Shown here one piece after another: positions 1 to 58,784 of a stretch of DNA of 58,784 nucleotides. Each line of letters begins with the position of its first letter. Within the stretch, counting starts at the first letter, position 1. Location: NCBI GenBank assembly GCA_015069625.1, contig SVIE01000003.1, positions 1 to 58,784 on the forward strand, written 5' to 3'. The position numbers and the translations under genes were made by a program. The notes under the pieces were generated by a model, which was not told the DNA's origin, did not search any database, and worked only from the letters and a program-made list of their open reading frames with translations. The DNA comes from Clostridiales bacterium. GTDB taxonomy: Bacteria; Bacillota; Clostridia; Christensenellales; Borkfalkiaceae.

Positions 1-189
1 AAAATGTATCCACGAGTCAAATTCTTGTTTGCTTCTGGCTTTTGAAAAGGTTATAACCTTTTCAGGTATCAAGTTACTAGTCGTAATTCGGGGTATTTCT
101 TCTTTCCCGTCATACGTTGCGTTTCTAACTAAAAACGAGTTAAAAACGTCTTTTTTCGCCAATTTTGGCATGGTTAAAAGAGTGTTCAT
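1..189 (-). CDS. DUF4417-like protein, N-terminal 63 codons (runs off the window)
   Basis: The reading frame is open from an ATG at 187-189 to the window edge, with a strong AGGAGGTG ribosome binding site just upstream. The visible part contains RNATYDGKEEIPRI and PEKVITFSKARSKQEFDSW, which resemble the start of DUF4417 proteins. These are small proteins of unknown function found mostly in phages and integrative elements of Firmicutes. The leader holds a small CCAACC/GGTTGG hairpin at 218-232. The gene lies downstream of the repressor/ImmA pair on the same strand and is probably part of the same element. Family assignment is from memory of the family's look; no function is known. Confidence 0.6.
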   Translation of the reverse strand, partial: MNTLLTMPKLAKKDVFNSFLVRNATYDGKEEIPRITTSNLIPEKVITFSKARSKQEFDSWIHF

Positions 190-245
190 ATAACACCTCC
201 TGTAAAAAATTATTTCCCCAACCTTTGGTTGGCGTCAAAATATAC

Positions 246-274
246 TTGACACAAATTACAGAAAATGTTATACT
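246..274 (+). promoter_or_regulatory. Consensus sigma-A promoter for a short transcript
   Basis: TTGACA (246-251), a 17-bp spacer and TATACT (269-274) on the plus strand. No plus-strand gene follows; the only thing downstream is an intrinsic terminator about 40 bases after the expected start, so it should produce a small RNA. Confidence 0.7.
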
Positions 275-280
275 ACAAAT

Positions 281-355
281 GAACGCAGAGATGTAGCAAT
301 ACATTTCACTTGCACTTAATTGTTGTTTCAGCAACAGTTAAGTGCTTTTTCTTTG
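281..355 (+). ncRNA. Candidate ~75-nt small RNA ending in a strong terminator
   Basis: Transcription from the promoter at 246-274 should begin near 281. The RNA would contain a small ATGTA/TACAT hairpin with a GCAA loop (291-304) and a 14-bp terminator stem (312-325 with 332-345, loop TTTCAG) followed by TTTTTCTTT. There is no credible ORF. It is convergent with the ImmA/IrrE gene and divergent from the DUF4417 gene, and could be an antisense or trans-acting regulator of the element. The promoter and terminator are seen; existence and function of the RNA are inferred. Confidence 0.5.
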
Positions 356-369
356 TGTATATTTAAAAT

Positions 370-951
370 TTATAATCTATTCATGTAATAATCATAATAA
401 TTACCTAATAAATGCTTTAACAATGGAAGTTCATAATCAAAAATTTTAGAACCATGTTTTTTCTTGCGATTTCTTATGTTCTTATAAATATAACTTGCCA
501 TTTCTTCATCTACGCCAAAAATAGACATTATATCATTGCAATTATCAATACCTTTTACAATTAAATATGGTATTGGTGCTAGAAAGTACTTGCCAAAGTA
601 ATCTGCCAAATCATCATCAGGATTGTCTTGCGTATCTTCGCAGACATAATGCTTAACTTCGTGCATTATGTTACGCCTAATATTCCCTAATGAACCAACT
701 TCGTCAATACTGTCATTATATAATATCGTTGCAGGATTACTCGTTGTGGGTTTAACGTAAAAACTTGACATGGATTCTTTCTTTAACAATTCTCTATCTT
801 GAAATTTATAAAAAGAATAAGGAATCAATGCAATTTGCATTTTTGTGCAAACTTGATTTACATTTATAGGAAAAGTTTTAATATTATAATCTAAATAAAT
901 ATCTATAACTTTTTTAACCATTTCATCATATTCTAAGCCGTTTCTATACAT
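370..951 (-). CDS. ImmA/IrrE-family metallopeptidase
   Basis: A 193-residue protein with the zinc-protease motif HEVKH at residues 97-101 (HExxH), typical of the ImmA/IrrE family (COG2856). In ICEBs1 and phages, ImmA cleaves its partner XRE repressor to derepress the element after DNA damage or signalling. The ATG overlaps the stop of the upstream XRE repressor gene (TAATG), the usual coupled repressor-protease arrangement, so the adjacent repressor is the likely substrate. The substrate is inferred from context. Confidence 0.85.
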   Translation of the reverse strand: MYRNGLEYDEMVKKVIDIYLDYNIKTFPINVNQVCTKMQIALIPYSFYKFQDRELLKKESMSSFYVKPTTSNPATILYNDSIDEVGSLGNIRRNIMHEVKHYVCEDTQDNPDDDLADYFGKYFLAPIPYLIVKGIDNCNDIMSIFGVDEEMASYIYKNIRNRKKKHGSKIFDYELPLLKHLLGNYYDYYMNRL

Positions 952-1262
952 TAATCCCCCTTTCCCAAAATAAGTGCAATTAAACGATTCTTTTCATCAG
1001 GGGTTAAGTCATTACCATATCTCGCCACCGCTGTTGCAATGTTAGTATACGAAGAAACGGCAAGATTTTCTTCCTCAAGCAAATATTCCGTTTTTAAGTT
1101 TAATGCTTTTGCAAAATTTATAATTATATCTAATCTAGGTTTTTTATCGCTATGTAAATATCTTGAAATAGAACTCTCTGTTACTCCACTTAATTTAGCC
1201 AAATCTTTTTGGTCTAAATTCTGTTTTTTCATTTCCTCTAAAACTTTCTCTCTCCACGACAT
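951..1262 (-). CDS. XRE-family repressor of the mobile element (ImmR-like)
   Basis: A 103-residue protein with an N-terminal HTH_3 domain (about residues 8-63, containing QKDLAKLSGVTESSISRYL) and a short C-terminal region. I chose the ATG at 1260-1262 because a GGGAGG site lies just upstream; a longer frame to 1349 reads through the promoter and is unlikely. It overlaps the ImmA/IrrE gene. Its own promoter carries a perfect palindrome (1312-1327), so it probably represses itself. Confidence 0.85.
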   Translation of the reverse strand: MSWREKVLEEMKKQNLDQKDLAKLSGVTESSISRYLHSDKKPRLDIIINFAKALNLKTEYLLEEENLAVSSYTNIATAVARYGNDLTPDEKNRLIALILGKGD

Positions 1263-1304
1263 TATTAGAACCTCCCATTTACTAAATAATATCAATTTAA
1301 TTAT

Positions 1305-1333
1305 ATTATAAATTGCAACTTTGCAATTGTCAA
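1305..1333 (-). promoter_or_regulatory. Repressor promoter with palindromic operator in the spacer
   Basis: On the minus strand: TTGACA (1328-1333), 17-bp spacer, TATAAT (1305-1310). The spacer is almost entirely the inverted repeat ATTGCAA-NN-TTGCAAT (1312-1327). A repressor bound there would block RNA polymerase directly, so this is the likely autoregulatory operator of the XRE repressor. Confidence 0.8.
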
Positions 1334-1456
1334 GCACTTGTGATTGCATTTTTGAAATTTTATTTAAAATAAAGCCTTCTCAATTTTTTCCGTAAAATAT
1401 CCCTCACTCTTTTGCCCTTAATCATATGGGAAACCCATGTCATATTTTGAGCAAAT

Positions 1457-1488
1457 AAAAAGAGTAGCACATTTTCGCTACTCTTTTA
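1457..1488 (-). terminator. Terminator of ispE
   Basis: A hairpin with arms AAAAGAGTAGC / GCTACTCTTTT around a short loop, with a T-run on the minus strand, 45 bases past the ispE stop. Confidence 0.75.
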
Positions 1489-1532
1489 CAGTTTTTAAAA
1501 AGCCTTATGTATATTATATTTGCTCTGAGAAT

Positions 1533-2381
1533 TTAATTTTTCGTTTTGCTTTTTATTAGTCTATTTGGATATTTTTTGATAAGCGTTTTATACGCTTTGT
1601 TCCTGTTTTTAGCCTTTTCGAACACCCCGTATACCACCGAACCGCTTCCCGTCATAAGCGAAGCCTTTGCACCTGCGCCTATTAAATCCATGCGCTCCGT
1701 TTCCATTTCAGGTAATATCGAAAGGGACGGCAGATATAAATCGTTTCCTAACAAGGCAAAAAATTCTTCCGTTTTCTCTTGCAGTAAACAATCTACCGCT
1801 TTTTCTGTTAAACGGCTACTGTCTATTTCTAACTCGTCAAACGCACGATAACTGTCTTTTGCGAGAATTTGCTTTTCGTTTGTTATTAACAATAGATAAA
1901 ACACTTTTTTGCCGTCGATATATTTAACCGTGTTTCCCCTGTCCGAAATAACGGCATAACCCCCTTTAAGCATATACGTTGCATCACTTGCAAGCGCATC
2001 TGAAATAGCCGAAAGGTCTTCATCTACTTCAAACAGTTTTTTTAGTCCGTTAAGCACTCCTGCAATATCTGCAGACGAACCACCAAGCCCGCCACCAACG
2101 GGAATTTTTTTATTGATTATAATATCCACGCCACACGTGTTGTACTTTTCCATGAACGCTTTTGCCGTTTTATAAGCATTGTTTTCAGTAACCACACAGC
2201 CTGCGTTAAGCCCTGTTTCAGTTAGCGTAATTTTTCTATCCGAACGCTTATTTATTTGTATTTCATCACATACGTCTATCGACGAAACGAGAGAATTGAT
2301 AGGGTGATATCCGTCTTTTTTCTGCCCCACGTCTAACGTCAAATTGATTTTTGCGTATGCTTTGAGTTTTACTTTTTTCAT
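1533..2381 (-). CDS. ispE: 4-diphosphocytidyl-2-C-methyl-D-erythritol kinase
   Basis: The 282-residue protein is a GHMP kinase of the non-mevalonate (MEP) isoprenoid pathway; it phosphorylates CDP-ME at the 2-hydroxyl with ATP in the cytosol. It begins KAYAKINLTLDV, the usual IspE N-terminus, and has the ATP-binding motif PVGGGLGGSSAD at residues 94-105. Length is normal for the family. Gene order veg - SPOCS/LysM - ispE recalls the veg-sspF-ispE order of Bacillus subtilis. Confidence 0.95.
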   Translation of the reverse strand: MKKVKLKAYAKINLTLDVGQKKDGYHPINSLVSSIDVCDEIQINKRSDRKITLTETGLNAGCVVTENNAYKTAKAFMEKYNTCGVDIIINKKIPVGGGLGGSSADIAGVLNGLKKLFEVDEDLSAISDALASDATYMLKGGYAVISDRGNTVKYIDGKKVFYLLLITNEKQILAKDSYRAFDELEIDSSRLTEKAVDCLLQEKTEEFFALLGNDLYLPSLSILPEMETERMDLIGAGAKASLMTGSGSVVYGVFEKAKNRNKAYKTLIKKYPNRLIKSKTKN

Positions 2382-2436
2382 TTGTTTTTCCTTTGTTTTC
2401 AGTCTTGCTAGCCTTTTAAAAGATTTTTATTTTGGC

Positions 2437-3945
2437 TTAATTAGCACCCCTATAAATTACAATCCTTTCATCACCTGTTAAGGGGAATTGAAGATTAGGA
2501 TTTGTTTTAAGCACTTGTTCGGGCGAAACCCCTAATCGTTTAGCAAGCGACCAAAGTTTTTCACCTGCAAACGGGATATACACGCTTATTGCACTCTTTT
2601 CCGGTTGTCTTTCGCCAACGCTTTTAACTTCCCTTATTATTTTAACAGTCTTCTGCTCTGTGGGATAAACGCTAAACGCAACTTCCGCCATAATTTCAGT
2701 TTGAGTGATAGAATGTGTTTTTGCGCTCGCCCTTTCAATAACTGCCAACACGGTTGCATCATTACCAACGTCTGGCGTATCAAGCGAAGTTTCAAAGGGA
2801 ATTTCAACGTTAAACGTGAACACGTCTGCTTCTTGGTCCTTATAATATGCGGTAAGCGAGAAAACGCCTTCCACTACGATTTTTGAACTTTCACAAGCGA
2901 CGGAAATAATTTCAATTTTCTCTCCGCTAACAGCCGTAAGTCTTGCTCCGATAGGAAGTTCTTCCGTTTCCGCCCTACCACTTATCGTCTTTTTAACGAG
3001 CCTTACTTCTTTGGCATAATCCAAAACGCATTCGGTAGGGATAACTTCGATTTCTTCCTTTTCGCAGAAAGCATCTGCTACAATTTCCGCACACGTTTTT
3101 GCAAACACCCTGTTTTCATAAGAAAAATCGACAGATAACGTAACCGTGCTTTTATTATCTTCTTCCGTGCAGGCGATATCCGTCTTAAACGATTTAACTG
3201 CTAACATTGTAGTTGCGCTCATTGACGGCATTGCTTCTTGCGAATCAAGTTCAATGCGGAAAGGTATTGTTCTATCTTCTCTTATTATATCGCTTTTTCC
3301 ACCTTTTTGCAACAATAACGCAGAAAAGTATATTTCTCCGTCAACGATAACGCTACCAACCCCACATTGTACGGCAGAAACGGACACGCCAACTGATTGA
3401 GATAACACTTCGCCAATTAAATAGGGTAAATCAAATTCTTCGTCAAACGGATACGCCCCTTTGTCTTGAGAAAAGGTTTTATCGTAAGTGATTTCGCACT
3501 TGTCGGTAATAAGCCCGTCGCCCCCACTAAACGCTTGCACTTCTTCTTCACCCGTAAGTGCCACGCATACTTTAACTATTGCAGATAACGTTAAATATTC
3601 CCCGTCGGTTGCTCGCTCAGTTTTTTCTACGGATGCAGTTGCATAAGCATGCATTTCTTTTTTAACCGTTTCATCTGAAAAAACGGCTAAAATTTCACTT
3701 CCACACTCGCATTTTTTAACTTCTCCTTCCGTATTAAGATAGGTCGCAAAAAATATTATTCTACCCCCTACTTTAACGTTTTGGTCTTTGATTTCCGTTT
3801 GGGTTGCAAGGGCAACTGCACTAACGTTTAACACCTTTAATACGTCTTTACTTTTAATATCCGCTTTGCAACTTGCCTTTACGCTATCGCAAAATTTTAA
3901 TTTGTTTCGATTAAACCTTAAACTTTCATATATCGGCTGTGTCAT
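2437..3945 (-). CDS. SPOCS (DUF3794) and LysM domain protein, spore-coat type
   Basis: About 502 residues. The body consists of repeated beta-rich DUF3794/SPOCS-like segments (for example AVALATQTEIKDQNVKVGGR near residue 45), and the C-terminus is a LysM peptidoglycan-binding domain (EKLWSLAKRLGVSPEQVLKTN). Members of this family associate with the spore cortex/coat. I chose the ATG at 3943-3945 because GGAGGAATT precedes it; the frame extends 16 codons further with no site. There is no signal peptide, as expected for a coat protein assembled from the mother-cell cytoplasm. Its placement between veg and ispE fits a sporulation role. Confidence 0.85.
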   Translation of the reverse strand: MTQPIYESLRFNRNKLKFCDSVKASCKADIKSKDVLKVLNVSAVALATQTEIKDQNVKVGGRIIFFATYLNTEGEVKKCECGSEILAVFSDETVKKEMHAYATASVEKTERATDGEYLTLSAIVKVCVALTGEEEVQAFSGGDGLITDKCEITYDKTFSQDKGAYPFDEEFDLPYLIGEVLSQSVGVSVSAVQCGVGSVIVDGEIYFSALLLQKGGKSDIIREDRTIPFRIELDSQEAMPSMSATTMLAVKSFKTDIACTEEDNKSTVTLSVDFSYENRVFAKTCAEIVADAFCEKEEIEVIPTECVLDYAKEVRLVKKTISGRAETEELPIGARLTAVSGEKIEIISVACESSKIVVEGVFSLTAYYKDQEADVFTFNVEIPFETSLDTPDVGNDATVLAVIERASAKTHSITQTEIMAEVAFSVYPTEQKTVKIIREVKSVGERQPEKSAISVYIPFAGEKLWSLAKRLGVSPEQVLKTNPNLQFPLTGDERIVIYRGAN

Positions 3946-4020
3946 AATTCCTCCTTCACCGCTTATAATCTTCGGTATAGTGTATTTTATCACCTGAAAA
4001 ATTATGCCTATATAAAAGAA

Positions 4021-4044
4021 AAACGCACCCCGTTGGTGCGCTTA
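4021..4044 (-). terminator. Terminator of veg
   Basis: Hairpin GCGCACC/GGTGCG followed by TTTTTCTTTT on the minus strand; its first arm overlaps the veg stop region. Confidence 0.75.
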
Positions 4045-4296
4045 ACCTAAAGTTTTTTCAATTTTTGTTAGTTTTACTCTACCACATAGATATTCTGAAT
4101 AGGAATACGTGGTCTTCCCCTTAAAACTATTATCATGCGGACGCACCTTAAATAGCGCAGGGTAAACACCTTCTAATTCCCCACAAAATCTAACGATTTT
4201 GTTTCTGCCTAAATTAAGCGTAACTTCAACGTCTTTTTTATGCATGTTTTTTATGGTTTCTTTTGCTTCTGATAACGAGTGGTTGTTTTTAATCAT
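4042..4296 (-). CDS. veg: Veg family protein
   Basis: An 84-residue protein of the Veg (DUF1021) family. In B. subtilis Veg is strongly expressed in vegetative cells and promotes biofilm formation, possibly by acting on SinR. The family signature is visible in GVYPALFKVRP and TYSYSEYLCGRVKL, which match the SYSYAD-type motif. I chose the ATG at 4294-4296, with AGGTGGG about 13 bases upstream; the frame extends 33 codons further, overlapping the preceding terminator, which is unlikely to be coding. The adjacent SPOCS-LysM and ispE genes support the assignment. Confidence 0.85.
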   Translation of the reverse strand: MIKNNHSLSEAKETIKNMHKKDVEVTLNLGRNKIVRFCGELEGVYPALFKVRPHDNSFKGKTTYSYSEYLCGRVKLTKIEKTLG

Positions 4297-4383
4297 ACGT
4301 GCATTATTCCCACCTAAATAATTTTTATACCACCCCTTTATAAATTCCACTTTTTTGCTAGGCTTATTCTGCCCGAAAAAAAG

Positions 4384-4410
4384 AAAAACAGGCATGGTGC
4401 CTGTTTTTTG
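4384..4410 (-). terminator. Terminator of the zinc-ribbon gene
   Basis: Stem ACAGGCA/TGCCTGT with T-runs on both sides; on the minus strand it ends in TTTTTCTTTTTTT, just after the gene at 4426. Confidence 0.75.
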
Positions 4411-4425
4411 TTTGTATATAAATTT

Positions 4426-4938
4426 TTAGAAGTCTTCGTCGTCTTCAACGTCTTCGTCTTCATCTTCTTCCGTTTCTTCAAAATCCTTTTCGTCAATTTC
4501 TGGAATTTCAAAGTCGTCGTAATCGTCAACGCTTTCTTCGATTAATTCTTCTTCCTCTTCTTCATCATCAAAAAGCGCACTACCTTCTTCTTCAACAAGT
4601 TTAGAAAGAAGAATTTCTTCTTCCGTCTTTTCTTCCTTTTCGTCTTCTTCGTCGTCAAGGAAGTTTTTCCATTCTTCGTCTTTATCGATATCTACTTGAC
4701 CGCTCTTATAATCCATTTCTTCTGCACACTTTGCGCACATTTTTTCGTCGGTCTTAATATAGTTTTGATGGCAGATAGGACAAAGCATCATTGCTTCTTC
4801 AACGTCATCTTCTTCATCAATGGCAAACACAAGTTGCGGACCTTTTTTAAGTTCCGCTTTACATACGTCACAATACTCTTCTCCCCTGCGAATATAATTA
4901 AGTTCGCATCTTGGGCATTTTATATAATCTCCTGGCAT
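4426..4938 (-). CDS. Double zinc-ribbon protein with long acidic tail
   Basis: 170 residues, function unknown. The first 75 residues carry two zinc-ribbon-like units: CPRC...CDVC (residues 8-26) and CPIC...CAKC (53-71). From about residue 85 to the end, nearly all residues are Asp or Glu, including runs such as DDEEDEKEEKTEEEI. No signal peptide. The layout resembles nucleic-acid-associated or RNA-polymerase-associated proteins that pair a folded head with an acidic tail (such as RpoE delta), but that is analogy only. Start supported by a purine-rich GGAAAAAA region. It has its own terminator. Confidence 0.75.
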   Translation of the reverse strand: MPGDYIKCPRCELNYIRRGEEYCDVCKAELKKGPQLVFAIDEEDDVEEAMMLCPICHQNYIKTDEKMCAKCAEEMDYKSGQVDIDKDEEWKNFLDDEEDEKEEKTEEEILLSKLVEEEGSALFDDEEEEEELIEESVDDYDDFEIPEIDEKDFEETEEDEDEDVEDDEDF

Positions 4939-5150
4939 TTTTTCCTCTCCATGTATATAATCATATATATTATGTTTTTTTTACGTTTTGTTACATCTAT
5001 CCGTAGCATTTGTATATTATATCCATATGAAAGTCGTTTGTAAACTGTTTTTAAATATTTTTTTTACTTTTTATGGTGTTTTTTTGCACCTTTTTTATAC
5101 TTTTTACACTAATAATAGTATTATGCCCCTAAAATATCAATATTTTTCTC

Positions 5151-5179
5151 TTGACAACCTATTTTGTTGCTTTTATAAT
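5151..5179 (+). promoter_or_regulatory. Promoter of the 5211 membrane protein gene
   Basis: TTGACA (5151-5156), 17-bp spacer, TATAAT (5174-5179), followed by an AGGAG site at about 5200. The remainder of 4939-5150 is T-rich with no coding signal. Confidence 0.8.
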
Positions 5180-5210
5180 AAAATTATATTTTTCCATTAG
5201 GAGTTAAATT

Positions 5211-5918
5211 ATGTTAAAAGAAATGTTTTCTGCTACCTATAAAGAAAATAAATTTGCAACCCTTTGCTACGTTATAGCACTTGCAATTTTTAGTGTAGCA
5301 TATATCTTCCATCCCGCTGGATACGCCGTTTCTTCTTACGCCGTATTCTTTGTTGGCGCTTGCCTATTCGGATACCTTGCTTTGTATTCTAAAACGGCTT
5401 GCGGAAAATTGCCGTTTAGATCGTGCGCCGTTATAATCGTTGCTCTTTTCACTATCCCTGAATTTATAAGCACGGTTGTAAGTTTAGCAAGTTATTTTGA
5501 CGTTGGAATTTTCTTCTATTTGCTTGCTATGATTGCCTTCGCTGCTTTCGCAGTTGCTATTTTAATAGTTGGCTTTGCTGGAATTAAAGAAAAACTTCTC
5601 AATTTGATTTTTGCTTTAATCGGTCTTGGCGGGGTGTTGTTCTTATTTGTCGCAAACGTAATATTTATGGCACAGGTTTTCGCTGCTTCAACCTTCTTCA
5701 ATGCTTTTATTTTCCTTCTCGTTCCACTTGGATTCTTCCTTGGAAATTTCTTTGAAGTGTTTAAGGACGAAGGATTCTCTTTCAAAAAGACTTCCGTTTC
5801 AAATGAAGAAGTTTCTCCTGAAATAGAAGAAACCCCCGAAGAAGACGTTGCCCCCGTTGAAGAAGTATCAGACGTTCAAGAAAATGAAAACGTAGAAAAT
5901 ACAGACGTTCAAGAATAA
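5211..5918 (+). CDS. Polytopic membrane protein with acidic C-terminal tail, unknown
   Basis: 235 residues. About five or six hydrophobic segments span residues 15-185 (for example ALAIFSVAYIF, YAVFFVGACLFGYLAL, FFYLLAMIAFAAFAVAIL, FALIGLGGVLFLFVANVIF, FIFLLVPLGFFLGNFF). The last 45 residues are acidic and low in complexity (EEVSPEIEETPEEDVAPVEE). I do not recognise the family. Single-gene unit with a consensus promoter and a terminator. Confidence 0.75.
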   Translation: MLKEMFSATYKENKFATLCYVIALAIFSVAYIFHPAGYAVSSYAVFFVGACLFGYLALYSKTACGKLPFRSCAVIIVALFTIPEFISTVVSLASYFDVGIFFYLLAMIAFAAFAVAILIVGFAGIKEKLLNLIFALIGLGGVLFLFVANVIFMAQVFAASTFFNAFIFLLVPLGFFLGNFFEVFKDEGFSFKKTSVSNEEVSPEIEETPEEDVAPVEEVSDVQENENVENTDVQE

Positions 5919-5934
5919 TAATTCAAAAAAATTA

Positions 5935-5973
5935 AAAGCACCTTTGGTGGTTCTAGCCAAAGGTGCTTTTTTC
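5935..5973. terminator. Bidirectional terminator between the membrane protein gene and spo0A
   Basis: Long stem AAAGCACCTTTGG / CCAAAGGTGCTTT with T-runs on both ends, between convergent genes. Confidence 0.85.
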
Positions 5974-5993
5974 TTTTATTTACTATCATCTCA

Positions 5994-6752
5994 TTACGCT
6001 TTTTCTAAAAGCATTTTATCGGCAACGAGTGCTATGAATTCGCCGTTAGTGGGTTTTTCTTGCCCGACGTATGCACGAACGCCAAAAATGGCGTTTATCG
6101 TTTCAATTCTCCCCCGATTCCACGCAACTTCTATTGCGTGGCGGATAGCGCGTTCTACTTTACTTGCCGTGGTGTTATACTTTCTTCCGATAGACGGATA
6201 TAATTGCTTGGTAATGTTGTTTATAACTTCAGGGTTTTCAACAGCCATCTTTACCCCTTCTCTTAAAAAGGTATATCCTTTAATATGTGGCGGAATACCG
6301 ACGTTGATAAAAATTTTACTTATCTTTTCTTCAAGCGTAACCGCACGATATTTTGAAATCACGCTTTCTACGTGTGATTCTTTGTTTTCTGAAAGTTCGT
6401 CCATCCTTGCTTTAAGAACAGCAAAGTTTAACGGCTTTGCAATAAAATACTTAGCCCCTGCGCTTATAGTTTGCGCTATTATTTCTTCCCTACATAATGC
6501 GCTTAGCACTATTACGTTTGTTTCTATCTTATTTTCACGAAGTTTGTTTAATAACATTAAGCCGTCGTATCCACCTATCACTAATTCCGTGATAACAAAT
6601 TGCGGACGCTTTAACATTATCATTTCTATCGCTTTTTCTCCCTCGTTTGTCATACCAACAACTTCATACTTTTCGTCAGATAGAAATAGTTTGCATAATT
6701 CTTCGTTTACTTCTTTTGTTGCTTGTAATAAAAACACCGTACGTTTTTGCAT
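5994..6752 (-). CDS. spo0A: Spo0A-type sporulation regulator with degenerate receiver domain
   Basis: 252 residues: an N-terminal receiver (1-120) and a C-terminal Spo0A DNA-binding domain (about 150-252). The DNA-binding half is clearly Spo0A (GRKYNTTASKVERAIRHAIE and KPTNGEFIALVADKM). The receiver lines up with B. subtilis Spo0A without gaps through position 60, yet the acidic pair Asp10-Asp11 is Gln10-Ala11 and the phospho-acceptor Asp56 is Glu56 (VITELVIGGYDG). Ser84 and Lys106 keep the switch residue and catalytic lysine. So it should bind 0A boxes but is unlikely to be phosphorylated in the normal way; Glu at this position sometimes mimics phosphorylation. A second, canonical Spo0A elsewhere in the genome cannot be excluded. 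Confidence 0.9.
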   Translation of the reverse strand: MQKRTVFLLQATKEVNEELCKLFLSDEKYEVVGMTNEGEKAIEMIMLKRPQFVITELVIGGYDGLMLLNKLRENKIETNVIVLSALCREEIIAQTISAGAKYFIAKPLNFAVLKARMDELSENKESHVESVISKYRAVTLEEKISKIFINVGIPPHIKGYTFLREGVKMAVENPEVINNITKQLYPSIGRKYNTTASKVERAIRHAIEVAWNRGRIETINAIFGVRAYVGQEKPTNGEFIALVADKMLLEKA

Positions 6753-6987
6753 ATCTTCTCTCTCCCTTTTTTCAAGCTTTTATAGTCGCTTGACTTTCTT
6801 TTATTACATTTTACAACATTTATCACAAAATTGCAAATAATATTTTACAAAATTCAAAATTATTTTTGAAAGTTTTATCCAAAATTGTCGAACAATGTTA
6901 TTTTTCGCAATTTTTAACCATAAAACCATATAAATAGTTTTGTACAAAAACTGTTTATGTGTTTTGAATAAAACAAAATCAAAATTA

Positions 6988-7018
6988 AAAAGCACGGCGT
7001 TTGCCGTGCTTTTTGTTT
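6988..7018 (-). terminator. Terminator of the 7029 lipoprotein gene
   Basis: Stem AAAGCACGGC / GCCGTGCTTT with T-runs on both sides. The rest of the 6753-7028 gap is A/T-rich and includes no gene I can support. Confidence 0.75.
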
Positions 7019-7028
7019 TAAGTTTTAA

Positions 7029-8906
7029 TTATTCAGCGGTGAAATATTTGCCTGCTTGTTGATAGTAGTAACTAGCATTTTCAACTACTAAACCAAGAAT
7101 TTCATCCTTCTTGTATCCTTCTTTTGCAAGCGCATCAAGAATATCAACCGTTGCTTCATAATCATCACGAAGTTCTTCTTTTGCTGTTTCAGATAAACCA
7201 TTAAATCCTTCAAACGCTTCAAGGATAATGCTAACGTCAACTGCTTTAAGATACTTTTTGTAAAGTGCAAGCGTATCTTTATTTACCATGTTCTTTTGTG
7301 CGTCGGTAAGTTCTTCGTATGCTTCCTTAGCAACGTTAAGAACTTCCATTGACGTATATTTTCCAGCAGAATCTTTTACGTTAAGAATAACCTTTCCGTT
7401 AGAAAGTCCCGTGGTTACGTTTGCAACTTTTGCTTCAAATAACGATACGGTATCGGCATCTGTCATTTTTGCAATAACTTTTGTGTTTTTAAGAGCAACG
7501 TAAGTGGTTTTGCCTTGATCGTTTTTGCTTTCGTCAAGTTCTGCGTTAAGCGCAACGTAGCCTACGTATGAAAGACCGGTTGCAGATGCGTCAATATAGA
7601 AAACCTTTCCGAATAAAACTTGTGGCTTGTACCAGTCGGTTGCAATCTTACCTTCAGAAACGTACTGTTCGGTTATATCCGCACCAACCGTTTCGTCAAC
7701 GTTTTTAACTTTTAATCTAGAAAGTCTATCATCACTATTCTTATAATAGATATAATCACCTTCTACAAAATAAAGCGTACCAACCTTTTCTGCCTTTGCA
7801 ACAACCTTTTCTGCGAGTTTGTTATCCCCAACAAGGGTAGTTGTTCTAATATATTCGTCTTTAACGTAATATGCTTCGGTTAAACTTTCAATAACCGTTG
7901 TATCTGCAAGAAGAGTAGCGTTATTCACAACTTGCATATTTCCCTTTGCATGTAAATCTGCCGTTGTGATTGCATACGTTTTAGACGTATCAACAGAAGT
8001 GTTATCTGCTTCTTTAATAAATACGTACGGGCCAGAAACGTAAGATAAGGTGTATTTAACAGGAATTGCCTTGTCTCCGTTAAGAACGTTTACGCCTGCG
8101 CAATCGTCAACTTTTTCATCACCAACCTTGTAAGCATAAACTTTATTATAACTTTCGGTTTGTCTAACGTAAGATGCGCCAAGTAATTCCTTTTCTTCTG
8201 CGTTGAAATCTTTATCGTAAACGTTGGTGGTATAAATTACAACCGCACCGTCAACACCTTCTGCTTTTGCAAACTTATAAGATGCAAGCGTTTCACGTTT
8301 AACTTCTTCGCTAGTTTCAGCGATAACAACTTCAGTTTCCGTTGCCGTGTTAAAGTCAACGAGTCTGGTTTCTGCTTTGTCGTAATATACAATGTGAACG
8401 TTGCCTTCTGCGTCGTTTACCATTCTGTATTCGCAATCAAGTGAATCTACCGTAAAGAACGTTTTTGTTTCAGACCCGTCGAGTTTGGTTTTAGCAAACG
8501 TCAACATGTCTTTTGCAATTACGCCTTGAGAGTTGGTATCCGTGCTGGGCGTTCCGTAATAAACGTAATCACCAGAAATGAACAAGCCTGCGTTGTAATC
8601 TTTTGCAACGAATAACTTTGGAACAACAAGTTCGGTTTTTGTTAAGTCTGTTTTTTTCGCTGCCATGAGCGCACCTTTAACAGGCGTTCCAAAAGAGTTG
8701 CTTTCTTCACTATCCCCTACACCGTTGATGTAGTAAAGATAATTGTCTGTTTCTGCAACGAAACCGTAAGTGGATTTAACTGCGCCCCAGTCTTTAAGCG
8801 TTACGTCATCCTTGTTCCACGAAGAAGTTCCGCATGCGAAAAGTCCGGTGCAAAGCAAACATACGCTAAGAATAGCCACAATAATTTTCACAAAACCTTT
8901 TTTCAT
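7029..8906 (-). CDS. Large surface lipoprotein, probable beta-propeller (DUF5050-like)
   Basis: 625 residues. A signal peptide with lipobox LFAC places the lipidated cysteine at residue 25. The mature part has repeated segments of the type YLYYING, YVYYGTPS, YIYYKN-D-RLSRLKV, the pattern of DUF5050-like beta-propeller surface proteins. The C-terminal 130 residues are helical and acidic (LTDAQKNMVN...LSETAKEEL), resembling the helical repeat found at the end of many clostridial surface proteins. It is probably exposed on the outer face of the membrane. Ligand unknown. Monocistronic. Confidence 0.75.
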   Translation of the reverse strand: MKKGFVKIIVAILSVCLLCTGLFACGTSSWNKDDVTLKDWGAVKSTYGFVAETDNYLYYINGVGDSEESNSFGTPVKGALMAAKKTDLTKTELVVPKLFVAKDYNAGLFISGDYVYYGTPSTDTNSQGVIAKDMLTFAKTKLDGSETKTFFTVDSLDCEYRMVNDAEGNVHIVYYDKAETRLVDFNTATETEVVIAETSEEVKRETLASYKFAKAEGVDGAVVIYTTNVYDKDFNAEEKELLGASYVRQTESYNKVYAYKVGDEKVDDCAGVNVLNGDKAIPVKYTLSYVSGPYVFIKEADNTSVDTSKTYAITTADLHAKGNMQVVNNATLLADTTVIESLTEAYYVKDEYIRTTTLVGDNKLAEKVVAKAEKVGTLYFVEGDYIYYKNSDDRLSRLKVKNVDETVGADITEQYVSEGKIATDWYKPQVLFGKVFYIDASATGLSYVGYVALNAELDESKNDQGKTTYVALKNTKVIAKMTDADTVSLFEAKVANVTTGLSNGKVILNVKDSAGKYTSMEVLNVAKEAYEELTDAQKNMVNKDTLALYKKYLKAVDVSIILEAFEGFNGLSETAKEELRDDYEATVDILDALAKEGYKKDEILGLVVENASYYYQQAGKYFTAE

Positions 8907-9051
8907 AAAAACTCCGTTTTGTCAGGGAAGTTTTCGACACTTCCCGAATATAACTAATAATACAGTATTACTTATTATATACTATCTTCTCTCGTTTTGC
9001 AATTATTTTTCCGACTTTTTAAGTGGATTTTAATTTTATGGAGCGCAAAAA

Positions 9052-9348
9052 ATGGATAAATTCGGTATTTTTAAATTGTTAAGTTCGTTTATGGATTTTT
9101 ATTCTAAGAATAAAAACACTAATTCTAACACGGAAAATTCTAATTCTTCCCCTTCATTAAACCTTTCAAACGTGCTTTCTTCCTTGTTTGGAAAAGACAA
9201 TTCGCAATCACAACCGCTAGAAAATTCACAAGTACCGCAAAAACAAAAAACTTCCACGCAAGAAGTAACGGCTAAACCGCCCTTGCAAAATAAAATGCTT
9301 GCGGTTATGACTTCGCACGATAATTTCGTTAAGCGGGTGAAAAAATAG
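9052..9348 (+). CDS. Small low-complexity protein, unknown
   Basis: 98 residues with a GGAG site upstream. The centre (residues 20-75) is a Ser/Asn/Gln-rich linker; the two ends look conserved (FGIFKLLSSFMDFY and NKMLAVMTSHDNFVKRV), suggesting two short binding motifs joined by a flexible tether. No signal peptide or membrane segment. I do not recognise it. Confidence 0.6.
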   Translation: MDKFGIFKLLSSFMDFYSKNKNTNSNTENSNSSPSLNLSNVLSSLFGKDNSQSQPLENSQVPQKQKTSTQEVTAKPPLQNKMLAVMTSHDNFVKRVKK

Positions 9349-9394
9349 TTATTCTAATTAAATAGTTTTTGCTTATGGCTTTGCAAAGCAATAA

Positions 9395-9430
9395 AAATCC
9401 CGAATACCTTGACGGGATTCGGGATTTGTT
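9395..9430 (-). terminator. Terminator of the rplM-rpsI operon
   Basis: Stem AATCCCGAAT / ATTCGGGATT with a T-run on the minus strand, 25 bases past rpsI. Confidence 0.75.
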
Positions 9431-9451
9431 TGCAATAATAAGATAATCTGA

Positions 9452-9865
9452 TTATCTCTTTGAGAACTGTGGAGCACGACGAGCTTTCTTTAAGCCGTAT
9501 TTCTTTCTTTCCTTCATTCTGGAATCTCTGGTTAAGAAACCTGCTTTTTTGAGTTCTGCTCTGCTTTCGGGTTCTGCTTCTAAAAGTGCACGTGCAATAC
9601 CATGTCTAATTGCGCCTGCTTGACCGGTGTAACCGCCACCGCAAACGTTTACCATAACGTCATATTTAGCGTCCGTTTCAGTTAAAACAAGTGGTTGACG
9701 TACAATGAATTTTAAAGTGTCAAGTCCGAAATATTCGTCAAGACTCTTTTTGTTGATGGTGATAGTTCCGTCACCTGCGGGGATTAAACGAACACGAGCA
9801 ACAGCTTTCTTTCTTCTGCCCGTTCCCCAATATTGAACTTTTTTCTTACTGGTACTTCTTGCCAT
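9452..9865 (-). CDS. rpsI: 30S ribosomal protein S9
   Basis: 137 residues. Recognised by [16 protein letters not shown], the [19 protein letters not shown] segment and the basic C-terminal tail ending APQFSKR, which reaches the ribosomal P site. It follows rplM on the same strand, as in nearly all bacteria. Confidence 0.97.
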
Positions 9866-9877
9866 GATTACACCTCA

Positions 9878-10309
9878 TTAAACCAATTTAAGAATTTCGG
9901 GCTTTTGAGCCTGATGATTGTGTTCCGCACCCTTATAAACTTTGAGTTTGGTAATCATCTTTCTGCCAAGACTGTTCTTGGGGAGCATGCCCTTAACTGC
10001 TTCGTAAACGGCTAAATCAGATTTGGTTTCCATTAAAGTTTTATACTGAATGGATTTTAAACCACCGATGTGGCCGGTATGATATCTGTAATATTTCTTT
10101 TCTAATTTCTTACCCGTCAATACAACTTTATCGGTATTGATGATTATAACGAAATCCCCCGTATCAACGTTAGGCGTGAAGGTGGGTTTGTTTTTGCCAC
10201 GAAGAACGGATGCTACTTTGGAAGCAAGTCTACCAAGTGCAACGCCTTCTGCATCTACTACGTACCACTTTCTCACTACGTTTTCAGCGTGAGCCATATA
10301 GGTTTTCAT
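9878..10309 (-). CDS. rplM: 50S ribosomal protein L13
   Basis: 143 residues from the ATG at 10307-10309, which has AAGGAGAAC upstream; the frame extends further but without a site. Recognised by [21 protein letters not shown] and [18 protein letters not shown]. It assembles early into the large subunit. First gene of the rplM-rpsI operon. Confidence 0.97.
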
Positions 10310-10440
10310 AGTTGTTCTCCTTAAAATTTCTTTCTTTTGACGTTTATTAAAAATTCTTCTCGCACCGCACACGACTTTGGCACGAACGGGAGGGCTAATC
10401 CCTTAAATCCGAATTTTTCCTTATAAACACTACCATATAT
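10310..10440 (-). promoter_or_regulatory. Possible L13 autoregulatory leader
   Basis: About 130 untranslated bases lie between a probable promoter (TTGACA complement at 10461-10466) and rplM. They contain G/C-rich stem-forming stretches (GGGATTAGCCCTCCC and GTGTGCGGTGCGAG on the minus strand). Firmicutes rplM-rpsI operons usually have an L13-binding leader here. The location fits, but I could not match the structure base by base. Confidence 0.45.
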
Positions 10441-10460
10441 TAAAATATTTACCGCTTTTT

Positions 10461-10656
10461 TGTCAAGCGTTTTTACGTGGTTTTTCCGTGTTTTTATTCA
10501 TATTTCGGACTATTTTATTTTTGTGAATTTCTCTAATACTATATATTGTGTTTGATTTTTTCAAAAACACAAATTTCTCGATTAAGTAGAGCCGTTCCAC
10601 GAATCATAGAATGGTTTTTCTTGACAATTTTACGCCTATCACTATAAAATAAAATC
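10461..10656. other. Divergent intergenic region between rplM and the XRE gene
   Basis: Together with the leader this makes a 347-base gene-free stretch. It contains the -35 of rplM on the minus strand and, at 10621-10648, the promoter of the XRE gene. Nothing else recognisable. Confidence 0.6.
10621..10648 (+). promoter_or_regulatory. Promoter of the XRE membrane regulator, leaderless arrangement
   Basis: TTGACA (10621-10626), 16-bp spacer, TATAAA (10643-10648). The start codon is at 10657, so the expected transcription start is at or within 2-3 bases of the ATG. No Shine-Dalgarno sequence can fit, so a leaderless mRNA is predicted. Confidence 0.7.
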
Positions 10657-12411
10657 ATGAACGCTATTGAAACAGGAAAAAAACTTAAAAAATTAAGATT
10701 AGAAAAGGGCTTAAAGCAAAGTGAACTTGCAAGTGCGCTTAACGTTTCCGATAAACTTATAAGCAAGTGGGAAACGGGAATAAGCGTGCCAAGTACGGAA
10801 TTTACTTTGATGCTTTGCGAGTTCTTCGATATTGACGTTAGCGAATTTTTAGGAACGAAAAATCAAACGCCTAAACGCAAAAAGGCTTTATCTAAAAAAC
10901 AAAAACTTGCCCTTTATATTAGCGGGGGTGTGCTTGCTTTTTATATCCTTTTTTCCTTAATTTACTTTGTTATAGTTCCATTTTCGTGCAAAACGGGTTG
11001 GCTAAACGATATAGACACACGCATTCAAAACGTGTTAGACCGTGGGTATTATTCATTTGAAATATCCGCCACCATTGATGGAAAAACCACTAAACAAACT
11101 GAAAATGCAAAAATTCAAGACGGGGTTTTATATTACGAACGTCTTTCACAAAGCGGTGGGGTTCTTTCTTCTATAGTCGGGAACGTTGAATATGATGGAA
11201 ACAAATCGTATAAAGTGTTTGATAAAACGCCCCAAAACTTATCCGAAATAATTTTTCACGCAGATAGTGACGACGAGATGGCGTCGCTTGTGAAAAACAT
11301 TGACGCAAATTATATATTGCAAACGGTAAACGGTTATAAGATGTCCGTTAAAGGCTTTTCCGTTTCTAACGCCGTAACGCATGGTAAGGTTATAGCAGAC
11401 GTAATATTTAACGGGGATTACTTTGAAAAACTTAATGTATACTTCACCCTTAAAAAGGATGGTAAATTTTTCGATTGCACGGGCTCTATTACGTTCGACC
11501 TTAACGCACCGCCAAAGGATATAACTTTATACGAACATTCTTATATTAAATGGAGCGTTCAACCCACTTATTCACTAAGCGAACTTACCGAAGAACAGTT
11601 GGGCGGAAAAATCACAACAAACCAAATTAATAATAATGGCTATCTTTTATCCGCTGGCGACAACCTTGTTTTTTGTGGTAATACTTCAGTTGATATTTAC
11701 GACGGTAAAACGCTTACCCTTAAAAAACAATTAGTTGACGTGATTGACGACGATATTTATAATATTTACACTAGAAATCGTTATACAACCGATACTCATC
11801 TTTATATTTCAGAAGACTATGATAATAAGATCCTAAAAATTGACCTAGAAACAGGGGAAACGGAAACGATTGTTTTGCCTGAGCCCGACCCTTCCTCTGT
11901 TTACGTGCTTCCAAACGGTAGTATATATTACTCTATTTACAACTGGGATGAAAATTCTTTTACCTTTGTAAACCATACGACAGGAAACACTATTTTAGGC
12001 GAACCATTGTTTTTTGACGGAACTTACGTTTATACGGAAATTTATGAAGATGCACCAAAGAATTTAACAATACGAAAATACGATATAAACGATAACCTTA
12101 TAGCAGAATTTAACAACCTTTCCGCAAGCCTTGGCGATAAAATCATTGCTTCCGACGACGAAAATTTTTATTTCAATTACGGGCAAATCGACGCTAGTTT
12201 TACTAACGGGCGTGGTTATATTTGGGTTAACAATTTCTCATCTGTTGTTTACGCAAAACATGGTAATCGTTTATTTTCAAATCGTGGCATAATTTACACG
12301 GATAAATTTATTCCGCCCATACCAATAAGCGATATTCTTAATGCTTTTGAACTTGATAATTATATCGTCTTAATCGACCGCAACAACACCTATTACAGCA
12401 TTGAAAAATAA
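10657..12411 (+). CDS. Membrane-anchored XRE regulator with large extracytoplasmic domain
   Basis: 584 residues: an N-terminal HTH_3 domain (residues 5-62, KLKKLRLEKGLKQSELASAL), a basic linker, one transmembrane helix (about 84-109) and about 470 extracytoplasmic residues. The outer part starts with an alpha/beta region and continues with beta-propeller-like repeats (residues 325-575; YLLSAGDNLVFCGN, DTHLYISEDYDNKILKIDLETG). The layout suggests a one-component sensor reading the cell surface and binding DNA directly. It sits antiparallel between rplM and truA, which are normally adjacent in Firmicutes, so it looks inserted. Ligand and targets unknown. Confidence 0.8.
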   Translation: MNAIETGKKLKKLRLEKGLKQSELASALNVSDKLISKWETGISVPSTEFTLMLCEFFDIDVSEFLGTKNQTPKRKKALSKKQKLALYISGGVLAFYILFSLIYFVIVPFSCKTGWLNDIDTRIQNVLDRGYYSFEISATIDGKTTKQTENAKIQDGVLYYERLSQSGGVLSSIVGNVEYDGNKSYKVFDKTPQNLSEIIFHADSDDEMASLVKNIDANYILQTVNGYKMSVKGFSVSNAVTHGKVIADVIFNGDYFEKLNVYFTLKKDGKFFDCTGSITFDLNAPPKDITLYEHSYIKWSVQPTYSLSELTEEQLGGKITTNQINNNGYLLSAGDNLVFCGNTSVDIYDGKTLTLKKQLVDVIDDDIYNIYTRNRYTTDTHLYISEDYDNKILKIDLETGETETIVLPEPDPSSVYVLPNGSIYYSIYNWDENSFTFVNHTTGNTILGEPLFFDGTYVYTEIYEDAPKNLTIRKYDINDNLIAEFNNLSASLGDKIIASDDENFYFNYGQIDASFTNGRGYIWVNNFSSVVYAKHGNRLFSNRGIIYTDKFIPPIPISDILNAFELDNYIVLIDRNNTYYSIEK

Positions 12412-12413
12412 AA

Positions 12414-12440
12414 AAACGCACCCACGGGGGTGCGTTTTTA
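12414..12440. terminator. Bidirectional terminator between the XRE gene and truA
   Basis: Stem AAACGCACCC / GGGTGCGTTT with flanking A- and T-runs between convergent genes. Confidence 0.85.
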
Positions 12441-12462
12441 CGTTTGCTTTGCGATATACATT

Positions 12463-13197
12463 TTAATACTCAACTTTTTCTAAGCATAACGCCTTTGCGG
12501 GAAGCGTTCTGCCAAGTTCTTCTCTTTTGCCTTCAATAAATGCTTTTTCTATATCTTCAACTTTTTTCTTTTTGTATCCAACGTCTAATAGTACGCCAAC
12601 GATTATCCTTACCATATTATATAAGAATCCGTTTCCACAAATTCTTATAATAAAATCGTCGTTCTTTCTTTCTATATCCACCGAATAAAGCGTTCTAATT
12701 GTTGTTTTAACCGAACTTCCAGAAGCGCAAAACGCTTTGAAATCATGCTCGCCGACAAACGCTTTCGCCCCCTTTTCCATAAGTGAAAAATCGGGCTCAT
12801 AATCAAGTTGAAAAGCATACCTATCTTTTAGCGGAATTAACGTTTTTGATACGTAAAGCGAATATTGATAGGTTTTTTTCTTTGCCGAACGGCAAGCGTT
12901 AAAATTATCTTCCGCTAGTTCACTTTTAATCACCTTAACGTCTTCTGGGAGTTTTGTGTTAAGCGCACGGGCAAAGTTTTGGGGCGGAATTGTGCAATCT
13001 TCTATATCGAAATGGGCAACCTGCGCTTTTGCATGCACGCCAGCATCAGTTCTGCCACTACCTGTTACCGAAACTCTTTTCCCCGTAAGCAAAAAAACGG
13101 CTTCTTCAACCGTTTGTTGCACGGTTCTGCCTTTCGTTTGTTTTTGCCAACCGTTAAAGTTTGTTCCGTCGTAGTTCAAAAAGAGTTTTATTCTCAT
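12463..13197 (-). CDS. truA: tRNA pseudouridine(38-40) synthase
   Basis: 244 residues. TruA converts uridines 38-40 of the anticodon arm to pseudouridine. The catalytic Asp is in SGRTDAGVHAKAQVAHF, the hallmark motif, and RICGNGFLYNMVRIIVG is the typical C-terminal motif. Its ATG overlaps the stop of ecfT by four bases, so it is co-translated with the ECF transporter genes. Confidence 0.95.
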   Translation of the reverse strand: MRIKLFLNYDGTNFNGWQKQTKGRTVQQTVEEAVFLLTGKRVSVTGSGRTDAGVHAKAQVAHFDIEDCTIPPQNFARALNTKLPEDVKVIKSELAEDNFNACRSAKKKTYQYSLYVSKTLIPLKDRYAFQLDYEPDFSLMEKGAKAFVGEHDFKAFCASGSSVKTTIRTLYSVDIERKNDDFIIRICGNGFLYNMVRIIVGVLLDVGYKKKKVEDIEKAFIEGKREELGRTLPAKALCLEKVEY

Positions 13198-14021
13198 ACA
13201 ACCACCGCCAAAACAATATAAAATTTATTCAAAAAGATTACACCTGTGATAAGTCCTGCCATCAATATCGTGCCAAGTAAATCACGATACGATAGTTTCA
13301 TTTTCTTATACTTTGTTCTATTCTTACTGCCTGCATAACACCTTGCGTCCATAGCGTCGGCAAGTTCGTCTGCACGACGGAATGAACTTATTAAAAGGGG
13401 AATAAGCACGGGAATAAGCGCTTTTGCACGCTTGAAAATGTTTCCACTTTCAAAGTCCGCCCCCCTTGCTTTTTGCGCTTTTATAATTCTATCCGTTTCG
13501 TCTAAAAGGGTTGGAATAAATCTAAGAGCAATCGACATTATAAGCGCAAATTCATGCACGGGGAATTTTATCCATTTAAGCGGATACAATAAACTTTCAA
13601 TTCCGTCTGCAAGTTCCACAGGCGAAGTGGTGAAAGTTAAAAGTGATGCGCCTAATATTATAAGCGTTATTCTTGCAGCGATAAAGCCTGCATTAAGAAG
13701 TCCTATATCAGTTATTTTGAAAATCCACCACTCTGCAAGAAGCGTTCCGTTGTTGTTAAAAAATATCTGCAACACAGCAGAAAATACTATAAAGAAGATA
13801 ATTACCTTGATGCTTTTAAGCATCTTCAAAATGGGAACTTTTGCAAGCACGGTTGCTACTATTAAAAATAATAAGCATGCTACAAAACCTAAAAAGTGGA
13901 AAGATTGCACCAAGAATACGGCAACGATATACGCTATGGTTAGCAAAAGTTTCACCCTTGCATCCATATTGTGAACGAACGATTTTGTGGGATAATACTG
14001 CCCGAAAGTTACGTCTTTCAT
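13194..14021 (-). CDS. ecfT: ECF transporter transmembrane subunit EcfT
   Basis: 275 residues with several hydrophobic helices and the two Ala-Arg-Gly coupling signatures typical of EcfT (KAQKARGADFESG and the ADAMDARCYAG segment) that contact the ATPases. With EcfA1/EcfA2 it forms the energising module that serves substrate-binding S proteins for vitamins and metal ions. It overlaps ecfA2 upstream and truA downstream by four bases each. No S component is encoded nearby, so this is the shared (group II) module. Confidence 0.93.
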   Translation of the reverse strand: MKDVTFGQYYPTKSFVHNMDARVKLLLTIAYIVAVFLVQSFHFLGFVACLLFLIVATVLAKVPILKMLKSIKVIIFFIVFSAVLQIFFNNNGTLLAEWWIFKITDIGLLNAGFIAARITLIILGASLLTFTTSPVELADGIESLLYPLKWIKFPVHEFALIMSIALRFIPTLLDETDRIIKAQKARGADFESGNIFKRAKALIPVLIPLLISSFRRADELADAMDARCYAGSKNRTKYKKMKLSYRDLLGTILMAGLITGVIFLNKFYIVLAVVV

Positions 14022-14887
14022 GCCCTATCCCCCCTTTCCTGCAACGTTTCAGCCACTTTTTCTATGAAATCAGAAGTGGTCAAATCGCAGTCTATATCAA
14101 TACCTGCTTCCTTTAACTGGTCTGTAACGAAAGAAGTTAACGGCAAACCAAGTCCGCTATTTTGCACTTCTTCTTTTGCAAAAACTTGCTTGGGTGTTCC
14201 TTCGGCAATAATTTCGCCATGCGAAAATACCGCTACTTTTGTGCAGTTTTCCGCAACGAAATCCATATCGTGCGAAACGATTATTATTGTTTTAACAAAC
14301 TTGCTTTTAAGGGTGTGCAAAAGTGCGGTGAAATCTCTTTTCCCTTCAGGGTCTAATCCTGCAACCGGCTCGTCTAAAATAAGCACTTCGGGTTTAGTTA
14401 CGATAACCCCTGCAATAGCCACTCTTCTCTTTTGTCCGCCTGATAAATCAAAGGGGGAAACGTCTTTATATTTTTCGTAGTTAAGCCCCACGCTCTCCAT
14501 TGCTTCTTTAACGGCAACAAGGCGTTCTTCTTCCTTCATTTCTGGGCAAAAATTTTTAAGTCCAAACGCAATATCATCAAACACCGTTTCTGCAAAAAGT
14601 TGATATTCTGGGTATTGGAAAACCATGCCCACTTTTGAACGCAATTTCTTAAAATCGCACTTCTTATCCGTTAAATCAAACTCACCTACGGTGAGTTTTC
14701 CATAATTTTTTTCAACTTTTATAAGTCCGTTTATATGCTGAATAAAGGTGGATTTTCCGCTACCGGTATGACCGATAATTCCGTAAAATTCCCCTTCGTC
14801 GATTTGCAAATTTATATTGTTTAGCGCACGGAAAGAAAGCCGTCCGCTACCGTAAACGTAACTTAAATTTTCCGCTTTAACGAACAT
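14018..14887 (-). CDS. ecfA2: ECF transporter ATPase EcfA2
   Basis: 289 residues. ABC ATPase with Walker A GHTGSGKST, Q-loop region VGMVFQYPEYQLFAETV, signature LSGGQKRRVAIAG and Walker B VLILDEPVAGLDP. The YPEYQLF Q-loop and the C-terminal extension are characteristic of EcfA proteins. Overlaps ecfA1 by 25 bases. Confidence 0.94.
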   Translation of the reverse strand: MFVKAENLSYVYGSGRLSFRALNNINLQIDEGEFYGIIGHTGSGKSTFIQHINGLIKVEKNYGKLTVGEFDLTDKKCDFKKLRSKVGMVFQYPEYQLFAETVFDDIAFGLKNFCPEMKEEERLVAVKEAMESVGLNYEKYKDVSPFDLSGGQKRRVAIAGVIVTKPEVLILDEPVAGLDPEGKRDFTALLHTLKSKFVKTIIIVSHDMDFVAENCTKVAVFSHGEIIAEGTPKQVFAKEEVQNSGLGLPLTSFVTDQLKEAGIDIDCDLTTSDFIEKVAETLQERGDRA

Positions 14888-15696
14888 AATTCCTCCGCCA
14901 AATCTTCACGTGTTAAGATACCTTCTTTAAGTGGCAAACCACGTGAAATAAGTTCTTCCGAAATGCGCATTGCAAGCGGAAGTTCTAAACCTAATTTTTT
15001 AATCTTTTCTTTTTCGGAAAAAATACGCCTTGGCGTGCCTTCCATGGCAATTTTTCCATTTTGCATAACGATAACACGATCGGCATCTAAAATTTCATCC
15101 ATATAGTGCGTAATCGTGATAACCGTAACACCGTGAACAGCGTTAAGTTCTCTAACAGTATCTAAAACTTCTTTTCTGCCCTTTGGGTCAAGCATAGCAG
15201 TTGATTCGTCAAGCACCAAAATTTCAGGTTTTAACGCTAAAACGCCTGCGATTGCAATTCTTTGTTTTTGCCCACCCGATAAGTGCATAGGTGAAGAGTG
15301 GCGATATTCTTGCATACCAACCGCATTTAAGGCGTAATCTATCCTTTCACCTATCTCTTTTCTCGGAATGCCTAAGTTTTCAGGGCCGAACGCCACGTCG
15401 TCTTCCACGATAGACGCAACGATTTGGTTATCAGGATTTTGGAACACCACTCCCACACGTTTTCTTATCTCGAAAAGTTGCTTTTTGTTGGCAGAAGAAT
15501 ACTCGTCAACCGTAACGCTTCCCTTGTCTGGAATTAAAAGTGCGTTTAAAAGTTTTGCGAGCGTACTCTTACCGCTTCCGTTTTTTCCGATAACGGCAAC
15601 ATATTCCCCCTTTTCGATTTGTAAAGAGACGTCCTTAATCACGTTTATTTTTTTGTCGTATGAAAACGTTACGTTTTCAAGTTTTGCAAGTGGCAT
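14863..15696 (-). CDS. ecfA1: ECF transporter ATPase EcfA1
   Basis: 277 residues. Walker A GKNGSGKST, Q-loop VVFQNPDNQIVASIVEDDVAFGPEN, signature LSGGQKQRIAIAG and Walker B ILVLDESTAMLDP. The second glutamate of Walker B is kept (DES). First gene of the ecfA1-ecfA2-ecfT-truA operon; a promoter lies 45 bases upstream. Confidence 0.94.
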   Translation of the reverse strand: MPLAKLENVTFSYDKKINVIKDVSLQIEKGEYVAVIGKNGSGKSTLAKLLNALLIPDKGSVTVDEYSSANKKQLFEIRKRVGVVFQNPDNQIVASIVEDDVAFGPENLGIPRKEIGERIDYALNAVGMQEYRHSSPMHLSGGQKQRIAIAGVLALKPEILVLDESTAMLDPKGRKEVLDTVRELNAVHGVTVITITHYMDEILDADRVIVMQNGKIAMEGTPRRIFSEKEKIKKLGLELPLAMRISEELISRGLPLKEGILTREDLAEELCSLKRKI

Positions 15697-15741
15697 CTTT
15701 TTTATCCTTACGGCTTTCGCCTTAATTTACAATTAACTTTT

Positions 15742-15770
15742 ATTATACCAAAATCGTTAGACTTTTACAA
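15742..15770 (-). promoter_or_regulatory. Promoter of the ecf-truA operon
   Basis: On the minus strand TTGTAA (15765-15770), 17-bp spacer, TATAAT (15742-15747). In many Firmicutes rplQ precedes ecfA1; here the operon starts with ecfA1. Confidence 0.7.
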
Positions 15771-15840
15771 GCAAACGACGACATTTTTTGGTTTTATTCG
15801 ATTTTTCACCCCAAAGAATAAGAAAAATTTTTTCTTTCTA

Positions 15841-15869
15841 TTGACTTAGCCTGCGTCGATATGTATAAT
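15841..15869 (+). promoter_or_regulatory. Promoter of the PFOR gene
   Basis: TTGACT (15841-15846), 17-bp spacer, TATAAT (15864-15869), then a leader of about 70 bases and a CGGAGGT ribosome binding site. Confidence 0.8.
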
Positions 15870-15947
15870 ATATTGTTGAGTTTTACTTATAGTATAACTT
15901 TTTAATATTTAAAAAACCTTAAACTTTAAGGATTCGGAGGTATATTC

Positions 15948-18900
15948 ATGACGAAAATGACAATCGACGGCAATACCGCCGCCAGCCACGTTGCTTATGC
16001 GTTCAGCGAAGTAGCGGCAATCTATCCTATCACGCCTTCATCACCTATGGCAGAAGTTGCTGACGAATGGTCTGCAAACGGTAGGGTTAATATGTTCGGA
16101 CAGACGCTTCGTCTTGCCGAAATGCAATCTGAAGCAGGTGCAGCAGGTGCTGTTCACGGCTCCCTTATGGCAGGTGCGCTTACAACCACTTATACTGCTT
16201 CTCAGGGCTTACTTTTAATGATTCCAAACATGTACAAAATCGCAGGCGAACTTCTTCCTACGGTTTTCCACGTTAGTGCGAGAGCACTTGCCGCACACGC
16301 ACTTAATATTTTCGGCGACCATGCAGACGTTATGGCTTGCCGTCAAACAGGTTTTGCAATGATTGCTAGTAACTCAGTTCAAGAAGTTATGGACTTAGCA
16401 CTCGTTTCTCACCTTTCTACGCTTAAAGCAAAAGTTCCTTTCCTTCACTTCTTCGACGGATTTAGAACTAGCCACGAAGTTAGCAAGATTGACGCTATCG
16501 ACTACGACGAAATGAAAACGCTTGTTGATATGGCGGATATCGAAGATTTCAGAAAGAGAGCGTTAAACCCTGAACACCCTGTTCAAAAAGGTACTGCTCA
16601 AAACGCAGACATCTACTTCCAAAACAGAGAAACGGCTAACAAATATTACAATGCAACCCCTGCTATCGTTCAAGAAATGATGGACAAGGTTTCTGCACTC
16701 ACAGGTAGAAGTTACCACCTTTTCGATTACGTTGGTGCTCCCGACGCAGAAAATATCGTTATCTTAATGGGTAGTGGTGCAGACGCTGTTGAAGAAACTA
16801 TCAACAAGATGAACGCAGAAGGTCATAAAGTTGGTCTTTTGAAAGTTCGTCTTTACAGACCTTTCGCTATCGACGCTTTTGTTAACGCTATTCCAAAGTC
16901 AGTTAAGAAAATTGCCGTACTTGACAGAACCAAAGAAGCAGGCTCACTCGGTGAACCATTATACCTTGACGTTTGCTCTGCTCTCTTAGAAAAGGGCATG
17001 ACGGATATTAAAGTTGTTGGTGGTAGATACGGTCTTGGTAGCAAAGAATTCAACCCGTCAATGATTTATGCCGTTTATAAAAACCTTGAACAAGAAAATC
17101 CAAAGAACCATTTCACCGTTGGTATCTATGACGATTTAACTAACACTTCACTTGATTTCTCAACACAATACAACGCTGCCCCAGAAGGAACGATTAGTTG
17201 TAAGTTCTACGGCTTAGGTTCTGACGGAACGGTTGGTGCAAATAAAAACTCTATTAAGATTATCGGCGACCATACCGATATGTACGCACAGGGTTACTTC
17301 TTCTATGATTCTAAGAAGTCTGGCGGTATCACCGTTTCACACTTACGTTTCGGTAAAACGCCTATTCAGTCTTCTTACCTTATTGATGCGGCAGACTTTA
17401 TCGCTTGCCACAACCCTTCATACGTAACAAGATACGACATGGTTTCCGACTTAAAGGAAAACGGAAAGTTCTTGCTTAACGCTCCTTGGACGACGGTTGA
17501 AGAATTAGATAAAAATCTTCCCGCTTCAGTTAAGAACGCACTTGCTAAAAAGAACGCTGAACTTTACGTTATCGACGCTATTTCTATCGCTGGTAAGTTA
17601 GGGCTTGGCGGAAGAACGAACACTATTTTACAATCTGCTTTCTTCCTTATCAACGATTCTATAATGCCTTACGCTGATGCGGTTGAATTCATGAAGAAGA
17701 TGGCTTACAAATCTTTCGCTAAGAAAGGGGACGCTATCGTTCAAATGAACTATAACGCTATTGAATCTGCAAACGGAAATCTCGTTAAGATTGAAATTCC
17801 TGCTTCGTGGGCAACTACAACCGACGGTGCTCCTATGGCAGAAGTTGCAGATAACGAATACTTCAAAAATATCGTTCATCCTATCCTTGCATTAAAGGGT
17901 GATAAACTTCCTTCTTCTGCATTTAATCCTGACGGCGCTGTTCCAACGGGTACAACCAAGTTCGAAAAACGTGGCGTTGCAGTTAAAATTCCTAAGTGGG
18001 ATGCAGAAAAATGTATTCAATGTAATCAATGTGCGTTCGTTTGTCCGCACGCTTGTATCCGCCCAGCACTCGTTGCTAGCGACGCTACTCGCCCAGAATC
18101 TTTCACCACTAAGGCTTGCAACAGTCCTAAGATGAAAGGCTTTGAATTTAGAATGCAAGTTTCACCGCTCGATTGTATGGGTTGCGGTGTTTGTGCAGAC
18201 ATTTGTCCTTCTAAAGAAAAGGCTCTCACAATGGTTCCGCTTGCTTCTTTAGTTGAAGAAGAAAAGGTTAACTACGAATTTAGTGAAAACTTACCTGAAG
18301 TTGATACTTCAGTTGCATTTAATAAAAAGACGGTTATCGGTAGCCAATACTGCAAACCATTATTTGAATTCTCAGGCGCATGCGCAGGCTGTGGTGAAAC
18401 GCCTTACGTTAAAGTTGTTACGCAACTTTTCGGCGACAGAATGGTTGTTGCAAACGCAACGGGATGTTCTTCTATCTACGGCGGTTCTGCTCCTACTTGT
18501 CCTTACACCACGAACAAAGAAGGCAAAGGTCCTGCTTGGGCAAACAGCTTGTTCGAAGACAACGCAGAATTTGGTTTCGGTATGAACCTTGCTTACGGTC
18601 AACGTCGCTGTGCACTTGCAGAAAAGATTGCTAAACTCGTTGAAAAAGCACCAGACGGTGAACTTAAAGACGCTGCAAACGACTGGATTGCTAACAGAAA
18701 GAGCGCAGAAGGTTCTAAGACGGCTTCCGCAAGACTTATTTCTGCTCTTGAAGCATGTGACGGTTGTGGTTGCCCAGGTGACGCTCTCGTTAAAGAAATC
18801 TTAAAAGATAAAGACTGCATGGTTAAAAAATCTATTTGGATTTTCGGTGGCGACGGTTGGGCTTACGATATCGGTTACGGTGGACTTGACCACGTTCTCG

Positions 18901-19472
18901 CTATGGGTGAAGACGTTAATATTCTCGTTCTCGACACCGAAGTTTACTCTAACACGGGTGGACAATCTTCTAAGGCTACTCCTACCGGTTCAGTTGCTAA
19001 GTTTGCCGCTGCAGGTAAGAGAGTTAAGAAGAAAGACCTTGGTATGATGGCAATTAGTTATGGTTACGTTTACGTTGCTCAATGTGCTATGGGCGCAAAC
19101 AAACAACAACTCTTAAACGCTTTAACCGAAGCAGAAAGTTACGACGGACCTTCACTTATCATCTGCTACGCTCCATGTATCAACCACGGTATTAACATGA
19201 GCAAATCTCAAGATGAACAGAAAAAGGCTGTTGACTGTGGTTACTGGCAACTTTACAGATACAACCCAACGCTTGAAGAACAGGGCAAAAACCCATTCAC
19301 GCTTGACAGTAAAGAACCTACCGCAGATTATAAGACCTTCTTACTTGGTGAAACGAGATATGCTTCTCTTATGAAAGCTCGTCCTGAAACGGCTGAAAAG
19401 CTTTTCGAAAAGACGGAAAAAGATAGCAAGACTCGTTTAGACAACTACAAACGTCTTGCTAAAAACGACTAA
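15948..19472 (+). CDS. nifJ: Pyruvate:ferredoxin (flavodoxin) oxidoreductase
   Basis: 1174 residues, the single-chain homodimeric form, fully intact. It oxidises pyruvate with CoA to acetyl-CoA and CO2 and reduces ferredoxin in the cytosol. Visible domains: N-terminal thiamine-pyrophosphate/substrate domain with AYPITPSSPMAE-type motif (VAAIYPITPSSPMAEVADEW region), two 4Fe-4S clusters (CIQCNQCAFVCPHAC near 688 and CMGCGVCADICPS near 743), and the C-terminal TPP domain with CAGCGETPY (about 814) and GDGWAYDIGYGGLDH (about 967). Codon use is rich in C-ending codons, consistent with high expression. It marks an anaerobic fermentative metabolism. Confidence 0.97.
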   Translation: MTKMTIDGNTAASHVAYAFSEVAAIYPITPSSPMAEVADEWSANGRVNMFGQTLRLAEMQSEAGAAGAVHGSLMAGALTTTYTASQGLLLMIPNMYKIAGELLPTVFHVSARALAAHALNIFGDHADVMACRQTGFAMIASNSVQEVMDLALVSHLSTLKAKVPFLHFFDGFRTSHEVSKIDAIDYDEMKTLVDMADIEDFRKRALNPEHPVQKGTAQNADIYFQNRETANKYYNATPAIVQEMMDKVSALTGRSYHLFDYVGAPDAENIVILMGSGADAVEETINKMNAEGHKVGLLKVRLYRPFAIDAFVNAIPKSVKKIAVLDRTKEAGSLGEPLYLDVCSALLEKGMTDIKVVGGRYGLGSKEFNPSMIYAVYKNLEQENPKNHFTVGIYDDLTNTSLDFSTQYNAAPEGTISCKFYGLGSDGTVGANKNSIKIIGDHTDMYAQGYFFYDSKKSGGITVSHLRFGKTPIQSSYLIDAADFIACHNPSYVTRYDMVSDLKENGKFLLNAPWTTVEELDKNLPASVKNALAKKNAELYVIDAISIAGKLGLGGRTNTILQSAFFLINDSIMPYADAVEFMKKMAYKSFAKKGDAIVQMNYNAIESANGNLVKIEIPASWATTTDGAPMAEVADNEYFKNIVHPILALKGDKLPSSAFNPDGAVPTGTTKFEKRGVAVKIPKWDAEKCIQCNQCAFVCPHACIRPALVASDATRPESFTTKACNSPKMKGFEFRMQVSPLDCMGCGVCADICPSKEKALTMVPLASLVEEEKVNYEFSENLPEVDTSVAFNKKTVIGSQYCKPLFEFSGACAGCGETPYVKVVTQLFGDRMVVANATGCSSIYGGSAPTCPYTTNKEGKGPAWANSLFEDNAEFGFGMNLAYGQRRCALAEKIAKLVEKAPDGELKDAANDWIANRKSAEGSKTASARLISALEACDGCGCPGDALVKEILKDKDCMVKKSIWIFGGDGWAYDIGYGGLDHVLAMGEDVNILVLDTEVYSNTGGQSSKATPTGSVAKFAAAGKRVKKKDLGMMAISYGYVYVAQCAMGANKQQLLNALTEAESYDGPSLIICYAPCINHGINMSKSQDEQKKAVDCGYWQLYRYNPTLEEQGKNPFTLDSKEPTADYKTFLLGETRYASLMKARPETAEKLFEKTEKDSKTRLDNYKRLAKND

Positions 19473-19486
19473 TTTATAGATTAGTT

Positions 19487-19520
19487 AAGGGCAGTTCCAA
19501 ACGGAATTGCCCTTTTTTAT
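19487..19520 (+). terminator. PFOR terminator
   Basis: Stem AAGGGCAGTTCC / GGAATTGCCCTT followed by T6. Confidence 0.85.
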
Positions 19521-19574
19521 TTCGGTTTATTTAATATATCTATTAACTTTTATTATAAAACCCCTTCTTTTTGC

Positions 19575-19603
19575 TTTACAACTTTACAAAAATAAAGTAT
19601 AAT
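19575..19603 (+). promoter_or_regulatory. Promoter of the amino-acid ABC transporter operon
   Basis: TTTACA (19575-19580), 17-bp spacer, TATAAT (19598-19603). Confidence 0.75.
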
Positions 19604-19610
19604 ATAAATG

Positions 19611-19626
19611 CTTTACTAAAGTAAAG
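19611..19626 (+). promoter_or_regulatory. Candidate operator overlapping the transcription start
   Basis: Inverted repeat CTTTACT-AA-AGTAAAG sits just after the -10 box, where a repressor would block initiation. The half-site CTTTAC also occurs twice in the promoter. The regulator is unknown. Confidence 0.5.
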
Positions 19627-19661
19627 TGATAAAGTGAAAAATATTTTTTAGGAGAAATATT

Positions 19662-20444
19662 ATGAAAAAGATCGCAACACTCATTATGACTGCACTTTTG
19701 CTTCTCACGTCCGTATTTGTATTTACCGCTTGCGGAAACGGAAACGAATCTGCTATTACTGACGGCAAACTTACCGTTGGTTACACCATCTATGCACCAA
19801 TGAACTATTTTGACGAAGACAACAACAATGAATTCGTTGGTTTTGACACCGAACTTGCAAAAGCTTTCTGCGAAGAAATCGGCGTTGAAGTTGAATTTAA
19901 GGAAATTAACTGGGACAACAAGTTTATCGACCTTGAATCAAAGGCTATCGACTGTATTTGGAACGGTATGACTATTACCGAAGAAGCTAAAGAAAAGACG
20001 GCTGTTTCAGACGCTTACCTTGAAAACAAACAAGTTGTTGTTTGCAGAGCAGCAGACGTCTTCAAATATACCACGAAACAATCTATCCTTAATGCTACAA
20101 GCGTTGCTTTCGAAGGTGGTTCTGCAGGTGAAAAAGCCGCTGTTGCAGTTGGCGTTCCAGAAGCAAAACAAAACAAAGCTACCGCACAAAGAGATACCCT
20201 TTTAGAAGTTAAAACAAGCGCTTCTGATATCGCTATTATCGACCTTACCATGGCTAAGGTTTTAGTTGGACCTGGAACAAGCTATTCTGACCTTGTTTAT
20301 ATTGACGTTGGTTTTGAGATCGAAGAATTCGGCGTTGCTTTCAGAAAGAGTGATGCTGGCCTTGCAAAAGCATTTGATTTGTTCGTTAAGATGAGCAAAC
20401 AAGATTTATCTTTCGCTGCTCTTCAACTTAAATACTTCTCTTAA
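19662..20444 (+). CDS. Amino-acid ABC transporter, substrate-binding lipoprotein
   Basis: 260 residues. Signal peptide with lipobox VFTAC followed by a bacterial solute-binding family 3 domain: LTVGYTIYAPMNYFDEDN, FVGFDTELAKAFCEEIGVEVEF and DCIWNGMTITEEA are typical for polar amino-acid binding proteins. It is anchored on the outer membrane face and delivers substrate to the permease encoded next. Operon of three genes with spacings of 2 and 3 bases. Exact substrate not determinable. Confidence 0.92.
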   Translation: MKKIATLIMTALLLLTSVFVFTACGNGNESAITDGKLTVGYTIYAPMNYFDEDNNNEFVGFDTELAKAFCEEIGVEVEFKEINWDNKFIDLESKAIDCIWNGMTITEEAKEKTAVSDAYLENKQVVVCRAADVFKYTTKQSILNATSVAFEGGSAGEKAAVAVGVPEAKQNKATAQRDTLLEVKTSASDIAIIDLTMAKVLVGPGTSYSDLVYIDVGFEIEEFGVAFRKSDAGLAKAFDLFVKMSKQDLSFAALQLKYFS

Positions 20445-20446
20445 TT

Positions 20447-21088
20447 ATGTTTTTAGAAGTTACACTTGACTTATTACAAGGGTTTGGAACCACTTGTTTA
20501 ATATTCATTTTGACGTTAGTCCTAGCACTTCCGCTAGGGCTTATCGTCGCTTTCGGGGCAATGAGTAGCTTTAAGCCACTTAAAATCGTGGTTAAAACTA
20601 TCATTTGGATTATCCGTGGCACTCCGTTAATGTTACAAGTTATGCTTGTTTATTACGGCCCTGCTTTAATGTTTAATATCCCTGTTACCGAAAGATTTAT
20701 TGCCGTGATTATTGCGTTCGTTATTAACTACGCTTGCTATTTTGCGGAAATTTACCGTGGCGGTATTGAATCTATCACAAAAGGTCAATACGAAGCGGGA
20801 AAAGTTTTAGGCATGACTAAATCCCAAATCTTTTTCAGAGTTATTTTGGTTCAAGTTATTAAAAGAATTATTCCACCTATGAGCAACGAAATTATAACCC
20901 TTGTTAAAGACACTTCTTTGGCGCGTGTTATTATGCTTGCCGAAATCCTTAAAAACGCACAGGATTGGGCGGCAAAAGGCTTTATTTGGCCTGTTTTCTA
21001 CACGGGTGTTTTCTATCTTTTATTTGTTGGTCTGCTTACTATTATCTTCAACCGCATTGAGAAAAAACTTTCTTATTTTAAGGTGTAA
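20447..21088 (+). CDS. Amino-acid ABC transporter permease
   Basis: 213 residues, HisM/GlnP type with about five membrane helices. The conserved family segments IIWIIRGTPLMLQVMLVYYG and EIYRGGIESITKGQYEAGKV (the EAA coupling loop for the ATPase) are present. Start two bases after the preceding stop; translation is probably coupled. Confidence 0.93.
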   Translation: MFLEVTLDLLQGFGTTCLIFILTLVLALPLGLIVAFGAMSSFKPLKIVVKTIIWIIRGTPLMLQVMLVYYGPALMFNIPVTERFIAVIIAFVINYACYFAEIYRGGIESITKGQYEAGKVLGMTKSQIFFRVILVQVIKRIIPPMSNEIITLVKDTSLARVIMLAEILKNAQDWAAKGFIWPVFYTGVFYLLFVGLLTIIFNRIEKKLSYFKV

Positions 21089-21091
21089 ATT

Positions 21092-21970
21092 ATGGCTTTT
21101 TTAGAGATTTGTAATTATGATAAAACGTTTAAGGACGGATTTCACGTTCTTAACGATATAAATTTTACGCTTGAAAAGGGGGAAGTTTTATCTATTATCG
21201 GTTCTTCTGGTAGTGGAAAAACCACCCTTCTTAGAAGCCTTAATTTTCTTATCCCCGTTGATAATGGAAAAATGATGCTTGACGGTGAAGTTTTATTTGA
21301 TAGCGCAAGTAATGAAAAAGTAACGGAAAAGACGCTTAGAGATAAACGCTTAAACTTCGGGCTTGTTTTCCAGTCTTTTAACCTTTTCCCACAATATTCG
21401 GTTATCGGCAATATTATGCTTGCCCCTTCTCTTATATTAAAGGAAAAAATTAAGACGTATAAAGCACAATTAAAGGCGGATAAAACACTTTCTAAATCTG
21501 AAAGAAAAGCACTTCTTTCTTCGTTTAAGGTTGCCGAAAAAGCGAAGATAGAAACTGATGCGTTAGAATTACTTAAAACGGTTGATTTACTAAACAAAAA
21601 AGACGCATATCCTTGCGATCTTTCAGGCGGACAATGTCAACGTGTGGCAATTGCTAGGGCACTTGCTATGAAACCAAAGGTTTTATGCTTTGACGAACCT
21701 ACTTCCGCACTTGACCCAGAACTAACAGGCGAAGTTTTACGTGTTATTCGTTCACTTAAAGGTGAAGATAGAACAATGATTATAGTTACACACGAAATGG
21801 GCTTTGCTAAAAACGTTTCTGATAAAGTTTTATTTATGAGCGACGGTTTGATTGAAGAATTTGGCTCTGCCGAAGAAATTTTCGACAATCCAAAGTCAGA
21901 AAAACTCAAAAACTTCTTATCTAGCGTTTCAAATAAAGACGGGGATACAACTCAACCTGTTAATGAATAA
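21092..21970 (+). CDS. Amino-acid ABC transporter ATPase with helical insertion
   Basis: 292 residues against about 240 usual. Walker A GSSGSGKTT, Q-loop LVFQSFNLFPQYSV, signature DLSGGQCQRVAIARALA, Walker B VLCFDEPTSALDPE. Between the Q-loop and the signature there is a charged, probably helical insertion of 30-40 residues (about 118-160; KEKIKTYKAQLKADKTLSKS). It lies in the helical subdomain that touches the permease. It energises import with the two preceding genes. Confidence 0.92.
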   Translation: MAFLEICNYDKTFKDGFHVLNDINFTLEKGEVLSIIGSSGSGKTTLLRSLNFLIPVDNGKMMLDGEVLFDSASNEKVTEKTLRDKRLNFGLVFQSFNLFPQYSVIGNIMLAPSLILKEKIKTYKAQLKADKTLSKSERKALLSSFKVAEKAKIETDALELLKTVDLLNKKDAYPCDLSGGQCQRVAIARALAMKPKVLCFDEPTSALDPELTGEVLRVIRSLKGEDRTMIIVTHEMGFAKNVSDKVLFMSDGLIEEFGSAEEIFDNPKSEKLKNFLSSVSNKDGDTTQPVNE

Positions 21971-21993
21971 AAATTTAAGGAAAAAGATAAATA

Positions 21994-22020
21994 AAAAGCA
22001 CCGAATTTTCGGTGCTTTTT
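21994..22020 (+). terminator. Terminator of the amino-acid transporter operon
   Basis: Stem AAAAAGCACCGAA / TTCGGTGCTTTTT immediately downstream of the ATPase gene. Confidence 0.85.
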
Positions 22021-22125
22021 GAGTTTTATTAGTGCTTTATTTTTGGTTCCTTTTTGGTGAAAGTATAAACTCTGTACCCTTGATCCTTTTTTGAATTTAC
22101 TTTATGCTCCGCTTGGCCTTATTGC

Positions 22126-24771
22126 TTAATCGGATGCTTTTTCTTTTGCTATTCTTTCAGTCTCTTTAGCCTCAATATCGGCTTGTGAAATATGTTTTTC
22201 TACGTCTAAAGATAATACTTTTTGTATATACGCTTTCTTTCCCGCACGGGAAAGTTTTTCTTCTTTATTTAAAAATACTAAAGTTAATGTATCTTTATCC
22301 TTTGTTTTGTAAATCATCTTTAAATATGAAGAAAACGCACTCTTTGCTATCTTACATTTTTTAGAAACGGTAAGTTTTTTTAGTTGTGTACAAAGTACTA
22401 GCGCCTCTCTTCTTATCGTCTTTAAGTGTTTTGCTTTTACCACTTCTAAATTCGTACAGTTTATAAACGTGCCGTAAGAAATTTCGTTTACGTATTTTAA
22501 ATCAATAGTTTTAAGCGAACTGCAGTTTCTAAAAGTGTTTTCTTCTAAACAACCAAAAGACTCACCAAATCTTTCATGTAAAATAACTTCCTTTAAGCTT
22601 GTACAATTATAAAAAGCTTCCTTTAAAACATACTTTACCCCTCTTTGCGAAAAATCCACTTTTTCAAGATTTTTACAATTTCTAAACGCATACCGGCGTA
22701 CATTTAAATCTTTACTACTTTTATCTAAAACTATTTCTTTTACTTCGTTGTTGCCCTGAAAAGCATTGCTATCTAAACTCGTAATATACGAAGGAATACT
22801 CATTTTAGGAGAAAACTTTTTTACTTTTACTAAAGTGATTTCGTCATGCCACTTATTACCTGTATCGGCTGTTTCGTAAATTTCTTCGTAACTATCAACG
22901 CTTTTTGCGGTGCTATTTTCCCCACCTAATTTTTTAATTAACTCATATTTTTTGGCTTGTTTTTCTTCTTCTGCTTTCTTTACTTTCCGTGCCTGTTCTT
23001 CCTTCACCTTTTTAGTTACGGCATCAACGTTAAATTCGTCAAAATATTCCTGCGCGGTGTATTGATTATTTATCCTTAATTCGCTAGGACAGCCTTCAAA
23101 AGCATCAATGTTATCAACTGCAACAGGTTTTCTAGTTGGCAATAATATGGTTTTAAGGTTTATACAACCTTTAAAAGTTTCAGGTTCTATTTTGGTAATT
23201 TTTGATTTAGATAAATCTACCTTTTCAAGATTTACACAACCGCTAAACGCCCCCTTGACGATAGTGTGTATTTGATTTCCACCGATTATTTCTTTAACCG
23301 TCGCATCGTTTAAAAAGGCAGACGGCATTATTATTCTTATATCTTTTGGAAGTTGGTGCTTTTCCTTTTTTGTGATAATGCCGAGTAAAGCAATTTTATT
23401 TTCTGCTAATTTATAATCATTGTTTTGTTGCTCTATCGTTTCGCTAGTTTGATTTACAGTTTCTTGTGGTGTGGAAATTGGCGTACTTATTTTTTTTCCT
23501 TTTTTTGCTTCCCTATTTTCTTTGTTTGCTTGTAGTTGCAATTTTAATCTTTGTCTAAAGGTTAAATTTTCACCATATTCATCGCCGTAATCGTGCCCTA
23601 CCGGTGCAATCGATTCTTCAACAACAGGACTAACTGGCGGTTTACTTTGTTTTTCACGTTCTAAACGAGCTTCAACAAGTTCTCTTACAGATGAAGATCC
23701 GCCTGTGCTTACCGCACCACTTCCGTCGTTTAACCTTCCACTATACGTGCGATATTCCGTACGATAATTTTTAGTAGGTTGTTTAGTTAAACCTAAGGTT
23801 TCAAAAACAAACACTTCTCCGTTATCGTAATACTTTTCGCCGTCAACAAGTTCGCCACTTGAAAATTTACCTTTTATAAGAATTGCAAAAGTTTTTGATA
23901 TTTCATACCTTTTGCCATTTCTTCTAATTGATACTGAAACTAAACTCCCCCTTTCAAATTCAGCGTAAACACCATTTCCAGAACGATTTCCGTCCACGAA
24001 TCCGCCCATATAAATATTTCCGCTTTTATAAATTTTACAAAAATTACCGTTTAATGGAATAGTATCTACTCTTGAGCCCCAGTCCCCTTCTTCAATAGAA
24101 AGCCCTGTGCCGTTATTCTTAAACACCTTAACGCCTGTAAAATTATACGCAAGGTTCATTCCGTTCATTTTATTGTGATAGCCTAATTCTATCGTGCCAT
24201 ATGCCTTATCGTGAACCCACGCACCATAACCAAAATAATGTTTAAGGTTATCCGTAACTTCACCGTGAAAAGTGCCTCTTTTATATTCAAAACTTGTTCT
24301 TGGATATCTATAATATTGACCGCTTAACTCTCCGTTTACAAAATTTCCACCATAAAAAGCACCGTCGTTAAAACCAAGGTCTTCGCCAAGATAACCTTTT
24401 CCGTTAGGTACGCCGTTAGCAAAGTTTCCGTAATAAATATACGAACCGTTTTTGCTAATTAATTTACCGTGTCCGCTCCTTACGTCGTTAGAATAATCGC
24501 CTATATAATATTTGTTATTATAGCTATCGCCATTAGGTGATTTTTCGGTAACGACGCACTTGCCGTTTTTTAATCCGTTAACAAAATTGCCAACTTCATA
24601 TCCATTTGCCGTGCTTTTTGCACCCTGCCCTGTTTGACAGTTGCTAACCCACTCACCAAGGTAAACGTTTCCGTTATGATATATCATTCTGCCGTAACCA
24701 TCTGCTTTTCCATTAGCAATTTCACCGATATATCTGCCTTCATTAAACTCTACAATACCTATTTCTCTCAT
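22126..24771 (-). CDS. MORN-repeat and BspA-type leucine-rich-repeat fusion protein
   Basis: 881 residues. Residues 1-330 hold about ten MORN-like repeats (GRYIGEIANGKADGYGRMIY, YYGNFANGVPNGKGYLG and similar). A low-complexity linker (about 365-470) is rich in Gln, Glu and Pro. Residues 470-840 are BspA-like LRR_5 repeats (PSAFLNDATVKEIIGGN, GAFSGCVNLEKVDLS, AFYNCTSLKEVIL, TFRNCSSLKTIDL). The C-terminus is a charged helix. No signal peptide or anchor is visible, so it is probably cytoplasmic or exported without a classical signal. MORN and BspA repeats are both common, but I am not aware of a characterised protein joining them. Possible scaffold or adhesion role. Confidence 0.8.
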   Translation of the reverse strand: MREIGIVEFNEGRYIGEIANGKADGYGRMIYHNGNVYLGEWVSNCQTGQGAKSTANGYEVGNFVNGLKNGKCVVTEKSPNGDSYNNKYYIGDYSNDVRSGHGKLISKNGSYIYYGNFANGVPNGKGYLGEDLGFNDGAFYGGNFVNGELSGQYYRYPRTSFEYKRGTFHGEVTDNLKHYFGYGAWVHDKAYGTIELGYHNKMNGMNLAYNFTGVKVFKNNGTGLSIEEGDWGSRVDTIPLNGNFCKIYKSGNIYMGGFVDGNRSGNGVYAEFERGSLVSVSIRRNGKRYEISKTFAILIKGKFSSGELVDGEKYYDNGEVFVFETLGLTKQPTKNYRTEYRTYSGRLNDGSGAVSTGGSSSVRELVEARLEREKQSKPPVSPVVEESIAPVGHDYGDEYGENLTFRQRLKLQLQANKENREAKKGKKISTPISTPQETVNQTSETIEQQNNDYKLAENKIALLGIITKKEKHQLPKDIRIIMPSAFLNDATVKEIIGGNQIHTIVKGAFSGCVNLEKVDLSKSKITKIEPETFKGCINLKTILLPTRKPVAVDNIDAFEGCPSELRINNQYTAQEYFDEFNVDAVTKKVKEEQARKVKKAEEEKQAKKYELIKKLGGENSTAKSVDSYEEIYETADTGNKWHDEITLVKVKKFSPKMSIPSYITSLDSNAFQGNNEVKEIVLDKSSKDLNVRRYAFRNCKNLEKVDFSQRGVKYVLKEAFYNCTSLKEVILHERFGESFGCLEENTFRNCSSLKTIDLKYVNEISYGTFINCTNLEVVKAKHLKTIRREALVLCTQLKKLTVSKKCKIAKSAFSSYLKMIYKTKDKDTLTLVFLNKEEKLSRAGKKAYIQKVLSLDVEKHISQADIEAKETERIAKEKASD

Positions 24772-24786
24772 ATTTTCTCCTGTTTT

Positions 24787-24822
24787 TTAAAAAAATCCAC
24801 AATTTATTAAAGTGGATTTTTT
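24787..24822 (-). terminator. rsmG terminator overlapping its last codons
   Basis: Stem AAAAATCCAC / GTGGATTTTT; on the minus strand it begins within the last codons of rsmG and ends in a T-run before the MORN gene. Confidence 0.75.
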
Positions 24823-25487
24823 CTTTCTTTTCCGTTACCACGTGGGTATTTTTTGTCCGTATTTTTTATCTTTTTAACTGAAATTAACGTTCTTTTTGCA
24901 TCATTTAAGGTGTATTCTTTAATTTCTTCGATTTTTCCACCCAAAATTTTAATTGCATTTTCCGCTTCTTTTGTTTCTTCTATTCCATCACCCTTAAACG
25001 CAACGAAATATCCCCCAACTTTAACAAACGGCATGCAATATTCTGATAAAGTATTCATTCTAGCAACGGCACGTGCGGTACAAACGTCAAAATTTTCCCT
25101 ATATTTTTCGTCTTTTGCTAAATCTTCCGCTCTACCGTTTATAACCGTTACGTTATTTAAGTTAAGTTCTTTTACAACCGCTTTTAAAAACTCACACTTT
25201 TTACCGGTTGCTTCAACAAGCGTTACACTTAAATCTTCTTTTTCTATTTTTAATGGAATAGCAGGAAATCCACCGCCAGACCCTATATCTATAAGCGTTT
25301 TTCCGTCTATTTTATCCACACCTAAAATACTATCAATAAAGTGTTTTTCATAAACTTCTTCTCTTTCTGTGATAGCGGTTATATTAAACATTTGATTATA
25401 TTTAATCAAAATATCATAATATTTATTAAATTTTTCGATTTTTTCTTCTGTTAAAGTTAAATTATACTTTTCTAATAACGTTTTCAT
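24807..25487 (-). CDS. rsmG: 16S rRNA (guanine(527)-N7)-methyltransferase
   Basis: 226 residues. RsmG methylates G527 of 16S rRNA using S-adenosylmethionine. Recognised by NLTAI-type MFNITAITEREEVYEKHFIDS and the SAM-binding loop LIDIGSGGGFPAIPLKI. Usually found downstream of mnmG near oriC; here mnmE and mnmG are absent and the gene is divergent from dnaN. Confidence 0.95.
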   Translation of the reverse strand: MKTLLEKYNLTLTEEKIEKFNKYYDILIKYNQMFNITAITEREEVYEKHFIDSILGVDKIDGKTLIDIGSGGGFPAIPLKIEKEDLSVTLVEATGKKCEFLKAVVKELNLNNVTVINGRAEDLAKDEKYRENFDVCTARAVARMNTLSEYCMPFVKVGGYFVAFKGDGIEETKEAENAIKILGGKIEEIKEYTLNDAKRTLISVKKIKNTDKKYPRGNGKERKNPL

Positions 25488-25940
25488 ACATTTATTATAT
25501 CACATATTAAATTTATAAACAATATCTTTTTTATCAACAAAAAGTTTTTAACATTGTTTATTACTTTGTTGATTTCTTTTTTATTTTGAATTTTATTCTA
25601 TTTATTCGTTTTAAAATTCATCTCTTTTTTATCAATTTATTTTTTTATTAACATTATCCACGTTTTTTATTTTCTATCAACATTTTTTTCTTCAATAAAT
25701 CGTTAGTATTTATTTAGTGGTTTTTAGTTTATCAACATTTCAACGATATAATAAGAATAATACCATATTATTTAAAATTTTTTAAAAAAGAAAACAATAT
25801 AATCACATGAGATTTTTTCTTTCCTTTTTATTCTTTCATAAAACTTAAAAAATGAATACTAAAAAACTAAAAATATCTTGATTTTTTACACTTTCTAATA
25901 TATAATAGTTTTATTATATATTATTATAGGAGAATAACGA
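25488..25940. other. A/T-rich region with DnaA-box-like sites upstream of dnaN
   Basis: 453 gene-free bases between divergent rsmG and dnaN, very A/T-rich. DnaA-box-like sequences on the plus strand: TTATCAACA (25531-25539), TTATCCACG (25654-25662), CTATCAACA (25674-25682), TTATCAACA (25729-25737). In most Firmicutes dnaA and oriC lie here; dnaA is absent. It may be a relic or second part of the origin, or only a DnaA-controlled promoter of dnaN. Confidence 0.5.
25878..25906 (+). promoter_or_regulatory. dnaN promoter
   Basis: TTGATT (25878-25883), 17-bp spacer, TATAAT (25901-25906), then TAGGAGAA before the ATG. Confidence 0.75.
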
Positions 25941-27041
25941 ATGAAACTCATTTGCGACGGTCTCGATTTATACGACGCGGTATTAAAGGTTAGTAAAGCA
26001 CTTGGCTCAAAAACTGCTAATCCTGTTTTAGAAGGTATTAAAATCTCTGCGTTTGGAGATACTTTAACCCTTGTTGCAACCGATACTGAACTTACAATCG
26101 TTAAAAAGATTAAAGCAGACATTTTAATGGAAGGCGAAACGGTTGTTGTTGGTAAATATTTTGTTGAATTTGCTAAAAAACTTGAAAAAGAACAAGTTGA
26201 ACTTTGTAGATTAGAAGAAGGCTCACTTCAAATTAAATATTCTGATTCTGTTAGTGAACTTCAAGTTTTCCCTGTTGAAGGCTTTCCAAAAGTAGAAACA
26301 GCAGAAGAAGGAAATTTCTTTAAGGTTAAGCAAGGAGAATTTAAAAACATTGTTGAAAAAACTGTTTTTGCTTGTTCAACTGATGATAGCAGACCTATTC
26401 TTAAAGGTTGTTTATTTGAAATTGTAAATCAAGTATTAACCGCCGTTGCATTAGACGGATTTAGAATGAGCGTATTAAAGAAAAACGTTATTGCAAGCGG
26501 TGATTTTAAGACGGTTATTCCTGCAAGAACTCTTGTTGAAATTTCTCGTCTTTTAGATAAAGATGATGAAGACGTTACCGTTATTTTACAGAAAAACACC
26601 CTTTTACTTGAAGTGGAAAATACAATCTTAATTTCTAGACTTATTGAAGGTGAATTCGTTAAATATAGTCATATACTTCCCACTTCATTTGAAAACGTTG
26701 TTACGGTAAGCAAACAATCGTTACTTAACAGTATTGAAAGAGCGTCTATCGTTTCTAAAAACGACAGATATAACGTTATTAAATTTGATATAAATGATGA
26801 CGTTATGAAAGTTTCTGCAAAATCAGAAGTTGGTGCGGTTGATGAAAACGTTGCTATCGTTCTTAAAGGTAAAGATTTAGTAGTTGCATTTAACGGTAAA
26901 TTTATAACCGACTTTTTAAGAATTTCATCATGTGATTACATTAACATTAACCTAAATACCCCTACCGATCCTTGCGTTATTAGGGAAATAGGTGAAGAAG
27001 AATTCTTATATTTAATATTACCTGTTAGAATAAACGCTTAA
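25941..27041 (+). CDS. dnaN: DNA polymerase III beta subunit (sliding clamp)
   Basis: 366 residues, normal length. Three-fold clamp architecture; conserved segments include PVLEGIKISA near residue 34, RPILKGCLFEI and ALDGFRMSVLKK in domain 2, and the C-terminal LILPVRI, the clamp's typical last strand. It encircles DNA and tethers the replicative polymerase. In place of the usual dnaA-dnaN order, it has its own promoter and is followed by rpmH. Confidence 0.97.
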   Translation: MKLICDGLDLYDAVLKVSKALGSKTANPVLEGIKISAFGDTLTLVATDTELTIVKKIKADILMEGETVVVGKYFVEFAKKLEKEQVELCRLEEGSLQIKYSDSVSELQVFPVEGFPKVETAEEGNFFKVKQGEFKNIVEKTVFACSTDDSRPILKGCLFEIVNQVLTAVALDGFRMSVLKKNVIASGDFKTVIPARTLVEISRLLDKDDEDVTVILQKNTLLLEVENTILISRLIEGEFVKYSHILPTSFENVVTVSKQSLLNSIERASIVSKNDRYNVIKFDINDDVMKVSAKSEVGAVDENVAIVLKGKDLVVAFNGKFITDFLRISSCDYININLNTPTDPCVIREIGEEEFLYLILPVRINA

Positions 27042-27046
27042 TTTAT

Positions 27047-27076
27047 TTGACAAATATTAAAAATATATAGTAGAAT
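27047..27076 (+). promoter_or_regulatory. rpmH promoter
   Basis: TTGACA (27047-27052), 18-bp spacer, TAGAAT (27071-27076), directly after the dnaN stop; AAGGAG precedes the rpmH ATG. Confidence 0.75.
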
Positions 27077-27118
27077 ACTAGGGATTGATAAAAAGATAAC
27101 TATTAAGGAGAAAATATA

Positions 27119-27253
27119 ATGAAACAGACTTATCAGCCGAAAAAAAGACAAAGAAGTAAGGTTCACGGTTTTAGAGAAAGAATGAAAACTAAATCTGGAA
27201 GAAACGTGTTAAAGAGACGTCGTAATAAAGGTCGTCATAAACTTTCCGCATAA
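27119..27253 (+). CDS. rpmH: 50S ribosomal protein L34
   Basis: 44 residues: starts [19 protein letters not shown] and ends KGRHKLSA, the standard L34 sequence pattern. Highly basic. Ribosome binding site AAGGAGA. First of the conserved rpmH-rnpA-yidD-yidC-jag order near bacterial origins. Confidence 0.97.
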
Positions 27254-27268
27254 TTAAAGGAAATTAAC

Positions 27269-27592
27269 TTGGATTACAGATTAAAAAAAGAAAAAGATTT
27301 CAAAACCGTCTTTAATAAGGGCAAAAGATTTTTTTCAAATCATTTAACGCTAATTTATTTAGAAGCAGACTCATTAAAAGTTGGCTACGCCGTGAGTAAG
27401 AAACACGGCGGTAGCGTTAAAAGAAATAGAATTAAAAGAATTTTGCGGGAATCTTTCAGAAGTTTTTCGCCTATTTTAAGCAAAAACTTCTTTTTTGTTT
27501 TTATACCGAAAGTGTCTAATGATGAATTATCGTTAGATTTAGTTAAAAACGAAATGGAATATTTATTTAAAAAAGGCAAATTTTTAGTTTAG
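27269..27592 (+). CDS. rnpA: Ribonuclease P protein component
   Basis: 107 residues from a TTG start (27269-27271) with AAAGGA upstream. The signature VKRNRIKRILRESFR is present (RNR motif binding the P RNA). With the rnpB RNA it matures the 5' ends of tRNAs. Follows rpmH by 15 bases and abuts yidD. Confidence 0.95.
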   Translation: MDYRLKKEKDFKTVFNKGKRFFSNHLTLIYLEADSLKVGYAVSKKHGGSVKRNRIKRILRESFRSFSPILSKNFFFVFIPKVSNDELSLDLVKNEMEYLFKKGKFLV

Positions 27593-27826
27593 ATGTTAAA
27601 ATTTTTAAGTATTAAGTTAATTAAATTTTATCAGAGATTTTTATCTAAGGGCACGTGTATGTATATTCCAACATGTTCGCAATACACTTTGGAAGCAATA
27701 GAGAAACACGGGTTCTTTTACGGATGGTGTTTAGGTATTTTTAGAATTTTGAGATGTACGCCTTGGTGTAAGGGCGGTTTTGATAAAGTTCCTGATAAAA
27801 AAAGAGACTTAAAATGGGTTTATTAA
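27593..27826 (+). CDS. yidD: Membrane protein insertion efficiency factor YidD
   Basis: 77 residues. Family motifs YIPTCSQYTLEAIEKHG and RILRCTPWCKGGFDKVP carry the conserved cysteines. The ATG directly follows the rnpA stop and there is one base before yidC, so all three are translated in close coupling. Peripheral membrane protein assisting YidC. Confidence 0.94.
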   Translation: MLKFLSIKLIKFYQRFLSKGTCMYIPTCSQYTLEAIEKHGFFYGWCLGIFRILRCTPWCKGGFDKVPDKKRDLKWVY

Positions 27827-27827
27827 T

Positions 27828-29330
27828 ATGAATATAATAAATTTTGCTCAACCGCAAACGGCCAACTTTTTAGTTGATATTATCGTTTGGCTTGTTGGAA
27901 TTACTTCATCAGTTGCCGTGGGTATTATTCTTTTTACCCTTATTTTAAAACTGATAACTACTCCTTTTGATGTTTTTTCAAAAATTTCAATGCGTAAAAA
28001 TGCTTTAAAAATGGAAGCTATGCGCCCAGAACTTGAAAAACTTCAAAAACAATATGCAGATAATAAACAACTTTATAATCAAAAGATGATGGCACTTTAT
28101 AAAAAGAACGGATATTCTATGTTTGGTGCTTGTCTTCCTACTATTTTAATGCTTGTTATTTTTATCGTTGCTATTAATGCGTTTACTTCTTATTCTCAAT
28201 TCCAAAACTTAACGTACTTTTATAACATGAGCAATTCTTATAATAGTGCTATTTATGATGGTTTTGAAGTTGACGAAAGTGAAAATAAATATATATATAA
28301 GCTTGAAAACGGCAAAGTTGAATTAAGTTTAGATGCAGTTTTAGAAGATACAACAGGAAAAACAAGTGGTACTCTTCCTATTATTAGTAATGGAACTTCT
28401 TCTTCATTTATTTATGAAAAAGGTGAAGAAAGCCAAGAAATTGAAGGGCAAACTGTTATTTCTAAATATATTATATATTCAACTGAAAAAGGATACGTAA
28501 AGGCAAAAAGTTTTTATGATTATAAAGACGGTGTAGTTTACGTTGTTTCTACCGAATATGAAGCAGATGCAAACGCTCTTAAAAATTCTTCATTAAAAAA
28601 TGAAAATAATAAAACTTTCGCTGAAGTTTTAGCCGAAAAGCCAGAAACAACTGCGGAATCATTTATTATAGATATTGCTAAAACAAGGTCTGCTGAAAAG
28701 TTTAGAGAAGAAAATGCTTCATTTTTATGGGTAAAAAATATTTGGGTTACTGATAGTCCACTTTCTCATCCTATTGAATCGACGTGGAATGATTTTAAGT
28801 CAAAACACGGATATCCTGAAAATGCAACGGAAGTCGTTCAAGAAGCAGATTATCAAAACTTAATTGCTAAACTTGGGCCTGAAAAAGATTCTGTTAACGG
28901 TTATTTTATTCTTGCCGTTCTTACCGCAGGTATTTCATTCTTGATGCAATGGGTAACGACCAAAACCCAAAAAGCGCAAATGGAACTTCAAACGGTTAAC
29001 GGACAAGGTATGCAAACGCAAAAGATGATGATGTGGATTATGCCTATTATGATGGCAGTATTTGCATTTATGTATACGGCTGCGTTCTCGTTATATATGA
29101 TTTTAAGTTCGGCTATAAGTATTCTTTCTACCCTTGGTATTAACTGGATTGTTGATAAAAAATTCGGAAAAACGAAAAAGAAGGAAGAAAAACAAGTTAT
29201 TCGTGGCAGAGTTCATGACGAAAAGCCTGAACCGGTTGTTGAAAAAAAGAAAGAAGAAAAAATTGAACAACCTGATTTTATTACAAGTAAAGATAAGCCT
29301 AAAACACATATAAGGGGCAGATTAAAATAG
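27828..29330 (+). CDS. yidC: YidC/Oxa1 membrane insertase with long extracytoplasmic insertion
   Basis: 500 residues against about 260-290 for most Gram-positive YidC. Core: helix 1 (about 17-42), cytoplasmic coiled hairpin (50-97), helix 2 (102-122), then an insertion of about 150-170 residues before ENASFLWVKNIWVTDSPLSH (about 302), and the last helices (about 355-445). The helix-1 position that is normally the conserved arginine of the hydrophilic groove reads TLILKLITTPFD, so it is lysine (Lys41). The C-terminus is long and basic (KKKEEKQVIRGRVHDEKP), as in ribosome-binding tails. Inserts membrane proteins; in spore-formers one paralogue (SpoIIIJ) is needed for sporulation. Confidence 0.92.
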   Translation: MNIINFAQPQTANFLVDIIVWLVGITSSVAVGIILFTLILKLITTPFDVFSKISMRKNALKMEAMRPELEKLQKQYADNKQLYNQKMMALYKKNGYSMFGACLPTILMLVIFIVAINAFTSYSQFQNLTYFYNMSNSYNSAIYDGFEVDESENKYIYKLENGKVELSLDAVLEDTTGKTSGTLPIISNGTSSSFIYEKGEESQEIEGQTVISKYIIYSTEKGYVKAKSFYDYKDGVVYVVSTEYEADANALKNSSLKNENNKTFAEVLAEKPETTAESFIIDIAKTRSAEKFREENASFLWVKNIWVTDSPLSHPIESTWNDFKSKHGYPENATEVVQEADYQNLIAKLGPEKDSVNGYFILAVLTAGISFLMQWVTTKTQKAQMELQTVNGQGMQTQKMMMWIMPIMMAVFAFMYTAAFSLYMILSSAISILSTLGINWIVDKKFGKTKKKEEKQVIRGRVHDEKPEPVVEKKKEEKIEQPDFITSKDKPKTHIRGRLK

Positions 29331-29354
29331 GCGCTTGGCGCAAAGGAGATAAAA

Positions 29355-30194
29355 ATGGAATTTAGCGGAAAGACTGTTCAAGAAGCAATTGAACTTGGTC
29401 TTAAAGAAATGGGTTTAACGGAAGAAACCGCAACGATTACCGTTAAAGAAGAACCCACTAAAGGGCTTTTCGGTAGATTGAAAGGAAAAGCGGTTGTAGA
29501 AATTGAAAAGAATAAAAACGGTGCTGAAAAGGCAACTGAATTTGTTCAAGGAATTTTAGATATCATGGATATCACCGCAAAAGCAGAACTTACAGAAGAT
29601 GGCGAAAATCCTGTAATTACGCTTATTGCAGAAGACTCTTCTACTGTTATCGGTTATCGTGGCGAAGTGCTTGATGCACTTCAAACGCTTGCAGGTGCAG
29701 TTGCGAATATCGGCAATAAAGTTTATAAAAAAGTTGTTGTTGATTGTGAAAATTATAGAGATCGCAGAGAAGAAACCCTTGTTTCTCTTGCTCATAAACT
29801 TGAAGAAAAAGCAACCAAGATGCGCAGAGAAGTTATTTTAGAACCAATGAATCCGTTTGAAAGAAGAATTATTCATACGGCACTTGCAGAAAGCCAAACG
29901 GTAACAACTAGAAGCGACGGAAAAGAACCTGAAAGATACGTTGTAATCGTTCCTAACGATAAAGACGAATTCGCAAAGCCTTATAACGCAGGCAGAAACA
30001 ACGATAAATCAAAAAATAACAACAAAAAAGGCGGAAAGTTTAATAGAAACGACCGCAAGGGTAGAAACGACCATCGCCAAAACGGTTTTAGAAAGAACGA
30101 CCGTCCACGTGGAAGTGGATTTACCGAAGAAAAACGCAAAAAGACAATCGGATTTGGAACGTATCTAGGAAACAGTCTTAAAGACAACAAGTAA
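29355..30194 (+). CDS. jag: Jag/KhpB RNA-binding protein
   Basis: 279 residues: Jag_N domain (1-50, SGKTVQEAIELGLKEMGL), KH domain (about 75-150, VIGYRGEVLDALQTLAGAV) and R3H domain (155-210, RREVILEPMNPFERRIIHTAL). A basic tail of about 70 residues rich in Asn, Arg and Lys is added. Binds RNA and is linked with cell-elongation control in Gram-positives; always next to yidC. Confidence 0.94.
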   Translation: MEFSGKTVQEAIELGLKEMGLTEETATITVKEEPTKGLFGRLKGKAVVEIEKNKNGAEKATEFVQGILDIMDITAKAELTEDGENPVITLIAEDSSTVIGYRGEVLDALQTLAGAVANIGNKVYKKVVVDCENYRDRREETLVSLAHKLEEKATKMRREVILEPMNPFERRIIHTALAESQTVTTRSDGKEPERYVVIVPNDKDEFAKPYNAGRNNDKSKNNNKKGGKFNRNDRKGRNDHRQNGFRKNDRPRGSGFTEEKRKKTIGFGTYLGNSLKDNK

Positions 30195-30196
30195 AA

Positions 30197-30236
30197 GCAA
30201 TACGCATAAGACTATTTTTTCTTATGCGTATTTTTG
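30197..30236 (+). terminator. Terminator of the rpmH-jag operon
   Basis: Stem AATACGCATAAG / CTTATGCGTATT followed by TTTTT. Confidence 0.85.
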
Positions 30237-30255
30237 ATTTAATAAGGAGAAAATT

Positions 30256-30570
30256 ATGGAAAAATTCACGTGGACTGCTAAACTAAAAGACGGAATGAAA
30301 CAAGAATATATTAAACGTCATGATGAAATTTGGCCGGAAATGGTTAAAGTGTTAAAGGACGCTAAAATTAGCAACTATACTATTTGGATTGATGGGGATA
30401 CGCTTTTTGGTTATTACGAATGTGAAAGTGTTGAATTTGCTGCAAAAACGCAGGCAGAAAGTCCTATCGTTGATAAATGGAACGAATATATGAAGGACGT
30501 TATGGAAATGAAAAAAGACCCTGCAACAGGCACGCACCCAAAGTTAGAACTTGCTTTCTCGCTTGACTAA
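30256..30570 (+). CDS. L-rhamnose mutarotase family protein
   Basis: 104 residues, the family's normal length (RhaM/DUF718). Motifs: MKQEYIKRHDEIWPEM with the catalytic His and the KISNYTIW strand, DTLFGYYE. RhaM interconverts the anomers of L-rhamnose. No other rhamnose genes are here, so the sugar could be different. Standard AAGGAG site. Confidence 0.85.
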   Translation: MEKFTWTAKLKDGMKQEYIKRHDEIWPEMVKVLKDAKISNYTIWIDGDTLFGYYECESVEFAAKTQAESPIVDKWNEYMKDVMEMKKDPATGTHPKLELAFSLD

Positions 30571-30594
30571 ACATATATAAAAAGGAAAAAAATC

Positions 30595-31788
30595 ATGGAA
30601 AATTTGATTCAAAAAAAGAACGAACGTCATGGCGGAATTGACTTATTCCGCGTAGTTGCTATGTTTATGGTGGTTATTCTCCACGTAAACGGCATTGGTG
30701 GAGTTTTGAGAAACCCTGCAAACACCGCACTTTCTCCATTATGGTTTATTGGTTCGGCAATACAAGTACTTTGTGTAGTAGCAGTAAATTGTTTTGCTTT
30801 AATTACGGGATTCGTTAACGTTGGAAGAAAAGCTAAAATTAAGAATTTAATTTCTTTATGGTTACAAGCATTTTTCATTTCAATCGTTGTGTTTGTTATT
30901 AAAATTATTATTCAAGAAGAAACGTTTTCATTTTCGCTTTTAGTAAAACGTTTACTTCCCGTAACGTTTAATAGATGGTGGTATTTCACCGCTTATTTTC
31001 TCTTATTCTTCTTTATTCCAATACTAAACTTAGCAATGGAAAAGTTTGGTAAAGTGCTTATGGCTTCTCTTATTATTGCGCTTGGCGTGCTTTTTTGTGT
31101 CGTTGGTTACATTATGCCAGCAGAAGTGTTTGGATTAGTTAGCGGATATAGTTTCTTATGGCTTGCATATCTCTATTTAGTTGGTGCTTATATTAAAAAG
31201 TACGATTTCAAAATTAGTATTAAAGGTAAGCCTGTTAGAGCGTGGGTGTATTTCGCCATTTATTTAGTAATATCCGTTTTACATTTTGTTATTGAATTTC
31301 TTCTTTCTAGACGCGGTGGATATACATCTGTTCCAGTAAATACTGTTTATACGTATGCATTAAATTTACTTGCTTCAGTTGCATTATTACTATTCTTTGC
31401 TAATCTTAAATTTAAGACTAGCAAAACACTTATGTTCTTCTCTTCGACATCGTTTGGTGTTTATTTGATACATATAGCGGTTGGTGTTAGCGACAAATTT
31501 ACTTTCCTACTTAACTATCATTGGGCTATAACTGTAGCACTTGTTATTGCATGCGCAATAGCAATTTATCTTGCTTGTACCATCATTGAATACTTAAGAC
31601 AATTATTATTTAAGGCATGTAGAATAAATACTCTTACAGAAAAAATTCAAACACTTATTCTCAAAATATATGATAAGTTAAAGGCAAGGTTTGAAAAAGA
31701 GCCTATTACAGAAACGGAAAGCGTTATGGAAGCAAAAATGGAAGAAAAAACCGAAGAAAACCCCGCTACGCCCCCTTCTGAAAACTAA
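30595..31788 (+). CDS. Membrane acyltransferase (acyltransferase 3 family)
   Basis: 397 residues with about ten membrane helices. N-terminal motif GGIDLFRVVAMFMVVILHVNG carries the catalytic histidine of the OatA/WecH family. These enzymes transfer acetyl or other acyl groups to cell-wall or surface polysaccharides across the membrane. The C-terminal 45 residues are acidic and polar. Substrate unknown; probably co-transcribed with the mutarotase gene. Confidence 0.85.
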   Translation: MENLIQKKNERHGGIDLFRVVAMFMVVILHVNGIGGVLRNPANTALSPLWFIGSAIQVLCVVAVNCFALITGFVNVGRKAKIKNLISLWLQAFFISIVVFVIKIIIQEETFSFSLLVKRLLPVTFNRWWYFTAYFLLFFFIPILNLAMEKFGKVLMASLIIALGVLFCVVGYIMPAEVFGLVSGYSFLWLAYLYLVGAYIKKYDFKISIKGKPVRAWVYFAIYLVISVLHFVIEFLLSRRGGYTSVPVNTVYTYALNLLASVALLLFFANLKFKTSKTLMFFSSTSFGVYLIHIAVGVSDKFTFLLNYHWAITVALVIACAIAIYLACTIIEYLRQLLFKACRINTLTEKIQTLILKIYDKLKARFEKEPITETESVMEAKMEEKTEENPATPPSEN

Positions 31789-31800
31789 AAAAGTAACAAA

Positions 31801-31828
31801 AAAGACGGAAGTAATTTCCGTCTTTTTC
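31801..31828. terminator. Bidirectional terminator
   Basis: Stem AAAGACGGAA / TTCCGTCTTT followed by T-rich sequence, between convergent genes. Confidence 0.8.
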
Positions 31829-31842
31829 TTTTTAATAAAAAA

Positions 31843-32424
31843 TTATTTGTTTTTCAAATCTTGAACGGTGAAGTTGTTATTATCCGGTGTTTCGATATAG
31901 TTAAAAATTTCGTTAACGTCTTCACTTATAAATAATAATTTCCAGCAGTCAGCACGCACAAACCCTTTTTCTATTGCAGTAGCAAGCATGTTTTTAAGGT
32001 CGTTATAGTAACCACGAATATTATAGATTGCAATCGGTTTATTATGACGACAAAGTTGCTTACTTGTTAATATTTCAAAAAATTCTTCTAACGTGCCTAT
32101 TCCACCAGGAACGATTAAAAATGCATCTGCATTGTCATCCATAATTTGTTTGCGTTCACGCATGGTTTCAGGCTCTATAATCGTGTCGCAATTAGGGAAA
32201 ACGTCTTCAATGTCTTCTTCTTTAAAAAACCTTGGCATAACACCTAAAATATCTCCGCCCGCTTTATCAACGCCTTCTGCAACGGCACCCATAAGACCTG
32301 AACCACCACCGCCGAAAACAAGTGAATGACCCCGCTCCACTATCATTTTTCCAAGCACTTCTACTTTATCTTTATATTCTTGATCAATTTTTGAAGACGC
32401 CGCTCCAAATACGCATATTCTCAT
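31843..32424 (-). CDS. LOG-family (TIGR00730) Rossmann-fold protein
   Basis: 193 residues. Motifs VFGGGGSGLMGAVAEG and PGGIGTLEEFFE are the diagnostic nucleotide-binding and catalytic motifs of the LOG/YvdD family, which releases bases from nucleoside 5'-monophosphates (cytokinin ribotides in plants). It starts four bases after the preceding MBL hydrolase gene, so the two form an operon. The bacterial role is not well established. Confidence 0.9.
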   Translation of the reverse strand: MRICVFGAASSKIDQEYKDKVEVLGKMIVERGHSLVFGGGGSGLMGAVAEGVDKAGGDILGVMPRFFKEEDIEDVFPNCDTIIEPETMRERKQIMDDNADAFLIVPGGIGTLEEFFEILTSKQLCRHNKPIAIYNIRGYYNDLKNMLATAIEKGFVRADCWKLLFISEDVNEIFNYIETPDNNNFTVQDLKNK

Positions 32425-32428
32425 CTTT

Positions 32429-34039
32429 TTATTCTCCTTTCCATTTATTAAATAACTCTCTTATTTGAGAAGTAAATTTTGCATTATCTTTGTTTGTTTT
32501 ACCCCTTCTACTCTTTGCAAGCGACAAGAGATTTTCCGCTTCGTAAACTAACGCCTTATAGACGTTTTCAGCCCTTAAATTACCCTTGAAAGCCTTTGTC
32601 CTATCAAGCACCTTGCCTTCGGTGTAAATAGTAATTCTGCCTGTTATAAGGTCATATTCCGTGCCACTAAAAGGTGCGTCGGCAAGATATCCGTTTTCGG
32701 TTAACATGGCGCGAAAATCTTCGCATGAATCATCATCACCATGATTAACGAATATTAGTTTAGGTTTACTCTTGAATGCTTTTATCCAATTAAATAAACC
32801 GTTCTTGTCTGCATGCCCGCTTGCGCCGTGTAGAGAACGAATAGACGCCTTAACAATTATCTCTTCATCAAATAACGTTACACGCTTATCCCCGCTTAAA
32901 AGTGCCCTACCGAGAGAGCCTTCTGCTTGATAACCAACGAATAATATAGTGTTATTCTTTCGCCATAAATTGTGTTTTAAGTGGTGACGAATTCTTCCTG
33001 CTTCACACATACCGCTAGCAGAAATTATAACTTTCGGCTCATGGTTGAAATTTATTTGTTTACTCTCTTCTGCCGTTTCTGTCATGCGGATATCGTCAAA
33101 CCATAGTGGGTTGATACCCTGATCGATTAGAGCCCGAGTTTCACCATCAAAACAGGAAGGGTCGCAATGCATAAAAATAGACGTTGCATCTACTGCAAGC
33201 GGTGAATCAACGTAAACCTTAAACCCGTCGTGTCCTTTGATTAAACCCTTTTGTTTTATTTCTCTAAAAGCAAATAAAAGTTCTTGTGTTCTGCCAACCG
33301 CAAACGACGGAATTATTAAGTTTCCGCCCGCATCTAACGTTTGCTGTGTTACTTGAACAAGTTCTTTCACAACGTCCTTTTTTTCGCCGTCGTGCGTGCG
33401 ATTTCCATAGGTCGATTCTATAACTAAATAATCGGTTTCTTCAACCGTCTTAGGATCGTTTATAAGTTTTTGGTCGGTATTGCCAACGTCACCGCTAAAA
33501 ACGATTTTACGTGTTGTGTCGTTTTCAGTCAGCCAAAGTTCAATACACGCTGAACCTAGCAAGTGTCCCACGTCAGTAAAGCGCAACGAAATTCCGTCTG
33601 CAACGGTTAACTGCTCTCCATACCTACAACGTCTAAGCAGTTTTAACGTGCCTATTGCATCATCAGTATCATAAACGGGTTCGGGGGAGATTAGTCCCTG
33701 TCTTTCCGCTCTTTTAGACCGCCATTTTGCTTCCGTTTCTTGAATATGAGCAGAATCTTTAAGCATGATGTTAAGCAGGCTACACGTCGCTTCCGTGGCG
33801 TAAATCGAGCCCTTAAAACCATCTTTGTAAAGTTTAGGAAGCATTCCTGAGTGGTCAATGTGAGCATGCGTTATAAACACGCTTTCAATTTGGCTTGGGG
33901 CAACGGGAAGTGAGATGTTTTGGAACACGTCCTTTCCCTGTTCCATACCGCAATCGACCAAATAGTATTTTCCGTTCACTTCTAAAAGTGTGCAACTTCC
34001 TGTAACTTCATGTGTTGCGCCAATAAATTGAATTTTCAT
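32429..34039 (-). CDS. MBL-fold beta-CASP hydrolase (YsH1/CPSF-like, putative ribonuclease)
   Basis: 536 residues. The metallo-beta-lactamase motif THAHIDHSG (His58, His60, Asp62, His63) is followed by the beta-CASP insertion and a C-terminal zinc-hydrolase motif (SGHADKNGLFNW). This layout is that of RNA-processing nucleases of the CPSF-73/YsH1 (RMMBL) family. I chose the ATG at 34037-34039, with a GGGGGT site upstream; a GTG four codons earlier is the alternative. Probably acts on RNA in the cytoplasm. Confidence 0.9.
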   Translation of the reverse strand: MKIQFIGATHEVTGSCTLLEVNGKYYLVDCGMEQGKDVFQNISLPVAPSQIESVFITHAHIDHSGMLPKLYKDGFKGSIYATEATCSLLNIMLKDSAHIQETEAKWRSKRAERQGLISPEPVYDTDDAIGTLKLLRRCRYGEQLTVADGISLRFTDVGHLLGSACIELWLTENDTTRKIVFSGDVGNTDQKLINDPKTVEETDYLVIESTYGNRTHDGEKKDVVKELVQVTQQTLDAGGNLIIPSFAVGRTQELLFAFREIKQKGLIKGHDGFKVYVDSPLAVDATSIFMHCDPSCFDGETRALIDQGINPLWFDDIRMTETAEESKQINFNHEPKVIISASGMCEAGRIRHHLKHNLWRKNNTILFVGYQAEGSLGRALLSGDKRVTLFDEEIIVKASIRSLHGASGHADKNGLFNWIKAFKSKPKLIFVNHGDDDSCEDFRAMLTENGYLADAPFSGTEYDLITGRITIYTEGKVLDRTKAFKGNLRAENVYKALVYEAENLLSLAKSRRGKTNKDNAKFTSQIRELFNKWKGE

Positions 34040-34183
34040 ATCTACCCCCACAAGAAAGTTTCCGTTATTTTATGTATATTGTAACACGGTATTATTGAAG
34101 TTTTCTGTAAATATAGTATATACCATTTTTTATTATATATCAATATTAAATTTTTTGTGCAAGTAAAATGATTCATCACACTA

Positions 34184-34255
34184 ATTAAAAAACACCCTGT
34201 TAAGAGTGTTTAAAATACAAAAGCACCTACTTTTTCAGTAAGTGCTTTGTTTTGT
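34184..34255 (-). terminator. Two tandem terminators after the small orphan genes
   Basis: On the minus strand, AAAGCACTTAC / GTAGGTGCTTT (34218-34252) followed by a second weaker hairpin ACACTC...GGGTGT with T6 (34190-34212). They end the transcript of 34278-34773. The rest of 34040-34183 is A/T-rich with no feature. Confidence 0.65.
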
Positions 34256-34277
34256 TTTCGTTAGATGTTAAGGAAAC

Positions 34278-34523
34278 CTATTCTTCTTCATATCCTGCAA
34301 GTTTTAATAATTCTGAATAAACTTTGCTTTTTTCTAAACCGCTTTTAATAAGTTCAGTTGCCTTTTTTAATGCGTTTTCAGTAGTTACTCCTTGAGCATG
34401 CATTTGTTTTGACCCACAAATACACATAATATTCATAACTGAATCCTTTGTGTATTGACTGTCTTTTTTTGCAGTTAATATTAACTCGTCCATTGCTTGT
34501 TTTGTTTTTTCTCTTTGAGTCAT
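34278..34523 (-). CDS. Small helical protein, unknown
   Basis: 81 residues from the ATG at 34521-34523, which has AAGGAA upstream. It is predicted mostly helical (REKTKQAMDELILTAKKDSQ; ALKKATELIKSGLEKSKVYSE) with a CICGSKQ segment. I do not recognise it. It follows another small unknown gene on the same strand; the pair resembles cargo of a mobile element. Confidence 0.55.
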   Translation of the reverse strand: MTQREKTKQAMDELILTAKKDSQYTKDSVMNIMCICGSKQMHAQGVTTENALKKATELIKSGLEKSKVYSELLKLAGYEEE

Positions 34524-34554
34524 AATAATTCCTTGTATAGCATAATAAAATCGT

Positions 34555-34773
34555 TCATTTCTTCCGCCCAATAACCAAGTTTTTATTTTCAGCTACTGCT
34601 TTATACCACAAAGCCCACTCTTGTTTTGTCATCATAGTTGCTTTTGCAACTTTCTTCTTTAACTCGCTAAAGTTATCTTTGCTATCGTACGCCTTTTTAT
34701 CGGTGTCGGTCTTGGCAACAAACTTTCCGTCATCTTCGCCATGCAGACAACCGTTTCTATCTTCTGTTGCCAT
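34555..34773 (-). CDS. Small protein, unknown (possible phage-derived)
   Basis: 72 residues with AAGGAG upstream. The N-terminus RNGCLHGEDDGKF resembles the short segments preceding the end of phage structural or head-associated proteins, where DRN...HDEDGKF sequences occur; this is only an impression. The C-terminus contains MTKQEWALWYKAVAE. It is preceded by a truncated frame (34804-34902), so it may be the surviving tail of a disrupted element. Confidence 0.5.
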   Translation of the reverse strand: MATEDRNGCLHGEDDGKFVAKTDTDKKAYDSKDNFSELKKKVAKATMMTKQEWALWYKAVAENKNLVIGRKK

Positions 34774-35172
34774 ATTACCATTTTCTCCTTAAAAAGTCAA
34801 TATCTATTTAATGTTTATTCTTGCAGATAGACAGTCAATATAGTTTGCCATTATGTTAAATTGTTCCGCCATTAAACGTCTTTCTGCGTACGGCAACGCC
34901 ATAAACGTATCATCTTAGTATATGCATTTGGTGGATTATTTATATTATTACGCTATTGAGCAAAAACTAAAAAGATAAACAAAAAAACCGCTTGAAAAAA
35001 TCAAGCGGTTTTGTGTTGAGATAAAACCTAGTGCCCCCAACACCTATCACGTTTAATAACATGTTGCCCCTTATACCTATCACTTTCTAGCAAGCAAATT
35101 ATATAGCTAATAAATGGTAAAAGCAAGGCGGAAAGGCGAAGTAAAAACGTGCACTATTATTAAAACTTGTAA
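34774..35172. other. 399-base intergenic stretch
   Basis: Apart from the remnant at 34804-34902 it holds a hairpin AACCGCTTG / CAAGCGGTT with T-run (34987-35012) that can terminate in both directions, and a direct repeat ACCTATCAC preceded by CCCC four bases before each copy (about 35036-35085). No gene seen. Confidence 0.5.
34804..34902 (-). pseudogene. Remnant of a coding sequence
   Basis: A 32-codon frame (MALPYAERRLMAEQFNIMAN...) ends in TAG 30 bases before the next gene, with a protein-like composition. There is no ribosome binding site and an in-frame stop lies five codons upstream of the ATG, so it appears to be the C-terminal remainder of a longer gene. Confidence 0.4.
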
Positions 35173-35742
35173 CTATGCTTGTAAGCGAAAATTTGATAAG
35201 CAATAGGTTGGTTGTGAAACGGAAATAATATAATCACGGATGCCTAAGGCAATCTTTTCTGCCATCATATAAACAAGGTTTAGTCTGGTTAGATTAAACA
35301 GTTTATAGTTTTTTTCAGAGCGTTCTGACACTACTCCGATAATACTTATATCACCAACCGCATCAAGGGTTTTATTAACGCCAAGACCAGGTTTTAGACT
35401 GCCGTTAATTACACGAATAATACCAACGTCATCTTCATTCCCTACCGCTGCATCTACAGCAATTGTTATTGTGTTCGGGTGAACAGATTTAACGTGCTTG
35501 GTTGCACAATTTACTTCCTTTGCAGTTACAGGGGATTTTAACGTTCCATAGATATATGCATCAATATTATAATTAGTTAAAAGAGTTCCGACGAGCGGAC
35601 CTAAACTATCACCCAAAACTAAATCGCTTCCGATACAGATAATAACGGGAGAGCGGTTATTGTGGTTTAAAACCTTTAATGCCTCGCTTATTCCGTTAGA
35701 AGCGTAAGCGTTAAATGAGCTAAATGAATATGAATTTTCCAT
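35173..35742 (-). CDS. yyaC: YyaC family sporulation protein (Gpr-like fold)
   Basis: 189 residues, DUF1256 / YyaC family. Motifs VIICIGSDLVLGDSLGPLVG and ITIAVDAAVGNEDDVGIIRV, with acidic residues in the positions expected from the germination protease (GPR)/HybD fold. In B. subtilis yyaC lies beside spo0J (parB) close to oriC; here it is the last gene before the origin-like region, the same neighbourhood. Role in spores not known in detail. Confidence 0.9.
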   Translation of the reverse strand: MENSYSFSSFNAYASNGISEALKVLNHNNRSPVIICIGSDLVLGDSLGPLVGTLLTNYNIDAYIYGTLKSPVTAKEVNCATKHVKSVHPNTITIAVDAAVGNEDDVGIIRVINGSLKPGLGVNKTLDAVGDISIIGVVSERSEKNYKLFNLTRLNLVYMMAEKIALGIRDYIISVSQPTYCLSNFRLQA

Positions 35743-35912
35743 ACGAGTTCCATTGAATAAATTTATATAGATTTTGATGAAGTTACGAGTAGGAAGGTAA
35801 GTATTTTATAATAAATGCTCTCTTACACGGTTTCACGCAGATTATTGCCATAATATACTTGGATTATTCAAGGTTTTTAACAAAACACAAATTTTAAATA
35901 AAAACAGAGAAG

Positions 35913-36199
35913 TTATCAACAAAAGATATAGGGTATTTCGATAAATTAACTAAAAACGTTAGTAAAACTCTACAAATTTAACATAAAATCACCTAATAAA
36001 ATGAGTTTTCCACAATTAACGAAAAATATAAGAACAAATTAAAAAACAAAATGGCGCAAAGAAAATTTTAATAGCGCAAGAGCGGAATTTTATCAAAACA
36101 AGGACAAAAAATTTATAAATCCGCTTTTTTACCGCTATAAAATTGTTAAAAACTTAAAAAAGAGAGAAAGTTATCAACAATTTAACTAACTTATCAACA
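35913..36199 (+). other. DnaA-box-like cluster
   Basis: Three identical TTATCAACA nonamers in the same direction at 35913-35921, 36171-36179 and 36191-36199, plus TTTTCCACA at 36006-36014. They differ by one base from the consensus TTATCCACA. The same nonamer occurs upstream of dnaN (25531, 25729). Confidence 0.5.
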
Positions 36200-36838
36200 A
36201 AAATCGGATTATATTTCGACAGTCTGTTAAATAATAGACGGTAAAACGTGCAATAATATCAAATAAGAATTACGTAACGACGACTAAAATCGCTATACAA
36301 AGACTAATGATTCTTAATATGTACGAAAAAATGCAAAATCTTAAAAATATAATATTTACAATGGCGCAAAAATTCTTAACAATTACATGCGCTCAAAATA
36401 AATATAAGCGCAAATTAAACGACGGCAAGCGCATGCGAATCTGCGCATTGCGTAAATATTATCTGCACTTGTGCAAAAAAGATGCGCAACATAATAATAT
36501 AAGAAAAGCGCGTCGCCTAACAACGCAAATAATGAAATTTCACAGCAGGTGCGCTATGCGCACATAAAAGTAAACTAGCCATTGTAAGCGTCGTTAAAAA
36601 ACGCGCAAATTTATAATTTAATATGACGCCAAACAAAATTTATTAGCAAGAAGCCAAAAATGCTAATAAATAACCCACCCTTCTCGCAAAACACAAGCAT
36701 TAGGCACGTAATCGATCAGTACGCCAAGCAAAACACAAAAAATCCAATCCAAAAATGTAAAAATACAATAAAAATTAAGTAAAACAGTTGCCAAAAGCCT
36801 TAAAATTGTCAAAAAACACACAATAATGTGTTGCGCGC
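36054..36838. repeat. Left GCGC motif cluster
   Basis: Fourteen GCGC tetranucleotides in 785 bases, at about 36054, 36074, 36364, 36389, 36408, 36429, 36443, 36484, 36508, 36551, 36558, 36603, 36833 and 36835, often as GCGCAA. This is far above what an A/T-rich sequence predicts. Confidence 0.7.
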
Positions 36839-36930
36839 AACAAAAAATGGGCAAAAACACATAAAAATGCCATTATTTTTCTATTTTGACACGCCCAGAA
36901 CGTTGTATTAAATAAATCTAGATAAAAAAC

Positions 36931-36944
36931 GTTTCACGTGAAAC
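36931..36944. promoter_or_regulatory. parS site 1
   Basis: Perfect palindrome GTTTCACGTGAAAC, the core of the ParB/Spo0J binding site. Confidence 0.95.
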
Positions 36945-36964
36945 AAAAAATGGCAGTAATAAAT

Positions 36965-36978
36965 GTTTCACGTGAAAC
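36965..36978. promoter_or_regulatory. parS site 2
   Basis: Same 14-bp palindrome, 34 bases from site 1. Confidence 0.95.
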
Positions 36979-36999
36979 GGTATTGTAATGTTTTATTAT

Positions 37000-37013
37000 G
37001 TTTCACGTGAAAC
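37000..37013. promoter_or_regulatory. parS site 3
   Basis: Same 14-bp palindrome, 35 bases from site 2. Confidence 0.95.
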
Positions 37014-37039
37014 TATGTTGCTATACCTTTACTTTTGTT

Positions 37040-37053
37040 GTTTCACGTGAAAC
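37040..37053. promoter_or_regulatory. parS site 4 (with degenerate fifth at 37078-37091)
   Basis: Same 14-bp palindrome, with the full TGTTTCACGTGAAACA context, 40 bases from site 3. A related sequence, ten of fourteen bases matching, follows at 37078-37091. Confidence 0.95.
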
Positions 37054-37818
37054 ATGGTTGTTACGTGGCTTATTGTTCTTCCGTGTGAAACAAATATGGC
37101 AACCGTTTCGATATTTTTGGTTAAATCGGCTATAAAATTGATGTTTTTAACAAAAAATGCCCACTTTTTAACTAATTTTTGATAAATTTTGAGAGTTTGA
37201 CTGAGAAATAATTAAATTTGCGAGTTGTTTTTTTGGGTAATAATTATGGCTATTTGCAGAAAATATAAAGTTTTTAATGGGAATTGCATAATATTTGTGT
37301 GTGTTTTAGGCGTTTTTTGCATATTTATTGCTTTTGCGGAACGTTGTTAGGGGGGGTGTTGCTGAAGATTAAATGCTTATATTGAAAAATATAACTACCG
37401 TTTGTGTCTTTTGTTTGAATTCCTATTATGTTTTAATTGCATAAGATTGTCGGTCGTGGCCAAATTGTGAACTTGTAATGTGGGGCCTGATGGTTGATTG
37501 TTGGTTGGCGAATTGATTTTATGTAGTCAATGAAGGCTAAATCTCGCAGAATCGACTAAAAAATTATCCGGTTAGAAAATGTTGTCATTCTGTCTCAGAG
37601 CATTTTAGGGCGATTTTTTATTTTTTGATTTTTGGCGAGATTTTATATGCAAAACAACGACGTTATATTGGTTTTGTGAGTGCCGAGATGGTGGAAGGTG
37701 AGAAATTTGGGTGTGTTTTTAATAAAAGCATGAGATTAATTTGTGTTTTATATGTTTTTTGGGTGATTTAATGGAAAAACCGTGTAAAATTAATAAAATT
37801 TTTACATTTTTTGCTATT

Positions 37819-38265
37819 GCGCAAGGTTTTATTGATAAATATTAAGTACTTTGGGGTGTTTTTATTAAATATTGATGATTTTTTATGAGTTTTTTAGTGC
37901 GCATGTTGTTTTTTTTGCTGTGCGGTCTGTTGGCGCGTGTCTTTTGTTACGCATAATTGTATGTTTTAGTCGTGCGTTATACAATTTTCATTTATTTTTG
38001 TGCGTAGGTATTAAATTGATGCGTAATACTGCAAAATATTATAAAATAGAGAGTTTTTTGTTGAAAATTTTATAAATCGGCATTAAAAAATATATGCGCA
38101 TATTGAATTTATGTTGCGCTAGTGTTTTTCTTCTTGTGGCGCTAAATGGGGTGGGGTGTTAACGTTAAATCAAGTTTTTATTATTGATTTTGTGTTTGCG
38201 CTTTTTTATTTTTATGAAATATTTTGCGCTATAATAATTATGCGCTAATCAATTTTATTTAGCGC
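37819..38265. repeat. Right GCGC motif cluster
   Basis: Ten GCGC tetranucleotides in about 450 bases, at about 37819, 37899, 37933, 38096, 38116, 38139, 38198, 38226, 38242 and 38262, mostly in the form TTGCGCT, with additional TGCGTA-like variants. None occur between this and the left cluster. Confidence 0.7.
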
Positions 38266-38349
38266 AACTAAAATTTGACTGTTAGGGTTAAGATTTTGTC
38301 GAAAATCTACTTAATAGTAATAAAACAGAATAATTTTTATAGTGATTTG

Positions 38350-38378
38350 TTGTTTTTTAAATTAAAGTAGTGTATAAT
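38350..38378 (+). promoter_or_regulatory. ftsH promoter
   Basis: TTGTTT (38350-38355), 17-bp spacer, TATAAT (38373-38378), leaving a leader of about 110 bases. Confidence 0.65.
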
Positions 38379-38386
38379 ATATAAAA

Positions 38387-38470
38387 GTTCACGCAAAACT
38401 ATAATTTCAAGGATATTTCAATATCCATAAGTTAGTATGTTAACGTGAAGGCTAACAGTTAAGAGCAATT
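38387..38470 (+). promoter_or_regulatory. Structured ftsH leader
   Basis: TTCACG near 38388 can pair with CGTGAA near 38443, enclosing a hairpin GGATAT/ATATCC (38412-38427); GTTAG and CTAAC can also pair. It matches no riboswitch I recognise. Confidence 0.35.
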
Positions 38471-38495
38471 ACAGAAAAAATAAAGGAGCAAAAAA

Positions 38496-40574
38496 TTGGA
38501 GACTAAGAAGAAATCTAAAGGGTTCTGGATTATTCTTGCAATTATCGCACTTGCAATTATCGCAATGACGCTTACAACGTGTATAAATACGAATATTGAA
38601 GTGAATTGTAGCGAGTTCGATTACGTTGTGATAGAAGTAAACGAACCTATTGCAAAAGATAACGAATACGTTCTTAATGATTTTAAGGACGGAGCACCAA
38701 CTATTTACAAAGCGTTATCTGGAATAGAAAATTTCACAAAAGCAGAAATTTTCGACGTTGTATTTGATGGATACGTTGTGAATTTTAAGATTAATGTAAC
38801 CGCAGGGAACTTAAACCACATTAGAAGTTTTACAACAAACTACCCAAGAAATGATGCTAAAATAATTGCGCTTGAAGAAGCAATGAGAGAAGTAGGGATT
38901 TCTTACACTTACACGAATCCGAATGCAAATTCGATTTGGTCGTCATTACTTCCTATTCTCGGCACGGTGGTGATTGCAGTTGTGTTCTTCTTCCTTATTA
39001 TGGGAACGCAAGGCGGAACTAAGGGAGCAATGAGTTTTGCAAAAACAAACGCTAGGGTTAATCACAACCTTAAAGTTCGTTTTAGCGACGTTGCAGGTGC
39101 AGAAGAAGAAAAGGCAGAACTTGCAGAAGTCGTTGAATTCTTAAAGCATCCTAAAAAGTTCTCGGAACTTGGTGCACGTATTCCTAAGGGCGTGCTTTTA
39201 GTAGGCCCTCCCGGAACAGGTAAAACGTTGTTCGCAAAAGCCGTTGCCGGTGAAGCAGGCGTACCTTTCTTCTCAATAAGTGGTTCAGACTTTGTTGAGA
39301 TGTTCGTAGGTGTGGGTGCTTCTAGGGTAAGGGACTTATTTGATACGGCAAAGAAGAATATGCCGTGTATCGTGTTTATCGACGAAATCGACGCCGTAGG
39401 TCGCCAGCGTGGTACAGGTATGGGGGGCGGACACGACGAAAGAGAACAAACGCTCAACCAGTTACTCGTACAAATGGATGGTTTTGAAACTAACGACGGC
39501 ATTATCGTTATGGCGGCAACCAACCGTGCAGATATATTAGACCCTGCACTCCTAAGACCTGGCAGGTTCGATAGGCAGATATTCGTTAACACGCCAGACG
39601 TTCGTGGTAGAGAAGCAATACTCAAAGTTCACGCAAGGAATAAACCGCTTGCAACTGACGTTAACTTTAAGACTGTTGCACGTATGACAAGTGGGTTCTC
39701 AGGTGCAGACCTTGAAAATCTTTTGAACGAAGCGGCAATTCTTGCGGCACGTGCAAACAGAACGTATATAACTAATAAAGACCTTTACGAAGGTATCAAT
39801 AAAGTTCTTTTAGGACCGCAAAAGAAGAGTAGGTTAGTTACCGAAACGGATAAGCGTATAACCGCTTACCACGAAGCAGGGCATGCTATCCTTGCTAGAT
39901 TACTTCCCAACTGCGACCCCGTTCACGAAGTATCTATTATTCCACGTGGTCAGGCAGCAGGTTATACTATGACACGCCCTGATTCTGACGATAACCACTT
40001 AACCAAGGCTAAACTTTTAGACGATATAGTAATGACGCTTGGCGGTAGGGTTGCGGAAGAACTTGTTATTAAGGATATATCCGCAGGCGCATCAGGTGAT
40101 ATTCAAGCAGTAAGCAAACGTGCAAGACTTATGGTTACCGAATGGGGTATGAGCGAAAGAGTTGGCCCTATCTCTTACGGCTCGGATAAGGAAATCTTTA
40201 TCGGTAGAGATATGGCTTCACACGTAACGTATAGCGAAGAAACGGCAGGCATAATCGACGAAGAAATACAGAAGATTATTCACGACGGGCTTGCAAAGGC
40301 AAGAAAGTTGCTTAGCGAGAACAGAAATCTTCTTGATACGATGGCAAGGGTGCTTGTTGAACGTGAAACGATATTCACCGAAGAAGTGGATATGATTATG
40401 GAAGGCAAGACGCCAGAAGAGATTATGCAGTTTATGGATGACAACGAGCATTCGCTTTCGCAAAATCCTTTTATAAGACGTAATCCGACAATCGTACCAG
40501 AAAAGACGGAAGAAAAGGCGACAACCGAAGAAGTAAAAGAAGAAACGCCTGAAAAAACAGACGAAGAAAAATAA
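38496..40574 (+). CDS. ftsH: ATP-dependent zinc metalloprotease FtsH
   Basis: 692 residues from a TTG start (AAAGGAG upstream). Helices at about 10-28 and 148-168 flank an extracytoplasmic domain; the AAA+ domain has Walker A GPPGTGKT (about 236), Walker [11 protein letters not shown] (about 290), the second region of homology and the zinc site HEAGH (about 458). The acidic tail of about 45 residues is unusual. It degrades membrane and regulatory proteins. Its location next to parAB and a putative origin is not typical. Confidence 0.96.
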
Positions 40575-40646
40575 AAAAAGAATAACACCTTCAAAAGACA
40601 AAAACGGCATAGCCGTGTGGAAACGAAACACAAACGGGAGATGGAC

Positions 40647-41435
40647 ATGGGAAAGATCGTTTCTTTTGCCAACCAAAAAGGTGGCGTGGGGAAGACCACG
40701 ACTTGTGTAAATATGACGACATACCTTGCGTCAATGGGCAAGAAGTGTTTACTTATTGATATAGATGCGCAAGGTAATGCAACGACGGGACTTGGATTAA
40801 ATAAAACGGAATTGCAGTATTCTGCATACGACGTATTAACTTGTGAAACACCGTTAATGGATGCGGTGGTAAAAACCAAAATCGACAATCTAGACGTATT
40901 ACCTGCAAGCGTTGATTTAGCAGGGGCAGAAGTCGATTTAGTGTACGTTAAAAGGCGTGAATACGTTTTATCGGAATCGTTAGAAGTGGCGAAAAAATCA
41001 TACGATTATATTATGATAGATTGTCCACCGTCGCTTGGGCTTATAACGATAAACGCACTTGTTGCTTCCGATTCTGTGATAATCCCTATCCAGAGCGAGT
41101 ATTACGCTCTAGAAGGGCTTGCGCAACTAATGAACACGATTAAACTTGTCAAAAAGCACCTAAACGAAAACTTAAAAGTTGAAGGGGTGGTGCTTACAAT
41201 GAACGACACCCGTGCATTGATGGCAAAGCAGATTTCAGAAGAGATAAAAAAATATTTTGGGAAGTGTGCGTTTGAGACTAAGATTCCAAGGAACATAAGG
41301 CTAGCCGAAGCACCAAGCCACGGCGTACCTATAATGTTTCATGATGCAAGTTCCAAAGGCGCAAAGGCATATTTTGCGCTTACGGAAGAATTTTTAGAAA
41401 GACAACCGAAGAAGGTTAAAGAATACAAAAAATAA
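40647..41435 (+). CDS. parA: Chromosome-partitioning ATPase ParA (Soj)
   Basis: About 262 residues from the ATG at 40647, six bases after GGGAG; earlier in-frame ATGs lack spacing. Deviant Walker motif ANQKGGVGKTTTCVN with the signature lysine, DIDAQGNATTGLG (Walker A') and MIDCPPSLGLIT (Walker B). It moves the origin regions together with ParB bound at parS and also regulates DnaA in Bacillus. The target parS sites are 3.6 kb upstream. Confidence 0.96.
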   Translation: MGKIVSFANQKGGVGKTTTCVNMTTYLASMGKKCLLIDIDAQGNATTGLGLNKTELQYSAYDVLTCETPLMDAVVKTKIDNLDVLPASVDLAGAEVDLVYVKRREYVLSESLEVAKKSYDYIMIDCPPSLGLITINALVASDSVIIPIQSEYYALEGLAQLMNTIKLVKKHLNENLKVEGVVLTMNDTRALMAKQISEEIKKYFGKCAFETKIPRNIRLAEAPSHGVPIMFHDASSKGAKAYFALTEEFLERQPKKVKEYKK

Positions 41436-41449
41436 ACGGAGAAAGAAAG

Positions 41450-42421
41450 ATGAATAACTCGAGAGGTTTAGGAAAAGGACTCGCAGCATTATTTTCGGAC
41501 ACAGAAGGAGAGTACAAGAAGTCGTACAAACCGACAACGCCTGTTAAAAAGCAGATTGTTGTACCGGTGATTGAAGAAGACATTACCCCTGTTGCCCCTG
41601 TGGTAACAAAAGAAGAAGTGGTTAAAGGTGAAGGCGTAACGCAAATGGAAATCGAAAAGATTTTCGCAAACCCCAACCAGCCACGTAAAGCATTTGACGA
41701 AACGGCACTCAACGAACTTGCAACGTCGATTGAAAAGCATGGCGTAATCATGCCTATTATCGTTAACAAGAGCGGTGATAAGTATATGATAATCGCAGGG
41801 GAAAGACGTTTTAGAGCAAGCAAGATAGCAGGGCTTAAAACCGTTCCCGTTATCGTGAAGAATTACGACGAACGTCAAATCAAAGAAATTTCACTTATCG
41901 AAAACTTACAAAGGGAAGACCTTAACCCGATTGAAGCAGCAAACGCTATGCGTGCGCTCATGGATGAATATGGCTTAACGCAAGAAGAACTTTCTGAACG
42001 TATCGGTAAATCTCGTCCTGCAATCGCAAACACCCTTCGTCTTTTAACTCTTTCTGCAGACGTAATTAAGATGGTTGAAGGTGGAAAACTTTCAGCAGGT
42101 CATGCAAGGGCAATTATTCCTATTCCGCAGATAGACCAACTTTCTATCGCAGAACGTGCGGTAAAAGAAGGGATGTCCGTTCGTGATATTGAAACGGCGG
42201 TTAAGGAATACTTCACTCCACCAGAAGAAAAGAAGAAAAAGGTTCGCCCTGAACTTTCCGCAGAACTCAAGGATTTAATTGAAACTATGCAAAGAGTGTT
42301 CGGTACGAAAGTAAACGCTATCGGAAACGATAACAAGGGTAGAATTTACATAGACTATTACACCAGAGACGATTTGGATAGACTTGCAGAATTAGTTGAA
42401 ATCTGCAAAAACAAGAAATAA
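41450..42421 (+). CDS. parB: Chromosome-partitioning protein ParB (Spo0J)
   Basis: 323 residues. N-terminal NSRGLGKGLAALFSD binds ParA; the CTPase/nuclease-like core has MIIAGERRFRASKIAGL (GERRxRA motif) and ENLQREDLNPIEAANA; the HTH is LTQEELSERIGKSRPAIANTL. It binds the palindromes at 36931-37053, spreads, and loads SMC. Translated 15 bases after parA. Confidence 0.97.
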   Translation: MNNSRGLGKGLAALFSDTEGEYKKSYKPTTPVKKQIVVPVIEEDITPVAPVVTKEEVVKGEGVTQMEIEKIFANPNQPRKAFDETALNELATSIEKHGVIMPIIVNKSGDKYMIIAGERRFRASKIAGLKTVPVIVKNYDERQIKEISLIENLQREDLNPIEAANAMRALMDEYGLTQEELSERIGKSRPAIANTLRLLTLSADVIKMVEGGKLSAGHARAIIPIPQIDQLSIAERAVKEGMSVRDIETAVKEYFTPPEEKKKKVRPELSAELKDLIETMQRVFGTKVNAIGNDNKGRIYIDYYTRDDLDRLAELVEICKNKK

Positions 42422-42432
42422 GGGAAAATAGT

Positions 42433-42723
42433 ATGCCTTGGATATACGTGTGGCTAGGAATTTCTTTTGCCGCTATGATAGTTGAACTTATAACGTGTAA
42501 TATGTTTGCCATTTGGGTTATGGCGAGCGGACTTGTTGCGCTAGTTTTAGCATCTTGTTCGGTTGCGTGGTATATTCAACTCATAGTATTTGCCGTGCTT
42601 ACCGCTGTGCTTATTCTTCTTGTGAGAAGATGGATAAATGCAGGGCTTAAAAAGTTGGCGGATAAGAAAAAGGCAAAAGAAGAAATTTCTGAAGATAAAC
42701 AAGAAGACAATATAGAACAATAA
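42433..42723 (+). CDS. NfeD-like small membrane protein
   Basis: 96 residues with two or three membrane segments (YVWLGISFAAMIVEL, FAIWVMASGLVALVLASC, IQLIVFAVLTAVLILL) and a charged tail. The order resembles the N-terminal membrane half of NfeD-family proteins (IELITCNMFAIWV). The soluble OB-fold domain is missing. It directly follows parB and is probably co-transcribed. Confidence 0.65.
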   Translation: MPWIYVWLGISFAAMIVELITCNMFAIWVMASGLVALVLASCSVAWYIQLIVFAVLTAVLILLVRRWINAGLKKLADKKKAKEEISEDKQEDNIEQ

Positions 42724-42729
42724 AACATA

Positions 42730-42753
42730 AAAGGGCGTATTGCCCTTTTTTGT
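42730..42753 (+). terminator. Terminator of the ftsH-parAB operon
   Basis: Stem AAAGGGC / GCCCTTT followed by TTT. Confidence 0.85.
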
Positions 42754-42830
42754 TAATAAAGAGATTATTAAATATTTTAAAAAACAAGAGAAAAAGCGGT
42801 TCAAAGCACCCCGTTATAGCGTGAAATTAT

Positions 42831-44222
42831 ATGCAATTTACTAAACTTGATGAAAAAGCAGAAATATTAGAGAAATATTTGCCGTTTGCCGAAATCAAAT
42901 TTTGTGATATTTCGGTAGGGGCAAAGTATATGTGGCGAAACTATTTTCAAATAGAATACGCCATAATAAACGATACGCTTATTATGAAAGAAAGTAGTCC
43001 AAAGTATAAGGACGTTTTCTATTTTCCTATGGGGAAAGACGTGGAAGGTGCGCTTATCGAGATAGAAAGGTATTGTCAGCAAAACCATATTCCGCTTACC
43101 TTTTGTTGCATTGACGAAAAGGTTAAAGATTACCTTTTAACTATCTATCCGATAGCAAGTTTTCACCACGAGCGTGATTGGGATGATTACATTTATGATG
43201 CGGAAAAGTTTAAGTCGTATTCGGGCAAAAAATTTAGCGGACAGAGAAACCACGTTAATAAATTCAAAAAACTTTACCCAGAATACGTAGTTAAAAAGGT
43301 AGAACGAGCCGATTTATCTGCTATTAAAGAATTTATTTCCTATCTTTCTGCAAAGAAGAAAGAAAGTGAACTTGAAAAAGCCGAACACGAACTTCTTTTT
43401 GAGTATATTGACAACTTTGAAAAATTAAACCAAGGCGGACTAATCGTCACCATTGACGAAAAAGTCGTGGGCGTTTCGTTCGGTGAAGTGGTGGCGGATA
43501 CTTTAATAGTGCACGTGGAAAAGGCGGATACAGATTACAGCGGTGCTTACCCCTTTTTAGCAAGCGAATTCGTTAAGGCTTTTGCAGAAGAAGGCGTTAA
43601 ATTTGTTAATCGTGAAGAAGATTGCGGTGATGAAGGACTTAGAACTTCTAAACTACAATATCAACCGATAGAGATAAAGAAAAAGTATGAATTTACTGCA
43701 AGCACGCTATTTCAAAGGCTAAGGTCCCCCGTTGAAATTTCAACCGAACGCTTAACAGTTGGCGATATTTTGCTTACTGATGCAGAAGATTATTATAGAC
43801 TATATATGGATGACGAACTAAATAAGTGGTGGGGATACGATTATCGGGAAGATTTAAATGGAGAAATCCCGTCGCCAGAGTATTTTTTCCGTTTTCAACA
43901 AAACTTGAAAGACATCAAGGAAGAATATTCGCTTGCCGTTAAGAAAAATGGCAAAATGGTGGGTGAACTTGTACTTCACAACTTTGATTTCCGTGGTGGC
44001 GTAGAAATGGGATATAGGTTTTTTAAGGAGTGCCACGGCAAAGGATATGCAACCGAAAGTGCACTAGCCCTTAAAAAATTCGTTATAGAAAATCTTAAAC
44101 CAAATCGCTTAAAGACAAGGTGTTTTAAGCAAAATATTCCGTCAAAGAACTTGATAGGAAGAATAGGTTTTACCGATTGGTATCAAACGGAAACACACTT
44201 CTTTTTCAAGATAGATTTTTAG
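42831..44222 (+). CDS. DUF2156 and GNAT acyltransferase fusion
   Basis: 463 residues. Residues 1-290 are a DUF2156-like domain (LysX/MprF C-terminal type: FYFPMGKD, LSGQRNHVNKFKK-type segment, VNREEDCGDEGLRTSKL). Residues 300-463 are a RimJ/RimL-type GNAT domain (TERLTVGDILL, YRFFKECHGKGYATESA, RLKTRCFKQNIPSKNL). Both fold types transfer acyl or aminoacyl groups. The start has only a weak ribosome binding site. Fusion possibly of two enzymes modifying one substrate; substrate unknown. Confidence 0.8.
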   Translation: MQFTKLDEKAEILEKYLPFAEIKFCDISVGAKYMWRNYFQIEYAIINDTLIMKESSPKYKDVFYFPMGKDVEGALIEIERYCQQNHIPLTFCCIDEKVKDYLLTIYPIASFHHERDWDDYIYDAEKFKSYSGKKFSGQRNHVNKFKKLYPEYVVKKVERADLSAIKEFISYLSAKKKESELEKAEHELLFEYIDNFEKLNQGGLIVTIDEKVVGVSFGEVVADTLIVHVEKADTDYSGAYPFLASEFVKAFAEEGVKFVNREEDCGDEGLRTSKLQYQPIEIKKKYEFTASTLFQRLRSPVEISTERLTVGDILLTDAEDYYRLYMDDELNKWWGYDYREDLNGEIPSPEYFFRFQQNLKDIKEEYSLAVKKNGKMVGELVLHNFDFRGGVEMGYRFFKECHGKGYATESALALKKFVIENLKPNRLKTRCFKQNIPSKNLIGRIGFTDWYQTETHFFFKIDF

Positions 44223-44228
44223 AAATTA

Positions 44229-44264
44229 AAAAGGCTGACAAAATTTTTTTGTCAGCCTTTTTGT
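44229..44264 (+). terminator. Terminator of the DUF2156-GNAT gene
   Basis: Stem AAGGCTGACAAAA / TTTTGTCAGCCTT with T-run. Confidence 0.85.
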
Positions 44265-44289
44265 TTTAGCAAAATATAGTGTAATAATA

Positions 44290-44589
44290 TTACTTTTTTA
44301 TAAATTCAATAATGTTTTTCTTTTTATCTAGTGGTAATGATTCAATCAAAAATTTTAATTCATTGTCAACGTTATAGTCGGTAATATTAGGACTAAAAAA
44401 CCTTTCAATAGGAAATTCGCAAATCTCTAATATTTGTAATAATTTTTCAATCGTTAAAACAATTCTTCCGCTTTCTAATTGTGCAACATATTGTGGACTC
44501 ATGCCCATTCTTAAACTAACTTCTCTTGCGGATAAGTTTGCTTTATTTCTGACAAAACCTATTCTTGATAAAATCTCTTTTATTTCCAT
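44290..44589 (-). CDS. XRE-family transcriptional regulator A
   Basis: 99 residues. HTH_3 domain at residues 5-65 (IGFVRNKANLSAREVSLRMG and SPQYVAQLESGRIVLTIEKL), then a short C-terminal helical part. It is followed by a second XRE gene upstream on the same strand; the pair is divergent from the SLOG gene, suggesting control of that promoter. Targets inferred only. Confidence 0.8.
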   Translation of the reverse strand: MEIKEILSRIGFVRNKANLSAREVSLRMGMSPQYVAQLESGRIVLTIEKLLQILEICEFPIERFFSPNITDYNVDNELKFLIESLPLDKKKNIIEFIKK

Positions 44590-44631
44590 AAAAACTCCCT
44601 GACTAGTCCTAATACAATAATTAAGGATAGC

Positions 44632-44658
44632 AAATTGTTCGCTATCCTTTTACATAAA
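44632..44658 (-). terminator. Hairpin between the two XRE genes
   Basis: Stem GGATAGC / GCTATCC with a modest T-run on the minus strand; it would end the transcript of regulator B. Confidence 0.55.
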
Positions 44659-44689
44659 TTCATAACGCAAATATGCGTCGCTTTAATTT

Positions 44690-44929
44690 TTAATCTACAA
44701 TATTGAACCCCTTAAAATAATCGCAATCAAAAAACTCAGCAAGGCTCAGCCCGAAACCTTGTGCGAGCTCATAAATAATATATAAATTAGGAGCACGGCT
44801 CTTTTTTGAACGAATCTCACTAATTGAAGATTGTGAAACACCGCTTAATTTATATAATTTGTATTGGGTTAATTTTTGTTGCTTAAGTAAGTCTTCAACT
44901 CTTAAAGCAATTGCTTCTGCTAAACTCAT
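44690..44929 (-). CDS. XRE-family transcriptional regulator B
   Basis: 79 residues, essentially one HTH_3 domain (ALRVEDLLKQQKLTQYKLYK, SGVSQSSISEIRSKKSRAPN). Small single-domain XRE proteins of this kind are often element-borne regulators. It is divergent from the SLOG gene at 45027 with a 97-base shared control region. Confidence 0.8.
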   Translation of the reverse strand: MSLAEAIALRVEDLLKQQKLTQYKLYKLSGVSQSSISEIRSKKSRAPNLYIIYELAQGFGLSLAEFFDCDYFKGFNIVD

Positions 44930-44992
44930 ATTACACCTTAGTGTTAGTATATAAGTTTTTCAAAAATTATTACTAAGTTTTTACGAAGTACT

Positions 44993-45020
44993 TTGTTTTT
45001 CCAAACTATCATGATATAAT
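44993..45020 (+). promoter_or_regulatory. SLOG gene promoter, leaderless arrangement
   Basis: TTGTTT-like -35 (44993-44998) and TATAAT (45015-45020). The ATG is at 45027, six bases after the -10 box, so the expected transcription start falls on the start codon; there is no ribosome binding site. Confidence 0.65.
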
Positions 45021-45026
45021 TGAAAT

Positions 45027-45476
45027 ATGATAGTTACGGTATGTGGACATGCAGATGCGCAGTTAAATGAAAAAGAAAAAATATTACTAGAAACAGAATT
45101 TCGCAAGTTGATAAAGGCAAGTGAAAATTGTGAATTTTATTTGGGCGGATATGGGGATTTTGATGGTGTTTGCTATAATGTGTTAAAAAAAATTAAACAA
45201 GACAAAGGGGCGATTAAAATAATCTTTATTACTCCATATATTAACGAAACATACGCAAAGTTGAAGATTTATAAGAATATGTATGATGAAATTATTTATC
45301 CAGAAATAGAAAACTGTCCTAAAAAATTTGCAATTGAAAGACGGAACTTTTGGATGATTAAAAAAGCAGATTTTTTGATTTGTTATATTAAGCGAAATTA
45401 TGACGGTGCTTATAAAACTTATAAATATGCGAAAACACATGGTATACCTTATATGAATATTGCTACCGACAAATAA
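45027..45476 (+). CDS. SLOG-superfamily protein (DUF1273/YpsA-like)
   Basis: 149 residues. Rossmann-like fold with FYLGGYGDFDGVCYNVLKKI and IIFITPYINETYAK, and the C-terminal IERRNFWMIKKADFLICYI...GAYKTYKYAKTHGIPYMNI, matching the YpsA/SLOG pattern of ligand-sensing proteins. SLOG proteins are thought to bind nucleotides and occur in stress and anti-phage systems. No effector domain is fused here. Function inferred from fold only. Confidence 0.8.
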   Translation: MIVTVCGHADAQLNEKEKILLETEFRKLIKASENCEFYLGGYGDFDGVCYNVLKKIKQDKGAIKIIFITPYINETYAKLKIYKNMYDEIIYPEIENCPKKFAIERRNFWMIKKADFLICYIKRNYDGAYKTYKYAKTHGIPYMNIATDK

Positions 45477-45486
45477 ATTAATTAAT

Positions 45487-45517
45487 AAAAGCGACGAAGA
45501 AAATCGTCGCTTTTTGT
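45487..45517 (+). terminator. SLOG gene terminator
   Basis: Stem AAAGCGACG / CGTCGCTTT followed by TT. Confidence 0.8.
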
Positions 45518-45640
45518 ATGTGCCTTTTGAAAAATTTTTAATGCTATACTTTATTTTTATAAAATATTTTACAATTAAAATATATCGTGATATAATTCAA
45601 TTATAAAAATACGAGTAATCGTATGAAAGGAGAATGTTCA

Positions 45641-47107
45641 ATGAAAAAATTAGTACTTATTTTGCTATCGCTTATGATGGTTGCAAGTTGTTGTTTCGTT
45701 GCATGCTCACCCGATAACGGTGATGGTGGTATGACAAGACAAGAACAGGCAAATCTTTATAGCGAATTATCTTCGCAAATGCTTGACAAAATGGATATTG
45801 CCGTTCCAGAATCGCATTCAGGCGGAAATTCACCGTTTAACGTTGTTATTCCTGACGTTATGCAGGAAACCCAAGACGAAGGGGCGATTCATAATATTAA
45901 GTTTAACGCTATTGATACGGCAGGCATAACAATGCTTCTCGGCTCGCTTTTTGAAAACGAAAATTTCGTGCTTACAAACGGCATTGCTCGTTTTAGTGTT
46001 ACTTATACGGATAACGCTTTTGGACAAGTAACGCAAAATCTTAATTTGAAACCTATAATTGATAAAAACAATAATAAAATTTACTTTGAAGCAATGGTTG
46101 AACAACCAACCATAAACAATCAAAGGGGTTATACTTACGCAGTATTTACTTATAATTTTACCACTTCAACTCTTATTGATTGCAGATTCACCATGGCTAC
46201 TTATTCTACACAAGCAGGATACGTGCCAAGTTACGTAGATCTGATGCTTACCGCAGAAGAAAAATATATGTGGTATGAACCAGAAGAAGGGGCCGTTGAC
46301 GAATTTACTCAAGCGGTTGATGCTTCTAAAGAAGAATTTGATGCGGAATGTGCGCAAGTACAGGCATTGTCGGCAGATTTTAGTCCAGAAATGCAAGCAT
46401 ACTTAGATTGGCTTGTGAAAGCAAGAAGAGCACAAAACCCAGATGCACCTAGTGACCCTAGTGATCCTAGCCTGCCACCAGAAGATGGTGGAATGACTCC
46501 GCCCGTAGAAGAAGGAACAAAGCCTATTGTTCCAGAAAATCCTGAAAATTCTGGCGGATCTACTGCGCCGACTGGCGGTGAAGTTTCAAACGAAGTTTGG
46601 CTTAATGCACTCAATCTTTTAACCAACGATCGTTTTACGGTGGCGATTGAACATCAAGAAAATAATGAAGGACTGTTAACACCCATATCAAGAACTATGT
46701 ATGAAATCAATGAAAACGCATTTAACAAGTGGAGTGAAGATGGTCAAGGAAATTCTAGCCTAACCTGTTTTGCGATAGTTGAAGGCAAGTATTATCGTTA
46801 TGAAGAGACGATTACTGAACATGATAAAATATTCACCGCAACTGAAATAACGGAAGATGAATACTATGAAGAATTAGGTAAAGCAAAAATCAACTTTAAC
46901 GTAGATTTTAATCAAGATGATTTCCAATATGAACCAAGTTATGGATGCTATACGTTAAGTGAACACGTTGCGCTTGGCTTAACAAACGTAGAGATAAGCT
47001 TTAGCGGAGAAACGTTGGCAAGCGTTTCATGCTTTAAAGGCAATGCAAGGTACATTTATAGTTTCTCTATGACGGCTCCTGACGTTCATATTCCAACGCA
47101 GAAATAA
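45641..47107 (+). CDS. Surface lipoprotein, unknown
   Basis: About 488 residues from the ATG at 45641, with AAAGGAG upstream. Signal peptide with lipobox CCFVAC places the lipidated cysteine near residue 22. Two alpha/beta domains (about 30-255 and 310-485) are joined by a Pro/Asp/Ser-rich linker (SDPSDPSLPPEDGG). Each half contains a related-looking beta-rich sequence, possibly a duplicated ligand-binding domain. No family recognised. Confidence 0.75.
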   Translation: MKKLVLILLSLMMVASCCFVACSPDNGDGGMTRQEQANLYSELSSQMLDKMDIAVPESHSGGNSPFNVVIPDVMQETQDEGAIHNIKFNAIDTAGITMLLGSLFENENFVLTNGIARFSVTYTDNAFGQVTQNLNLKPIIDKNNNKIYFEAMVEQPTINNQRGYTYAVFTYNFTTSTLIDCRFTMATYSTQAGYVPSYVDLMLTAEEKYMWYEPEEGAVDEFTQAVDASKEEFDAECAQVQALSADFSPEMQAYLDWLVKARRAQNPDAPSDPSDPSLPPEDGGMTPPVEEGTKPIVPENPENSGGSTAPTGGEVSNEVWLNALNLLTNDRFTVAIEHQENNEGLLTPISRTMYEINENAFNKWSEDGQGNSSLTCFAIVEGKYYRYEETITEHDKIFTATEITEDEYYEELGKAKINFNVDFNQDDFQYEPSYGCYTLSEHVALGLTNVEISFSGETLASVSCFKGNARYIYSFSMTAPDVHIPTQK

Positions 47108-47135
47108 TCAAGTTTTAGAAGGAAAAAGCAAAATA

Positions 47136-47171
47136 AAAAGTGGCTTGTTAGATATTAACAAACCACTTTTC
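47136..47171. terminator. Bidirectional terminator between the lipoprotein gene and serS
   Basis: Stem AAAAGTGG plus TTGTTA pairing with TAACAA plus CCACTTTT. Confidence 0.8.
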
Positions 47172-47187
47172 TTTTATCAAAATTTAA

Positions 47188-48468
47188 TTATTTAATAACT
47201 TCTTGTCCGCCCATGAAAGGTCTTAAAACTTCTGGAATCGTGATAGAGCCGTCTGCATTTTGATATTGTTCAATAAGTGCGGGGAACACACGTGAAGTTG
47301 CAAGTCCAGAACCGTTTAACGTATGTACGTATGCGGGTTTTCCCGTTTTTGAATCACGGAACTTGGTGTTGTTTCTTCTTGCTTGATAATCGTTTGCGTT
47401 AGAAACGGAAGAAACTTCTTTGTAAATACCCATTGAAGGAATCCAAACTTCAATATCGTAAGTTCTTGCCATTGATGCAGAACAGTCGCCTGCGGCAAGT
47501 TTACTAAGTCTAAAATGAAGCCCTAATTTTTCCATAAGTGAAACGGCTTTATTTACAAGTTCTTCAAACGCTTGCATAGATTTTTCAGGGTGAGCGTATT
47601 GAACCATTTCTACTTTATTGAACTGGTGGCCCCTAATCATGCCACGTTCTTCTGCACGGTATGATCCTGCTTCTTTACGATAGCAAGGGGTGTAAGCAAA
47701 GAACTTCATCGGAAGTTTTGCTTCGTCAATAATTTCACCTGCATACATATTAACAAGTGCCGTTTCTGCGGTTGGAAGCATGAAGCGGTTTTTCTCTCTA
47801 TTTTCATCACAGTCAAGCCAATAAACTTCATCCGCAAACTTGGGGAACTGACCTGCACCGAAACCACAGTTATAACTTAACTGGTGGGGGGGAAGGATAA
47901 ATTCATATCCGTCTGCTAAGTGTTCGCTAATAAAGAAGTTCAAAAGTGCCCATTCAAGTCTTGCGCCGTCGCCACGGTAAAGCCAGTAACCGCCACCCGA
48001 AAGTTTAGTGCCCCTTGTATAGTCTATAATGCCAAGTTTGGTGCAAAGGTCAACGTGATTTTTTGCTTCGAAATTAAATTCGGGCTTTTTTCCAACTTCT
48101 TTAATAACTTGATTGTTTTCCTTTTCGCCAGAGAGAAGGTCTTCATCAGGGATATTTGGAATTCCTGCAAGGAAATCGAAAACTTTTTTATCAAGTTCGT
48201 TTACAAGTGCATCTTGTTCGGCAATTTTTTCACCGAGCGCACGCATTTCTAAAAAGATATGGTCAACGGGCTTGCCTTCTTTTTTAAGCATAGGAATAGA
48301 AGAAGAAACTTTGTTTCTTTCTGCTTTAAGTTTTTCCGTTTCAGAAATAACCGCTCTTCTTTTAGCGTCAAGTTCAATCACTTCGTCAAAGTTAACGGTA
48401 ACCCCTTTTCTTTGAAGGAGTTCGGTAACTTTTTCTTTTTCGTTAATAATTCTTTTTAAGTCTAACAT
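47188..48468 (-). CDS. serS: Seryl-tRNA synthetase
   Basis: 426 residues. N-terminal coiled-coil arm (about 25-110) that binds the long variable arm of tRNA-Ser, then class II motifs: motif 2 around [32 protein letters not shown] and motif 3 near the C-terminus ([16 protein letters not shown]). Charges tRNA-Ser and tRNA-Sec. Convergent with the lipoprotein gene; promoter just upstream of the ATG. No T-box leader is visible. Confidence 0.96.
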   Translation of the reverse strand: [426 protein letters not shown]

Positions 48469-48494
48469 ATCGTATCTCCAAATTGATTATAAGT

Positions 48495-48523
48495 ATTATA
48501 GCGATTTTTTACCGAAAAATCAA
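48495..48523 (-). promoter_or_regulatory. serS promoter
   Basis: TTGATT (48518-48523), 17-bp spacer, TATAAT (48495-48500) on the minus strand. Confidence 0.8.
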
Positions 48524-48666
48524 TACATTTTAGGCACTTTACTAGTTATCTTTTCTTATTTAAGAAAAATGATTTAGCGAAAGGGTAAAAGGTTAACTTT
48601 TTTTCTTGCTAAATTTAAAAGTTTATTGTAAAATAATTAAACGGAGATAAATATGGAGATAAACAC

Positions 48667-49428
48667 ATGATGAAAGAAAGGCTACGAGAGATTAAAGAAT
48701 TTATCGACAAAAAAGGCAAGGTCTCCTTCCACGAATTGGAAATCGCTTTCCCAGGCGTTTCCACAATGACGTTAAGACGCGACCTAATTAAACTTGAAGA
48801 AAAAAATGCGGTGCTACGAGTTTCCGGTGGTGCAATTTCCGTTGATAGCGTACTTAAAGCTAAAGAAGCGGATTTTGCAGAGCGTGTAATTTACAACACT
48901 GCTGAAAAACTTGAAATTGCTGAAAAGGCTATTTCGCTTGTAGAACCAAAATGCTGTATTTTTATTGATAGCGGTTCTACCACAACATACTTTGCACGTG
49001 CGCTTCCAGATGATAATTATTGCATTTTAACTAATGCGTTAAATATTGCAGAAACCGTGCTTCGTAAAGAAAAACCCACCGTTGCGCTTTTAGGTGGGGA
49101 CGTTAAGAAAAATAATTTTATAACCGTTGGAAAATCTTGCACGGATTTTATCGAACAGTTAAATATTCAAACGGCGGTTATGACTTCAACGGGCTTTAAA
49201 ACGGAAACGGGTGCGTTTACCTGCGGAAGCCAGTCTGAAGCAGAAGTTAAAAAGCGTGTTATTGAAAAAGCAACCAACGTTATTATGCTTTTAGATAGTT
49301 CCAAGGTAGATAAAAACACTCCGTACACCTTTGCGACGCTTGGCGATATCGATACGATGGTTGTAGATAGTAATTTCCCGCAGGAAATAAAGGAAAAAAT
49401 TCAAGAAGGTGGAATTATCGTTTTATAA
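48667..49428 (+). CDS. DeoR-family transcriptional repressor
   Basis: 253 residues. N-terminal HTH_DeoR (ERLREIKEFIDKKGKVSFHE, VSTMTLRRDLIKLEEKNAVL) and the DeoR sensor domain binding a phosphorylated sugar (DSGSTTTYFARALP, ILTNALNIAETVL, LLGGDVKKNNFITVG). The ATG codons at 48667 and 48670 are alternatives; GGAG lies 11 bases before the first. First gene of an unusual run with cysE, cysS and alaS. Confidence 0.9.
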   Translation: MMKERLREIKEFIDKKGKVSFHELEIAFPGVSTMTLRRDLIKLEEKNAVLRVSGGAISVDSVLKAKEADFAERVIYNTAEKLEIAEKAISLVEPKCCIFIDSGSTTTYFARALPDDNYCILTNALNIAETVLRKEKPTVALLGGDVKKNNFITVGKSCTDFIEQLNIQTAVMTSTGFKTETGAFTCGSQSEAEVKKRVIEKATNVIMLLDSSKVDKNTPYTFATLGDIDTMVVDSNFPQEIKEKIQEGGIIVL

Positions 49429-49449
49429 TTTCACTAGTAGGTGACGATT

Positions 49450-50115
49450 ATGTTCAAAAGATTACGTGCAGATATAAATGCCGCTAAACTTAACGACCCC
49501 GCTGCGAGAAGTAAGTTTGAAATTTGGCTTACTTATTCGGGTGTTAAAGCACTTTCATGGCATAGATGGGCACACTTTTTATACAAAATCAAATTAAAAC
49601 TTTTCGCAAGAATTACTAGTCAGTATGCAAAGTGGCTTACGGGTATCGAAATTCACCCTGCCGCAAAGATTGCTGGCGGTGTGTTCATTGACCACGGCGA
49701 AGGCGTTGTTATCGGTGAAACGGCGGAAATAGAAGAAGGCGTTGTTATCTATCAAGGCGTTACGCTTGGCGGAACGGGTAAAGAAACAGGCAAACGTCAT
49801 CCAACCATTAAAAAGGGTGTCGTTATTAGCGCAGGCGCAAAGGTTTTAGGCGGGTTTACCGTTGGTGAATACGCTAAAATCGGTGCGGGGGCGGTTGTTC
49901 TTAAAGAAGTACCACCGTATGCAACGGTTGTTGGTATCCCTGGTAGAGTAGTTCGCATTAACGGTGAAAAGATTGCCGACTTAGAACAAGAAAAGTGCGA
50001 CCCAATGTTAGAAGAAATTTGCCACTTACGTGAAAAGGTGTTTGAACTTGAAGAAAGACTTAACGCCCTTTCAAAAGTAGAAGAAAGTCCTAAAAAAACC
50101 AAAAAATCTAGGTAG
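49450..50115 (+). CDS. cysE: Serine O-acetyltransferase
   Basis: 221 residues from the ATG at 49450, nine bases after AGGTG. Hexapeptide-repeat transferase: HPAAKIAGGVFIDHGEGVVIG, GVTLGGTGKETGKRHPTI and GAVVLKEVPPYATVVGIPGRV. Makes O-acetylserine for cysteine synthesis. cysE followed by cysS is the order of the B. subtilis gltX-cysE-cysS operon. The C-terminus carries an extra charged helix. Confidence 0.94.
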   Translation: MFKRLRADINAAKLNDPAARSKFEIWLTYSGVKALSWHRWAHFLYKIKLKLFARITSQYAKWLTGIEIHPAAKIAGGVFIDHGEGVVIGETAEIEEGVVIYQGVTLGGTGKETGKRHPTIKKGVVISAGAKVLGGFTVGEYAKIGAGAVVLKEVPPYATVVGIPGRVVRINGEKIADLEQEKCDPMLEEICHLREKVFELEERLNALSKVEESPKKTKKSR

Positions 50116-50120
50116 AAGAT

Positions 50121-51509
50121 ATGAAAATTTACAACACTTTAACTGGAAAAAAACAAGATTTTATACCGCTTGAAGAAAACAAGGTTAAAATGTATGCTTG
50201 CGGTATCACCGTTTCAGGTGAAGCGCATATCGGGCATGCTTATCAAGCGCTTATTTACGATATTATTCGTAAATATCTCGTTAAAAGCGGTTATGACGTA
50301 ACGTACGCAAGAAATTATACCGACGTTGACGATAAGATTATTGCAAAATCCAACGAAACGGGTATTCCTGCCGACAAGTATGCAGAAGATATGATTAAAA
50401 ATATCGATAAGCAAATGGCAAGGCTTAACGTTGGCGATCCTGACGTTTGGATTAAGGCAACCGAAAGCATGGATGATATTATTGCGTTTGTTTCTGCGCT
50501 CATTGAAAAGGGGCATGCGTATGCTACTGAAAAAGGGGACGTATATTTTTCGGTAGAGAGTTTTCCTGAATACGGCAAACTTTCGCACAGAAATTTAGAT
50601 GATGCTAAAAACGGGGTTCGTGTTGATAATGACGAAATGAAGAAAAACCCGCTCGACTTTGCACTTTGGAAATCTGCAAAGGAAGGCGAACCAAGTTGGA
50701 CTTCTCCTTGGGGGGAAGGTCGTCCTGGTTGGCACATTGAGTGTTCAACAATGAACATGAAAGCGTTCGGCGAAAGAATAGATATTCACGGTGGCGGAAG
50801 GGATTTAATTTTCCCGCACCACGAAAACGAAATTGCACAAACGGAAGCACTTACGGGTAAACAGTTTGCGCAATATTGGATTCATAATGGACTTATTAAA
50901 GTAAACGGACAAAAGATGAGTAAGTCTTTGGGTAACAGTTTGTTCTTAAAAGATTTGCTTGATAAATATTCTGACGAAACGGTTAAATTTGCGCTTTTAC
51001 AAACCAACTACCGTGGTGATATTAACGTAACTGATAACCTTTTCCCTGATGCAGAAAAGCACTTATGCGATTTTTACAAAGTGTTTAACGACGCTATCAC
51101 GAAAGGGGTGGAAATTGCAGGCGAAAATGCAGAGATTGACGCACAGTTCAATTCTTGCATGGACGACGACTTTAACACCGCTCTTGCACTTTCTAATCTT
51201 TACGGATATTTCAAGAGCGCAAAAGCAAAACTTTCGGCAGGGGATAACAGCGTAGGCGCAGACCTTAACCAGATTAAGAAAACCTATTCACTTCTAGGGC
51301 TTTTCTTGTCCGACCCCAAAGCCTTCATTGAAAAGTACGGTGAAAAGGAAGAAGAAGTTCCTGCGGACGTTAAGGCTATTGCAGAAGAAAGATGGACGGC
51401 AAGACTTAATAAGGACTGGGCAACTTCTGATGCGCTTAGAAATGCGCTTGCAGAAAAAGGATACCTTGTAAAAGACAGTAAAGACGGATATACGTTAATC
51501 AAAAAATAG
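50121..51509 (+). CDS. cysS: Cysteinyl-tRNA synthetase
   Basis: 462 residues. Class I: HIGH motif at residues 36-39 (GEAHIGHAY), KMSKS motif in GQKMSKSLGNS, zinc ligand Cys27. Charges tRNA-Cys. Five bases after cysE and ten before alaS. Confidence 0.96.
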   Translation: MKIYNTLTGKKQDFIPLEENKVKMYACGITVSGEAHIGHAYQALIYDIIRKYLVKSGYDVTYARNYTDVDDKIIAKSNETGIPADKYAEDMIKNIDKQMARLNVGDPDVWIKATESMDDIIAFVSALIEKGHAYATEKGDVYFSVESFPEYGKLSHRNLDDAKNGVRVDNDEMKKNPLDFALWKSAKEGEPSWTSPWGEGRPGWHIECSTMNMKAFGERIDIHGGGRDLIFPHHENEIAQTEALTGKQFAQYWIHNGLIKVNGQKMSKSLGNSLFLKDLLDKYSDETVKFALLQTNYRGDINVTDNLFPDAEKHLCDFYKVFNDAITKGVEIAGENAEIDAQFNSCMDDDFNTALALSNLYGYFKSAKAKLSAGDNSVGADLNQIKKTYSLLGLFLSDPKAFIEKYGEKEEEVPADVKAIAEERWTARLNKDWATSDALRNALAEKGYLVKDSKDGYTLIKK

Positions 51510-51518
51510 AGGCGAGTT

Positions 51519-53345
51519 ATGATTACTTCAAAAGAACTCAGAGAAAAATGGATTAAATTTTATGAAGAAAGGGGACACGTTAATATCGGCGCGGTTTCTT
51601 TAATTGGTGATGGAACAACGGGTGTTATGTTTAACGTTGCAGGTATGCAACCGCTTATGCCATATCTTCTTGGAAAAAAGCACCCCAAGGGAACAAGGCT
51701 TTGTAACGTTCAAGGTTGCGTTCGTACTGTGGATATTGATTCGGTTGGTGATGCAACGCACTTCACTTTCTTCGAAATGATGGGCAATTGGAGTTTAGGT
51801 GATTATTTCAAAAAAGAAAAGACTAAATGGTCGCTTGAACTTTTAACCGAAGTTTTCGGTTTTGATAAAGATAAGATTTGTTCAACGGTGTTTGAAGGCA
51901 ACGAATCTGCCCCACGTGATGAAGAAACGGCAGAACTCTTAAAAGGGCTTGGCATTAAACCGGAAAACATTTTCTATTTAGATAAGTCAAACAACTGGTG
52001 GGAACTTGAAGGAACGGTAGGTACGCCTTGTGGCCCTGATAACGAGTGGTTCTATCCCCGCCACGATAACAAATGTTGCCCCACGTGCGACGTTAATTGT
52101 GATTGCGGAAGATACGTTGAAATCGGAAACGACGTATATATGCAATACAAAAAGTTAGAAGGTGGCAAGTATGCTGAACTAGACAACAAAAACGTTGACA
52201 CAGGGTTTGGTTTAGATAGATTACTTCTTTTCTTGAACGGACTTACCGACGGATATAAAACCGACCTTTTCGACGGTGCGGTTAAGTATCTTGAACAGGT
52301 TTCAGGAAAGAGTTACGATAACGACTTAAAGGCACAAAAGGCAATTCGTATTATTGCCGACCACACACGTACTGCCGTTATGCTTATCGGGGACGTGAAC
52401 GGTATTACTCCGTCAAACACGGGCGCAGGATATATTTTAAGAAGATTGCTCCGTCGTGCAATCAGATATTGCAGAGATTTAGAAATTAATTCTAACGAAA
52501 TGACGGCTGTTGCAAAAATCTTTATTGAAAAGGTATATGATAGTGCATATCCCCTTCTTTTAGAAAAAGAAGAATATATCGTTTCAGAAATTGAAAAGGA
52601 AATTAAAAAGTTCGAAACAGCACTTGGCGCAGGCATGAAGGAATTTGACAAGTGTATTACGGGTATGGAAAGAAAGAACGCTTTCATGAGCGCAAAAGAC
52701 CCTGCTTACGTTCCTGAAACAACCATTTCAGGCAAGCAAGCGTTTAGGCTTTACGATACCTTCGGATTCCCGTTAGAACTTACTGTTGAACTTGCCGAAG
52801 AAAAAGGCTTAACCGTTGATACGGCAGGTTTTGACGAAGCGTTTAAGGCGCACCAAGAACTTTCAAAAGCGCAAGCAGCAGCGGCAAAGGGTGGCTTGAC
52901 GGAAAGAAACGAAATCACCGCAAGATATCACACCGCAACTCACATTATGCTTGCAGGACTCAGAAAAATGTTCGGCACGGGAACGGAACAAAAGGGTTCT
53001 AACATCAATGAAGAACGCATGCGTTTCGACTTCAATTTAGACCATAAGATGACCGAAGAAGAACTTAAAACTCTTGAAGCGTTCGTTAATAAGGCAATAG
53101 CAGACGAAATAGAAATCACCTGCACCGAACTTCCTTATAACAAGGCGGTGGCGGAAGGGGCTTACGGTGTATTCACGGCAACAAGTGAAGATCAACCTGT
53201 AACCGTTTACACAATCGGGGACGTTGATAAGCAAATCTGTGGCGGACCGCACGCTAAAAACACCAAAGAACTTGGCACTTTCAAAATCATGAAAGAAGAA
53301 AGTTCAAGTAGTGGGGTTAGACGTATTAAGGCCGTACTAAAATAA
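51519..53345 (+). CDS. alaS: Short alanyl-tRNA synthetase
   Basis: 608 residues against about 870 for the usual enzyme. Aminoacylation domain (1-240) begins GHVNIGAVSLIGDGTTGVMFN, and the GFGLDRLL motif 3 is at about 228. The helical domain follows, and the editing domain has the zinc-type motifs HTATH (about 472-476) and CGGPH (about 573-577). The C-Ala domain and its coiled coil are missing. A cysteine cluster (CCPTCDVNCDCGRY, about 188-201) is inserted in the catalytic domain. Last gene of the operon; start near GGCGAGTT. Confidence 0.9.
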   Translation: MITSKELREKWIKFYEERGHVNIGAVSLIGDGTTGVMFNVAGMQPLMPYLLGKKHPKGTRLCNVQGCVRTVDIDSVGDATHFTFFEMMGNWSLGDYFKKEKTKWSLELLTEVFGFDKDKICSTVFEGNESAPRDEETAELLKGLGIKPENIFYLDKSNNWWELEGTVGTPCGPDNEWFYPRHDNKCCPTCDVNCDCGRYVEIGNDVYMQYKKLEGGKYAELDNKNVDTGFGLDRLLLFLNGLTDGYKTDLFDGAVKYLEQVSGKSYDNDLKAQKAIRIIADHTRTAVMLIGDVNGITPSNTGAGYILRRLLRRAIRYCRDLEINSNEMTAVAKIFIEKVYDSAYPLLLEKEEYIVSEIEKEIKKFETALGAGMKEFDKCITGMERKNAFMSAKDPAYVPETTISGKQAFRLYDTFGFPLELTVELAEEKGLTVDTAGFDEAFKAHQELSKAQAAAAKGGLTERNEITARYHTATHIMLAGLRKMFGTGTEQKGSNINEERMRFDFNLDHKMTEEELKTLEAFVNKAIADEIEITCTELPYNKAVAEGAYGVFTATSEDQPVTVYTIGDVDKQICGGPHAKNTKELGTFKIMKEESSSSGVRRIKAVLK

Positions 53346-53349
53346 AACG

Positions 53350-53491
53350 AACGATAAACTTCGTTATGCGTCGTTACTGCAAAAAGGTTTTGACTTCAAT
53401 AACCAAAAAGGTTTATTTCACCCAAAACACTTCACGAGCCTTGCCTAACTTGTTTCTCGTCTGTTTTAGGGTAAACGATAAACTTCGTTAT
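53350..53491. repeat. Two copies of an 18-bp sequence downstream of alaS
   Basis: AACGATAAACTTCGTTAT occurs at 53350-53367 and 53474-53491; each can form a small AACGA/TCGTT hairpin. The rest of 53346-53615 is noncoding. Confidence 0.6.
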
Positions 53492-53615
53492 TGCGAATTT
53501 AATCTTGAAAAAAGAGCAATAAAAAACACAAGAAAAAAGTTATTATAAAGGTTTGACAAACAAAAACTTTTGTTATACAATGTAAAGGCTGTTTACGAAC
53601 GGCTTTTACAAAAAT

Positions 53616-53692
53616 GCGCCGCTAGCTCAGCTGGATAGAGCGTTGGTCTACGGAACCAAAGGTCAGGAGTTCGAATCTCTTGCGGCGCGCCA
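53616..53692 (+). tRNA. tRNA-Arg (anticodon ACG), CCA encoded
   Basis: Cloverleaf: acceptor GCGCCGC/GCGGCGC, D arm GCTC...GAGC, anticodon stem TTGGT/ACCAA with loop CTACGGA (anticodon ACG), variable AGGTC, T arm AGGAG-TTCGAAT-CTCTT, discriminator G and encoded CCA. The A34 is expected to be deaminated to inosine. Confidence 0.97.
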
Positions 53693-53700
53693 ACAAAAAA

Positions 53701-53729
53701 GGACAGGAAACAACCTGTCTTTTTTTGTT
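53701..53729 (+). terminator. tRNA-Arg terminator (start of the direct repeat)
   Basis: GACAGG-aaacaa-CCTGTC followed by T8. Confidence 0.8.
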
Positions 53730-53849
53730 TTGTGTCTAAAGAGCGAACTGAATTGTCAAAGAAAGCAGATGTTAAAAAGGAAGCGAATAGACAATTCAGT
53801 TCGGTTATCCACCGAAGGTGGTAATTTGCCGAAGGCAATATCTCTTGTG
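53702..53849. repeat. 148-bp direct repeat, copy 1
   Basis: Differs from copy 2 at about three positions and has no length difference. It contains the terminator hairpin, and near the end adjacent hairpins CCACC-GAA-GGTGG and TTGCC-GAA-GGCAA. Noncoding. Confidence 0.85.
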
Positions 53850-54028
53850 TCTGTGCCGCAAGAGATGAGAACGTAGTGACGCGATTGATGCAAGCATAGC
53901 AATCGCTATTCCGTCGTGGGAAACCATTCCTTACGTTCGCCATATGACGGGCAAGCAAAGACGGACAAAGTTCTGCCGAGAGAGCTCCTTTAGGAGTATC
54001 GGCAGTATCTCAAGGCGTGGGGCAAAAA

Positions 54029-54176
54029 GACAGGAAACAACCTGTCTTTTTTTGTTTTGTGTCTAAAGAGCGAACTGAATTGTCAAAGAATGCAGTTGTT
54101 AAAAAGGAAGCGAATAGACAATTCAGGTCGGTTATCCACCGAAGGTGGTAATTTGCCGAAGGCAATATCTCTTGTG
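54029..54176. repeat. 148-bp direct repeat, copy 2
   Basis: Second copy, 179 bases after the first. It is followed directly by a copy of the tRNA 3' end. The intervening DNA holds two further inverted repeats (GCGATTG/CAATCGC and TGCCGA/CGGCA around GCTCC/GGAG). Confidence 0.85.
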
Positions 54177-54185
54177 GCGCGCCAA
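54167..54185. repeat. Duplicated tRNA-Arg 3' end
   Basis: ATCTCTTGTGGCGCGCCAA matches 53675-53693 at 18 of 19 positions. It resembles an attachment-site remnant from integration into the tRNA gene, or part of the repeat unit. A terminator-like hairpin (54187-54222) follows. Confidence 0.6.
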
Positions 54186-54253
54186 GAAACACCTGTAAAT
54201 CCCTAACGATTTTGGGTGTTTTCTTTTTTATTTTGTTTTGTTCGGTTTATAGG

Positions 54254-54308
54254 CGTGTGCTTGTCTGGCGGAGCGAAGCGACGCCACTTGTATCAAGACA
54301 AGCACACG
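54254..54308. repeat. Long inverted repeat upstream of the RHS gene
   Basis: Arms of 13 bases, CGTGTGCTTGTCT (54254-54266) and its exact complement AGACAAGCACACG (54296-54308), with an inner GGCG/CGCC pair. Further hairpin CCGAAATT/AATTTCGG at 54414-54434. The stretch 53693-54497 has no gene. Confidence 0.75.
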
Positions 54309-54497
54309 TCTAACACTCAAATTGGGTTTTTTCGTTAGATATTCTCTAATGGTTTTTTGCAAAGGTTTTTAGTTTAGCAACGATAAATTGGTTGATGCTC
54401 TTTAAGTTTAGGACCGAAATTTTTGTAATTTCGGCATGTTGTTTTTGGTTATCATAAAGAAAAAAGTCTGCCATAAGACTTAAAAAAGGAGAAAAAA

Positions 54498-57400
54498 ATG
54501 ATAAGACAAAAAATGATTCCAAACGGAAGAAAGCATTACACACATTCGTGTGGAAGGGCAGGGGACGTTTCTATTGACCTGTTTAACGGTAAAATGACTT
54601 ATACGCATTCGGATATTAAAGGGAGAGGAGCATTACCTGTACAAATTTCACACGTGTATTCCGATTTTAACAAAAACGAAATGATATTGAGCGATGGATC
54701 TACACTTTCACTTGCCGATTCGCATTGTGGTTATAAATTTAAACTAAACGTTGATAAACGATTAGTAAAGGAAACATTTACGGGATTAAATGGGCAAGCA
54801 AGTAGCAGATATATATTAATTGATGCAGACGGCACAGAAACAGTTTTTGACGAAAAGTTTTTTTATAAAAGTGCTGGTCAAAAAGTGTTTGTTTTAGCAC
54901 AGGATGTTTCAATTGCGCAGTCAGGTGAATTAAGTTATATTGATAGCAATAAGGTTACTCACGAAATTGAACGTGAGTTTATTTCTGATTCAGGACTAGT
55001 GTTATCTGGTAAATATGAAGGGCTAAAAAATATTGAAAGAATCAATCAAGATATAGATGAAGTTGCACAATTAAAATATGAAATAAAACAAATTGATCAA
55101 ACTTTGTTGGAATTAAATCATTCATTAAGTATAAATAATTATCAATCGACAATAAACGGATATAATGAAAGCATTAACACTAACACATTGGAAATACAAA
55201 AATTAAACAACAAAATTTTAGAAAACAATAATAATTTGACGAAAAATTTAGAAGTTTCTAGACAAACATTAAATAATGTGAAACATGCAAGGATTGCTCC
55301 GGCAGAAACATTATTTAATGTTGCACAAGCATTAGTTGATACAGTAGAGAGTAGTCAAAAAGCAGAATATGAAGCACATGCGCAAATGAGACAACAAGAT
55401 CTTTTCGATATTATGGTTTCTGATATTGTTGGGAACATGGAACAGGATGTAGTTTACGGAGAAAAAAATGAAAACGGCGTTCGCTCAGGGGGAACCTTAT
55501 TATTACAGCAAAATTTATATAACGAAACGTGTTCCATGATAAGTAATATAGAACAACTATACATTTATGATAAAACAAACAAGGAATCTAATTTAAATGA
55601 CGAAAAAAATTTATTAAAACAAAAAATAGATGATTTAAACATTGCAAAAGAACAAAAGATGTATCAATTAAAACAACTTTTGAAGCAAGTTCCAGAATAT
55701 TTTATTTCAGATGCTAATGGAAATATTATGGGTTTTACAAACATTGAAGCAATTAATAATGGAGAAATTGACGGAGTAGACCTTGCAACTGAAAACGAAG
55801 AAGCAGCAACTATGGCGCAAGAAAAAGAATACCGCCTTGTGTTAATTGCAGATTCATATGAAAACGCAATACTTATTTCTTTTGATGATGAAAATAAAAT
55901 TACAAAGGTAATTAATTCTGACGAAAAAGAAATAGTGTTTAACTATAATAGCGAGGATTTGTTGGAAAGCATTGTTGATGACAGAGGAAGGAAGGTAAGT
56001 TACACATACGCAGGTGGTTTAACTGAAATTATATATCCTAACGGAAGAACGACAACATTAAATTATGAAGGGGAATATTTAACAGCGATTTTCTCGCCAA
56101 ATAAAAAAGGCGTTGCGTTGACTTATATTGATGATAAAGCAAGCGAGATTAAAGGCTTATCTAAATATAAAAATATAGGCAACGATGTATTAGAGGAAGT
56201 TACTACAAACGATGAAACAATAGGAATTTTAGGAGTAAACTATTTAATAACTTCCAAAAAGAAAATTAATTACGTTGATTATAGAACGACAGTTATTTTA
56301 GACGAAAAAACAGGCAAAACCCATACGCACCTTATGAATATTTACGGTGAAACTATCTGCGAATATGATTGTAAAAGCAGTAGTGCAGATGCTATGAAAG
56401 AAGCATATAACGTGTCATACAATCTTTTGACTGACAGAAAGCAATTTTCGGTTAAACCGCTTATGATGGCGGAAGAATTGTTAACGGGAAGTGGTCTATT
56501 TACAGGCATAGGCGAGACAAGTTCGGAACTCTATCTGGGAGAAGATATAATCGTAGGGGTAGCATATGCAACGGAGATTAATACTCAACTTCAAGTAGGT
56601 GAAGACGAAAATGTTTATAGCACTGACACCAATACAAAAATATTTGAAAAGAATGTTTCTGCAAGCGTAATAGAAAAAATTAAAGAAGAAGGCATTACGG
56701 ATTTAATGTTTGGGGCATGGGCAAAAGCGGGAAATTCAGATCCTGTTCTTCCTAAATTTACAGATTGTAGTGAAAATGGCGTTGATAATTATGACGACAA
56801 TCTCTATTATGGTGAAGAACTTTCAGGCGATACTTTTAAGGGTGCTAAGTTTGAATTAAGGGCGGAAATAACTTATCTTGTAGGTAGTAAGGTAGAGACG
56901 ATATTGCAGTATGCAAGTTTTGACTATAAAAATACTGGTTGGCAATACGTGGCATTTCCTGTTTCGTTATCAACGGATAAAAATTACGTGTTGTCTGAAA
57001 TTAAAGTTGTATTCGATTTTAGCGGGCAGTCTGGATATGCAGATTTTTATGGAATGAGTTTAAAAGAAGCCGATTGGAAATATATCGAACTAAACGAATA
57101 TAAACAAACGACTTACGTAGAAGAAAGTAAGAAAGATTTAATCACTGTTTACGAGTATGATGAAGATAAAAACTTAATCAAAACGATTGCAACTAATAAA
57201 AATACAAATGAAACGTTAGTTACAGAATATATTTATAATGATAAAAAGCAACTTGCGCTTGTTGCTGATAGTTTAGGCAATGTATCGGAAAACGAATATA
57301 ATGAAAATGGCGTTAAAATTCGCACCATTTCATATAACAAAGGCATGGCAAGTGCTAAGTATTATGAAGAAGCAAAACTAGACGAAAATGGTAAAGAAAT

Positions 57401-58784
57401 AGGCGCTAGTAATGAATTTGGCGAAACTGTTTGCGAATATGAGTATTCTGAAAGTGATGTATTAACAAACGAAAAACATCCTGATGGTACAAAAGTAGGA
57501 TATGGCTATGATGAGTATGAAGACACGCTTTTAGAAATTACGTCAACTGTTGAAGGTAAAACAAATTCAAACACTTATGAATATACAGATGAACTTGTAA
57601 CAGGATTAACGCATAACGGGACTAAATATCGTTTTACTTATGATGCGGAAGGGCGAAAAATTAAAACACATATAAATGATATTCTTTATGAAGATATTAC
57701 CATTAATAATATTTTAGATGAATCGGGAGTCTTAAAGCAAAAAGAAACAGATAAAATGTTTGCTACAGGAGAAAGGGTATATATTACAGAAGATGCCGAT
57801 GGAAAGATTATAAAAATGGAATACACAAATAATGGTGGTACTCGTTGCATTTTAAATAACATTTACGACACCTGTGGAAATCTAATTAGAACTAAAGATG
57901 GCATAATAGGAACAAATTATGATTTTATCTATGATAAATATGGTAGAATTGTAGAAAAAATATCTTCTAACAATGGCAAAGTAATTAAAGTAGCAAACAC
58001 GTACAACAAGGACGATAGTATTGCGGAAACGAGTTTTGAAATCGACGGAGTAAGAAAAACTTCTACAAATACTTACACGGAAAGTGTGTTTGATAGAAAA
58101 CTTACAGGTATATATTTATCTAACGATTTGACAGAAGATATAACTTATGATAAACTTAATAGAAAGAAAAGCACTAATATTGGTGGAATATTAAGCAAGA
58201 ATTTATCTTATTTAACCAAGGGGGATAGAACTTCAAACCTTATCTCTGCAGAATGGTTTGGCATTAACGGTGTTATTAAGGATAATTTAACGTATAAATA
58301 TGACGTTAAAGGAAATATTACCGCAGTTAAAGAAAACGGAATTGAAATTGTAAGATATACTTACGATGGCATTGATAGATTAATCCGTGAAGATAATAAA
58401 AAGTTAAATAAAACCACTACGTATTTTTATGATGAAGGCGGAAATTTAACAGATAAATACGAGTATGCATATACTTTAACAGAAACGGAAAAACTTATCG
58501 GTGGCGAAAGAATTTCCTATGGCTATTCAGATGAAGGTTGGAGAGATTTACTTTTAGATTATAACGGCGAACTTTGTGAATACGATAGACAAGGTAATCC
58601 CACAACTTACAGGGGTAAATCACTTTCTTGGACAAGGGGACGACTTTTAGAAAGGTATGATCGTGCTACCTATATCTATAATGTAAACGGAATAAGAACA
58701 CAAAAGGCAGTAAATGGTGTAATTACTAGTTTCTATCTTGATGGGGATAAAATCCTTGCTCAAGATATGTATAGTGCAAACACG
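54498..58784 (+). CDS. RHS/YD-repeat protein, at least 1429 codons (runs off the window)
   Basis: Open from an ATG with AGGAGA upstream to the window end. Residues 1-150 hold a head domain (GRAGDVSIDLFNGKMTYTHS). Residues 178-400 are a helical, coiled-coil-rich region with Asn/Gln/Glu/Lys. From about 465 come YD-repeat motifs such as VSYTYAGGLTEIIYPNGRTT, KYRFTYDAEGRKI, YTYDGIDRLIRED and, near the end, YIYNVNGIRTQKA. There is no signal peptide. RHS proteins form beta-cocoons that can enclose a toxin at the variable C-terminus, which lies outside this window. Confidence 0.85.
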   Translation, partial: MIRQKMIPNGRKHYTHSCGRAGDVSIDLFNGKMTYTHSDIKGRGALPVQISHVYSDFNKNEMILSDGSTLSLADSHCGYKFKLNVDKRLVKETFTGLNGQASSRYILIDADGTETVFDEKFFYKSAGQKVFVLAQDVSIAQSGELSYIDSNKVTHEIEREFISDSGLVLSGKYEGLKNIERINQDIDEVAQLKYEIKQIDQTLLELNHSLSINNYQSTINGYNESINTNTLEIQKLNNKILENNNNLTKNLEVSRQTLNNVKHARIAPAETLFNVAQALVDTVESSQKAEYEAHAQMRQQDLFDIMVSDIVGNMEQDVVYGEKNENGVRSGGTLLLQQNLYNETCSMISNIEQLYIYDKTNKESNLNDEKNLLKQKIDDLNIAKEQKMYQLKQLLKQVPEYFISDANGNIMGFTNIEAINNGEIDGVDLATENEEAATMAQEKEYRLVLIADSYENAILISFDDENKITKVINSDEKEIVFNYNSEDLLESIVDDRGRKVSYTYAGGLTEIIYPNGRTTTLNYEGEYLTAIFSPNKKGVALTYIDDKASEIKGLSKYKNIGNDVLEEVTTNDETIGILGVNYLITSKKKINYVDYRTTVILDEKTGKTHTHLMNIYGETICEYDCKSSSADAMKEAYNVSYNLLTDRKQFSVKPLMMAEELLTGSGLFTGIGETSSELYLGEDIIVGVAYATEINTQLQVGEDENVYSTDTNTKIFEKNVSASVIEKIKEEGITDLMFGAWAKAGNSDPVLPKFTDCSENGVDNYDDNLYYGEELSGDTFKGAKFELRAEITYLVGSKVETILQYASFDYKNTGWQYVAFPVSLSTDKNYVLSEIKVVFDFSGQSGYADFYGMSLKEADWKYIELNEYKQTTYVEESKKDLITVYEYDEDKNLIKTIATNKNTNETLVTEYIYNDKKQLALVADSLGNVSENEYNENGVKIRTISYNKGMASAKYYEEAKLDENGKEIGASNEFGETVCEYEYSESDVLTNEKHPDGTKVGYGYDEYEDTLLEITSTVEGKTNSNTYEYTDELVTGLTHNGTKYRFTYDAEGRKIKTHINDILYEDITINNILDESGVLKQKETDKMFATGERVYITEDADGKIIKMEYTNNGGTRCILNNIYDTCGNLIRTKDGIIGTNYDFIYDKYGRIVEKISSNNGKVIKVANTYNKDDSIAETSFEIDGVRKTSTNTYTESVFDRKLTGIYLSNDLTEDITYDKLNRKKSTNIGGILSKNLSYLTKGDRTSNLISAEWFGINGVIKDNLTYKYDVKGNITAVKENGIEIVRYTYDGIDRLIREDNKKLNKTTTYFYDEGGNLTDKYEYAYTLTETEKLIGGERISYGYSDEGWRDLLLDYNGELCEYDRQGNPTTYRGKSLSWTRGRLLERYDRATYIYNVNGIRTQKAVNGVITSFYLDGDKILAQDMYSANT

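Follow-up and report, generated by a model that had tools for sequence, protein, structure and literature searches.

Spo0A without an intact phospho-acceptor site in a family of gut bacteria, and its predicted autoregulation

In textbook accounts, entry into sporulation is gated by phosphorylation of Spo0A. In C. difficile, the DNA-binding domain of Spo0A alone binds the TGTCGAA core of the 0A box, and the region upstream of spo0A is its tightest target (PMC3485338). In a B. subtilis model, the effects of 0A boxes on spo0A are mainly repressive (PMC12090719). Remodelling of the Spo0 pathway has been discussed by Davidson et al. in terms of changes in its kinases (PMC6136694). One metagenome study looks first for spo0A when it assesses sporulation potential, Borkfalkiaceae included (PMC11536998).

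Pseudo-receivers, which have a receiver fold without key phosphotransfer residues, are a known class (PMC12632262; PMC4395418), and in Streptomyces this class includes single-copy developmental regulators. Many receivers dimerise through the alpha4-beta5-alpha5 face, pseudo-receivers are dimeric without phosphorylation in the 15 structures available, and a 2025 analysis locates the differences of pseudo-receivers at the active-site loops (PMC12632262). The words 'Spo0A' and 'sporulation' do not occur in the main text of this 2025 review (PMC12632262). A search of the main texts of open-licence papers returned no description of a Spo0A lacking its phospho-acceptor in these bacteria. We describe here such a protein from a 58,784-nucleotide stretch of DNA, which we call the window. 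Relatives of the source bacterium are known from animal-gut metagenomes.

The Spo0A of the window

The spo0A gene (5994-6752, minus strand) encodes a protein of 252 amino acids with a receiver at approximately 1-120, followed by a Spo0A_C DNA-binding domain at 144-246. The Pfam profiles Response_reg and Spo0A_C match with 65.3 and 132.8 bits, the latter over positions 1-103 of 104, and the NCBIfam equivalog spore_0_A scores 239.7 bits (cut-off 200). The protein is thus a Spo0A orthologue by the Pfam/NCBIfam definition (a receiver joined to Spo0A_C, with an equivalog score above the cut-off). The AlphaFold2 model has a mean pLDDT of 87.1, a pTM of 0.51, receiver blocks of 91-96 and a floppy linker; it is a model of the monomer, and this was counted against the reading as a dimeric pseudo-receiver. 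The top solved matches in Foldseek are 1fc3/1lq1 (Spo0A DNA-binding domain) and 5wq0/1qmp (Spo0A receiver). In its domain arrangement, equivalog score and both folds, and in having an exact 0A box upstream of the spo0A gene, the protein resembles the canonical Spo0A of B. subtilis and C. difficile.

It differs from them in the phosphate site. The acidic pair for Mg2+ is absent, with Gln10 (codon 6723-6725) and Ala11 (6720-6722) in place of Asp10 and Asp11, and the phospho-acceptor Asp56 is replaced by Glu56 (6585-6587). These codons are on the minus strand and were placed by translation (codon n begins at 6752-3(n-1)). The Pro at D+4 is also lost, and kinase-based activation is unlikely. The switch Ser/Thr and the Lys are present as Ser84 and Lys106 in the protein's own numbering, corresponding in the alignment to Thr86 and Lys108 of B. 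subtilis Spo0A. Identity to the B. subtilis protein is 33/118 in the receiver and 59/109 in the DNA-binding domain. With its receiver fold and without the key phosphotransfer residues, the protein falls within the pseudo-receivers. It shares with ChxR, HP1043, RitR and BldM/WhiI a receiver fold without phospho-acceptor chemistry and changes in the active-site loops; unlike it, these regulators are of the OmpR or NarL type. Action without phosphorylation, as proposed here, is also reported for the isolated Spo0A DNA-binding domain (PMC3485338); unlike in that case, the receiver is present and conserved in the window Spo0A.

An earlier note on this DNA had correctly read Gln-Ala in place of the acidic pair and Glu in place of Asp56. 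It was also right, in the protein's own numbering, that Lys106 and a switch Ser are kept, and its intact DNA-binding domain is borne out by the Spo0A_C match. Its alignment to B. subtilis Spo0A without gaps was wrong, since B. subtilis positions 75-76 are missing from the window protein. Judged from the relatives, Glu56 is not a base-call oddity, because proteins that are 96, 82 and 80% identical also have it. Regulation controlled by phosphorylation, which the note had doubted, does appear unlikely for this protein, and loss of the pocket is common to its relatives.

The source genome (1.22 Mb in 80 contigs, 77% complete) contains exactly one Spo0A_C match, as does each of 18 of 18 same-genus relatives. 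A dedicated paralogue, one of the possibilities raised earlier, is therefore rejected for the genome as assembled and for these relatives, and no canonical second Spo0A was found in the source genome.

Extent of the pocket loss and constraint on the receiver

We defined the canonical pocket as D/E10, D/E11, D56 and K108 (B. subtilis numbering) and compared 110 Spo0A rows, from 109 of the 142 family genomes with a match, with 86 rows from 85 genomes of other families of the same order, all genomes being drafts. Five of 201 loci rows had been dropped: L095 and L215 were cut at contig ends, L109 had a broken frame, and L086 (which reads DD..D) and L209 were removed by the domain cut-off. The canonical pocket was found in 1 of 110 family Spo0As, rows that are related and not independent, versus 59 of 86 from the other families. 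Residue 56 varies within the family (G30, S28, D24, E19, N8, A1) and in the 18 rows of the window's genus (E12, G5, D1). Glu56 as the key feature, as the earlier note had it, is thus not supported: in an alignment of the receiver across relatives it is not fixed, and what is shared is the loss of the canonical pocket.

Outside the order, 27 of the 30 best-scoring loci of a phylum sample, a biased choice, were canonical; two others were cut at contig ends and one had Asp-Ala with Asp56 (DA.D). A search of 5.8 billion sequences gave 7998 scored homologues. Among the best 120 of these, residue 56 was E in 60, D in 30, G in 28 and S in two, and none of these 120 closest homologues listed (0/120) had a canonical pocket.

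The loss is not confined to the family of the source bacterium: on the rows compared, pocket loss is not unique to it within the order. Glu56 occurs in 11 of the 86 other-family rows (families f9, f10, f18, f25 and f26), and its recurrence there suggests repeated loss. It is found, for example, in very small genomes of f25. In a FastTree of Spo0A itself, which carries long-branch warnings, the family rows all fall to one side of a branch with support 75, and within the family position 56 has to change nine times between Asp and another residue. Retention of Asp56 in 24 of 110 family Spo0As is a point against family-wide independence from phosphate, and part of the family may therefore still be phosphorylated. 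Members with Asp56 may still use phosphate, above all those of one genus (g2, eight rows), in which positions 10-11 are Gln-Asp in seven of eight and Gln-Glu in one.

The receiver as a whole is as constrained as in canonical proteins. Mean receiver entropy is equal (2.14 bits in the family versus 2.09 in the canonical set), and entropy of the DNA-binding domain is lower in the family (0.69 versus 0.88). By conservation among 113 receiver columns, position 56 stands first in the 59 canonical sequences; its rank drops to 52 across the family and to 57 across the genus. With entropy as in the canonical set and position 56 variable, the receiver is therefore kept for something besides phosphate uptake; by these column statistics it is maintained in the family and the phospho-chemistry is not. 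Lys108, Pro109, Asp63 and Gly64 (B. subtilis numbering, as for the positions that follow) are retained. The columns most shifted between the family and canonical sets are 60, 9, 35, 56, 59, 61, 93 and 11, mainly in active-site loops, and the residues at 91, 101, 102, 104 and 118, which belong to the alpha4-beta5-alpha5 face or lie close to it, are unchanged. This pattern of shifts matches where pseudo-receivers differ in the analysis of PMC12632262.

Sporulation genes, kinases and the surroundings of spo0A

Sporulation capacity of the family is predicted here from its genes. Spo0A_C is present in 142 of 151 family genomes and in 138 of 151 genomes of the order sample. Among 31 family genomes, SpoIVA is strong in 28 (the source genome included), SpoIIE is present in 30 and sigma-F/G type factors in all 31; the source genome has SpoIIE, SpoIVA and sigma-F/G. 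An intact phosphate site is lost in 109 of 110 family copies and core spore genes are kept; sporulation is therefore likely to be started without the usual kinase signalling. In one genus of the family (g10; G010, G043 and G130) SpoIVA is absent or gives a weak partial match though Spo0A is retained, and partial loss of sporulation is possible there.

Histidine kinases were searched for with the HisKA and HATPase_c profiles. There are two HisKA matches in the source genome, a median of three in the 31 family genomes and a median of 4.5 in 30 genomes of other families; as the ranges overlap, fewer kinases as a family trait was rejected. Ten kinases of the genus (from 16 HisKA matches in eight genomes) were examined, including both of those in the source genome. 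All ten adjoin an OmpR-like regulator, and none of the ten is therefore an orphan. No HisKA/HATPase_c histidine kinase (0 HisKA matches) was found in three draft genomes: G052, which is of the same genus and 95% complete; G022, of the same family and 96% complete; and G174, a 0.9-Mb genome from another family that is 100% complete. The HATPase_c matches in these genomes (six, five and three, respectively) correspond to gyrase/topoisomerase B, MutL, HSP90, SpoIIAB-like proteins and one HATPase_c_3 protein, the SpoIIAB of G052 and G022 being assigned by reading and position. Each of the three carries SpoIIE and SpoIVA, and its Spo0A has Glu56. A Spo0E-like phosphatase was found in none of 61 genomes; the 30 genomes of other families among them also have none, hence this result is uninformative.

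In one member of another genus of the family (G007, genus g7, locus L264), genes for an HD-domain regulator, an Hpt protein and a hybrid histidine kinase (1969-5886) lie directly upstream of a spo0A that keeps Asp56. In the stretches fetched from 15 other g7 genomes, no such kinase or Hpt gene stands next to spo0A (0/15). Linkage of a kinase to Asp56-keeping spo0A genes was rejected as a general feature: it was seen only in G007, and none was flagged in four g2 loci and one g17 locus.

Downstream of spo0A in the window lies a sporulation cluster. It includes the genes for an acidic zinc-ribbon-like protein (4426-4938, minus strand; DZR match below cut-off), with a homologue in 18 of 19 same-genus sources, and for a SipL-like spore coat protein with a SPOCS domain (2437-3993, minus strand; Pfam PF12673, 55 bits), assigned also by synteny in the genus. 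The gene order in relatives is spo0A, zinc-ribbon protein, sipL, ispE and then spoIIR and sleB, the last two from one locus tested. In the window, the region beyond ispE (370-1349) carries a helix-turn-helix (HTH) regulator and an unannotated protein of 193 amino acids where relatives have spoIIR/sleB-like genes. Upstream lies the gene for a predicted lipoprotein of 625 amino acids (7029-8906, minus strand), which has no Pfam match. This gene immediately precedes spo0A in 11 of the 19 same-genus sources, and its product is a possible linked partner.

A terminator-like hairpin (6987-7014, minus strand) between the lipoprotein gene and spo0A suggests that spo0A has its own transcript; seven terminator-like sites were found in 5900-7100, against a shuffled mean of 0.7. 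A putative spo0A promoter (TTTGCA/TTGCAA, a spacing of 17-18 nt and TAAAAT; 6808-6837, minus strand) is a weak call because such sites are no commoner than in shuffled sequence (4 versus 3.8).

An exact 0A box, TGTCGAA (6886-6892, plus strand), lies 134-140 nt before the spo0A start codon and is a predicted Spo0A binding site. Single matches to a 7-mer are expected by chance (6 found in the window versus 8.6 expected), and the weight of this evidence therefore rests on the relatives. The exact box precedes spo0A in 12 of 17 same-genus loci, the window included (60 shuffles: mean 0.4, maximum 4), in 41 of 60 other family loci (shuffled mean 2.4) and, taking the whole family, in 75 of its 109 loci. 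Upstream of control genes it was seen in 0/18 (zinc-ribbon), 0/14 (sipL), 0/9 (spoIIR-like) and 1/13 (lipoprotein) cases; a box before the lipoprotein gene (8933-8939) was rejected on this last count, which is at chance level. Among 82 loci from other families, 37 likewise have an exact box before spo0A, and the box is therefore not special to pseudo-receivers. Autoregulation of spo0A through this box, of either sign, is well predicted from the sequence comparison. Exact boxes were not enriched before spoIIE (2/20; shuffled mean 0.6, maximum 3) and none was seen in 14 upstream regions of spoIIAA compared. Enrichment before spoIIE, spoIIA and the cluster neighbours was rejected on these counts, which lend no support to direct control of the early operons.

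Explanations for a Spo0A without a phosphate site

Our preferred reading, held with moderate confidence, is that this is a pseudo-receiver Spo0A, likely independent of phosphorylation, whose activity would be set by its own abundance through the predicted 0A-box feedback. The protein would dimerise without phosphate, its binding at 6886-6892 would alter spo0A transcription, and its abundance, not phosphorylation, would decide entry into sporulation. What speaks for this is sequence-based: the lost pocket, the retained fold and alpha4-beta5-alpha5 residues, the 0A box, the kept sporulation genes and the family-wide extent. In its wider form this reading says that a whole family of gut bacteria has freed sporulation from histidine kinases by means of an autoregulated pseudo-receiver Spo0A, that some lineages are kinase-free, and that the same loss, often Asp to Glu, took place in several other families of the order; here we see the chances as evenly balanced.

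The main rival is that a small ligand or a partner protein gates the pseudo-receiver, at the degenerate pocket or at another face, with abundance secondary. Pseudo-receivers regulated in this way are known (PMC12632262), a receiver constraint at the canonical level may exceed what passive dimerisation requires, and in the genus spo0A is linked to the genes for the lipoprotein and the zinc-ribbon protein. However, the search for partners gave none whose domains are known to sense a signal; the lipoprotein, without a Pfam match, does not lie upstream in 8 of the 19 genus sources; and pocket residue 56 varies (G, S, D, E, N, A) with no single conserved new site. We consider such gating possible but rather unlikely. 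That Glu56 holds Spo0A permanently in the on state by mimicking phosphate is improbable. Although Asp-to-Glu changes can partly activate some regulators (PMC12632262, PMC4395418), Spo0A is among those for which this change alone is insufficient (the ALR paper, PMC4395418), and receivers without the aspartate in general have Glu more often than any other replacement (PMC12632262). Glu56 recurs in 12 of the 18 rows of the genus and, spread over five other families, in 11 of the 86 other-family rows, and all three genomes without a detected kinase have it, but the Gly, Ser, Asn and Ala of close relatives cannot mimic phosphate; with Gly or Ser at this position in close relatives, no phosphomimic need be assumed.

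Residual phosphorylation, through Asp11, a retained Asp56, acetyl phosphate or the few paired kinases, is very improbable for the window protein, which has none of Asp10, Asp11 and Asp56. The Lys and Ser/Thr are kept in it, Asp56 is kept in 24 of 110 family proteins and the source genome has its two kinases; against this, the examined kinases of the genus are paired with other regulators, and no kinase was detected in three relatives that carry Glu56. Least probable of all is decay, with sporulation being lost and the receiver drifting. One genus of the family without a full SpoIVA, and one member of the window's genus with a frameshifted spo0A in its assembly, would fit decay, but receiver conservation equals that of canonical proteins, the DNA-binding domain has the lower entropy given above, and both Spo0A_C and the sporulation genes are widely kept.

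If the preferred reading, control by abundance of a pseudo-receiver Spo0A, is correct, a Spo0A that is conserved yet cannot take phosphate would mean that the sporulation gate can be rewired, and pseudo-receiver research would gain a case whose output is known. It would also caution that finding spo0A in a metagenome tells neither how nor whether Spo0A is switched. The natural variants at position 56 (E, G, S, N and D) allow tests of what phosphorylation is needed for.

Additional Spo0A_C matches occur in ten other genomes examined and are mostly short, receiver-less or poorly matching. Short receiver-less Spo0A_C proteins are found in several relatives (for example, L365, L366, L369-L371 and L377), with two in G174. 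The frameshift in the same-genus genome G081 (L109) lies between the receiver and the DNA-binding domain of spo0A in a draft assembly and may be an error or decay. One genome of the same family (G032, genus g16) has, alongside a main Spo0A without Asp56, a second full-length Spo0A_C protein (L372) with a canonical-looking receiver (E-D, Asp).
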